From the NCBI GenBank assembly GCA_947038175.1, contig CAMQVJ010000016.1, positions 1 through 42,773 on the forward strand: DNA of 42,773 nucleotides, in the 5' to 3' direction. Shown here in pieces: positions 1 through 42,773 of the stretch; position 1 is the first letter of the stretch; each line of letters opens with the position of its first letter. The notes under the pieces are model-generated. The model was not told where the DNA came from. It worked only from the letters and a program-made list of their open reading frames with translations, and ran no database searches. The translations under genes were made by a program, and so were the position numbers. The stretch is from an uncultured Desulfovibrio sp. GTDB lineage: Bacteria; Desulfobacterota; Desulfovibrionia; Desulfovibrionales; Desulfovibrionaceae.

Positions 1-51
<51 letters not shown>

Positions 52-52
52 A

Positions 53-126
53 TGGAGGCGGCACCCAGATTTGAACTGGGGGTAAAGGCTTTGCAGGCCT
101 CTGCCTTACCACTTGGCGATGCCGCC
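53..126 (-). tRNA. tRNA-Cys(GCA)
   Basis: The reverse complement starts GGCGGCATCGCC and ends GGTGCCGCC plus T and an encoded CCA. The acceptor stem pairs fully, the T loop is TTCAAAT, and the anticodon loop reads CTGCAAA, so the anticodon is GCA. It lies between two identical tRNA-Gly genes in one minus-strand array. Confidence 0.95.
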
Positions 127-143
127 TTATGCGAATAAGGCAA

Positions 144-221
<78 letters not shown>

Positions 222-235
222 ATGGTAGAAGAAGA

Positions 236-264
236 TTTTTATATGGATTTGCTCGTTCTGTCAA
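236..264 (-). promoter_or_regulatory. Sigma-70-type promoter of the tRNA array
   Basis: On the minus strand a perfect -35 TTGACA (259-264) is followed after 17 bases by TAAAAA, or after 15 bases by TATAAA (238-243). The start of transcription would fall just before the first tRNA-Gly. Either -10 gives a plausible promoter; no other candidate is seen between the tRNA and the acyl-CoA ligase gene. Confidence 0.7.
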
Positions 265-357
265 GAAAAAATATGAGTTTTTTCTATTCAGCTCTTTTTT
301 TATTCCATACCTTCACAAACATTCTTTCTTTATATTTCTTTTTACTAAGCGATTGCT

Positions 358-2115
358 CTATTTTTCTGCATCTTTTTTATCAGATACGGCTTCTTTTTCC
401 GCAGAAGAAGCTTCTTTAGCTTGAGCATTTCCTGCCTTACTTGCAAGTTTCTGCTCTTCTTCATCACGCAAGGCACGGCGTAAAATTTTACCCACCATGC
501 TCTTTGGCAATTCGTCACGAAACTCGATAAGACGAGGAACTTTATACGCTGCGAGTTTTTCCCTACAAAAAGCCATTATTTCAGCAGCGTTGATACTTTC
601 CCCTGCTTTCGGGACTATATACGCCTTCAATATTTCACCCTTTGAACGATGAGGAATACTCAAGGAGACAGCTTCATGTATTTTTGGGTATTCTGATAAG
701 ACTTCATCAATCTCACTCGGATACACATTATAACCGCCAACAATCGCCATATCTTTTTTTCTATCAACAACAAAAAAGTAGCCATCATCATCTCGATACG
801 CAATATCACCCGTATAAAGCCAGCCGTCACGAATACTATTTGCGGTTTCCTCAGGGTGATTCCAATAACCAAGCATTACCTGAGGCCCTTTTATAAGCAA
901 TTCCCCTGGCGTATTATTTCCAAATTCTTCTTCACCAGTCTCAATATCAACAATTTTTGCATAGGTACCAGGAAGAGGAACCCCAACAGAGCCTTCTTTC
1001 TGAAGCCCATGAAGAGGATTTGCCGTAACAACAGGAGAGGCTTCTGTCAGCCCCAAGCCTTCCGTTATTTTAGCCTTCGTTATTTTTTGGAATCTTCGCA
1101 TGCTCACAAGAGGGAAAGGAGAAGAACCAGATATACAAAAACGTATACAAGTCATATCAATACTTTCAATCTTCTTTTGCTGCATAAGAGAAATATAAAT
1201 AGACGGCGCACCCACAAAAAACGTAGGCCTATATTTTTTAATAACTTCAAGTAAATCACTAGGAACATAACGAGGAATAGGAATAGTTGTACAAGCAAAC
1301 ACCGTTGGCAGAATCAAACAACCAACTAAACCAAAAACATGGAAAAAGGGCATAACGGCAATAAAACGATGCGCATCCACATGTCCTTCATCACGAATAA
1401 TCATAATAAGCTGCTGTATTTGCGTGCTCAAATTCGCATGCGTCAGCATAGCTCCTTTTGAAAAGCCCGTCGTCCCACCTGTATACTGCAATAGCGCTAT
1501 ACTCGCCTTAGGATCGCCCACGCTAGGCTCACTATAGCGCCCTTTATTACTAAGCAATTTCTTCCACGGCAATACCTGATTATTAAAATCAATATGGGTA
1601 AACTCACCACTCTTACGACTCTTCAAACTTTGGAGAAAATTCAACGGAAACGCAAGAGACTCAGAAACACGAGTAATAATATATTTTTGAACATCAAGCT
1701 TCTTCTTGAGTGGCTCTATCTTAGACCAAAAAAGATCAAGAGTAATAAGCAATTTTGGCTTAGAATCATGGAAGTGATGCGTAAGCTCCTTTTCCATATA
1801 AAGGGGATTCGTCATAACAACAACTGCACCAGCCTTAAGCGCACCCCAAAAAGCTATAATAGTTTGAGGGATATTAGGAAGCATAATGGCGATGCGATCA
1901 CCCTTTTCAATTCCCAAGTCCTTAAGGCCAGCCGCAAAATTTTCTGCCTTTTGGCGAAGCTTACTATAACTCATCTTATAATTATGAAACATAATAGCAT
2001 TGCGAGTACCAAAGTTATCAGCAGCTTTATCTAAATATTCTTGCAAAAAACAATTTTGAAAAGTTACGTTCTCTGGAGCATCACTTTCGTAATGCGCTTT
2101 CCATGGTATGGTCAT
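358..2115 (-). CDS. fadD: Long-chain fatty acid-CoA ligase (FadD type)
   Basis: An ANL-superfamily enzyme that should activate a fatty acid through an acyl-adenylate and pass it to CoA. The 585-residue protein has the ATP loop YTGGTTGFSKGAM at residues 211-223, the A5 motif EGLGLTEASP, the A7 motif DGWLYTGD and the hinge region DRKKDMAIVGGYNVYPSEID, followed by the usual C-terminal GKILRRALRDEE. After that it carries a tail of about 35 residues rich in Ala, Lys, Glu and Ser that FadD enzymes do not normally have. The start is supported by AAAGGA upstream. It lies 78 bases downstream of nadE and may be read from its own promoter. Substrate chain length cannot be read from the sequence. Confidence 0.88.
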   Translation of the reverse strand: MTIPWKAHYESDAPENVTFQNCFLQEYLDKAADNFGTRNAIMFHNYKMSYSKLRQKAENFAAGLKDLGIEKGDRIAIMLPNIPQTIIAFWGALKAGAVVVMTNPLYMEKELTHHFHDSKPKLLITLDLFWSKIEPLKKKLDVQKYIITRVSESLAFPLNFLQSLKSRKSGEFTHIDFNNQVLPWKKLLSNKGRYSEPSVGDPKASIALLQYTGGTTGFSKGAMLTHANLSTQIQQLIMIIRDEGHVDAHRFIAVMPFFHVFGLVGCLILPTVFACTTIPIPRYVPSDLLEVIKKYRPTFFVGAPSIYISLMQQKKIESIDMTCIRFCISGSSPFPLVSMRRFQKITKAKITEGLGLTEASPVVTANPLHGLQKEGSVGVPLPGTYAKIVDIETGEEEFGNNTPGELLIKGPQVMLGYWNHPEETANSIRDGWLYTGDIAYRDDDGYFFVVDRKKDMAIVGGYNVYPSEIDEVLSEYPKIHEAVSLSIPHRSKGEILKAYIVPKAGESINAAEIMAFCREKLAAYKVPRLIEFRDELPKSMVGKILRRALRDEEEQKLASKAGNAQAKEASSAEKEAVSDKKDAEK

Positions 2116-2193
2116 GAGGTGTCCTTTCTAGGATGTGTTTCTCAACGGAAATTATATACCTTTCAAAAAAGCTCAAAAGGCAAATACATAAAA

Positions 2194-3870
2194 CTAAAAG
2201 GCTTTTGAAGTTATAGGAGCGTTCCAGACATGCCCAAAAGCACAAGAACTTAACGCCACTACAAAGGGAGATTGTTTTCTTTTAAATTCGCTCGCCACAA
2301 GACGGCTAAGAATAATTTGCTTATTTTCTTGAGTGAGCTCAGGATCTTCAATGCTATTGGGGTCCATTCCTTTTTCAAGAATTTGCTCCAATATTCTATC
2401 AAGCAAAGGATACGCAGGCAAAGTGTCTTCATCTTTTTGGTCAGGACGCAGCTCCGCACTCGGTGCCTTTGTAAATATATTCATAGGGATAATTTCAGCT
2501 TTTTTCCACTCATTATACCATGCCGCAACATCATAAACCCTTGTTTTATATATGTCACTTATAGGTTCTAATGCTCCCACCGTATCACCATACAAAGTGC
2601 AATACCCCATGGCAGCTTCTGATTTATTACCCGTGCCAATAACCATACGAGAACTTCGATTAGCAAAAGCCATCAACAAATTCCCCCTTGTACGGGCTTG
2701 GATATTATCAGGAGTAAGGTCGTCTTCCTTATTTGCAAAAGGAACAAGCGTGGAAAAACTCGGCTCAAGGGCTGTCTCAAAAGCTTCTGTAATGGAAGAA
2801 ATAGTAATACTATGCCAAGCCATTCCTAAATTTTTCATAAGCAGTACAGCATCGTCCACGCTATGCTCTGAACTATATTTTGAAGGCATCATTATACCAA
2901 GTACATTTTCAGCACCAAGAGCTTCACAAGCAAGCGCCGCAACAAGGGCGGAATCCATGCCACCACTCATGCCAATAAGTGCCTGTTTAATACCACACTT
3001 TTGCGCATAATCTTTAATCGCAAGAGACGCTCCCATAAAAAGAGCCGCGTCCTTCTCTAAACGAGGTGTCACTAAAGCCACGTTCAAGCCAGTAGGCTCT
3101 GAAGGAGACTCTACCGAAGACTCTGGCGAAGAGTCCGCCAAAGATTCTAAAAGCGAAAAACGACAAGCAGACTTAGGCCCACACTGAAGCTCTACTCCAT
3201 CAAATTCAAAAATAAGGGCATCCTCAGTAAATTCTTGAAGAGACGCTAAGACAGCCCCCTCCTTGCTCACAAGCATACTTCTACCTGCGTACACTATGCC
3301 ATCTGTTGCACCGCAGGTATTCACATACACCACAGGCAAATGAACTCGCTTTGCAAGATTAACAAGAGCGGTTTCCACATCAAAGCCCTCGTAAAATCTA
3401 TGAGCGCACGCTAAATAAATAATATGAACCCCTGAAGGGACAATAAGCGCATCAAAAGAAGTACTCGCTAAATCATGGGGAGCAAAAAAAACAAGGGAAT
3501 CAATCTCAAGGCAATCTTCTTTAAAAATAGTTTTTTGCGGAGCGCCCGAAAGAAAATACACAGGCTCAAGTGAAGTGTATTCAGGAGAACGTGGCGCATC
3601 AGAAAAACTTGAAGTCAAAACACGACAAGCACACTTTGAAAGCATAGCAGACGCCTGCCCCATTCTCTCACAAAAGCCCCCCACATACGAGATAGACTTC
3701 CAAGGATTACCACAAAGCGCAAAAGAAGAAGTTAAACAGACAGCCGCTTTATCTAATTGCAAATTACCCTCAGAACCTAGCGCCATAGCCTGCAAAGAAG
3801 AACACACACGTTCAGCATTCTGCTTAAATGCGCCCAGCTTGGGATTCGTTTGTAATAAAGCTATTTGCAC
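2194..3870 (-). CDS. nadE: NAD+ synthetase with a nitrilase-like N-terminal domain
   Basis: Catalyses the last step of NAD synthesis, amidating deamido-NAD. The C-terminal synthetase half looks complete: P-loop SGGMDSALVAALA near residue 302, MPSKYSSEHSVDDA, NIQARTRGNLLMAFAN, NKSEAAMGYCTLYGD, and KAPSAELRPDQKDEDTLP. The N-terminal nitrilase-fold half (1-235) still shows VVYVNTCGATDGIVYAGRS near 180, but the Glu of the PEL motif aligns with Ser49 and the CED nucleophile motif is replaced by FFAPHD near 128-133. The two halves are joined by a repeated acidic-serine linker (242-261). It follows dapB by 11 bases, so both are probably one operon. If the glutaminase half is inactive the enzyme must take free ammonia or another amide donor. 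Confidence 0.88.
   Translation of the reverse strand: MQIALLQTNPKLGAFKQNAERVCSSLQAMALGSEGNLQLDKAAVCLTSSFALCGNPWKSISYVGGFCERMGQASAMLSKCACRVLTSSFSDAPRSPEYTSLEPVYFLSGAPQKTIFKEDCLEIDSLVFFAPHDLASTSFDALIVPSGVHIIYLACAHRFYEGFDVETALVNLAKRVHLPVVYVNTCGATDGIVYAGRSMLVSKEGAVLASLQEFTEDALIFEFDGVELQCGPKSACRFSLLESLADSSPESSVESPSEPTGLNVALVTPRLEKDAALFMGASLAIKDYAQKCGIKQALIGMSGGMDSALVAALACEALGAENVLGIMMPSKYSSEHSVDDAVLLMKNLGMAWHSITISSITEAFETALEPSFSTLVPFANKEDDLTPDNIQARTRGNLLMAFANRSSRMVIGTGNKSEAAMGYCTLYGDTVGALEPISDIYKTRVYDVAAWYNEWKKAEIIPMNIFTKAPSAELRPDQKDEDTLPAYPLLDRILEQILEKGMDPNSIEDPELTQENKQIILSRLVASEFKRKQSPFVVALSSCAFGHVWNAPITSKAF
3088..3147 (-). repeat. 12-nt imperfect tandem repeat in the NadE linker
   Basis: Five successive 12-base units, read on the coding strand as GAATCTTTGGCG, GACTCTTCGCCA, GAGTCTTCGGTA, GAGTCTCCTTCA and GAGCCTACTGGC. 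They encode the four-residue units ESLA, DSSP, ESSV, ESPS and EPTG between the nitrilase-like and synthetase domains. Confidence 0.75.
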
Positions 3871-3881
3871 AGGCTTATCTC

Positions 3882-4673
3882 CTACGCTTTTTTCGCTAAC
3901 ACGTCATGCATAGAATAAAGACGCCCAGGTGCTTGATTAGCAATCCAACGAGCAGCACGCAAAGCTCCACCAGCAAAATTTTCACGAGAATGAGCATGGT
4001 GCGTTACTTCAATGCGCTCGCCTGCCCCCATATAATAAATGGTATGCACACCAACAACATCACCACCACGCAAGGTTTGCATGCCAATCTCATCTTGAGG
4101 ACGTGCACCAATAATCCCCTCACGGTGATAACAAGCTACCTCGGAAAGATTCGTGCCCTTGCCCTCAGCAACCGCCTCTGCAAGGCGAAGCGCTGTCCCA
4201 CTCGGTGCGTCTTTCTTAAGATTATGATGAATCTCCATAATGTCCGTATCGTAATCAGCGCCAAGCATAGCCGTCAGCTTTGGAATAATATCTAAAAGAA
4301 CATTAACTCCCACACTCATATTAGGGGAAAACATAATGCAATTCAATTTCGCAAGCTCCGCAAGCTCAACCTTATCTTCCTCGCTAATTCCAGTTGTACC
4401 AATAATATGTGGGTTTTTATGCTGTGCGGCCAAACGTGCATTTGCCATGCTCGCTTCTGGCGCAGTAAAATCAATAATAACAGCACCCCTACATTTATCA
4501 ATCACGTCCTCAAGCTTAGTTCCCACAAGACAATCACTAGTCAATGGAGGCAAAAATTCGGTCTTAGGCTCAACCACAGCAGAAAGAGTAAGGTCACTCG
4601 CATGCTGAATAAGACGCACAAGAGTAGAACCCATGCGACCCGCTGCACCCATTACAATAAGAGAAGTTGCCAT
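3882..4673 (-). CDS. dapB: 4-hydroxy-tetrahydrodipicolinate reductase
   Basis: Reduces the product of DapA with NAD(P)H in the diaminopimelate/lysine pathway, feeding peptidoglycan. At 263 residues it has normal length. Visible motifs are the N-terminal dinucleotide loop GAAGRMG (residues 9-15), the DapB signature EIHHNLKKDAPSGTALRLAE with the catalytic His pair and substrate Lys, and the C-terminal GRLYSMHDVL. The start ATG is preceded by GGGGGT. It is the first gene of a probable dapB-nadE pair (11-base gap). The upstream region holds two copies of a hairpin repeat rather than an obvious promoter. Confidence 0.95.
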   Translation of the reverse strand: MATSLIVMGAAGRMGSTLVRLIQHASDLTLSAVVEPKTEFLPPLTSDCLVGTKLEDVIDKCRGAVIIDFTAPEASMANARLAAQHKNPHIIGTTGISEEDKVELAELAKLNCIMFSPNMSVGVNVLLDIIPKLTAMLGADYDTDIMEIHHNLKKDAPSGTALRLAEAVAEGKGTNLSEVACYHREGIIGARPQDEIGMQTLRGGDVVGVHTIYYMGAGERIEVTHHAHSRENFAGGALRAARWIANQAPGRLYSMHDVLAKKA

Positions 4674-4766
4674 AAAATACCCCCATAATGATTAAAACAA
4701 ACAATACGTCTTATACCACCCTTTCCTGAAAAAATAAATGAAAAATTATGAAAAATTATTTTTTAG

Positions 4767-5034
4767 GAGAGATAGTATTCTGGGGGGAAACCCCATTTTG
4801 CAGCGCAAAATGAGTTTTCCCCCCAGACCCCCCTTCCTGAAAAAGCAAATATACTACTTCATGGGAAAGAGGGACTTCTCATAGGGAGAAAAAAGGGATT
4901 TCTTAAGAGGGATTTAATTCTGAGAGGAAACCCTATTTTGTAGCACAAAATGAGTTTTCCCCCAGACCCCCTTCCTGAAAAAGCAAATATGCTATCTCGT
5001 GGAAAAGAGTACAATTTTTGAAAAAGCAAATATT
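4767..5034. repeat. Two tandem copies of a GC-capped hairpin repeat (family B)
   Basis: This gene-free stretch consists largely of a segment of about 105 bases present twice at a 140-base offset (4767-4872 and 4907-5012). Each copy has a long hairpin whose outer arms are runs of G and C and whose inner arms are CATTTTGC/GCAAAATG in copy 1 and ATTTTGT/ACAAAAT in copy 2, then CAGACCCCC, CTTCCTGAAAAAGCAAATAT. The inner C-G pair has become T-A in copy 2, a compensatory change. A further piece, TGAAAAAGCAAATAT, recurs at 5019-5033 right at the menE stop. The inverted third copy is at 6325-6395. Confidence 0.85.
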
Positions 5035-6294
5035 CTATTTTAGCAGGGAACGTACTATTTTTTTTGCTTCTGCTCGTGCAGGTTTTCCTGTTTCTGTCAT
5101 GGGGAGTTTATCGAGAAGAAGGCAGATTTTAGGTCGGTGATACTTTTGAATTTTTTCTTTAAATATTTCAGAAAGGCGGGGGATTTCAACTTGAGAGAGA
5201 AAGACCACTTTTTCACCTAACAGGCTATCAGGAACAGAGGTGATGATAAAAGGCTCATGAATATATTTCTTGAGCTCATTTTCCAGCTCTTCAATTTGTA
5301 TCTTTATTCCACCACTATTAATCACGTTATCTTTTCGTCCTAAAACACGAAAAGTTCCGTTGTCATTTATTTCAGCAATATCATTCGTCATGATACGTTC
5401 ATCGCAAATATTTTTCACACGAAGACAAAGAGTGCTTGGCGGCTCACTTAGACTCAACTCAACGCCGTCAAAGGCTTGATAGCTATCGGATCGATGTATA
5501 CCGTTTAATCGTCTCAATGCTATATGCGAAAGGGTTTCCGTCATGCCATAGGTCGACCAAAGCGCATGGGGAAAATGTTGTAACTCTGCTTCCAGTTCGG
5601 CATCGATGGCAGATCCACCTATGATAAGGTTCTCTATACCCATAAGACATTTTTTTTCCAAGGGAGATTTGAGCGACTGGGCGACCTGTAATGGAAGCAT
5701 GGCGGCAAATTGAGGCGAAACAGACATATCTTTTAAAGGATTACCAGAAGGCGGGCGAATAATAAGATTTAAACCAGCCACCAGCGCACGCACAACAAGC
5801 ATTTTTCCACCAATAAACTTAAGTGGCATACATAAAAATGCGGTATCGTCCTTTTTCAAACCAAGAAAAGAACATGTGAGGCGAGCGCTCTCTATCATGC
5901 GAGATTTTTCCACCGCCATAATCTTTGGCTGCCCCGTTGACCCCGATGTCTGTACATCAAGAAAAGAAGAAGGAGAAAACCAATCCCGTAAGAAATCAAA
6001 AAGCTCTTCCTCAAAAGATACATACGCCTCAGTCTTAAAATTCTCGACTGCCTGACAAACCTCTCCTGACGGCAAAATCTCTCCCGCCTGAGAATCTTCT
6101 CTTAACTGCAAAACGTCTCCCTCCTGAAAATCCTCCACGCATAAAATTCGCCTTTGCGAACGAGAGCGTATTTCCTCTTGGGAAAACAGTTTGCCATTTA
6201 ATAGGAGAGTCTGTTGCGACCTGTCTAAAGCGTACATTTTTTTCTCGGTAAAGCATGAAGGAGATATTGAGTGTATCTCATCGCCCTTATGCAT
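5035..6294 (-). CDS. menE: o-Succinylbenzoate-CoA ligase (MenE-like)
   Basis: Activates o-succinylbenzoate with ATP and CoA in classical menaquinone synthesis. The 419-residue protein has the compact ANL layout of MenE: ATP loop TSGSTGQPK, FLCMPLKFIGGKMLVVRAL, YGMTETLSHIALRRLNG, GRKDNVINSGGIKIQIEELE and the terminal MTETGKPARAEAKK. These motifs, especially MTETLSHIALRRLN, recall MenE of Bacteroidetes, which hints at transfer (inference). Residues 54-89 are three 12-residue repeats not expected in the family. The start is uncertain: the first ATG has no clear ribosome site, and an internal ATG at 6237 would start just before the conserved LLLNGKLF. It is third in menI-menB-menE and is bracketed by inverted family B repeats. 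Confidence 0.85.
   Translation of the reverse strand: MHKGDEIHSISPSCFTEKKMYALDRSQQTLLLNGKLFSQEEIRSRSQRRILCVEDFQEGDVLQLREDSQAGEILPSGEVCQAVENFKTEAYVSFEEELFDFLRDWFSPSSFLDVQTSGSTGQPKIMAVEKSRMIESARLTCSFLGLKKDDTAFLCMPLKFIGGKMLVVRALVAGLNLIIRPPSGNPLKDMSVSPQFAAMLPLQVAQSLKSPLEKKCLMGIENLIIGGSAIDAELEAELQHFPHALWSTYGMTETLSHIALRRLNGIHRSDSYQAFDGVELSLSEPPSTLCLRVKNICDERIMTNDIAEINDNGTFRVLGRKDNVINSGGIKIQIEELENELKKYIHEPFIITSVPDSLLGEKVVFLSQVEIPRLSEIFKEKIQKYHRPKICLLLDKLPMTETGKPARAEAKKIVRSLLK
6028..6135 (-). repeat. 36-nt x3 tandem repeat inside menE
   Basis: Three consecutive 36-base units encode EDFQEGDVLQLR, EDSQAGEILPSG and EVCQAVENFKTE. The first two units match at most positions (for example GAGGATTTTCAGG against GAAGATTCTCAGG) and the third is more diverged. 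The repeat is equally visible in another frame as FSGGRRFAV and FSGGRDFAV, so it is a DNA-level duplication rather than protein convergence. Confidence 0.8.
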
Positions 6295-6324
6295 TAAATA
6301 TTTTTGTAAGCTAGTAACATCTTT

Positions 6325-6395
6325 ATATTGCTTTTTCAGGAAGGGGGGCGAGGGGGGGAAAACTCATTTTGCGCTGCAAAATGGGGTTTCCCCCC
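6325..6395 (-). repeat. Inverted copy of family B hairpin repeat
   Basis: On the minus strand this 71-base stretch is nearly identical to 4782-4852: a run of G, AAACCCCATTTTGC, AGC, GCAAAATGAGTTTT, a run of C, CCCCTTCCTGAAAAAGCAA. It lies just upstream of the menE start, whereas the other copies lie just downstream of its stop in opposite orientation, so menE is framed by inverted repeats. Confidence 0.85.
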
Positions 6396-6441
6396 TCAAA
6401 AAAAATAAAACTAAAACTAAACTAAAAAAACTAAAAAAATC

Positions 6442-7257
6442 TTACGGGAATTTCGGGTAATCTTGAAAATTAGGTTTACGTTTTTCAAGGAAGGCTTTGC
6501 CGCCTTCTTGGGCTTCTTCGGTGAGGTAGTAGAGCATGGTGGCGTTGCCTGCCAGTTCTTGTATACCTATTTGTCCATCGAGTTCTGCATTGAGGCCCAC
6601 TTTTATCATGCGTAAAGCCATTGGGCTGTGTTGCATCATTTCTTGCGCCCATTTGACGGTTTCGTCTTCTAGCTTGTCAAAGGGGACGACAGTGTTGACG
6701 AGTCCCATTTCGAGGGCTTCTTGAGCGGAGTACTGGCGACAGAGAAACCAAATTTCCCGAGCTTTTTTTTGTCCAACAACTCTTGCGAGATAGGAGGAGC
6801 CGAGCCCTGCATCGAAGCTTCCTACTTTTGGGCCTGTTTGCCCGAAGATGGCATTTTCGGAAGCTATACTGAGATCACAGACAACTTGTAAAACATGTCC
6901 GCCACCAATAGCAAAGCCGTTGACCATGGCAATAACGGGTTTAGGCAGGGATCTAATTTGTTTTTGAACATCAAGAATATTGAGACGAGGAACGCCGTCT
7001 GTGCCGATGTAACCGCCTTTGCCTTTAACGTGCATGTCGCCACCACTACAAAAAGCTTTATCACCAACACCAGTTAAAACAACAACGGCAATATCTTGGC
7101 ATTCTCTGCAATAGAGGAAGGCCTCGCTCATTTCTGCGGTTGTTGTTGGGGTGAAAGCATTGCGATAATGCGCACGATTAATTGTGATTTTTGCAATACC
7201 TTCGTAGTATTCAAAAAAGATTTCGCTGTATTCTTTTATTTTTGTCCATTCACGCAT
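6442..7257 (-). CDS. menB: 1,4-Dihydroxy-2-naphthoyl-CoA synthase
   Basis: A crotonase-fold enzyme that closes the second ring of the menaquinone head group (Dieckmann-type condensation of succinylbenzoyl-CoA). The 271-residue length is normal. Signature segments include [52 protein letters not shown] (oxyanion hole), [19 protein letters not shown] (with the active-site Asp) and [30 protein letters not shown] precedes the ATG. It lies 132 bases after menI and 147 before menE, with no overlap, so the three genes form a loosely spaced unit transcribed in pathway-related order. Confidence 0.95.
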
Positions 7258-7389
7258 ATTTCACCTCGTTTTTTTATTATTTGTTAGTGGGTAATTTATT
7301 TGGTAATTAGTAGAGTTATGAGTAGGGTTATGAGTAAAGCAAAGACTCGAGTAGTAACTAGGGGGCTCTGCTAAAGTGACGGAAAAATT

Positions 7390-7830
7390 CTAGTGCTTCT
7401 TTATTATTTTATTCACAATTCGTGCTGTGGATATAAGGGTATTTTCGGCATTTATTACATCAATATTCCAAACGTGAATCGACTTGCCTTGACTTACAAG
7501 TGTGCCAATACCCAGAACTGTTTCGCCTTTTTTTGCCATGGCTATGTGGTTGGCACTCACTTGAATGCCACAGGGAAATTCTTCGTCGGTGCAGAGTAAT
7601 TTTGAACCGTGCCCAGCAATACTTTCAGCAAGAGCAAGGGAGGCTCCCCCACTAAGGGAGGCGTAGGCTTGAATAGTCCGTTCATCGACGGGCATAGTCG
7701 CACGTATTTCCGCATTATTGCTGACTAAGAATAAAATCCCTAGATGACCTATAAGGGTGTTTTTATATTCCTCATTAGTGGATATGCATGACTGTTCATT
7801 CCATTCTATGTGCGTATTTTTTTTATTCAT
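7390..7830 (-). CDS. menI: Hotdog-fold acyl-CoA thioesterase, probably DHNA-CoA thioesterase
   Basis: A 146-residue single-domain hotdog protein of the PaaI/EntH/YdiI group. It shows HLGILFLV, MPVDERTIQAYASLSGGASLALAES (with the catalytic Glu in the LAES stretch), ISANHIA-like VSANHIAMAKKGE, and GKSIHVWNIDV. Position beside menB and menE makes hydrolysis of 1,4-dihydroxy-2-naphthoyl-CoA the likely job; the fold alone would not fix the substrate. It is the first gene of the men unit, with a good promoter at 7881-7909. The symbol rests partly on context. Confidence 0.78.
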   Translation of the reverse strand: MNKKNTHIEWNEQSCISTNEEYKNTLIGHLGILFLVSNNAEIRATMPVDERTIQAYASLSGGASLALAESIAGHGSKLLCTDEEFPCGIQVSANHIAMAKKGETVLGIGTLVSQGKSIHVWNIDVINAENTLISTARIVNKIIKKH

Positions 7831-7880
7831 ATTTCTATTTTGCTAAAATTTCATTTGGATTGGATTTAGGCGTCGTTAAA

Positions 7881-7909
7881 CACATACATGGCAAGGCGTT
7901 TTTTGTCAA
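7881..7909 (-). promoter_or_regulatory. Promoter of menI-menB-menE
   Basis: Minus-strand TTGACA (7904-7909), 17-base spacer, TATGTG (7881-7886), about 50 bases upstream of menI. The -35 box begins inside the T-run of the upstream terminator, so HU termination and men initiation are packed back to back. Confidence 0.6.
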
Positions 7910-7941
7910 AAAAAAAGAGTTCTGCGTAGATGCAGAACTCT
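7908..7941 (-). terminator. Intrinsic terminator downstream of HU
   Basis: Perfect 10-base arms AGAGTTCTGC and GCAGAACTCT around a six-base loop, followed on the minus strand by nine T. It ends transcription coming from the HU gene, whose stop is about 140 bases upstream. Confidence 0.85.
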
Positions 7942-8082
7942 AAAAAATAGCTATCAAAAACTAAAAAAAATCATCTTTACATGCTAAAAACAAATAATAT
8001 CTACACATACAATCGAATGTCACAAAATAACATATTCAATATGAGAAGGCAGAAAAGTACTAGAAATTAGCAAGAAAAGTTA

Positions 8083-8358
8083 TTATTTTACAGATTCTTT
8101 AAGGTTTTTGCCAGGTGTAAATTTAACAACTGAGCAAGGTGCTATTTGAATTTCTTTTCCTGTACGAGGGTTGCGGCCTTTACGAGCAGCACGCTTAGTC
8201 ACTTTGAAGCTACCAAAACCTGTAAGGGTTATGGAATCTCCAGAAGCCAAGCATTCAGTGATAGCAGAGATGGTCGCATCAAGTGCAGCTTCAGACTTAG
8301 CTTTAGTAGGCAAACCAGATTTTTCGTGAATCTTTTCTATAAGTTCAGCTTTGGTCAT
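8083..8358 (-). CDS. hup: HU-family DNA-binding protein
   Basis: A 91-residue nucleoid protein that binds and bends DNA as a dimer. It begins MTKAELIEKIHEKSGL, has the core LTGFGSFKVTKRAARKGRNP, and the arm region RTGKEIQIAPCSVVKFTPGK with the Pro that intercalates in DNA. Length and motifs are standard for HU alpha/beta or the closely related IHF subunits; the RNPRTG arm without IHF-specific changes favours HU. GGAGAGGA precedes the ATG. It lies 58 bases after the methyltransferase gene and ends at a strong terminator. Confidence 0.92.
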   Translation of the reverse strand: MTKAELIEKIHEKSGLPTKAKSEAALDATISAITECLASGDSITLTGFGSFKVTKRAARKGRNPRTGKEIQIAPCSVVKFTPGKNLKESVK

Positions 8359-8416
8359 TTTATCCTCTCCAATTTGTCAAAAATTTATGTAAGCATTTAT
8401 ACACACATGGAATCTT

Positions 8417-9376
8417 TTAGAATCTTATTTTCGTAAAGTCAAGTTTTTTTTGATAATTTAAGTTAACTTCTCCATAAATCCATGTGAGTTCATGCTTATT
8501 ACAACACAAATGTAAGAGTGAAGAATTCTCTATTTCTTTGAACAGCTCAAGCATTGCGTGGTCAGTGCTGCCTTGTAATTTCACAGTGAAAATAATGTTT
8601 TTTGCATTTTTGTTATTTATCCATTTAATCGCCAAATCATAGAGTCTTTCGGGATAACACGCCATATCAGACAAAAGCCAATCTACTTCACCACAATCTT
8701 TAGGTTCAAGAGCAAAGCCACTTCCCTTACAAAAATCCACATGTGACATAGCGGCAACTTTCGGATCAAGGGGAGATTTGTCAATGGCAAACACTTTTGC
8801 ATTTTGCTCCGCCATAACCCATGTCCAGCCACCAGGGCACGCTCCAAGGTCAATAGCTAACTCATTTTCCTTTGGAAAAAAATCAGAAATCGTGAATGTT
8901 TCCCACAACTTGAGATATGCTCTACTAGGGGGGTCTATTTTATTCTCCATGAATAAACATTCCCCATGGGCAAAAGCAGAAGAACACCGAGCGCTGAGAA
9001 GCAAGGTATTATTATCCCATAAAGCCCATGCCCCGAGGGGCGAATTTGGCGAATTTTGTCCAAATTCATGGGGTTTAAATCGCATAGGGGGCAATTTTTC
9101 CTCAATAAGCTTCGCTCTTCTAAAAAGGTCTATGGGGTGATTATGCCAATTTCTTTGGATTGCCTTGAGCTTTTTAGCGGCGTCCCCCACAGAATCAATA
9201 GGCATAAAGAAAGGTTCAAGCCATGTATTTTGTGCCCAGGCAAGCTGTCTTGGTTTTGCATCAACAAGAAACAGGCGCCCTTTTTCTTCCACAATAGGGA
9301 GCTTGTAATGCTCCAATTCTTGCTTAAGCTCCTGTTCAAAAAAGCGTGGCGCTATATAGACAGTCATATTTTCCAT
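8417..9376 (-). CDS. RlmM-like rRNA 2'-O-methyltransferase (FtsJ fold)
   Basis: A 319-residue protein with an N-terminal region that resembles the THUMP-like part of RlmM and a C-terminal Rossmann methyltransferase domain from about residue 165. The SAM loop is DLGACPGGWTWVMAEQ, and the FtsJ/RlmM catalytic set seems present: SDMACYPE (Asp), FTVKLQG (Lys) and HELTWIYGEVN (Glu). RlmM of E. coli methylates C2498 of 23S rRNA; that target is assumed from family only. It sits between an acyl-CoA ligase and HU and does not share an obvious function with either. Confidence 0.8.
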   Translation of the reverse strand: MENMTVYIAPRFFEQELKQELEHYKLPIVEEKGRLFLVDAKPRQLAWAQNTWLEPFFMPIDSVGDAAKKLKAIQRNWHNHPIDLFRRAKLIEEKLPPMRFKPHEFGQNSPNSPLGAWALWDNNTLLLSARCSSAFAHGECLFMENKIDPPSRAYLKLWETFTISDFFPKENELAIDLGACPGGWTWVMAEQNAKVFAIDKSPLDPKVAAMSHVDFCKGSGFALEPKDCGEVDWLLSDMACYPERLYDLAIKWINNKNAKNIIFTVKLQGSTDHAMLELFKEIENSSLLHLCCNKHELTWIYGEVNLNYQKKLDFTKIRF

Positions 9377-9466
9377 TTATTTTCCCATACTTATGAGGTA
9401 TATCTCAAACTACTTTTTCAAATAGAGCGACAACGTGAATCTTTTATTCAAAAAGATATTATGAAT

Positions 9467-11119
9467 TTAATCTTTTATGTCAAAAAGAGTGAGAGCAAGC
9501 TCCCGCAACTTATATTTTTGTATTTTTCCACTTGCGGTTTGCGGATATTCTTCTAAACACGCTATATATCGAGGCACTTTGTGCCATGCTATATGACCCC
9601 TGCAAAATTCACGGACATCTTCTGGGCGCACAGTTTCGTTATCTTTAGGTATGATAAATGCGCCGATATCTTCACCATAACGAGAGGAAGGAATTCCAAT
9701 AACTTGTACGTCTTTAACTTTTGGCATTTCCAAGAGAAACGCTTCTATTTCACGAGGATATATATTTTCACCACCACGAACAATCATATCTTTAATGCGT
9801 CCAGTGATGCGCAAATAACCACGCTCGTCCATAATTCCCAAATCACCAGAATGAAGAAAACCATCCTCATCTATGCACTCAGCGGTGGCAGCTTTATCAT
9901 TATAATAGCCCTTCATCACGCTATAGCCTCGACAGCAAATTTCGCCCATGATATTAGCAGGCAAAACCTCGCCCGTATCAGGGTCTTTTATAATAATTTC
10001 GATTCCTGGTAGGGCTGGCCCCACTGTGCTACAACGATCCTCGATATTCTCGTCTGTACTGGTCATAGACATGACAGGAGAATTTTCCGTAAGACCGTAA
10101 GGTATTGTAATTTCTTTCATATTCATTTCATTAAGAACTCGACGCATGAGCGATTCAGGACACACTGCGCCACTCATTATCCCCGTTCTGAGAGAGGAAT
10201 ACTTATAGTCTTTAAAATGACGATGCTCAACCATTGCAAGGTACATAGACGGAACAGCATAAAATGCCGTACATTTTTCTTCTTCAATGGCTTTCATTGC
10301 GTGCACAGGATTAAAGCTTTCCAAAATAACCATGCACGTACCATGATGAACGCAAGCAAGCACCCCTAAAACACAGCCAAAGCAGTGAAAAAGCGGAACA
10401 GGCATACATAATTTGTCCTTATGAGAAAACTTTTGCTTCTGCCCAATCCAGTAACCATTATTCCCTATGCCCACATGGGTCAACATCACGCCCTTGGGAA
10501 AGCCAGTAGTACCAGACGTATACTGCATATTAACAATATCGTTAGGAGATATACTTGCCTTTCTTTCTTCGTACTCGGCATCCGTAATCATGGACGCCAT
10601 AGCAAATATTTCAGCAAGTTGGTACATACCAGATTGCTTATGCTCGCCAAGATTAACAATGCGCTTCAAGTGTGGCAATGCTTCGACTTTAACTGCTTCG
10701 GGGCTCTTTGTTTCTTTGAGCTCAGGAACAACTGCGGCGAGAGTCGAAAGGTAATCATGTTCGCGGAAATTCTCCACAAGAAAAAGATTAACACAATGAG
10801 ATTGCTGTAAAAGATACGCAAGCTCATTGCTGCGATAATTAGTATTAACGGTTAAAAGAACCGCTCCAATTTTAGCGCTTGCAAACATCAGCGTCACCCA
10901 ATGAGGTACATTGGGCGCCCAAATGGCAATTTTCTCATCTTTTTGCACACCTAAAGCCATAAGCCCCTTGGCAAGATCATCTACCTCTTTGGCAAATTCT
11001 TTCCATGTAAGGCGTGTGCCCGTTTCTGGATATATAAAAGCTTCTTGGTCTGGAAAACGGCTGACGGTATCGTCTAAAATTTCCCCGAGCTTTTTTTCTT
11101 GTAAAATAAAATCATTCAT
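9467..11119 (-). CDS. Acyl-CoA ligase (AMP-binding family)
   Basis: A second ANL ligase of 550 residues, shorter and different from the FadD at the window start. Motifs: YTSGTTGFPKGVMLTH near residue 200, PYGLTENSPVMSMT, GFLHSGDLGIMDERGYLRITGR, IVRGGENIYPREIEAFL and the C-terminal lysine region TASGKIQKYKLRE. The pattern fits medium- or long-chain fatty acyl-CoA synthetases of the AcsF2/FadD3-like type. It is the first gene upstream of the methyltransferase (90-base gap). GAGAAG upstream of ATG may serve as ribosome site. Substrate unknown. Confidence 0.85.
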   Translation of the reverse strand: MNDFILQEKKLGEILDDTVSRFPDQEAFIYPETGTRLTWKEFAKEVDDLAKGLMALGVQKDEKIAIWAPNVPHWVTLMFASAKIGAVLLTVNTNYRSNELAYLLQQSHCVNLFLVENFREHDYLSTLAAVVPELKETKSPEAVKVEALPHLKRIVNLGEHKQSGMYQLAEIFAMASMITDAEYEERKASISPNDIVNMQYTSGTTGFPKGVMLTHVGIGNNGYWIGQKQKFSHKDKLCMPVPLFHCFGCVLGVLACVHHGTCMVILESFNPVHAMKAIEEEKCTAFYAVPSMYLAMVEHRHFKDYKYSSLRTGIMSGAVCPESLMRRVLNEMNMKEITIPYGLTENSPVMSMTSTDENIEDRCSTVGPALPGIEIIIKDPDTGEVLPANIMGEICCRGYSVMKGYYNDKAATAECIDEDGFLHSGDLGIMDERGYLRITGRIKDMIVRGGENIYPREIEAFLLEMPKVKDVQVIGIPSSRYGEDIGAFIIPKDNETVRPEDVREFCRGHIAWHKVPRYIACLEEYPQTASGKIQKYKLRELALTLFDIKD

Positions 11120-11293
11120 TGGTCTTCTCGTTTTTTATGCAATAAGCAAATCAATCTACATTGACTCTTACTTCAAATTATATTCAATTCGTATTCAATC
11201 TTTTAATAGGAAAATATGCTGAATAATACATTTGACAAGCACATTTAGCAAGGAAAAACAAAGGACAAAAAAGAGAAAAATACGTTATTCCAA

Positions 11294-11346
11294 TTTGGGA
11301 GGCTCTGCCTCCCAAACCCTCCGGCAAAGGAGCTGAGCCCCTTTGC
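11294..11346. repeat. Family A double-hairpin repeat
   Basis: Hairpin 1 has arms TTTGGGAGGC and GCCTCCCAAA around TCT; then the linker CCCTCCG; then hairpin 2 with arms GCAAAGG and CCTTTGC. The same plan recurs at 14036-14088 and 31692-31744. This copy fills much of the 389-base gap between nfnB and the acyl-CoA ligase; the rest of that gap holds only the terminator at 11415-11450. Confidence 0.85.
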
Positions 11347-11414
11347 AAACCCCATAAATTACGTTTTTTGTAAGTAAATTTTGTGAAAAAACCGTTTTAG
11401 AAGGCTTGAGGCAT

Positions 11415-11450
11415 AAAAAAGAAGAAAACATAAATGCTTTCTTCTTTTTT
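11415..11450 (-). terminator. Terminator downstream of nfnB
   Basis: Inverted repeat AAAAAAGAAGAAA and TTTCTTCTTTTTT, 13-base arms with a 10-base loop, ending in T on the minus strand, about 60 bases past the nfnB stop. It is AT-rich, so weaker than a GC stem, and symmetrical enough to work in either direction. Confidence 0.6.
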
Positions 11451-11508
11451 AGTTATTCCAGTATTTCTACTAGAATAAAACTTTATTTTCTGTAAAAATC
11501 ACAAATTC

Positions 11509-12915
11509 TTATTTTATTTCGCCAAGAAATCGCTCAGCAATCACAGTAGCCGCTTTTCTACCCGCACCCATAGCAAGGATAACAGTAGCTGCGCCTGTTA
11601 CGATATCACCACCAGCAAAAACATTCGGAATGGAAGTTTCACCAGATTCTTGGTCAACAACAATATAACCCTTTTTATTCAGGTTTAAGGCAGGAGTTGC
11701 GTCAATAAAAAGAGGATTAGGACGAGTTCCTAAAGCAATAATAGCAAGGTCGGTAGGCAAATCAAACTCAGAACCTTCCACCTTACGGGGGCTTCTGCGT
11801 CCAGACTCATCAGGCTCACCTAGCTCCATTTTATGTAGCTTCACAGAACATAAACGCCCTGCTTCTGTCCCTTCAAAACGGATAGGAGCAGACAATTCAA
11901 GAAGATTAACACCCTCTTCAAAAGCGTGCTCAATTTCTTCATGTCGAGCTGGCATTTCAGCACGGCTTCGGCGATAAACAATATTAACCGTTTCCGCTCC
12001 CATGCGCTTCGCAGTACGAGCAGCATCCATAGCTACGTTTCCTGCACCAAAAACAGTGACGCTTTGTCCTGCATAATTGGGTGTGTCATAATCAGGAAAA
12101 TTATAAGAACGACCAAGATTAGCACGAGTCAAATATTCATTAGCGGAAAATACACCAATGAGGTTTTCACCAGGAACATCAAGAAAATAAGGAAGCCCTG
12201 CGCCAACACCCACGAAGATGGCCTTGTAACCTTCTTCAAAAAGACTATCAACAGTAACAGTTGTACCGCCGACCCAGTTGGTCTTTATGTCCACATTTTG
12301 CGCTTTAAGATTGTTCAATTCTTGACAAACCACATCTTTTGGCAAACGAAAGTTTGGAATACCATAAACAAGAACGCCACCAGGTTCGTGAAGCCCTTCA
12401 AACATAGTTACTGTTGCCCCCCTAGCGGCAAGATAGCCTCCGCAAGTGAGCGATGCTGGACCAGAACCAATACAAGCCACCTTTATCTCTGGGCTTTTAG
12501 GAATAACTTTTCCAGGAACAATATTACTGCAAAGCGCTTTATCCGCCACATAACGCTCTAAGCGCCCGATAGCAACAGATTCACCTTTTTTTGCAAGGAT
12601 ACACTCGCCTTCACATTGCTTCTCTTGAGGGCAAACCCGTCCACAAACCGCAGGCAAACTATTCGTTGTCTTGATAATATCATAGGCAGCACACAAGTCT
12701 CCCTTTACCACTTCAGCTATGAACTCAGGAATGCGAACCTCGACAGGACAGCCTTGACGACAAAGTGGTTTTTTACATTGTAAACAACGACTTGCCTCTG
12801 CTGCTGCCATTTCATCTGTGTATCCAAGCGCTACTTCATCAAAATTAGTAATACGCTTTGCAGGGGCTTGGCAGGGCATGTCTGTACGGGGTAGCTTTGC
12901 TGGCTTCTGACTCAT
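11509..12915 (-). CDS. nfnB: NADH-dependent ferredoxin:NADP+ oxidoreductase, large subunit (NfnB/SudA/GltD-like)
   Basis: Large subunit of the electron-bifurcating transhydrogenase that couples NADPH to NAD+ and ferredoxin. The 468-residue protein starts with a two [4Fe-4S] cluster domain (CLQCKKPLCRQGCP and CGRVCPQEKQCEGEC), then an FAD site with GSGPASLTCGGYLAARG, and an NAD(P) site with FGAGNVAMDAARTAKRMGAE, ending with FAGGDIVTGAATVILAMGAG. This is the GltD-like architecture. Immediate linkage to nfnA (89-base gap) makes Nfn much more likely than a glutamate synthase small subunit; no gltB is present. AAGGAG lies seven bases before the ATG. Confidence 0.88.
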   Translation of the reverse strand: MSQKPAKLPRTDMPCQAPAKRITNFDEVALGYTDEMAAAEASRCLQCKKPLCRQGCPVEVRIPEFIAEVVKGDLCAAYDIIKTTNSLPAVCGRVCPQEKQCEGECILAKKGESVAIGRLERYVADKALCSNIVPGKVIPKSPEIKVACIGSGPASLTCGGYLAARGATVTMFEGLHEPGGVLVYGIPNFRLPKDVVCQELNNLKAQNVDIKTNWVGGTTVTVDSLFEEGYKAIFVGVGAGLPYFLDVPGENLIGVFSANEYLTRANLGRSYNFPDYDTPNYAGQSVTVFGAGNVAMDAARTAKRMGAETVNIVYRRSRAEMPARHEEIEHAFEEGVNLLELSAPIRFEGTEAGRLCSVKLHKMELGEPDESGRRSPRKVEGSEFDLPTDLAIIALGTRPNPLFIDATPALNLNKKGYIVVDQESGETSIPNVFAGGDIVTGAATVILAMGAGRKAATVIAERFLGEIK

Positions 12916-13004
12916 GAAAAAACTCCTTCACAGGAAAAAAATAAATATTTAACGAACCTAATTATTACAAAAACTTCTTATGCATAAACACTTTCAGAGC
13001 AATT

Positions 13005-13850
13005 CTAATGTGCTCCGCACTTACATTGGTGTTTATCCATAGATACTTTTTCCTCTCCACGAAAGGAACTGAGGCGAATCTTCAATTCTTCAAAGTCAAC
13101 AAGATGCCCATCAAACTCAGGTCCTTCAACACAAGTAAACTTCATTTCTCCACCAACCGTCACACGGCAAGCACCACACATGCCCATGCCGTCAACCATG
13201 AGAGAATTTAAGCTAACTACCGTTGGCACAGAATATTCTTTTGTGAGCTTTGTCACCGCTTCCATCATGGGAACAGGGCCAACAGCAACAACTTCTGCAA
13301 TATCTTTGTCACTTTCAAGACGATCTTTAAGAGGGTCTGTAACTAGGCCCGTTATCCCTACACTACCATCATTCGTAGCAACAAGAACTTCATCGCAAAA
13401 TTTTGCAAGATCATCATAAAAAAGCAAAAACTCTTTACTACGTGCTCCAATAACAGCGATGACATAATTGCCCGCCTTATGGTGCCCCTTCGCAATGTGA
13501 TGCATAGCGGCAACACCAGTACCACCACCAACACAAATAACTTTTTGCCCATTAGGAACAATATGAGTTGCTTTACCCAAAGGTCCGCACACATCTAAAA
13601 TTTCATCGCCAACACCAAGCATTTCGAGCATGGCAGTAGATTTACCCATAACTAGGTAAACAATAGTGATAGTTCCATTTTCTGCGTCAGTATCTGCAAT
13701 AGTAAGGGGAAAACGCTCTCCACTTTCATGAACACGTAACATCACAAAATGCCCAGGCTTTGCCGTTTTGGCAATGTGAGGCGCATCTAAGACAAGTTTA
13801 CTTGTTTTACCAGGAATGAGTTTTTCTTTTTCTAAAATTTTAGTCGGCAT
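13005..13850 (-). CDS. nfnA: NfnA/SudB ferredoxin-NADP reductase subunit
   Basis: Small subunit of Nfn, with FAD and NAD(H) sites plus a [2Fe-2S] cluster. Residues start MPTKILEKEKLIPGKTSKLVLDAPHIA; the flavin motif region is RFPLTIAD, the nucleotide site ICVGGGTGVAAMHHIA, and the cluster segment GMCGACRVTVGGEMKFTC. The family's unusual cluster uses one Asp and three Cys. The start at 13850 was chosen because GAGGAG lies six bases before that ATG, whereas the ATG six codons earlier overlaps this site. A good promoter lies at 13899-13928. It is first in the nfnA-nfnB operon and feeds anaerobic redox balance. Confidence 0.88.
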   Translation of the reverse strand: MPTKILEKEKLIPGKTSKLVLDAPHIAKTAKPGHFVMLRVHESGERFPLTIADTDAENGTITIVYLVMGKSTAMLEMLGVGDEILDVCGPLGKATHIVPNGQKVICVGGGTGVAAMHHIAKGHHKAGNYVIAVIGARSKEFLLFYDDLAKFCDEVLVATNDGSVGITGLVTDPLKDRLESDKDIAEVVAVGPVPMMEAVTKLTKEYSVPTVVSLNSLMVDGMGMCGACRVTVGGEMKFTCVEGPEFDGHLVDFEELKIRLSSFRGEEKVSMDKHQCKCGAH

Positions 13851-13898
13851 CTCTTTCTCCTCACACATAGACAGACGAGGTCTCTTAGTGGATTTTCG

Positions 13899-13928
13899 AT
13901 TATATCAGAAGGATATAATTTATTTCAA
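13899..13928 (-). promoter_or_regulatory. Promoter of nfnA-nfnB
   Basis: Minus-strand TTGAAA (13923-13928), 18-base spacer, perfect TATAAT (13899-13904), about 50 bases upstream of the nfnA start. Confidence 0.7.
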
Positions 13929-14035
13929 CGATTCTCTATTACACAGTACATTTAACTGAATGCAATTGTATATAATAAGCCTACTTTTGTCACGAAAAAA
14001 AAGGCATACCGAGTCTGTCCCCCCACGTATTCCAA

Positions 14036-14088
14036 TTTGGGAGGCCCTGCCTCCCAAACCCTCTGCCAAAGGACATGATGTCCTTTGG
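14036..14088. repeat. Family A double-hairpin repeat
   Basis: Hairpin 1 has arms TTTGGGAGGC and GCCTCCCAAA around CCT (one base from the copy at 11294). After the linker CCCTCTG comes hairpin 2, a perfect palindrome with 11-base arms CCAAAGGACAT and ATGTCCTTTGG. The flanks CGTATTCCAA on the left and AAACCTCATATT on the right also recur in other copies, so the unit is about 75 bases long. Confidence 0.88.
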
Positions 14089-14188
14089 AAACCTCATATT
14101 TCAGTATTTTTGTAAATATTGTTACAAGAAATACATGCTGTAGGGGCTTGTTATTCTTTATACAAAACGCTTTAGAACAATAAGAATT

Positions 14189-14248
<60 letters not shown>

Positions 14249-14373
14249 TTATCATAATGTGCAGAAACCAAAACAATACACTAAGTTATTGGAATCTCTA
14301 GAACAGGCATGGAAGTCTTGAGTGCAGACAGTGAAAAATACCTGAATGTTAAAAAAGAAGAATATTTCTCTAT

Positions 14374-14402
14374 TTGACAAGTTCAAAATCTAAATCTATT
14401 AT
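14374..14402 (+). promoter_or_regulatory. Promoter of the microprotein unit
   Basis: Plus-strand TTGACA (14374-14379), exact 17-base spacer, TATTAT (14397-14402). It is one of the best promoter matches in the window and has no known gene downstream other than the 29-codon frame at 14463. Confidence 0.72.
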
Positions 14403-14462
14403 ACAGAATAAATGAGAAGGTAGAAATATCAAGTGAAGACACTTAAAAAAGGGGAAAATAAA

Positions 14463-14552
14463 ATGGCTTTTTTAGTATTTTTTGGCGGAATGGCGGCAGT
14501 TGCACTCGCTCTTTCTATTATCAAAATAACAAGCCCTAATAAAAAACATTAA
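14463..14552 (+). CDS. 29-residue single-pass membrane microprotein, unknown function
   Basis: An ATG frame of 29 codons that begins MAFLVFFGGMAAVALALSII and ends in KITSPNKKH. The first 20 residues are a hydrophobic helix and the tail carries three Lys and a His, so the positive-inside rule predicts a cytoplasmic C-terminus. AGGGG stands about eight bases before the ATG. The frame has its own promoter (14374-14402) and a strong terminator (14632-14668), making a unit of about 260 nt on the plus strand inside a region otherwise read on the minus strand. I do not recognise the family. Real translation is likely but not proven; the transcript could also act as an RNA. Confidence 0.6.
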   Translation: MAFLVFFGGMAAVALALSIIKITSPNKKH

Positions 14553-14631
14553 TCTAAAAAAAAATGACTAAAAGACGTAGGAAATAAATCCATAGCCCCC
14601 AAAAGTCATTACGAAACTTGCCACTTTAGGC

Positions 14632-14668
14632 AAAAAAAAGCTTTCCCTTTTATAGGAAAGCTTTTTTT
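14632..14668. terminator. Bidirectional terminator between the microprotein unit and rplQ
   Basis: Arms AAAAAAAGCTTTCC and GGAAAGCTTTTTTT around an eight-base loop. T-runs follow the stem in both directions, so it can end the long ribosomal operon (rplQ stop is at 14687) and the plus-strand microprotein transcript. Confidence 0.88.
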
Positions 14669-14686
14669 GTTATTTCTCAGTAAGTC

Positions 14687-15085
14687 TTATTCTGCACTGT
14701 CAGCGTCAACTGGCTGTGTAGCTGCTTGATGCTTCGTGAGTTCAATAATCGCCATAGGAGCGTTATCGCCTCGACGTGGCATAGCAAGCTTCATTACTCT
14801 TGTATAACCACCAGGGATTCCCGCATACTGTGGTCCAATTTCGTCAAAAAGACGCTTCACCAATTGGTGTGAACCAAGTGTACGGTAAGCCAAACGGCGT
14901 GAATGCACATCATTACGCTGTGCTAGAGTAATAAGGGGTTCCACAATACCGCGCAAATCTTTAGCCTTTGCTTCAGTTGTGCGAATACGCCCATGAATCA
15001 AAAGAGCCTTCGCCATGTTAATAAACAAGGCTTTGCGATGGGAAGGACTTCTTCCCAATTTTCTACCAGAATTGTTATGCCTCAT
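14687..15085 (-). CDS. rplQ: 50S ribosomal protein L17
   Basis: Large-subunit protein near the peptide exit tunnel. The frame can open at 15124, but the conserved start [20 protein letters not shown] begins at 15085, with GGAAGAGGAAG upstream, so that start was taken (132 residues). This overlaps the end of rpoA by 11 bases, indicating translational coupling. Conserved [15 protein letters not shown] and [22 protein letters not shown] follow; the last 15 residues ([12 protein letters not shown]) are a nonconserved tail. It is the last gene of the alpha operon. Confidence 0.97.
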
Positions 15086-16118
15086 GGTGTTGCTTCCTCT
15101 TCCATTCCTGATATTTTTTATCAAAAGAGTCTATTTTTGTACCAAAATCAAGACCCATGTTTATAAGCATAAGTTTGATTTCATCAAGAGACTTTTTACC
15201 GAAATTCTTTGTTCTTAGCATTTCATTTTCAGAACGTTGAACAAGCTCACCAACACTAGCAATGCTAGCACTGCGTAGACAGTTAGTCGCTCGTACTGAA
15301 AGTTCTAAATCATCAATGCTTTTGAAAAGATTTTCGTTAATGTCACCGACGTCACTGGTACCAAGACCACTTTCATCAGAAACCTGTTCATCAAAGTTGA
15401 TGAAAACAGAAATCTGTTCTTTAATTATTTTAGCACTATAAGCGATACCATCTTCAGGAGTGATAGAGCCATCGGTCCACACTTCCAAGATAAGCTTATC
15501 ATAGTTAGTCATTTGACCAACACGTGCTTGTTCAACAGTATAAGCAACCTTACGCACTGGGGAAAAACTAGCGTCAAGCTTAATAAGCCCTATTTCTTCG
15601 TTTAAACCTTCGTGCATATCAGCAGGTACGTACCCTTTGCCCATACGCGCTTCTAATTCAAGAGAAAATTCTACATTTTCAGTCAAAGTAGCGATATGAA
15701 GCTCTGGATTCAAAACAGCAACGTGCTGATTTTCTTGAATGTCTGCAGCGGTTACGATGCCCGTTTTACTAACATTTAAAGTTAGTACTTGTGGTTCATC
15801 TGTATCCATTGCAAGACGTACTTGCTTAATATTCAATATAATATCGGTCACATCTTCAAGAACACCAGGAATGGTGGTGAATTCGTGATGAACTCCTGTA
15901 ATCTTCACAGAAACAAAAGCCGATCCTTGCAATGAAGCAAGCAAAACCCGACGCAAAGCGTTACCAATTGTAGTACCGTATCCCCGTTCCAAAGGCTCGC
16001 ATACAAACTTTCCGTACATTTGGTCGGAAAGCTCATGATCACGAAGTATTTGTTCAGGTTTTACAAGTACTGCCCAGTTACGAGCATTGATGAGCTTATT
16101 GGCTTGATTTGTAGACAT
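15075..16118 (-). CDS. rpoA: RNA polymerase alpha subunit
   Basis: Scaffold of RNA polymerase and contact point for promoter UP elements and activators. At 347 residues it is full length: the N-terminal dimerisation domain with [23 protein letters not shown], a variable linker, and the C-terminal domain with [15 protein letters not shown] and [19 protein letters not shown]. It lies 12 bases after rpsD and overlaps rplQ, the usual place in the alpha operon. Confidence 0.98.
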
Positions 16119-16130
16119 GTATACCCCTGT

Positions 16131-16757
16131 TTACTTGGAGTAAAGTTCGACGATAAGAGATTCGTTGATTGGAGTCTGAATATCATCGCGTTGAGGCAAT
16201 GCCTTAATCACACCCTTGAAGCTTGCGCCATCAACCTCAATCCATGCAGGGCAACCGCGACGAGCGATAGCACCTTGCGCATCAGCTATAACAGGAATTT
16301 GACGACTCTTGTCTTTCACAACAATCTCATCGCCAACTTTAACTTGTAAAGAAGGGATATCGACTTTGTGACCATTGAGAGTGAAAATTCCGTGACGAAC
16401 AAGCTGACGGGCTTGAGAACGGGAGTTTGCAAAACCCATACGGTAAATTACATTATCTAAACGACGTTCAAGAGTGCTAAGAAGGTTTTCACCGGTAACA
16501 CCTTTGGACATATCAGCAGAATAAAAATAACCTCTAAACTGCTTTTCTAACACACCGTAGGTACGACGCACTTTTTGCTTCTCACGAAGCATAAGAGCAT
16601 AATCACTTAACTTCTTGCGTGCTCGGCCATGTTGGCCAGGCGCATAAGGGCGACGATCTTGTGCACACTTATCAGTGAAGCAACGATCTCCCTTCAAGAA
16701 TAATTTGCTGCCTTCACGGCGACAAATACGGCATTTTGCATCATTATATTTAGCCAC
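16131..16757 (-). CDS. rpsD: 30S ribosomal protein S4
   Basis: Primary 16S rRNA binder that nucleates 30S assembly. The 208-residue protein is the zinc-binding form, with Cys9, Cys12, Cys26 and Cys31 near the N-terminus, and has the S4 RNA-binding fold at [20 protein letters not shown]. In enterobacteria S4 represses the alpha operon from a leader structure; a hairpin sits in the leader here (17741-17776), but it does not visibly copy that pseudoknot. Confidence 0.98.
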
Positions 16758-16772
16758 AGTTGGTTCTCCTAG

Positions 16773-17162
16773 TTATACGCGGCGACGCTTTGGAGGGCGA
16801 CAACCGTTATGAGGGATAGGCGTAACGTCACGAATAAACGCAACTTTAAAACCCGCAGCGTTTATTGCACGCATTGCAGATTCACGACCAGAACCTGGGC
16901 CTTTTACGTAAACACCAACTGTACGCATTCCATTCTCTTGTGCTTTACGAGCTGCAGTTTCAGCAGCAACTTGTGCAGCAAAAGGAGTAGATTTACGAGA
17001 ACCTTTAAAACCGCTTTGACCAGCAGAAGCCCAGCTAATGGTATTTCCACGGGTATCGGTAAAGGTAATAATGGTATTATTAAAAGAAGATTGAATATGA
17101 GCTACACCCAAAGGTACATTCTTCTTTTCTCTTTTTTTAACTGCTCGTTTGGCTCTTGCCAT
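16773..17162 (-). CDS. rpsK: 30S ribosomal protein S11
   Basis: Platform protein of the 30S subunit near the E site. Standard length (129 residues) with [19 protein letters not shown], the glycine-rich [13 protein letters not shown], and the invariant C-terminus CRPPKRRRV. It lies between rpsM and rpsD in the alpha operon with 15-52 base gaps. Confidence 0.98.
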
Positions 17163-17214
17163 TGTACACTTCCCTTGGGCATCATACCCAGAAAAATTTT
17201 AGGGCAGCTACCCT

Positions 17215-17583
17215 TTACTTCTTTTTACCCACAGCACCACGACGTGGTCCCTTACGGGTACGTGCATTGGTTTTTGTGCGCTGCCCATTAACAGGCAAAC
17301 CACGACGATGGCGAAGTCCGCGATAGCAGCCCACATCCATCAAACGTTTGATGTTAGAGCTCACTTCACGACGAAGGTCGCCTTCAACTTTATAGTTGGA
17401 TTCAATTTCCTTACGGAGTTCGTTCACCTCATCGGCAGTAAGATCATCAATGCTACGATTCCATTCAATCTTAGTAGCACCAAAGATATCCAAAGATGTC
17501 TTTGATCCAATGCCATAAATATAGGTGAGCGCTATGTCCGCTCTTTTGCCACGAGGCAAATCAACACCTGCAATTCTTGCCAC
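17215..17583 (-). CDS. rpsM: 30S ribosomal protein S13
   Basis: Head protein of the 30S subunit that bridges to the 50S. The 122 residues begin [20 protein letters not shown] and hold the helix-two-turn-helix and the basic tail [20 protein letters not shown] ending in [12 protein letters not shown]. It follows rpmJ by 18 bases. Confidence 0.98.
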
Positions 17584-17601
17584 AGTACGACTCCTGCAAG
17601 G

Positions 17602-17715
17602 TTATCCCTGACGTTGTTTGTGTCGGGGGTTTTCGCAGATAACTCTAAGTACACCCTTGCGCCTAATAACCTTGCACTTCGGGCAGATTTTTTTGACGGA
17701 CGGCCTAACTTTCAT
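17602..17715 (-). CDS. rpmJ: 50S ribosomal protein L36
   Basis: A 37-residue zinc ribbon, read directly from the minus strand: it begins [16 protein letters not shown] and ends [11 protein letters not shown]. The ligands Cys11, Cys14, Cys27 and His32 are all present, so this is the zinc-bound (C+) form; no zinc-free copy is in the window. It is the first gene of the alpha operon, directly after the leader hairpin. Confidence 0.97.
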
Positions 17716-17740
17716 CGCTCTCTCCGCTAATGTATTTCAA

Positions 17741-17776
17741 GACTTCACACAAAAAAAATTTTTGTGCACTGAAGTC
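17741..17776 (-). promoter_or_regulatory. 5'-terminal hairpin of the rpmJ leader
   Basis: Arms GACTTCA and TGAAGTC enclose a second stem CACAAAAA/TTTTTGTG, giving a long interrupted hairpin. It begins within a few bases of the start predicted from the promoter at 17781-17809, so the alpha-operon transcript would start with this structure. It has no T-run after it, so it is not a normal terminator. Confidence 0.6.
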
Positions 17777-17780
17777 GTCT

Positions 17781-17809
17781 TATTTATGGGATATTTCTAT
17801 CCTTGTCAA
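17781..17809 (-). promoter_or_regulatory. Probable promoter of the alpha operon (rpmJ to rplQ)
   Basis: Minus-strand perfect TTGACA (17804-17809) with TAAATA 17 bases on (or CATAAA at 15). It lies in the 123-base gap between map and rpmJ, the widest gap in that part of the cluster, which supports a separate start. The -10 match is only moderate. Confidence 0.5.
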
Positions 17810-17838
17810 GAGGCTATCCTCACCATTTCCATTCTTTT

Positions 17839-18627
17839 TCAGCAAGTGCCTGAATAATTTGAAGATAAACTTAAAATTTCCGGACCTGATTGCTGAATCA
17901 CTATACTATGTTCAAAGTGGGCGGCTAAGCTGCCGTCCAAGGTATTCGCAGTCCATTTGTCTGAAAGTATTTTCACTTCATGTGTACCAATTGCAAGCAT
18001 AGGCTCAATGGCTAACACCATTCCCACTTGAAGTGGTAAGCTTATACTGCCGTGTGGCACGAAGTTTGGTACTTCAGGCTTTTCGTGTAGGCTGGTACCA
18101 ATACCATGCCCAACAAAACGCTGAATTACGTGATACCCATTATTTTCTGCGTGTCGCTGCACCGCGGCAGAAATATCATAAAGGTCATTACCAACTCTTG
18201 CAGCCGCAATTCCCAAATGCAAAGCCTCATCAGTTACTCGACAAAGTTTCTTAGCTTCTTCTGAAATCTCACCAACTGCAAAGGTACGAGCATGGTCACC
18301 ATGGAATCCATTGTAACACACACCCATATCACAGCTGATAATATCTCCCTCTTGAAGAATCGCTTCTTCGGAAGGAAAGCCATGAACAATTGTCTCATTT
18401 ACTGCACAGCAAAGAGCAAAAGGGTATCCGCAATAACCTTGAAATGAAGGGCGCACATTCATTTCATGACACATTTTCTGTGCCAAATGTTCTAAGAACA
18501 TAGTAGAGACACCAGGTTTTATGACTTCCGCAATGGCATCAAGAATCTGGGAAACCATGCCGTTTGCTATTCGCATACTGCTGATTTCTTTCTCATTCTT
18601 TAAAAATACACCACGGAATTTTTTCAT
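17839..18627 (-). CDS. map: Methionine aminopeptidase, type I
   Basis: Removes the initiator Met from nascent chains; a dimetal pita-bread enzyme. The start at 18627 (MKKFRGVFLKNEKEISSM) was preferred to the upstream frame start because it falls four bases after the secY stop. Metal ligands are visible in ISCDMGVCYNGFHGDHARTF (two Asp), FVGHGIGTSLHE (His), LAIEPM (Glu) and FEHSIVI (Glu), and the substrate His in HGFPS. Its position right after secY, with no adk between, is common outside enterobacteria. Confidence 0.95.
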   Translation of the reverse strand: MKKFRGVFLKNEKEISSMRIANGMVSQILDAIAEVIKPGVSTMFLEHLAQKMCHEMNVRPSFQGYCGYPFALCCAVNETIVHGFPSEEAILQEGDIISCDMGVCYNGFHGDHARTFAVGEISEEAKKLCRVTDEALHLGIAAARVGNDLYDISAAVQRHAENNGYHVIQRFVGHGIGTSLHEKPEVPNFVPHGSISLPLQVGMVLAIEPMLAIGTHEVKILSDKWTANTLDGSLAAHFEHSIVIQQSGPEILSLSSNYSGTC

Positions 18628-18631
18628 AAAA

Positions 18632-19939
18632 CTAGCGACCTTTTGTTCTGTTTTTATCAACCAAGCTATCATATTGTCTGGAGATCATGTGAGATTCCAC
18701 TTGACCCATAAAATCGATAGCAACACCAACTAAGATGAGCAAACTTGTTCCACCAAAATAAAACGGAACATTGAATTGCGCCATAAGCAGCATTGGTATA
18801 ACAGAAATTATTGCTATGTACGCACCACCCCACAATGTAAGGCGACTGAGTACAATATCAATGTATTCACGTGTCTTATCCCCTGGACGAATCCCAGGAA
18901 CAAAGCCACCAGCTTTCTTTAGATTCTCAGCAATATCCTTAGGATCAAAGATAATGGCTGTGTAAAAAAAGCAGAAAAAGAATATTAAGCCTATAAATAC
19001 AATATTGTATACAATACTTGTAGGCTGAAACTGTGCAACAATGTTTTCTAGCCAAGGAGCACTTGAAAAGCTACCAATTGTTGCAGGAAATAATAACAAA
19101 CTTTGAGCGAAAATAGGAGGAATAACACCTGCGGTGTTGATTCGAAGAGGTAAATGTGTGGATTGACCACCATACATCTTACGCCCCATTTGACGCTTCG
19201 CATAATGAATAGGTATGCGACGCTGAGCCCTTTCCATGAAAACAATACCAATAAGTACTGCTGCCATAAAAACAAGGAGTAAAAGCGCAACAACAATATT
19301 CATAGCACCAGCAGCAATCTGCTGATATGTTTGCCCAATAGCACCAGGAATTCCAACCACAATACCTGAGAAAATGATAAGAGAAATCCCGTTACCAATA
19401 CCTCGAGCAGTAATTTGCTCACCAAGCCACATAACAAGAACAGTTCCTGTTGTGAGTGTGATCATGGTAACAATGCGAAATTCCCAACCTGGACTTAACA
19501 CAACTGACAGGCCACCTGGACTTGGCATACTTTCTAGGAAAGCAGCAATACCAAAGCCTTGTACAATTGAAATTAACACTGTCAAGTAGCGGGTGTACTG
19601 GGTAATTTTACGTTTACCTGCTTGACCTTCTTCTTTTGCCAGCCTCTTCACATCCGTGCTCACAACCTGTAACAGCTGCATAACAATGGATGCGGAGATG
19701 TAAGGCATAATTCCGAGGGCGAAAACTGACACGTTAGTCAGCGCGCCCCCAGAAAACATATTCAATAATCCAAAAATAGATCCTTGAAGGGAACTGAAGA
19801 AGTCAGCAAGAGCAACAATGTCAACACCTGGTACAGGAACATACACACCAACACGGTAACAAACTAATAAAAAGAATGTCCACATAATTTTAGTGAGTAG
19901 TTCTGAAGAAGGCGCCAGTTTTTCTGCTCCGCTAGCCAC
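18632..19939 (-). CDS. secY: Preprotein translocase subunit SecY
   Basis: Pore of the Sec translocon in the inner membrane. It has 435 residues and ten hydrophobic helices, with the plug/TM2 region GLLNMFSGGALTNVSVFALGIMPYISAS, GNGISLIIFSGIV and the cytoplasmic loop RRIPIHYAKRQMG important for SecA and ribosome contact. Translation starts at GTG (19939), three bases after the rplO stop, with AAGGAA inside the rplO end, so the two are coupled. Confidence 0.97.
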   Translation of the reverse strand: MASGAEKLAPSSELLTKIMWTFFLLVCYRVGVYVPVPGVDIVALADFFSSLQGSIFGLLNMFSGGALTNVSVFALGIMPYISASIVMQLLQVVSTDVKRLAKEEGQAGKRKITQYTRYLTVLISIVQGFGIAAFLESMPSPGGLSVVLSPGWEFRIVTMITLTTGTVLVMWLGEQITARGIGNGISLIIFSGIVVGIPGAIGQTYQQIAAGAMNIVVALLLLVFMAAVLIGIVFMERAQRRIPIHYAKRQMGRKMYGGQSTHLPLRINTAGVIPPIFAQSLLLFPATIGSFSSAPWLENIVAQFQPTSIVYNIVFIGLIFFFCFFYTAIIFDPKDIAENLKKAGGFVPGIRPGDKTREYIDIVLSRLTLWGGAYIAIISVIPMLLMAQFNVPFYFGGTSLLILVGVAIDFMGQVESHMISRQYDSLVDKNRTKGR

Positions 19940-19942
19940 AGG

Positions 19943-20455
19943 TTATTCCTTTTCAGATGTGTTGCAAGCGCAAGCACTGTCGCCATCATTTGTGCAGCCA
20001 CATGAGCATGCGCAAAGTTCGCGAACGGTACCGCCAGCTGCTTTGATCTTATCTGATGCTGATTGTGTGAAGCGATGAGCTTCCACTGTCATTGCACGAC
20101 TCATTTCGCCGCCACCCAGAATTTTCACTGGTGCGCCAAAACGACAGAGACCACGTGTATAAATGTCCTCAAGAGTGACTTCATTTATACCTTCAAACGC
20201 AGCTTGCAAACGGTCTAAGTTTATTACATCAAAATTAATTTTAAAATCAAAATTCTTGAATCCACGCTTTGGTAAACGTCGCATTAGAGATGTTTGTCCG
20301 CCTTCAAATCCAGCGGGAACACCACCACCTGCGCGAGCATTTTGCCCTTTATGACCTTTGCCAGCTGTGTGGCCAAGACCAGAACCGTCGCCACGGCCCA
20401 CGCGTTTGCGAGCCTTGCGTTCTTCAGGAAAGGGATATAGGTCGTTTAATCTCAT
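19943..20455 (-). CDS. rplO: 50S ribosomal protein L15 with a Cys-rich C-terminal tail
   Basis: Late-assembly 50S protein. The core is regular: GRGDGSGLGHTAGKGHKGQNAR, FEGGQTSLMRRLPKRGF and the C-terminal VEAHRFTQSASDKIKAAGG. L15 normally stops a few residues later at about 145-150; here about 25 more residues follow, with Cys at 148, 150, 152, 154, 162 and 164 (CACSCGC, then CAC). Such a CxCxCxC pattern looks metal-binding. The stop is clean and followed by secY, so this is not an assembly artefact by eye. The start ATG overlaps the rpmD stop (ATGA). Confidence 0.95.
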   Translation of the reverse strand: MRLNDLYPFPEERKARKRVGRGDGSGLGHTAGKGHKGQNARAGGGVPAGFEGGQTSLMRRLPKRGFKNFDFKINFDVINLDRLQAAFEGINEVTLEDIYTRGLCRFGAPVKILGGGEMSRAMTVEAHRFTQSASDKIKAAGGTVRELCACSCGCTNDGDSACACNTSEKE

Positions 20456-20631
20456 GATACGGTGACCTCGACAAGGTGTTGAACCTTATTAATCATGCCG
20501 CGTACTGCAGCGTTATCCTTGAAAGTTTTTACCATTTGCATACGCTTAAGACCAAGAGCGTCAAGATTTTTCTTTTGGCTTGGCTTGATTCCTATGCGGC
20601 TACGAACGAGCTTTACTTTTATTTCGGACAT
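20452..20631 (-). CDS. rpmD: 50S ribosomal protein L30
   Basis: A 59-residue protein, too short for most listings but clear on the minus strand: it begins MSEIKVKLVRSRIGIKPSQ and continues LGLKRMQMVKTFKDNAAVRG. The motif IGxxPxQKxxLxALGL is the L30 signature. It is between rpsE and rplO, its normal place, and its TGA overlaps the rplO ATG. Confidence 0.96.
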   Translation of the reverse strand: MSEIKVKLVRSRIGIKPSQKKNLDALGLKRMQMVKTFKDNAAVRGMINKVQHLVEVTVS

Positions 20632-20645
20632 GGCAATTACCTTCC

Positions 20646-21149
20646 TTACTTGCGGGGAGCTTCAAGCTTCTTACCGCGAATTTCAGATACTTCTTCAGCG
20701 CTGCGTAAGGAAGTGAGTCCCTCCATAGCGGCACGAAGCACGTTATGGGGATTATTTGTGCCAATAGTCTTGGATAAAACATCGGTAATACCAACAGCTT
20801 CCATGACAGCACGAACAGCACCACCAGCGATAACGCCAGTACCACGAGATGCAGGCTTAAGAAGTACACGTCCTGCGCCGAAACGGCCAAGAACTTCATA
20901 AGGTAAAGTGCCTTCTACAAGAGCGATCTTTACCATAGTTTTACGTGCTCTTTCGGATGCCTTACGAAGTGCTTCTGGCACTTCTTGAGCTTTACCGAGA
21001 CCAAAACCAACACTACCGTTGCCGTCTCCAACTACTACTAGGGCGCTAAAACTAAAGCGTCTACCACCCTTAACAACTTTCGCAACCCGGTTCAAATGGA
21101 CGATTTTTTCAATAAAACCGGAATCTTGCGTTTCTTGCTTCTGTTCCAT
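20646..21149 (-). CDS. rpsE: 30S ribosomal protein S5
   Basis: Accuracy-related 30S protein. Its 167 residues carry the S5 double-stranded RNA-binding domain ([30 protein letters not shown]) and the C-terminal fold with [25 protein letters not shown]. The gap of 83 bases to rplR upstream is unusual for the operon and holds two small hairpins. Confidence 0.98.
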
Positions 21150-21168
21150 GTGTTTTCCTGCATTCTTT

Positions 21169-21225
21169 CAGTTTATTTTCATAAACTGCAAGCTTCACAA
21201 TTGTATGTTGTAGACACCTACAACA
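21169..21225 (-). promoter_or_regulatory. Two intercistronic hairpins between rplR and rpsE
   Basis: Two successive stems in the 83-base gap: CAGTTTA/TAAACTG (21169-21188) and TGTTGTAG/CTACAACA with loop ACAC (21206-21225). Neither is followed by a T-run. They could be RNA processing or protein-binding sites; function unknown. Confidence 0.5.
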
Positions 21226-21232
21226 CGATCCA

Positions 21233-21592
21233 TTAGAACTCAAGGCCACCTTCACGAGCAGCGTCAGCAACAGCTTTTACGCGACCGTGATAGAGATAAC
21301 CATTGCGGTCAAAAACAACAGTTTTGATGTTTTTCTCCAAAGCAATGCGAGCTACTTCCTTACCTACTTGTTCAGCGCCAACTTTATTGCAAGCAACTTT
21401 AGCGCCACCCTTATTAAGGGTAATGCTTGAAGTTTGAGCAAGAGTTACACCAGACAAGTCATCCACTATTTGAGCATAAATATGCAAATTGGAGCGGAAC
21501 ACCACAAGACGCGGACGTTCAGTCGTGCCGGAAAGTCGCTTACGAATACGAATTTTACGCTTCTTGCGAACTTCATTCTTAGAAAGCATCAT
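21233..21592 (-). CDS. rplR: 50S ribosomal protein L18
   Basis: 5S rRNA-binding protein of the central protuberance. The 119 residues show [35 protein letters not shown] and the C-terminal [26 protein letters not shown]. Two adjacent ATGs (21592 and 21589) are possible; AGGGG sits eight bases before the first. Confidence 0.98.
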
Positions 21593-21603
21593 ATCTATAA
21601 CCC

Positions 21604-22149
21604 CTATTTGCCTTTACCGCCGGATTTACCAGCTTTACGGCGAATAATTTCATTTTCGTACTTAACACCCTTGCCTTTATAAGGCTCAGGTTTACGAAGA
21701 CGACGAATCCTAGCACACATTTCGCCAACGAGTTCCTTACTGATACCAGAAATTGTAAGCTTGGTGCCTTCACCTTTTGCTTCAATTCCTTGAGGAAGCT
21801 CCATAATAACTGGATGAGAGAAGCCAAGAGCAAGTTCCAAAATATTACCTTTAACAGCAACCTTGTAACCAACACCAACAACTTCTAAGGTTTTTGAAAA
21901 ACCTTTGCTCACGCCTTCTACGCAGTTTGCAAGAAGAGTGCGACGTAAACCGTGCTGAGCAGCTGTAGTACGATCTTCAGCATCAATACGTGTAATTGTA
22001 ACACTTTCAGCTGTCACATCGTAGCTCAAAAGACTACAAAGCGGAGTTTGTAAAGAACCTTTTGGTCCTTTAATTTCCAATATATCTTGACCCAATTTCA
22101 CTTCTACACCCTTAGGGAGAATGACGGGCAATTTACCTATTCTAGACAT
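21604..22149 (-). CDS. rplF: 50S ribosomal protein L6
   Basis: 50S protein near the GTPase centre. The reading frame extends upstream, but the conserved start [19 protein letters not shown] lies at 22149 with GGTGGA before it, giving the usual 181 residues. It keeps [16 protein letters not shown] and the C-terminal [19 protein letters not shown]. It follows rpsH by 31 bases. Confidence 0.98.
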
Positions 22150-22180
22150 TGTATTTCCACCTTCGCAAAAATATGTTGGC

Positions 22181-22558
22181 TTACCAAACTTCGCAGAGAA
22201 GTTCGCCACCGGAATTACGGGCAACGGCAGCTATGCCATCAAGTACACCATTAGATGTAGACAAGATACATATGCCGAGTCCGTTTTGTACACGGGGAAT
22301 GTGGTTAGCATTTACATAAACGCGACGACCAGGCTTGCTGATACGGCGCAAACCATTAATAGCAGGGCGGCCTTTTACATATTTAAGCTCAATGGTAATG
22401 TTACGGTCTTCAACCTTAACATCTTCCACATAGCCTTCCTGCTTGAGGATGCTAGCTAAAGCTTCCTTCATCTTCGAGCGCGGCACATTTACTTCCTTAT
22501 GAAGGGCCATATGTGCGTTGCGGATACGCGTAAGCATATCGGCAATGGGATCGGTCAT
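22181..22558 (-). CDS. rpsH: 30S ribosomal protein S8
   Basis: Central-domain 16S rRNA binder and, in E. coli, repressor of the spc operon. The 125 residues begin MTDPIADMLTRIRNAHMA and end with the STSNGVLDGIAAVARNSGGE signature. Placed normally between rpsN and rplF. Confidence 0.98.
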   Translation of the reverse strand: MTDPIADMLTRIRNAHMALHKEVNVPRSKMKEALASILKQEGYVEDVKVEDRNITIELKYVKGRPAINGLRRISKPGRRVYVNANHIPRVQNGLGICILSTSNGVLDGIAAVARNSGGELLCEVW

Positions 22559-22584
22559 GGGACTAACTCCTAGGTTATTTGCTG

Positions 22585-22770
22585 TTACCAGCTAGATTTG
22601 CGAACGCCAGGTAATTCACCTGCAAGTGCCATTTTGCGAAAGCATATACGGCACAAACCAAAATGGCGCATATAACTACGGGGACGACCGCAAATGGGAC
22701 AACGATTATAACCGCGAGAAGAAAACTTAGGTTTGCGAGCGGCTTTAACTTCTAAAGAAGTACGAGACAT
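22585..22770 (-). CDS. rpsN: 30S ribosomal protein S14, zinc-binding type
   Basis: The short S14 form (61 residues) with the zinc knuckle [20 protein letters not shown] and the ending [14 protein letters not shown]. No long zinc-free S14 is present in the window. It lies 12 bases after rplE. Confidence 0.98.
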
Positions 22771-22782
22771 AATGTATCTTCC

Positions 22783-23322
22783 TTACTTACGGAAAGGCAT
22801 ACCGAGTTGATCTAACAACATCTTGCCTTCCTTGTCCGTGGTTGCAGTTGTAACAATAGTTATGTTCATCCCTTTAATGTTCTCGATACGATCGGATTCC
22901 ATTTCAGGGAAAATCATATGTTCTTTAATGCCAAGCGTAAAGTTACCACGACCATCAAATCCACGGTCAGGTATGCCACGAAAATCGCGTACGCGTGGCA
23001 ATGCAAAGTTAATTAATTTATCTAAAAAGTCCCACATTTGTGTTTTTCTAAGCGTTACACGTACACCAATAGGCATACCTTCACGCAATTTAAACGCTGC
23101 AATGGATTTTTTAGCGCGGGTCACGACAGCTTTCTGACCGGCAATAGCAGACAGTTCAGCTATAGCTTCTTCCATCAGCTTATTGTTCTGACTAGCAGAA
23201 CCAAGGCCGATATTAAGAGAAACCTTTTCAATTCCAGGGATCTGCATAGGAGATTTATATCCAAATTCCTTGTGCAATACCGGAACCACTTTATCTCGGT
23301 ATATCGTTTCCAGACGGGTCAT
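22783..23322 (-). CDS. rplE: 50S ribosomal protein L5
   Basis: Contacts 5S rRNA and P-site tRNA. The conserved start [20 protein letters not shown] is at 23322, ten codons inside the longest frame, giving 179 residues. Landmarks are [26 protein letters not shown] and the C-terminal [20 protein letters not shown]. Confidence 0.98.
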
Positions 23323-23333
23323 CGTCGCACCTT

Positions 23334-23654
23334 CTACAATGTTGCGTTGCACTTCTTACAGAAGCGAACTTTTTTATTAGCATCATCATGCTTGTAACCA
23401 ACACGTGTAGGTTTGTTGCAAGAAGCACAAACTACCATGATGTTAGATACATTGATGGGCATTTCTTTCTCTACAATACCACCAGCTTCGCGCTTATATG
23501 GATTAGGCTTAACGTGGCGTTTAGCCATGTTAATTTTTTCCACAAGAACACGATCAGACTTCTTAAGGATTTTCAAAACCTTACCGATTTTGCCTTCGTC
23601 CTTACCAGTGATAATCATCACTTTGTCGTCTTTGCGAATACGAAATTGTTTCAT
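23334..23654 (-). CDS. rplX: 50S ribosomal protein L24
   Basis: Assembly initiator of the 50S. The 106 residues start with a KOW motif ([19 protein letters not shown]), have [11 protein letters not shown], and end in a zinc-ribbon-like pair of Cys motifs (CASC near residue 76 and CKKC near residue 98). Normal place between rplN and rplE. Confidence 0.98.
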
Positions 23655-23666
23655 ATTTCAATGCTC

Positions 23667-24035
23667 CTACAATACTTCAGGCGCGAGGGAAACAATCTTC
23701 ATAAAACTCATTGCACGAAGTTCACGTGCTACAGGTCCGAAGATACGTGTGCCCACAGGTTCACCTTGCTTTGAAAGAAGCACGGCAGCGTTAGTATCAA
23801 ATTTGATATAAGAACCATCAGCACGACGAACTTCTTTAGCTGTACGCACAACAACGGCCTGCATAACGTCGCCCTTTTTCACTTTAGCGTGGGGCATGGC
23901 ATCCTTTACGGTTACCACAATAATGTCACCCACTGAAGCATAACGCCTATGGGATCCGCCCAACACCTTAATGCAGAGCACTTCCTTAGCACCGGAGTTA
24001 TCCGCCACTTGGAGACGAGATTCTACCTGAATCAT
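23667..24035 (-). CDS. rplN: 50S ribosomal protein L14
   Basis: Bridge protein of the 50S. Standard 122 residues beginning [19 protein letters not shown], with [20 protein letters not shown] and a C-terminus LAPEVL. The 108-base gap to rpsQ upstream is long for this operon and contains a perfect TATAAT (24055-24060, minus strand) without a convincing -35 box, so an internal start is possible but weak. Confidence 0.98.
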
Positions 24036-24143
24036 GGCTCATTCCTCTTATTTCATTATAGTCAAACAAATTTTCTTAACGCACACTATGCTAATTTTTT
24101 AGAAAAGAAAAGCAGAATATGCGATAAGAAGAAAATTTGTAGG

Positions 24144-24410
24144 CTAAACGGCTTTTTCAAGAACTGACACTAAGTGCCAACGCTTGTTGCGACTCATTGG
24201 TCGAAATTCAATGATTTTCACTTTATCGCCAATGGTACACTCATTACTAGGGTCATGTGCAGTACATTTTATACGACGACGCACATATTTGCCTAAACGT
24301 GGGTGTTTCACCAATGTTTCAACACGCACTACGATAGTTTTATCACTTTTGTCACTGACAACAGTGCCAATAAGTGTTCTACCATTGCGTTGTTCGATTG
24401 CGCTACTCAT
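24144..24410 (-). CDS. rpsQ: 30S ribosomal protein S17
   Basis: OB-fold 30S assembly protein, 88 residues, with GRTLIGTVVSDKSDKTIVVRVE, KYVRRRIKCTAHDP and IGDKVKIIEFRPMSRNKRW. It follows rpmC by eight bases. Confidence 0.98.
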   Translation of the reverse strand: MSSAIEQRNGRTLIGTVVSDKSDKTIVVRVETLVKHPRLGKYVRRRIKCTAHDPSNECTIGDKVKIIEFRPMSRNKRWHLVSVLEKAV

Positions 24411-24418
24411 ATACGCAC

Positions 24419-24616
24419 CTATGCCCTACGCCCTTTTCCAACCAAAACGGTCAAAATGCGGGCTATATCTTTTTTAGTGGCTGGAATTGAAGCTGTCTTT
24501 TCCAATTGTGCTGTCGCATGTTGGAAACGAAGATTGAAGAGCTCTTGACGAGATGTCATCAATTTTTCATTCAATTCTTTTTGATTCAATTCACGTAAGT
24601 CAGTCATTTTCAACAT
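24419..24616 (-). CDS. rpmC: 50S ribosomal protein L29
   Basis: Two-helix protein at the exit tunnel rim, a docking site for SRP and trigger factor. The 65 residues begin [19 protein letters not shown] and contain FNLRFQHATAQLEKT. Its ATG overlaps the last base of the rplP stop (TAATG), and GGGAG lies about eight bases upstream. Confidence 0.97.
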   Translation of the reverse strand: MLKMTDLRELNQKELNEKLMTSRQELFNLRFQHATAQLEKTASIPATKKDIARILTVLVGKGRRA

Positions 24617-25032
24617 TAGAATGCTCCCTCTCTCGTCACAATAACGGTTTTGATTGGAAGCTTATGAGAAGCTCTAATCAAAGCTGTTCTTGCAAGTTCA
24701 AGGTCAACACCCTTGATTTCGTAAAGTACGCGGCCTGGTTTTACAGGAGCACACCAACCAACTGGTGAGCCTTTTCCTTTACCTTGACGAGTTTCAAGAG
24801 GCTTAGCTGTTACAGGGTGGTCAGGGAACACACGAATCCAAACTTTACCTCCACGGCGAATATGACGCATCATTGCGATACGAGCCGCTTCAATTTGTTG
24901 GCTTGTGAGCTTGCCATGTTCAACGGCCTTAAGCCCGATGTCACCAAAAGCAATGGTAGCACCACGAAGGGCTGGACCACGTAAACGGCCTTTCTGCCAT
25001 TTACGGAATTTTACTCTTTTAGGCGCAAGCAT
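24616..25032 (-). CDS. rplP: 50S ribosomal protein L16
   Basis: Positions tRNA in the A and P sites. The 138 residues start [19 protein letters not shown] and include [20 protein letters not shown] and [20 protein letters not shown]. The start overlaps the rpsC stop and the stop overlaps the rpmC start, giving a tightly coupled trio. Confidence 0.98.
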
Positions 25033-25673
25033 TATTGTTCCACCTCTTTATCTAAGATTTCACCTTTGTAAATCCACGTTTTGATACCAATGATACCATA
25101 AGTGGTGCTAGCTTCGGTGAAACCATAGTCAATGTCAGCACGAAGGGTTTGGAGAGGTACTCTACCGTCACGATACCATTCGGAACGTGCGATTTCAGCG
25201 CCAGCCAAACGACCACTTGCTGCTACCTTGATACCTTCGGCTCCGAATTTACGAGCCATTGTTACCGTGCGTTTCATGGCGCGACGGAAGGCTACGCGAC
25301 GTTCAAGCTGAGCTGCAATATTTTCTGCAACCAATTGAGCGTCAATTTCGGGACGACGAATTTCATTTACTTCTAAGGCGAATTCACGGCTGAATTTTTT
25401 CTTGAGATCGTTACGCAACTTCTCAATTTCAACACCTTTACGTCCGATAATAATACCAGGACGAGCGGTGAAAAGAATGATACGAATGCGATCGCCGAAG
25501 CGTTCGATTTCAATTTTGGATATTCCTGCAGCAAAAAGAAGTTTCTTTAAGTATTTTCTGATTTTGTGATCTTCAAATACAAAAGTTGCATATTCTTTTG
25601 TGCTGTACCAGCGAGACATCCAGTTCTTATTATATCCGAGCCGGAAGCCGTAAGGATGTACTTTTTGACCCAT
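25032..25673 (-). CDS. rpsC: 30S ribosomal protein S3
   Basis: mRNA-entry protein of the 30S with helicase-like role. The 213 residues start [20 protein letters not shown], contain the KH domain [18 protein letters not shown], and end with [20 protein letters not shown] and VWIYKGE-like TWIYKGE. Confidence 0.98.
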
Positions 25674-25679
25674 ATAGCC

Positions 25680-26018
25680 TTACTCCTGTCCTTCCGCGAG
25701 AATTACGGTAATGTGGCTTGTGCGTTTGCGAATGTGCATAGCACGACCCTGAGAGCGTGGCATAAAACGCTTCCATGTGGGACCTTCGTTGACCACGACG
25801 TCTTTGACGTACATGGAGTCAACATCGATGCCCGGAAACTGAGCTGCATTAGCCAACGCAGAACGAACCACACCATAAATTGTACCGGCAGGTTTGTTAG
25901 GCGTGAACTTGAGTAAGTTCAACGCATCTTCCACAGGCATACCTTTCACGTTTTGAGCGACAAGGCGTGCCTTACGAGGAGATACACGTTGATACTTAGC
26001 AATTGCTTTCGATTCCAT
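25680..26018 (-). CDS. rplV: 50S ribosomal protein L22
   Basis: Lines the exit tunnel with its beta hairpin. The 112 residues show YQRVSPRKARLVAQNVKGMP, VVRSALANAAQFPG and the tunnel hairpin FMPRSQGRAMHIRKRTSHIT. Six bases before rpsC. Confidence 0.98.
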   Translation of the reverse strand: MESKAIAKYQRVSPRKARLVAQNVKGMPVEDALNLLKFTPNKPAGTIYGVVRSALANAAQFPGIDVDSMYVKDVVVNEGPTWKRFMPRSQGRAMHIRKRTSHITVILAEGQE

Positions 26019-26030
26019 GAACGTTACCCG

Positions 26031-26309
26031 CTACTTTTTAGCTTTGGTCTTTTTGTCAGCAGCGTGTCCATAGTAAGTACGAGTTGGTGAGAATTCACCA
26101 AGCTTGTGTCCAACCATGTTCTCTGTAACAAAGACCGGGATGAATTTTTTACCGTTATGAACGGCAAACGTCAGGCCAACCATTTCGGGAAGAATAGTAG
26201 AGCGACGAGACCAAGTCTTCACCACTTTGCGGTCGCTTTCAGCAACTGCTCCTACTTTCCTCATGAGGTGGCCGTCCACAAAAGGCCCTTTTTTAAGTGA
26301 TCTAGGCAT
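26031..26309 (-). CDS. rpsS: 30S ribosomal protein S19
   Basis: 30S head protein that contacts S13. The 92 residues start [19 protein letters not shown] and have [20 protein letters not shown] and [20 protein letters not shown]. Confidence 0.98.
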
Positions 26310-26324
26310 AATGATCGGCTCCTC

Positions 26325-27155
26325 TTACTTCTGACCGCGACGTTTTACAATGAGACGGCTTGAAGACTTCTTCGGATCACGAGTCTTGTAACCCTTTGTA
26401 GGAACACCCCAAGGAGTTACAGGATGACGACCACCAGAAGAACGACCTTCACCACCACCTAGTGGGTGGTCAACCGGGTTCATAGCAACACCACGCACCT
26501 TAGGACGACGGGATAACCAACGGTTACGACCTGCCTTACCAAGGCTAATATTTTCATGCTGCACATTGCCAACCTGACCGATTGTAGCGATACAGGATAA
26601 AAGTACTTTACGTACTTCGCCTGAAGGAAGACGCAAGGTTGCGTACTTGCCTTCTTTGGCAACAAGCTGAGCATATGTTCCAGCCGCGCGACACATTTGT
26701 CCACCACGTCCGGGATTGAGTTCGATATTATGTATATTTGTACCTACAGGTATACGAGCCATTGGAAGCGCATTGCCTGGCTTGATGTCAGCAGTAGTAC
26801 CAGCGATGAGTGCATCACCTTGTTTTACGCCAACAGGAGCTAGAATATAACGCTTTTCACCATCAGCATAATGCAAAAGAGCAATACGTGCTGTACGGTT
26901 TGGATCGTATTCAATATGGGCAACCATTGCTGGAATGTCCATCTTGTTACGCTTGAAGTCAATAATACGATAAAGACGTTTATGACCACCACCACGACGG
27001 CGACTGGTTATACGTCCGTTATTATTACGACCGCTTTTTTTTGTTAAACCTTCAGTGAGCGACTTTTCCGGAGTGGATCTGGTTATTTCTGCGAAATCAG
27101 ATACAGTCTGGAAACGACGTCCGGGCGAAGTAGGTTTCAACTTACGAACTGCCAT
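26325..27155 (-). CDS. rplB: 50S ribosomal protein L2
   Basis: Needed for subunit joining and peptidyl transfer. The 276 residues start [20 protein letters not shown], hold [21 protein letters not shown], and the catalytic-centre region [20 protein letters not shown] with the critical His. It starts three bases after the rplW stop. Confidence 0.98.
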
Positions 27156-27158
27156 TTC

Positions 27159-27449
27159 TTAGACTCCCTCGAAGAATTCTATTTTGTCACCTTTGGCAAG
27201 AGTAACGTACGCTTTGCGATAGCCAGCAATACGACCCTTAACACGGCCTTGTTTCACCCGAGGGCGAGACTTAACCGTCACCACATTAACTTTTTCGACT
27301 TTAACCTTAAAAGCTATTTCCACAGCTTTGCCGATTTCAATCTTATTTGCCTTTGGATCTACGTAAAAAGTAACCTGCTCAGTTGTTTCACGGAGCATGG
27401 TAGCTTTTTCAGTAACCACAGGGCGTAGAAGAATTTTGGTATAATCCAT
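27159..27449 (-). CDS. rplW: 50S ribosomal protein L23
   Basis: Tunnel-exit protein and trigger factor/SRP dock. Of two in-frame ATGs, 27449 ([17 protein letters not shown]) is preferred since GAGGA stands six bases ahead of it; the ATG at 27455 directly abuts that site. The 96 residues end in [20 protein letters not shown]. Confidence 0.96.
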
Positions 27450-27467
27450 TTTCATTCCTCATCAAGG

Positions 27468-28100
27468 CTACTTAAGCCGTGCTTCAAGGTGAGGCAAGCT
27501 TCCTTCAAGAAGAACAACTTGCTTGTGATTGAGCACTTCATATACATTAACCTTGTCTGGTGTCACCACAGTAATGCCAGGAATATTACGAGCGGACAAA
27601 AGTACCGCTGTATCCTTAGCAACATCGTCACCGGGGCAGACTACAAGCGCTTTAGAAAGACCAAGAGCACCGGCAACCTTTGTAAAGTTCTTGGTCTTAG
27701 CTTCCGCAAGATCAATTGCCTTTACTACCATCACATCATTATCTGCTACACGAGAAGATAGTGCCATGCGAAGCGCCAAGGTGCGCACCTTCTTATTAAT
27801 TTTAAAACTATAATCACGGGGTTGTGGGCCGAATACTACAGCACCACCACGCATAATGGGAGAACGGTTAGTACCCTGACGGGCATTACCGGTACCTTTT
27901 TGTTTAAAAGGCTTTCTACCACCACCGGATACAAAAGCACGAGTTTTAACTTGGTGAGTTCCTGCACGCAAAGCAGCACGATGGGCGCGAACGACCAAGT
28001 TAAGAATCTCAGGCCGTACCTCTACTTCAAACAATTCAGGAGCTAAGGTGATTTCACCCGCTTCCTTTTTGTCTTGATCGTAAACTTTCAACGTAGCCAT
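27468..28100 (-). CDS. rplD: 50S ribosomal protein L4
   Basis: Tunnel constriction protein and, in E. coli, repressor of the S10 operon. The conserved start MATLKVYDQDKKEAGEITL is at 28100, ten codons inside the longest frame (210 residues). Landmarks are the tunnel loop GGGRKPFKQKGTGNARQGTN and the C-terminal NVYEVLNHKQVVLLEGSL. Confidence 0.97.
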   Translation of the reverse strand: MATLKVYDQDKKEAGEITLAPELFEVEVRPEILNLVVRAHRAALRAGTHQVKTRAFVSGGGRKPFKQKGTGNARQGTNRSPIMRGGAVVFGPQPRDYSFKINKKVRTLALRMALSSRVADNDVMVVKAIDLAEAKTKNFTKVAGALGLSKALVVCPGDDVAKDTAVLLSARNIPGITVVTPDKVNVYEVLNHKQVVLLEGSLPHLEARLK

Positions 28101-28113
28101 TATTCTCTCCTGC

Positions 28114-28743
28114 CTACTGCTTACGCACAAAAACGAGACCGTTCGATGGACCAGGAACTGTGCCCTTGACGAGAATTACTCCGTCTTCTGGACGCACTTC
28201 AACGATGGTAAGACCTAATTGAGTAACGCGTTCTGCGCCCCAATGACCAGCCATCTTCTTGCCCTTAAACACGTGCCCAGGGAATGTGTTATTACCGATA
28301 GAACCTGCATTACGGTGAACTTTTTCGTTACCGTGGCCGTCACTAATTCCGGCGAAGTTCCAACGGCGCATAACGCCTTGATATCCCTTACCAACACTTG
28401 TGCCTGTTACTTTAATTTTATCACCAGCTACAAACATATCTAATGTAAGTTCATCGCCTACACTTTGAGTTGCGGGTTCTTCTAAACGAAGTTCACGAAC
28501 TGTACGATAAATGCCTGCGTTGGCTTTGGCAAAATGCCCTTGCATGGCCTTAGACACATGCTTTTCCTTAGCAACATCAAAGGCGATTTGTAGAGCACTG
28601 TAACCGTCTTTATCTACCGTTTTAATTTGAGTTACTGGGCAGGGACCTGCCTTAATAACTGTCACTGAAACGGCTGCGCCGTCTCCGGTAAATATACGGG
28701 TCATGCCCAATTTACGTCCTAATATTCCCATTTTCTCAGACAT
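28114..28743 (-). CDS. rplC: 50S ribosomal protein L3
   Basis: Early 50S assembly protein reaching the peptidyl transferase centre. The start at 28743 ([19 protein letters not shown]) fits the family; 209 residues. It retains [20 protein letters not shown] and [20 protein letters not shown], including the Gln/His-rich tip near WNF. It follows rpsJ by 11 bases. Confidence 0.97.
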
Positions 28744-28754
28744 AACGCCCCTCA

Positions 28755-29072
28755 CTAGAGCTTAATTTCCACATCCACGCCTGCAGGCAAAGAAAGTTTG
28801 CCAAGGGCGTCCACGGTCTGTTGCGTGGGGTCGAGGATGTCCATAAGGCGTTTGTGGACCCTCATTTCGAACTGTTCACGAGACTTTTTATCTACGTGTA
28901 CTGAACGGTTAACCGTGTACTTATGAATATTGGTAGGCAAAGGAATTGGTCCCGCCACCCCAGCACCTGTATTACGCGCTGTATCCACGATTTCCGCCAC
29001 AGCCTTGTCCAGGATACGATAATCGTAAGCCTTAAGCTTAATACGGATACGATCACTGCCAACTGTCGTCAT
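28755..29072 (-). CDS. rpsJ: 30S ribosomal protein S10
   Basis: 30S head protein that doubles as NusE in antitermination. The frame runs upstream to 29153, but the conserved start [20 protein letters not shown] is at 29072 (105 residues). It has [20 protein letters not shown] and [20 protein letters not shown]. It is the first gene of the cluster; tuf and fusA, which often precede it, are not in the window. Confidence 0.97.
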
Positions 29073-29610
29073 TGCGAATCTCCATTTTAGGCTATTCGCT
29101 CCGAAAGATACTGAATCTCTCTCGGAGAATTCACCGCTTGCGCAGCCGGTCAACTTTTACATCGACCTTCCAAAGAAACTAAACCGACTCAGGCTGGTTT
29201 AACTTCCCATTCCATACACCTTGGAATCAGACATCAGCAAAACCCGTGTGTCTTTAACACATGGTGACTTCATATATATATTTTTTTTTCGGAGGATTGG
29301 GACAGAATTTGCATCCACCCGATTCTCGATAATAATATACAATAAAAGCCGCCGAGGGTATGCCATCCTGTCTGAAACGAAATAAATTTCGTATTAGATA
29401 GGTGGTCCCACAGGGATCACTCATGCACAAATTGCATAAGCAACTTGTTGGATAACCTTACAGCCTGCGAAGTCTGCAGACTGGAACGGTTGACAATACC
29501 GGCATGATGACGCCTGTAGATTGTCAAAGCTTTTAGTAAACTAAAAGCACATTAAGGACAAGCTCGACTTGCCCTTCCCCGCCGCACGGGGATACCTCAT
29601 AAAGAGGTGA
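29073..29610 (-). ncRNA. Long structured leader of the S10 operon
   Basis: Between rpsJ and the promoter at 29617-29645 lie about 540 bases with no convincing frame. Several hairpins are visible on the minus strand: CACCTC/GAGGTA around TTTAT, CCCCG/CGGGG, GCTTTTAG/CTAAAAGC (29535-29555 region), CAGTCTGC/GCAGGCTG (around 29460-29485), ATGCAATT/AATTGCAT-like arms near 29428, and CGAAAT/ATTTCG near 29370. This density suggests a regulatory RNA leader, perhaps a site for a ribosomal protein. It does not resemble tmRNA, RNase P RNA, SRP RNA or 6S RNA by the motifs I know. Confidence 0.5.
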
Positions 29611-29616
29611 GAGATA

Positions 29617-29645
29617 TTTCTACCTCTTAGCGGGCTGTACGTCAA
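29617..29645 (-). promoter_or_regulatory. Promoter of the S10 operon
   Basis: Minus-strand TTGACG (29640-29645), exact 17-base spacer, TAGAAA (29617-29622). It lies about 50 bases from the divergent hemW promoter. Transcription from here would give the long leader before rpsJ. Confidence 0.6.
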
Positions 29646-29697
29646 GCTTTTTCTGCATTTTTTCTGAAATATTTAAAACATTTCTTTAAAAGCAGGA

Positions 29698-29725
29698 TTG
29701 ACATTAATAGAAGCTCACGTATACA
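29698..29725 (+). promoter_or_regulatory. Promoter of hemW
   Basis: Plus-strand TTGACA (29698-29703), 16-base spacer, TATACA (29720-29725), about 40 bases upstream of the hemW ATG. AAAGGA follows but is too far from the ATG to be an ideal ribosome site. Confidence 0.65.
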
Positions 29726-29764
29726 TTCACTTCAGTAATAAAGGATAACATAAAAAGTTCTTCT

Positions 29765-31678
29765 ATGCAAATATATATTCACATACCATTCTGCCGTAAA
29801 AAATGCCACTATTGTGGTTTTTTCTCTGAGCCTATTGGCTTTAACGATAAAGAGACAGACGCACAAGCAAGCGAAAAAGACATTTCGCTCAACCTTACCC
29901 ATATAGGTGTGAATCTTTTTAAATCAAAAGCTGAAAGCGAAGCAGAAAAAATAGATTCTATGCTTCAAAAAATCCTACCTCACCCAAAACAAAAAAAAGT
30001 CACAGCTAATACAAGACAAGGTACTGGAATCAAAAGCCTTTCTGATGCTATCCCCAATATTTCAAAGGCAAGCCCTCAAAAAAAAGGAGTGCAGTCTTTA
30101 GCCGATGTTTTGCGTGGCAAAAAAGAAACACATATTGTTCATGCAGAAAAAGCGACTCTAAGCAAAGCGACAGGCCCCACGTTAGCAGACGCCCTACTCC
30201 CACAGAACCAAGCACAGAAGTTACGTTCCACGCTCGGGCTGCCCCCCCTTAAGGAGCAAGCCAAGCCTAAAGAAAATACTGCGTCCTATTTAAAGGATAC
30301 AAACAATTCACACAGCACCACGACTTCGCCCACTTCCCCCCCCACTAATATTTTACAAGCGCAATCACTTTTTCTAGGAAAGCAATTAGAACATGACGAT
30401 CTCAATACCGTGAACGCTCATATTCGCTCCGCCTTTAGCGGTGCAAACACGGGGACTCTTGAGGAAGCGGCACGCCTCCCCCTCCCCTTGCCTCTTCCTA
30501 AGGATTTTATCGAGAGCAATTCTATTGAAGACGAATCCCTCTATCTATTATGGAAAAAAGCTCTTCTTGCTGAAATAAAAATCCTTGCCGAATTTTACGC
30601 CGATGTCCCCATAACATCTATTTTCTTCGGAGGGGGCACTCCCTCACTCATTCCTATTAAGGATATGGACACTATATTACGCACACTCATAAAAAGTTTT
30701 CATGTGACAAAGAGTGCAGAAATAAGCATGGAGGCAAACCCAGAAAGCATCACCAAGGAAAAAGCCATCGCTTACTCCCGTATGGGATTCAACCGCATGT
30801 CCTTAGGCATTCAATCCTTGCAAGATGATAATTTACAACGCATAGGCCGTGCGCATTCTGCAACAAATGCAATCAAAGCTTTTCATGCCCTTCGAGACGC
30901 TCGCTTCCATAATATCAACATAGATTTAATGTGGGGTTTACCCAATCAGAAGAACAAGAACTGGCGTGCCGACCTCAAAGAGGCTATCAACTTAGACCCT
31001 GAGCATATTTCTTGCTATGGTCTCAGTATTGACGAAGGAAGTATGTTTGATATTTGGAACCAAGACGGTTCCCTCGATTTGCCCTCCGAAAAAGAGCAAG
31101 CTCTCATGTACAAGACCGCCTCCGACCTACTCGAAAATGCAGGGTATTTGCAATATGAAATATCAAACTTTTCAAAAATTGGACATCAGTGCCGACATAA
31201 TTTAGGGTATTGGCAAGGAAATGATTACATGGGACTTGGCCCGTCAGCGGCAAGCACCATAAAAGGTATTCGCCGAACCCATGCTCGCTCTATCATCGAA
31301 TGGGCACACGATATTCAAAACAATTCCCTTCTACAAGACCTTCGCCTACATGCAAAAAATACGCCTGACAATAAACAAACCGAGCACCCAAAAAGCAAAG
31401 GGAATTTCAACAAAGAAATTCTTTCCCAGCAAGATAAAATTCTTGAACTTATCATGCTGCGCTTACGAACCTCGAAAGGCATACCCTTATCCGAATATAA
31501 AGAACTCACAGGACGTTCTTTTATGAACGACCACAGAAATATCATACAAACACTAAGCAAACACAACTTACTGCGCGCAAGCAAAGGGCACGTCTTTCTC
31601 ACACCAAATGGCATGCTCGTTTCTAACAGTATTATAGAACGATTTTTTGATAATACTAAAGATATTCTCAAATCGTAG
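29765..31678 (+). CDS. hemW: HemW-like radical SAM heme chaperone with a large N-terminal insertion
   Basis: A radical SAM protein of the HemN/HemW family. HemW is held to be a heme chaperone; the coproporphyrinogen oxidase role belongs to longer HemN. The 637-residue protein starts with YIHIPFC and the cluster Cys10, Cys14, Cys17 (CRKKCHYC), but the SAM-binding FFGGGTPSLI comes only at residues 287-296. In HemW these are about 43 residues apart; here 272. The insertion (about 25-250) is low complexity, with Lys/Gln/Ser/Thr and three related units around KSLSDAI, QSLADVL and PTLADAL. After it the enzyme resumes normally: EANPESIT, NRMSLGIQSLQDDNLQRIGR, NIDLMWGLPNQ and the C-terminal GNDYMGLGPSAAST. 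A second short Lys/Asn-rich insert follows LLQDLRL. Confidence 0.88.
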   Translation: MQIYIHIPFCRKKCHYCGFFSEPIGFNDKETDAQASEKDISLNLTHIGVNLFKSKAESEAEKIDSMLQKILPHPKQKKVTANTRQGTGIKSLSDAIPNISKASPQKKGVQSLADVLRGKKETHIVHAEKATLSKATGPTLADALLPQNQAQKLRSTLGLPPLKEQAKPKENTASYLKDTNNSHSTTTSPTSPPTNILQAQSLFLGKQLEHDDLNTVNAHIRSAFSGANTGTLEEAARLPLPLPLPKDFIESNSIEDESLYLLWKKALLAEIKILAEFYADVPITSIFFGGGTPSLIPIKDMDTILRTLIKSFHVTKSAEISMEANPESITKEKAIAYSRMGFNRMSLGIQSLQDDNLQRIGRAHSATNAIKAFHALRDARFHNINIDLMWGLPNQKNKNWRADLKEAINLDPEHISCYGLSIDEGSMFDIWNQDGSLDLPSEKEQALMYKTASDLLENAGYLQYEISNFSKIGHQCRHNLGYWQGNDYMGLGPSAASTIKGIRRTHARSIIEWAHDIQNNSLLQDLRLHAKNTPDNKQTEHPKSKGNFNKEILSQQDKILELIMLRLRTSKGIPLSEYKELTGRSFMNDHRNIIQTLSKHNLLRASKGHVFLTPNGMLVSNSIIERFFDNTKDILKS

Positions 31679-31691
31679 GGATGTTTTCTAA

Positions 31692-31744
31692 TTCGGGAGG
31701 CTCTGCCTCCCGAACCCTCCGCCAAAGGACATGATGTCCTTTGG
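31692..31744. repeat. Family A double-hairpin repeat
   Basis: Hairpin 1 has arms TTCGGGAGGC and GCCTCCCGAA; in the copies at 11294 and 14036 the same position reads TTTGGG and CCCAAA, so the pair changes together. Linker CCCTCCG, then hairpin 2 with arms CCAAAGGACAT and ATGTCCTTTGG, identical to 14066-14088, and the same right flank AAACCTCATATT. Confidence 0.88.
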
Positions 31745-31785
31745 AAACCTCATATTAACAGAACTCCTTCACGCCCAATATACAG

Positions 31786-31819
31786 AAACTCTCAATATAC
31801 AAAAATATCGAGAGTTTTT
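31786..31819 (+). terminator. Terminator of hemW
   Basis: Arms AAACTCTC and GAGAGTTT, with ATA/TAT continuing the pairing inside, followed by five T on the plus strand, about 110 bases past the hemW stop. Confidence 0.75.
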
Positions 31820-31930
31820 CACTTTTCTTTTTTTGGGGGAGTTGAACTCCCCCAACCCCCCACATTTAATGTTTTTATAAACAAAGCTTACAAAAACATT
31901 ACAACATGACACTTCACGCCCAATACACAA

Positions 31931-31963
31931 AAACTCTCAATATACAAAAATATCGAGAGTTTT
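31931..31963. terminator. Second copy of the terminator, usable from both sides
   Basis: The same arms AAACTCTC and GAGAGTTT, with T-runs after the stem on both strands (five on the minus strand). It could stop leftward transcription from the K+ channel gene, whose stop is at 32086. Confidence 0.65.
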
Positions 31964-31970
31964 CACTTTC

Positions 31971-32028
31971 CATTTTCAAACGTAGTTTGAAAATGTGATG
32001 AGGGGTGTGGGGACATCATGTCCCCACA
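31971..32028. repeat. Variant double-hairpin repeat
   Basis: Two perfect palindromes with 11-base arms: CATTTTCAAAC/GTTTGAAAATG (31971-31995) and TGTGGGGACAT/ATGTCCCCACA (32006-32028), joined by TGATGAGGGG. The second shares the core GGACAT/ATGTCC with hairpin 2 of family A, and the linker resembles the reverse complement of the family A linker, so this is a diverged member in inverted orientation. An (AAAAG)-type run follows to 32059. Confidence 0.75.
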
Positions 32029-32085
32029 AAAAAAAGAAAAGAAAAGAAAAGAAAAGAAAAAAATCCAAATCCAAATAAAAATGCT

Positions 32086-33792
32086 CTATAAACTTTTCAT
32101 ACCAAAGCATTTGACAAAAACGTCTTGAGCTTTGTTGTCGCCAACTAGATAAATTTCTTCACCAGCATTGAATACGTGTGTAGGGAGAGGGTTTGCGATG
32201 ATAGAACCATCTTTTTTTCTCACCCCCACGACACTGCATAGTGTTCGTTCTCGTATTTTGCTTTCATGAAGGCTTTTGCCTGCGATGCGCCTGTTTACTG
32301 TGCATCGAAACATGGATAAACCACCTCTGAGCATGAATACCTTTCCTGGTATGAGCATATTGATAATTTGATTTGTCATGAGAGAAGCAAGGGAGAGAAC
32401 GACATTGGCACCTGCTTCGTGTAGTGTGTTCACGTTTCTGTCTAGGGATGCCCTGCTGAGTATTTGCACATCTGGACGTAGCTTTCTGCAATAGAGAGTT
32501 AGGTAAATATTAATATCATCATCATGGGGTGTAACTATGACAGTGGATGCGGTTTCGATTCCTGCCTGTTTGAGAACGTCGATATCCGTCGCATCACCAT
32601 GAATAAAGAGGACACCTTTTGGCACTTCTTTGAGTGGTATTTTGTCCACAATCACCACATCAATATTCCTACGGTGTACACTTTGGGCGGCAGCTATACC
32701 AACTCGCCCTCCACCGAGCACGAGTACTCTCGGAGCTTTTTCCGGCGTAGTATTTCTGTTTGCACTCATCATGACGTCGAACGCCGCAAATTCTTCTTTT
32801 GTGCCAGCCATAACAAGGGTGACATCTTCGGGCAGTGGCTCATCCGCTAAAGGAATAACAAACTTTCCTTTAACCCACATGCCCACAATATTAACCCCAA
32901 CTTGCGCACGAAGACAGCACTCTCGTAATGTTTTACCTGCCAAATTGGTGTTACTAATATTTGTTTCTGTCACCGTGAGGGACGCAAACCCCGTGAGATA
33001 GCTAGAGCTTCCCATATTACCCGCCACACGGCCAGCCAAAGACTCTCCAAGTAGTTTACGAAACATGAAGGGTCTTGAAGAACCTGCGAGAGCTATTATC
33101 TCTTGCGAATCAGCCTTTGCCACGATGGGGACATTGGCGTCCACTGCTCTGGCAGAAAAAATAATATTACAGTTTTTCTTATCACTATCAAGGGCAATTA
33201 TCATGGCGGCATCACCCACTCGCAGATTGCGGTAGGTGTTCTCATCATCGTAATCCCCCACCACAACATTATAACCTTGATCTTCTAGATTTAAGGAGGT
33301 CTGAATATCTGGACATAAGAGAATACAATAGAAACCATATTTTGTGAGATGATCCGTGAGATTGAGAGCTATAGGACTTAAGCCCACTACAATGATATGG
33401 TCTTGAATACTATGAGAGATAGCCCGAGGCGCACTGTTTTTTTTCTGCGCTTCTAGCCATGGCGAGTAGCCGTATTGAATGAAGGCAAACGGTAGCATAA
33501 CAAGCAATAATACAATGCCCGAAACAAGGACAATAATCGAAAAGGCTCGCCCTATATCAGAGACAAACACAATATCACCAAAACCCAAGGTAGACATCAC
33601 GGTCAAAGTCCAGTAGCAACCCGTAACCCATGAGTATTCTTTACCTTCATACGCCATAATATAATGAAACAATATACTGTACATGACAAACAAGGCAACA
33701 AAAATACCGAGGAATTTTAGAAAATATCTTGCTGTGCGTCGTATACTAGACTTTTGTAAAAAGAGGAGTACTTTAGAAATAGCAAACTTCAT
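32086..33792 (-). CDS. Two-TM potassium channel with two RCK/TrkA modules
   Basis: A K+ channel of the Kch/TrkA-fused type in the inner membrane. From the chosen ATG (33792, with AAAGGAC upstream; the longer frame adds 21 residues that spoil the topology) it has 568 residues: TM1 at about 26-46, a pore helix and selectivity filter TLGFGD at 68-73, TM2 at about 84-105, then RCK module 1 (131-250) with TrkA-C (270-335), and RCK module 2 from 354 (VLVLGGGRVGIAAAQ) with a second TrkA-C to the end. The first nucleotide loop is degenerate (VVGLSPIALNL), the second intact, so nucleotide or ion control probably acts through the second. Divergent from the giant sensor protein upstream. Confidence 0.87.
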   Translation of the reverse strand: MKFAISKVLLFLQKSSIRRTARYFLKFLGIFVALFVMYSILFHYIMAYEGKEYSWVTGCYWTLTVMSTLGFGDIVFVSDIGRAFSIIVLVSGIVLLLVMLPFAFIQYGYSPWLEAQKKNSAPRAISHSIQDHIIVVGLSPIALNLTDHLTKYGFYCILLCPDIQTSLNLEDQGYNVVVGDYDDENTYRNLRVGDAAMIIALDSDKKNCNIIFSARAVDANVPIVAKADSQEIIALAGSSRPFMFRKLLGESLAGRVAGNMGSSSYLTGFASLTVTETNISNTNLAGKTLRECCLRAQVGVNIVGMWVKGKFVIPLADEPLPEDVTLVMAGTKEEFAAFDVMMSANRNTTPEKAPRVLVLGGGRVGIAAAQSVHRRNIDVVIVDKIPLKEVPKGVLFIHGDATDIDVLKQAGIETASTVIVTPHDDDINIYLTLYCRKLRPDVQILSRASLDRNVNTLHEAGANVVLSLASLMTNQIINMLIPGKVFMLRGGLSMFRCTVNRRIAGKSLHESKIRERTLCSVVGVRKKDGSIIANPLPTHVFNAGEEIYLVGDNKAQDVFVKCFGMKSL

Positions 33793-34134
33793 ATTATTAT
33801 AGTGTCCTTTGATTTTAATGCATATTACTGAAATCACGCAAATTTTATACCACAATCCTCTTAATAATACTAGGTATTTTAAAGGGGATTTTTTTAACCC
33901 ACAGAACGCTTGGCAATATTCAAATATTTATATGCGGAACTGATTTGCTCACCCCTGAGAGGACGAAGCAAAGAACAAGAGAGGAGGGATAGAGCATATA
34001 AAAGATTTTCTCCAAAAAAAACAATCATTCACACCCTAAAAAGGCTTGCGCCTCCCGCTCTTGTAGGATAATATACCCCCTTGTTCGTTCACTCTACGGT
34101 AGCTTTGAAAAATATATTGCGAGAAGCCTTGACC
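33793..34134. other. Divergent intergenic region between the K+ channel and the giant sensor
   Basis: 342 bases without a convincing gene. On the plus strand a TAATAT near 34068-34073 with TTGCGC 17 bases before it could be a weak promoter for the giant gene. A frame starting at TTG 34081 joins the giant gene but adds 18 residues before its signal peptide. No repeat of families A or B is seen. Confidence 0.5.
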
Positions 34135-37100
34135 ATGACAAGCATAAAAAAATATCCACATATTCTTATATTCACATGCATTTTCTTAGCATTCCTTACT
34201 TTGTTCACATCCCTTGCAAAAGCGGATGAAACAACAGAACAATCCCTTCAGGCCCTTGCGCCCAAACTCCCCTACCTTTCCGTCCAAGCCAAACAAGACC
34301 CCACTTATATCAGCCCGTATATGCGATACGCGTTTAACTTGCCTGTCCAAGACGCCCAAAGTGTTTATGCTCGCAAGGATGAATTTACGCCCTACGATAA
34401 TTTGCAGCTTGAACGAAAATTAGGCACATATTGGTTTTTGCTAAGTTTTTCACCTGTGCAAGATAAACAGATTTCCGCGGCATATCTTGATATTGGGAAC
34501 TTCCTTACTAAAGAAAGTAAGATTCTTATCTTGCCTAAGAACTCAAAAACATGGCAACTCCTTGACGATGTTTACACTCGAGAAAAACTAACAGGGTCAA
34601 ATACGCCCAAATCCGAGCTCGGCAGTATAGAAGAAAAATCCGAAATTTCTATGTTTAGCAGTGGACTATATGACCTTACAGCCTTGCGTGATGGGGGTGA
34701 ATTACTTATTTATTCACCAGGTGCGCCAAGTATTTGGTTTTCCCCTACTCTCACTTTGCCCGCAAAAGCCTCGGTTACTGTAGATAGAAGAATCGCACCG
34801 TTTATCCTTATCTCTCTTGTTCTTTTAATGGTCTTTTCTTTGTGGCGAGGCCTGCGTGAAGAGGGAGACGCTCGGCTATGGGCGACACTACTTACCCTTT
34901 TCGCCCTTATACAATATATTTGGGGAGTGCCACAAAATACAGATGGTGCTTTGCGAATATGGGACACTATCGGTATTATAAGCGCTGCGTGCGCCCTCTT
35001 TCTTCTACCTCATATTGGCCGACATTATATGGTGACAGAAAAAAATGCCCCTAATCTTGATGGCTTTTTACAATTCCTCGCCTTGCCTGCTATTTTTCCT
35101 CTCGCTATTATCTTCGTCCCTATTCCTGAATATTTTTCCATTATCCGCTTTGCTCCCTTGTGGGGCATATACGCCTTTCTTCCTCTTATTTTCTGCTTAC
35201 CCCTTGCTCTAAAAGGGCGTAAAGGCGCATTGTTTTATGTGTTCTTCTGTTTTTCTATCGGGACAGGGGCGCTTTTATCCTTAGCTTTCCGTTTCGATTC
35301 TGCGTGGCATTTAGCCCCATTAGCTGGACTGACCTGTGCTATGATAGCCATGTTCTTAGCGCCAAGACAAACAGAAAGAAATGTTTACGAAAAAACATAT
35401 ATCGATGATGCAGATAGCTTGAGTGATTTTGCAGAAAATAATATCCCTATGCGAGAAGCCTTTTTTAGGGTTGAAGCTAGACTGCGTGAACCCTTTGATA
35501 AAATTTTACGTGAAGCTTGTTTTCTTGACTTTGACATAAAAGCAGAAGATTTTGCGGAATCCGTAAATATACTTGCGGAAAAAAAGCTAGGGGAAACGTA
35601 TGATAAACATACACTCAACTCAATTGATGATATAGCTAAACGGTCTGAGCGCCTACGGACTCATGCAGATTTCTTAGTCCAAGCATGCCGAGACTTATCA
35701 GGAATGATGGGGCTTATGCCTCAGCTCGCTAAAAAAGTAACCCAGCAACATCCCACCCATGAGCTCTTCAACCTCAAAAATTTAGTTCTAACCGCTTGCG
35801 ACGATATTAGAGAAGAAGCGCAAGATAAACAGGTTGGGCTTGGTTGGTATATAGCCCCACAAATGGGTCTCTTTTACCGTGGTGATAAAGCAAGTCTAGA
35901 GATTGTTATAGGGCTTCTCTTGAAAGATGCCGTAAGAGCAACAGATAAGGGTATGATTAGTATACGTGTTCGCCGTGCGAATAATCCAAACCCTGGACAT
36001 ATTGTTTTTACTATTAGTGATTCAGGAAAAGGCAAACCACCAGTACAAAGAAGCCCACTTACCCTTATTAAAGCGTGGGAACTTTCTACCAATTATAATG
36101 GTCAAGTGGAATTGCATTCGTCCCCTAACGGGCTTAGTTTTTCCTTTAGTATGGAATGTGTTGCCATGGATGCACAAGGGCTAAAACCTCTTTCTTTTGC
36201 ATCGCTTGATGATATTGTTTTACTCAGTAATGAATTTGATAAAGGGCGAGCCAAACAAGCTGCGGCTTATTCCTCCGAGGGCGGCAAGAGTGGTGGCAAT
36301 ATTCTTTTCTCAAAGGAAAAGAATGGCAATCCAACGCAAGCGGTCGCCACCATGAATCCAGCGAATTATGCCGTGAATGCTTATGAACAGAATGACGAAG
36401 CATACTATATGTCCGTCACAGAAAATACAAAAATCAGCATATTGCTTATATCCCCTTTGGCAATTCAGCGCCAAAACCTCGCATGGTATTTGAACCAATA
36501 CGAACTATGGGAAGCTTTGGACGTGGACAGCGCCTTAGCATTTTATGAAAAGAAACCTGCCATGCTCGTACTTGTTCATAGCGCATTATCAGCTAATGGT
36601 TGTAACGCAGTGCTTGCAGGTATTCGCCTTTTGGAAGATAGCCTTGGCATTAGCCCTGCCCCTTTTGTTGGACTTTATCAGTCCGCTAAAGACATGGAAT
36701 TTTTGCGCCTAGCTGGCTGTAAGCATTTATTACCTGCCAATATCGGGCGAGAAGACTTATGTGCTGCCGTTGCTGAAATAATGGAAGATCCTTTCATTGC
36801 CCCTATTGCGAACATTGATGCCGAACATACCGTTATTCGGAAAACCACAAAGAAAGAATTAGATGCACAAAATTTAACAAATCAGCAAGCAGCGCAAGCG
36901 GTTGCTAAACGCCTTAATATAAAACGTGTGCATGTAGGACAAGTTATTGATGGTGCTATTGTTCAAGAGAACCAAACCCAAAAACCACAAAAAACTGGAT
37001 ACTCATCTCGTCCAACGAAAACCGCGTATTCACACAATAGCCAAAGCACCCAAGATAGACAGGCTCCTTATCAACGGGAAGTCAGACGGGAACATCTTTC

Positions 37101-39384
37101 TGAAATAATTGATGATACCGTGGATTATCCTTATGACGACAGCACACAGAGTACCCCTCATCATAATCATACAAGTGCAGACGCTACGCCTTCACAGCAT
37201 GTGCAGTCACAAAATAATGATACCTATACTCATAATTCGCATAACGCTATTTATGACGATGCCGATCTTGTAAAGCCACCAAAAAGCAAAACGGATACGC
37301 AAAATCAAAGTAATACATCTGGATTAATAAAAGAGAATAAAGACATAAACCCCGAAGCATATACGGATAAAAATCAAGATTCTGATACTAATAGCAAGAA
37401 TGAAGATGTACAGTCTGTCGAAAATCAAAAAAATAAAACGCATCAGCAAGATAAATCGACACTGCGTAGTGAGACACCTAAGCACAATAGAGAAGAAAAA
37501 TCTAAAACTGCTTTGACAGAAAAACACGGGTTTATATCTAAATTATTGCATGCCATCCGTCCAAAGCCATATATCTCTTTACAAGAAAAAAACGCATTGA
37601 GTGACGACTTGGTGGGCGAACCTATGCCTGTCGTTTCAAGCACAAAAAATGACTCAAGTGATCACAATGAATACGACACTGTGGATGCCTATGATGATGA
37701 CATCAATTTCTCACAGGATACAAATCAAGAAATAAGCGAAACCGAAGCCGACACGTTGACCTCTGCGGATAATAAAGACGACACGTTGACCTTTGCTAGT
37801 GGCGAAGACGACGACACCATTACTGATGCAAGTATAGTACAAGAGGTTTCAGAAGAAAGTCTTCAGTTTAAAAACGGCAGTCGTACTGTAGAGCAATGGA
37901 ATCAAGATGAACTGAATCATGCGCAAGAATCCCTTGCGGCAGACGCTGAAGAAGCCAACGAAACGGACGATGATACCAGTGAAAATTTCGATGAGAAAGC
38001 CAGCGCTCATAGTGATGAGGACAATAATGACTCTGAGAATGACGCCGATGATAGCAATAAAAACAGCGAATCCACTGACGACGACAATAATGATAACAAT
38101 GACGACAATGCAGACACCGAGTCTACAGACAACGACAATGCAGACGATAGCCTCCGTTTTTTAGGCAATATCGAAAGCCCTGCACATACAGACTCAAACG
38201 GTGGCTTAGTTATCAATATTTCTGATTCTATTGAAGATGAGGACAGCAAGGAACAAGAATCCAAAACAACGGGAATCGACTCCCACTTATCATTTCTACC
38301 AAGTGATACAGAGGATTTTGTTCATGCTAACGATGAGGACATTCCGATAATGAGCTCACTTCCTCGCCTCAACTGGGATAATGAATCTACACAATATCAA
38401 GATATCGAAAAGGAAAATACATTTTCTCCATCGGGATTAATTAATACACAAGACAAAATGGAAGACAATCATGTATCCATTAATTGGGATTTACCCGAAA
38501 GCATAACCAGTAATATAACCCAATTTGAGAAAGATAATTTCCCTGAAGACTTTACAGCATTCAAGGGCAGTCATATGCCAAAAGACTTGAGCAATGCAGA
38601 CCAAGCAAGCGAAGCCACAAAAAACGAAGAATTTGAAGACGTCGATGATAATAATTATGATGTCGATGGCAAAAATACTGATGACAAAAATAGTATAGAC
38701 GATGATTCCACTCATGCAGAACCTAGCCTAGGCACTTCTTCCAACGGATCACAGGAATTCCCCAAAGAATCAGTCACGGACGAAGCAGTCACGGACGAAG
38801 CAGTCACGGACGAAGCAGTCACGGACGAAGCAGTCATTACCAAAGACGCACAAGCAAGCGTTGACGGAGTGGAAACAGCTAGCACTGAAATGACCACGGA
38901 AGATACACCAGATACTACTGCGACGACTGCAACGACTAGCGATGCAAAAAACAATGCTGACGAAAGTAGTGATTTAACTGAGACCGATGGCACAGCAGAA
39001 AATGACGACATAGATTACGACGACGCAGACAGTGACGCAAAGAATGAAGAGATAGACAGTCAAGACAGTGACAGTGACAGTGACGACATAGACAATGAAG
39101 ACGCTATACTCAATCTCACCGACGACATGCTTCTCATCTCCACTGAAAAAGAGCCTCAGCACCCGAACGATAATATTCAGAAACTTAAACTTGAATTACC
39201 TGCGGGCAATGCAAAATCACGTCGGAAAGAAAGAAAAAGAAAAGAAAAAATCCAAAGCAAACTCGATATAAGTTTAGATTTGGATATTGCAGATTTCAAA
39301 GCAAAGACGAAGGATATAGAAAAGAGTCGCACAGACAAAACCATGCAACTCTCTTTTTTCCCTGTGGATGACACAGATAAATAA
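34135..39384 (+). CDS. Giant 7TM protein with pseudo-histidine-kinase and pseudo-receiver domains and a long acidic tail
   Basis: A 1749-residue envelope protein I cannot name. From the ATG at 34135: signal peptide 1-30 (cleavage after AKA), a periplasmic beta-type domain about 31-218 resembling 7TMR-DISMED2, and seven TM helices at about 222-409 (7TMR-DISM type). Then comes a kinase-like region. The H-box is EARLREPFDKIL (446-458) with Ala448 where the phospho-His should be. The ATPase-like part has LLLKDAVRATDKG (594-606), where the N-box Asn is Asp599; the G1 box DSGKG (629-633) is intact; the GxGLGL box is replaced by SPLTLI. Residues 766-885 look like a receiver (ILLISPLA, LVLVHSALS, FVGLYQS, LLPANI) with every phosphorylation residue missing. 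From about 900 to 1690 runs a disordered tail rich in Asp, Glu, Asn, Ser and Thr, then a basic end (KSRRKERKRKEK). It stands divergent to the K+ channel and ends nine bases from kdsD. Confidence 0.7.
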   Translation: MTSIKKYPHILIFTCIFLAFLTLFTSLAKADETTEQSLQALAPKLPYLSVQAKQDPTYISPYMRYAFNLPVQDAQSVYARKDEFTPYDNLQLERKLGTYWFLLSFSPVQDKQISAAYLDIGNFLTKESKILILPKNSKTWQLLDDVYTREKLTGSNTPKSELGSIEEKSEISMFSSGLYDLTALRDGGELLIYSPGAPSIWFSPTLTLPAKASVTVDRRIAPFILISLVLLMVFSLWRGLREEGDARLWATLLTLFALIQYIWGVPQNTDGALRIWDTIGIISAACALFLLPHIGRHYMVTEKNAPNLDGFLQFLALPAIFPLAIIFVPIPEYFSIIRFAPLWGIYAFLPLIFCLPLALKGRKGALFYVFFCFSIGTGALLSLAFRFDSAWHLAPLAGLTCAMIAMFLAPRQTERNVYEKTYIDDADSLSDFAENNIPMREAFFRVEARLREPFDKILREACFLDFDIKAEDFAESVNILAEKKLGETYDKHTLNSIDDIAKRSERLRTHADFLVQACRDLSGMMGLMPQLAKKVTQQHPTHELFNLKNLVLTACDDIREEAQDKQVGLGWYIAPQMGLFYRGDKASLEIVIGLLLKDAVRATDKGMISIRVRRANNPNPGHIVFTISDSGKGKPPVQRSPLTLIKAWELSTNYNGQVELHSSPNGLSFSFSMECVAMDAQGLKPLSFASLDDIVLLSNEFDKGRAKQAAAYSSEGGKSGGNILFSKEKNGNPTQAVATMNPANYAVNAYEQNDEAYYMSVTENTKISILLISPLAIQRQNLAWYLNQYELWEALDVDSALAFYEKKPAMLVLVHSALSANGCNAVLAGIRLLEDSLGISPAPFVGLYQSAKDMEFLRLAGCKHLLPANIGREDLCAAVAEIMEDPFIAPIANIDAEHTVIRKTTKKELDAQNLTNQQAAQAVAKRLNIKRVHVGQVIDGAIVQENQTQKPQKTGYSSRPTKTAYSHNSQSTQDRQAPYQREVRREHLSEIIDDTVDYPYDDSTQSTPHHNHTSADATPSQHVQSQNNDTYTHNSHNAIYDDADLVKPPKSKTDTQNQSNTSGLIKENKDINPEAYTDKNQDSDTNSKNEDVQSVENQKNKTHQQDKSTLRSETPKHNREEKSKTALTEKHGFISKLLHAIRPKPYISLQEKNALSDDLVGEPMPVVSSTKNDSSDHNEYDTVDAYDDDINFSQDTNQEISETEADTLTSADNKDDTLTFASGEDDDTITDASIVQEVSEESLQFKNGSRTVEQWNQDELNHAQESLAADAEEANETDDDTSENFDEKASAHSDEDNNDSENDADDSNKNSESTDDDNNDNNDDNADTESTDNDNADDSLRFLGNIESPAHTDSNGGLVINISDSIEDEDSKEQESKTTGIDSHLSFLPSDTEDFVHANDEDIPIMSSLPRLNWDNESTQYQDIEKENTFSPSGLINTQDKMEDNHVSINWDLPESITSNITQFEKDNFPEDFTAFKGSHMPKDLSNADQASEATKNEEFEDVDDNNYDVDGKNTDDKNSIDDDSTHAEPSLGTSSNGSQEFPKESVTDEAVTDEAVTDEAVTDEAVITKDAQASVDGVETASTEMTTEDTPDTTATTATTSDAKNNADESSDLTETDGTAENDDIDYDDADSDAKNEEIDSQDSDSDSDDIDNEDAILNLTDDMLLISTEKEPQHPNDNIQKLKLELPAGNAKSRRKERKRKEKIQSKLDISLDLDIADFKAKTKDIEKSRTDKTMQLSFFPVDDTDK
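38771..38830 (+). repeat. 15-bp x4 perfect tandem repeat in the giant gene
   Basis: Four identical copies of CAGTCACGGACGAAG, followed by a broken fifth start (CAGTCAT). It encodes repeated VTDEA. Being a multiple of three, copy number could vary without breaking the frame. Confidence 0.97.
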
Positions 39385-39393
39385 AATTCTCGT

Positions 39394-40395
39394 CTAATGT
39401 ATACCGACTCTCAAGCAATCGTGCATATGCACCAAGCCCTCAAGATTATTATTATCATCGACAACCATAAGGCTGGTAATGCCCTTTTCATTCATGAGCC
39501 CAACCGCTTTCGAGGCAAGGGCGTCGGCATGTATGGTGGTCGGATTTTTTGTCATAATTTCTAAGACGTTCTTTTCTAAAAGCTTTGTGCTCATATGCCT
39601 GCGTAAATCACCATCAGCAATAATTCCAAGTAGTTCTCTACTCTTCGCGTTCATATCCACAATAGCAATACAGCCAAAGCCTTTACTTGTCATTTCAACT
39701 ACTGCTTCTGCCATGCTCGCTGTGGGGTTCATAACAGGAAGTTTTTCTCCGCTGTGCATAATATTACTAACACGCACAAGGGAATTTCCCAATTTTCCAC
39801 CAGGGTGAAAGTCATGGAAATCATGGGCATTAAAACCACGCAAGTCAAGCAGTGCCATAGAAAGAGCATCACCAAGAGCAAGGCTCATAGTGGTTGAAGA
39901 AGTGGGCGCACAGCCAATAGGGCACGCTTCTACTTCATTCGGCAAAAGAAGACAAATATCAGATTGCGCCCCCAAGAGGCTCTTAGGATTTTTGGTAATA
40001 CTGATTATTTTTATAGTATGCCTAGTAGCAAATTTGATAATGTCCACAAGCTCTTGAGACTCACCTGAATTTGATAAGGCAAGAAGAACATCATGTTTAG
40101 TAAGCGCGCCAAGGTCACCATGGCTTGCCTCTGCGGGGTGCAAGAAAAAAGAAGGCGTCCCTATAGAACTCATGGTTGCAGCAATCTTTTTACCGATATG
40201 CCCGCTTTTACCCATCCCCGTAACGACTAAACGCCCTTCACATGCATAAATAAGCTTGAGAGCATTCTTAAATTCTTCCCCTAAACTATGGGACAAATTC
40301 AAAAGCGCATGCGCTTCTTGCTCAACAACTTTTCTCCCAAGAATCAGCGCTTTCTCTATACTCTTTTCATCAAGAATAGTATCGTTTCCATGCAT
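39394..40395 (-). CDS. kdsD: D-arabinose 5-phosphate isomerase (KdsD/KpsF)
   Basis: Converts ribulose 5-phosphate to arabinose 5-phosphate, the first step toward Kdo of LPS. The 333 residues have an N-terminal SIS domain (VTGMGKSGHIGKKIAATMSS, HPAEASHGDLGAL, ALSNSGESQEL and FHPGGKLG) and two C-terminal CBS domains from about residue 205. It lies six bases after the CNNM-type gene, so both are cotranscribed. Presence of this gene implies a Kdo-type outer membrane, but no kdsA, kdsB or kdsC is in the window. Confidence 0.95.
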   Translation of the reverse strand: MHGNDTILDEKSIEKALILGRKVVEQEAHALLNLSHSLGEEFKNALKLIYACEGRLVVTGMGKSGHIGKKIAATMSSIGTPSFFLHPAEASHGDLGALTKHDVLLALSNSGESQELVDIIKFATRHTIKIISITKNPKSLLGAQSDICLLLPNEVEACPIGCAPTSSTTMSLALGDALSMALLDLRGFNAHDFHDFHPGGKLGNSLVRVSNIMHSGEKLPVMNPTASMAEAVVEMTSKGFGCIAIVDMNAKSRELLGIIADGDLRRHMSTKLLEKNVLEIMTKNPTTIHADALASKAVGLMNEKGITSLMVVDDNNNLEGLVHMHDCLRVGIH

Positions 40396-40401
40396 AGCTT
40401 T

Positions 40402-41457
40402 TTACTTCTTAATGGCTTGGTTTTGTTTAATCTTCGTGAGAGCGGCTTCCTTACGCAGTTTCGCATCTTCACGCATATCCGTTGTTCTGTCAGATTCATC
40501 GACGATTTCACGCCCAAGCATTTCTTCAAGAATATCTTCAAGACTGATAACACCAGCAAGCCCACCGTATTCATCAAGAACAGCGAAAAGGTGCTGATGT
40601 AAATCCAAAAAGCTATGCAGCACAACATCTAATGTCTGAGACTCAAGCACATAATGAATAGGACGCATTATTTCGCCTAGAAGCAAAGAACCTTGCCCCT
40701 CACGAACGCTCATAGTTACTTCACGTCTTTGTACTATACCTACAATATCTTCGTTATTTCTATCAAATACAGGCACACGGCTAAAATGCCAAAAATCGTC
40801 ACGCTTATACGCTTCATCTAAAGAAATATTCATGGGCATAGAGAAAACCACTGTCCGTGGTGTCATCACATCTTCTACTTTCTTTTTGTCCAATTCCAAA
40901 ATATTGCTAATAACTTTTTCTTCATAGGGCTGAATAGTGCCTGACTTTCGAGAAAGAGAAGCCATAATACGGATATCATCTTCCGTTGCACTTGGGGTAT
41001 TATCATCAGGCGTAATCAGTCTTGTGATAAAACTTGTCACAAATGTGATAGGCGTGAGCAAAAGAATCATACCTCGTAAAGGATAAACCAATACTCTTGA
41101 TATCGATGCAGAATAAACAACACCCACTGTTTTTGGTATAATTTCACCTAGAAGCAAAATAATAACAGTAAAAACCGCGCTAAAAAGAAAAAGACTCTCA
41201 GGGCCAAGAGCCTCAGCGGCTAAAGCACCAGCAACCGTTGCACCAGCAGTATTAGCCACAGTGTTTAAAGTAAGGACAGCACTAATGGGCTTTTCAACAT
41301 TAAGACGCATTTCATAAAGAAGTTCACCCGCCCGTGGATTCTTCTCTTTTAATTTTTCAATTTGAGTCCACGTAACAGAATAAAGCATGGCTTCGGTAGT
41401 TGAGCATAAAGCTGAAATACCTGTAGCGGACAAGACAGTAAGAATAAGTGCTAACAT
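40402..41457 (-). CDS. CNNM/HlyC-CorC family DUF21-CBS transporter-like protein
   Basis: The 351-residue protein starts with a DUF21 membrane domain of four helices (LTVLSATGISALCSTTEAML at 6-25, then GATVAGALAAEAL, FTVIILLLGEIIPKTVG) and a CBS pair from about residue 195 (VEDVMTPRTVVFSMPM, HFSRVPVFDRNNEDIVGIV, LFAVLDEYGGLAGVISLEDI). It lacks the C-terminal CorC_HlyC domain seen in longer relatives and ends in a Lys-rich tail. Members of the family are linked to Mg2+ or Na+ transport. It is upstream partner of kdsD. Confidence 0.85.
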   Translation of the reverse strand: MLALILTVLSATGISALCSTTEAMLYSVTWTQIEKLKEKNPRAGELLYEMRLNVEKPISAVLTLNTVANTAGATVAGALAAEALGPESLFLFSAVFTVIILLLGEIIPKTVGVVYSASISRVLVYPLRGMILLLTPITFVTSFITRLITPDDNTPSATEDDIRIMASLSRKSGTIQPYEEKVISNILELDKKKVEDVMTPRTVVFSMPMNISLDEAYKRDDFWHFSRVPVFDRNNEDIVGIVQRREVTMSVREGQGSLLLGEIMRPIHYVLESQTLDVVLHSFLDLHQHLFAVLDEYGGLAGVISLEDILEEMLGREIVDESDRTTDMREDAKLRKEAALTKIKQNQAIKK

Positions 41458-41981
41458 TTAATTGTATTATTTCCACGGTTAAAATTATTTTCTACTTGAA
41501 AAAACGCTTCGTTGGCGTATAAATCCTTCCCACTAAAATTAAGATTTCAATTTCTACATCATCCTAAATCATGATTCATGTTTTTCTAAAAATCAATATC
41601 GCTTAGATTGCTCGTTACACACTTGCAAAGAAGCTAATATTCATTACTCCCACCCGTCCAAAATAGGTAAGGTGCTTTCTAAACATTTCACTTTTACTAG
41701 AAGTCTATATTCGATATATCGTAGGAAACATAAAAACACACGAAAAAAATCACTGACAAGAACGCAGTGTTTACTTCTTTGAGATATATCCTTTTATTTT
41801 TAAAACATCAAGCACTTTCTCTATTTTACCCGATAAATTCATGGGATTTAGGGATTTTTAGCTGTATTTCATTCACATTTTATTGATTATTCCCCGTTAC
41901 TCTCTTTCTACTTTTGGAGCAAAAGAATCTCTTTTCCTAAAAAGCACCGCCACCTTCTTTCCCAGGGAAAAAATGCAATCT
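41458..41981. other. 524-base region without a recognised gene
   Basis: AT-rich sequence between the DUF554 gene and the CNNM-type gene. I see no convincing frame, tRNA, family A/B repeat or strong hairpin terminator. A promoter for the CNNM-type gene should be in its left part, but none stands out; ATATATCG around 41715 is a small palindromic motif of unclear meaning. Confidence 0.5.
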
Positions 41982-42680
41982 CTAGAGACCAAAACGCATA
42001 TATAGCGGATATAATACCAATAAAAAAAGAAGGGAAGGCAAAAAGTTTGACAGCCTAATTTCCAACAACTTGAGCAGATTGAAAGAAATACCTAAAATCA
42101 ACACCCCACCAAGCGCACTCAGCTCAACCAGCAAACCAGGATCAATATACGCTTGTAGCTGATTTGCAAAAAGAACAAGCAGCCCTTGATAAATAAATAC
42201 CGCAAGCGCCGAAAACGTAACCCCAATACCATAAGCGGAAGCAAGAGCCATAGAAGCAAAAAAGTCCATAAGAGATTTTGTAAGTACAATGGTTTTATCC
42301 CCTCGCACCCCTTCTTCAACTGAACCCAAAATTGCCATGGCACCAATGCAAAAAAGAATAGAGGCGTTAACAAAACCGTCTGTAAATTTTGGATTTTTTG
42401 ATCCAATCGTCGTACGTATTTTATCCCCTAAAGCGATGAATCGATCTTCCAAATTCAAAAATTCACCACAAATACCACCAATAAGAAGGCTCAAAATAAT
42501 AACAAGAAGAGCCTCGCTTGTTATCGCCATTTTCATACCAATAACAAGAGTGCAAAGCCCTAGGCCTTGAAAAACAATTGTATTCACCCTATCAGATAAA
42601 AAACGACTAGCGCTTACACCTATAAGTGAACCAAGGACAACTAAAAGCCCGTTAATGAAAGGCCCCCATGGAAAAATCAC
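41982..42680 (-). CDS. DUF554 integral membrane protein
   Basis: A polytopic membrane protein of about 232 residues with at least six hydrophobic helices and the family features WGPFINGLLVVLGSLIGV at the start, FCIGAMAILGSVEEGVRGD and SLMDFFASMALASAYGIGV in the middle. Function is unproven; some annotations suggest transport. The reading frame can start at TTG 42695, but GGTGAGG within those first codons fits a GTG start at 42680 and gives the family-typical N-terminus (MIFPWGPFING). Confidence 0.82.
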   Translation of the reverse strand: MIFPWGPFINGLLVVLGSLIGVSASRFLSDRVNTIVFQGLGLCTLVIGMKMAITSEALLVIILSLLIGGICGEFLNLEDRFIALGDKIRTTIGSKNPKFTDGFVNASILFCIGAMAILGSVEEGVRGDKTIVLTKSLMDFFASMALASAYGIGVTFSALAVFIYQGLLVLFANQLQAYIDPGLLVELSALGGVLILGISFNLLKLLEIRLSNFLPSLLFLLVLYPLYMRFGL

Positions 42681-42740
42681 TATAACCTCACCCAAGTAAA
42701 AAATGAAATGTTGACCGTTTATGATTAAGCCATTTTTATT

Positions 42741-42773
42741 AGAGAGGCTTTGCCTCTCTAACTCTCCACCAAA
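42741..42773. repeat. Partial family A-type hairpin repeat at the window end
   Basis: Arms AGAGAGGC and GCCTCTCT around TTT, followed by AACTCTCCACCAAA, the same plan as hairpin 1 plus linker of family A (GCCTCCC AAACCCTCCGCCAAA). The second hairpin would lie beyond the window. Confidence 0.75.

Follow-up and report, generated by a model that had tools for sequence, protein, structure and literature searches.

We describe a membrane receptor from a gut bacterium of the genus Taurinivorans, encoded in a 42,773-nucleotide stretch of DNA (hereafter the window), that has probably been kept as a non-phosphorylating transmembrane receptor after stepwise loss of phosphotransfer. Alignments and structure models together show the descent of the gene from a tripartite hybrid sensor kinase with a 7TMR-DISM sensor and HisKA, HATPase, receiver (REC) and HPt domains. 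Bacterial pseudo-histidine kinases are already known, mainly from single cases. What is unusual here is the extent, with up to three dead modules, a single family-wide loss, a graded series and a gene-specific motif. The receptor probably signals by changing its conformation and contacting a further regulator, in the manner of DivL or RetS, and our confidence in any specific partner is much lower. Searches of the open-access literature found no paper on this receptor family.

Architecture and catalytic residues of the receptor

The reading frame at 34135-39384 (+) is intact, begins with ATG and encodes 1,749 aa in the order signal peptide, 7TMR-DISM-type sensor, DHp remnant, HATPase-fold domain, REC-fold domain and acidic tail. 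Its features are as follows.

34135..39384, +: whole CDS of the 7TMR-DISM pseudo-hybrid kinase, 1,749 aa; orthologs found
34135..34224, +: signal peptide, about residues 1-30, ending AKA/D (by eye from the sequence)
34225..34779, +: periplasmic domain, residues 31-215, 7TMR-DISMED2-like (PF07696 matches in orthologs)
34780..35358, +: seven transmembrane helices, residues 216-408, 7TMR-DISM_7TM-like (AlphaFold model; PF07695 in orthologs)
35443..35712, +: DHp-like helices, residues 437-526, phospho-acceptor His replaced (model, HisKA alignment)
35476..35478, +: A448 at the H-box His position (alignment)
35767..36159, +: HATPase-fold pseudo-catalytic domain, residues 545-675, without ATP lid (family profile, model, fold match)
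35926..35928, +: D598 at the N-box Asn position (alignment)
36019..36033, +: G1 box DSGKG, residues 629-633, kept (G1 Asp in 99/109 members)
36439..36780, +: receiver-fold domain, residues 769-882, every catalytic residue replaced (profiles, alignment, model)
36577..36579, +: H815 at the phospho-Asp position (alignment)
36847..39381, +: acidic tail, residues 905-1749, net charge -127, without the HPt-like domain of relatives
37612..37629, +: VGEPMP, residues 1160-1165, the family tail motif (enriched vs shuffled tails)
38767..38836, +: tandem 15-bp repeat coding VTDEA, 4.7 copies, within the tail (98% matches)
39346..39363, +: C-terminal QLSFFP, residues 1738-1743 (conserved island within the genus)

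The sensor model (residues 32-428, 397 residues; pLDDT 88.7, pTM 0.87) has a stranded periplasmic domain followed by seven transmembrane helices. The window protein itself gave no PF07696 or PF07695 match in a Pfam search, and the two features of a 7TMR-DISM sensor, the DISMED2 and 7TM domains, were found through its orthologs: PF07696 (DISMED2) matches 45 of the 73 aligned members, at best 1.7e-12, and PF07695 (7TM) matches 29 of them. Similarities of the sensor to PDB folds (Wntless, GPCRs) were weak and are read as no more than a 7TM resemblance.

Catalytic positions were assigned by alignment to an intact relative, L041. The H-box SHDLRTP of L041 reads EARLREP in the window protein, so that His is replaced by A448, as the preliminary description had stated. 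The N-box GNAIR reads KDAVR, with Asp in place of Asn; this Asp had been numbered 599, which is an Ala, and is D598. The GxGLGx lid motif was not found in the window protein and the G1 box D629-S-G-K-G is retained, both in agreement with the earlier account. Within the REC-like part (769-882), the acidic pair has become S/P, the phospho-Asp H815, the Thr/Ser Y848 and the Lys Ala, which bears out the reported absence of all of them. Every feature of an active kinase that was tested, namely the H-box His, the N-box Asn, the lid and the receiver set, is missing from the window protein, and four other orthologs in its genus share these losses (the automatic alignment puts Leu at their H-box position).

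The HATPase and REC folds are present in the window protein, in the order of a hybrid histidine kinase. Pfam alone gave a sub-threshold HATPase_c match (E 1.9e-4); family profiles, whose seeds included the window protein, give it 151 bits in the HATPase-like part and 94 bits in the REC-like part. The model of residues 425-905 contains DHp-like helices, a lidless Bergerat (HATPase) fold and a clean five-fold beta-alpha receiver, the HATPase and REC blocks scoring mostly above 90. Foldseek against the PDB placed DivL (4q20, E 9e-13) at the top, followed by ShkA, GacS, HK853-RR468 and the RetS-GacS complex, with further matches to plant phytochromes (8isi) and the ethylene receptor ETR1 (4pl9). 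The TM-score against the ETR1 catalytic domain alone was 0.77 by target length; scores over the whole query were low because the query is multi-domain. Among solved structures, the family profile matched ShkA at 1.5e-42, RetS at 3.7e-30 and DivL at 1.3e-21, as well as stand-alone receivers (PleD at 5e-15, and CheY), and such strong matches to solved kinases and receivers place the HATPase/REC identity far beyond chance. The seven helices and both folds in the models, together with Foldseek and the family profile, support the initial reading of a 7TM sensor followed by kinase-like and receiver-like parts with their folds kept; since model and profile both find these folds, the idea does not fail through wrong folds.

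Distribution, ancestry and order of losses

The sensor-region profile detected one copy in 155 of 288 Desulfovibrionaceae genomes at 1e-5, a handful of which are weak matches to other 7TMR-DISM proteins, giving a true count of about 150. Across the order, members scored 1e-25 or better, nearly all better than 1e-70, and other proteins appeared from about 1e-24. The gene tree follows genera, and the receptor gene is single-copy and vertically inherited. One genome of the same genus as the window (G004, 98% complete) gave no receptor match although CcmB was present; the gene is lost there or lies in a gap. An apparent 2,962-aa fusion in L148 was rejected as a stretch of sequence read as N.

The comparison set drew on 18 genera and comprised 115 proteins that were full or nearly full, with an HATPase-like domain in 109, a REC-like domain in 112 and an HPt-like domain in 96. 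Only nine sequences, all from genus g22, carry the H-box His, which was detectable in none of the other 17 genera sampled; 47 sequences could not be aligned at this site and the others carry different residues, most often E, N or D. The N-box residue is Ser in 62 sequences, Asp in 24 and Asn in 15. Since the G1 Asp is kept in nearly all members, nucleotide binding may persist. A His at the HPt site occurs in one member only and is not credible as function. The HPt-like domain has persisted in most genera but was not found in the five Taurinivorans sequences (of which L034 ends at a contig end). L134, L135, L141 and L142 lack the HATPase part and L106 lacks both HATPase and REC; all five keep the sensor and the HPt-like domain, the latter of which may be the more essential there.

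The receiver residues have been lost less uniformly. Its Asp is kept in 47 of 112 members, being otherwise mostly Gln, His or Ala; its Lys is found in 34, and both residues occur in 30. Phosphorylation in trans may therefore matter in these relatives. A pseudokinase whose receiver is phosphorylated in trans, with the phosphorylation state setting a phospho-dependent scaffold, would suit these members, including L035, where the full receiver set is retained beside a dead kinase, but it is inapplicable to the window and its genus, in which the Asp is His and the acidic pair, Thr and Lys are gone; we regard this account as improbable. The claim that both modules are dead thus stands in part, and the loss is not universal. 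The residues are lost throughout the window's genus, the H-box His is not detectable in 17 of the 18 genera sampled and both modules are dead in some lineages, but g22 keeps His, Asn and lid, and the receiver Asp survives in the 47 members above, outside the window's genus.

Genus g22 retains the H-box His, the N-box Asn and the GLGL lid, and some of its members have kept the receiver residues as well. A single protein of this genus, L041, matches Pfam DISMED2, 7TM, HisKA, HATPase_c, Response_reg and Hpt; its DISMED2, 7TM and Hpt matches fall under the curated cut-offs. In another g22 member, L155, the kinase domain is not detectable, a second and independent loss of kinase function. The outgroup proteins come from genus g29 of the same family and from another family in the order. 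All are intact hybrid kinases, and those of g29 are fully intact tripartite ones, HPt His included. Aligned by eye, the HPt at the end of the g29 protein carries LHAHTIKGTAAGMG where L041 has QEATGRIGGSAASFG, a change of His to Gly within a surrounding signature that is kept.

On the outgroup-rooted tree, g22 is sister to the remaining members, whose 83 rows group in a single clade (99/91). A midpoint-rooted tree that nested g22 among dead lineages was set aside in favour of the outgroup rooting. The sister position of g22 therefore fits a single loss of the H-box His, and the order that fits is loss of the HPt His in the stem, of the H-box His once after the g22 split, and of the N-box and receiver residues later and repeatedly, with about 4 parsimony state changes for the N-box and about 10 for the receiver residues. 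Details within the tree are less sure because of long branches; the branch leading to Taurinivorans measures 1.77. The catalytic residues kept in g22 show the protein's ancestry and do not refute the idea. Because the outgroups and a sister genus are intact and the losses in the rest are graded, the order of change from phosphorelay to contact-based receptor can be read from the tree, and it is testable with real proteins.

Selection, acidic tail and neighbouring genes

We computed dN/dS by domain for 17 close pairs, in several of which synonymous divergence is near saturation. For the dead HATPase domain most pairs lay at 0.00-0.09, with two exceptions at 0.12 and 0.18, and the intact HATPase of a g22 pair gave 0.031. 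Values for REC were mostly under 0.27 (one of 0.79 on few changes), those for the HPt-like domain mostly under 0.08 (one of 0.25), and those for the tail 0.27-0.61. In Taurinivorans pairs, HATPase (0.046-0.065) and REC (0.043-0.062) were exceeded by the sensor part (0.08-0.11). The dead domains behave like functional parts and are maintained, and the strong purifying selection on them favours a non-catalytic role over decay. To this extent the non-catalytic role first proposed is upheld, and the scaffold or allosteric action proposed with it is a plausible form for that role to take. A decaying gene, a relaxed kinase remnant heading for loss, would agree with the stepwise losses, with the members lacking HATPase (L134, L135, L141, L142) or HATPase and REC (L106), and with the missing match in G004; set against open frames family-wide, persistence in 17 genera and dN/dS values of dead domains as low as those of intact ones, we consider decay very improbable.

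The long acidic tail reported earlier is confirmed: its 845 residues contain 24% D+E and 9% K+R and are poor in hydrophobic residues. The window protein has 1,749 aa versus about 1,300-1,440 in congeners, and the VTDEA repeat is a possible source of tail length variation. The motif VG[E/D]PxP occurs in 120 copies in the 115 proteins, versus 0.44 expected from shuffled tails. It is present in 10 of the 18 genera and absent from g22 tails, and its Taurinivorans form is without W, the window reading DLVGEPMP. A search of 16 whole genomes for the WVG[E/D]PxP codon pattern returned 17 matches, all within the receptor gene by coordinates. Five conserved islands, one of them basic and one QLSFFP, are shared by the tails of the window, L031 and L033, and in the C-terminal island three species are identical at 7 of 12 columns versus at most 4 in 20 shuffles. 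QLSFFP follows a basic KR-rich stretch. QLSLF is an example of a sliding-clamp binding motif, and the C-terminal QLSFFP looks like one, which is odd for a membrane receptor; we make no claim of it.

Comparison with relatives was needed to see three features: an HPt-like domain as third dead module, the tail motif and a TPR neighbour. The last of these, TPRb, a small TPR protein whose single hydrophobic segment is N-terminal, is encoded directly upstream of the receptor and co-directionally in 94 of 114 loci, often with an overlap of a few bases. In g4 and in 29 of the 42 g51 (Desulfovibrio) loci with enough flank, receptor and TPRb close a ccmEFABC-TPRa operon. The neighbours in the window are a divergent TrkA-type channel (32086-33855, an ion channel with TrkA_N and TrkA_C domains) and a convergent KpsF-like SIS/CBS protein. 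A search of five Taurinivorans genomes returned no TPRb ortholog, and TPRb therefore cannot be a general partner; it also occurs in receptor-less genera (L305-L308, E about 1e-57 to 1e-61). L308 has TPRb without an adjoining receptor. The TPR link is real, not universal and no proof of function.

These loci raise the alternative of a membrane assembly factor for cytochrome c maturation or other periplasmic biogenesis, in which the receptor fold would have become a platform that organises the ccm machinery together with the TPR protein, signalling being secondary or gone. The upstream TPRb gene and the ccm operons that the pair ends are what such a factor would lead one to expect, but TPRb is also found in receptor-less genera, and 270 of 288 genomes have CcmB versus about half with the receptor, which makes the receptor no general requirement. 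Because the ccm link is limited to g51 and g4, ccm lying apart elsewhere, and because the TPR neighbour is missing in Taurinivorans, we demoted the cytochrome c maturation link, which had first looked general, to a rival explanation, and we hold the assembly-factor account to be unlikely.

Proposed action and comparison with known systems

In our preferred reading, that of a receptor signalling without phosphate, the DISMED2/7TM part would sense a periplasmic ligand or protein, and the operon's TPR protein is a candidate, in most genera, for what is sensed. The DHp-like helices would relay the change to the pseudo-HATPase and pseudo-REC, and these two may act as binding surfaces for another regulator, either an active kinase in the RetS-GacS way or a response regulator in the DivL-DivK way; by analogy, either action would fit. 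The long tail could tether further partners via short motifs such as VGEPxP. Possible partners in the genome comprise 15 HisKA and 23 receiver matches, none on the window's contig. A wider reading joins two proposals: that a whole phosphorelay protein turned once, family-wide, into a phosphate-free receptor with a gene-specific tail docking motif, and that a membrane-anchored TPR partner in most genera ties this receptor to cytochrome c maturation in Desulfovibrio. We put it forward tentatively, and think it somewhat likelier to fail in some part than to hold as a whole.

The preliminary view that no described family has this build was too strong, as parts of it have precedents in DivL, RetS and RcsD. 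RcsD, of the Rcs phosphorelay, is a membrane protein with a degenerate kinase-like part that retains a working HPt His, whereas the HPt-like domain of the receptor family is His-less or lost; the RcsD NCBIfam model matches member L077 at 1.8e-10, far below the model's cut-off. Plant phytochromes and ETR1 are sensors too, and some members have histidine-kinase-related modules that are non-catalytic; unlike the receptor family, they are eukaryotic and have different sensors. Intact 7TMR-DISM tripartite kinases (L271 and L272 of g29, L041 of g22) share the domain order of the family: L041 is an ortholog with catalytic residues that lacks only the HPt His, and the g29 proteins carry additional domains between sensor and HisKA.

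RetS of Pseudomonas is a hybrid kinase with a 7TMR-DISM sensor and, to our knowledge, has neither an HPt-like domain nor a long acidic tail. The receptor family resembles it in this hybrid-kinase build and sensor, and in the profile match at 3.7e-30, but RetS has an established partner, GacS. It blocks GacS by forming a heterodimer, independently of its own phosphorelay residues (PMC4866733). DivL of Caulobacter has a histidine kinase fold in which the phospho-acceptor His is replaced by Tyr, or in one homolog by Ala, binds ATP weakly, and senses phosphorylated DivK with its dead kinase and no phosphotransfer of its own (PMC4211667). Published DivL combines PAS sensors with a C-terminal histidine kinase module and, unlike the receptor family, lacks a 7TM sensor, receiver, HPt-like domain and acidic tail; Pfam gave no PAS match in the window protein, whose sensor differs from that of DivL. 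Like DivL, the best fold match of its model, the window protein has kept a histidine kinase fold without the phospho-acceptor His.
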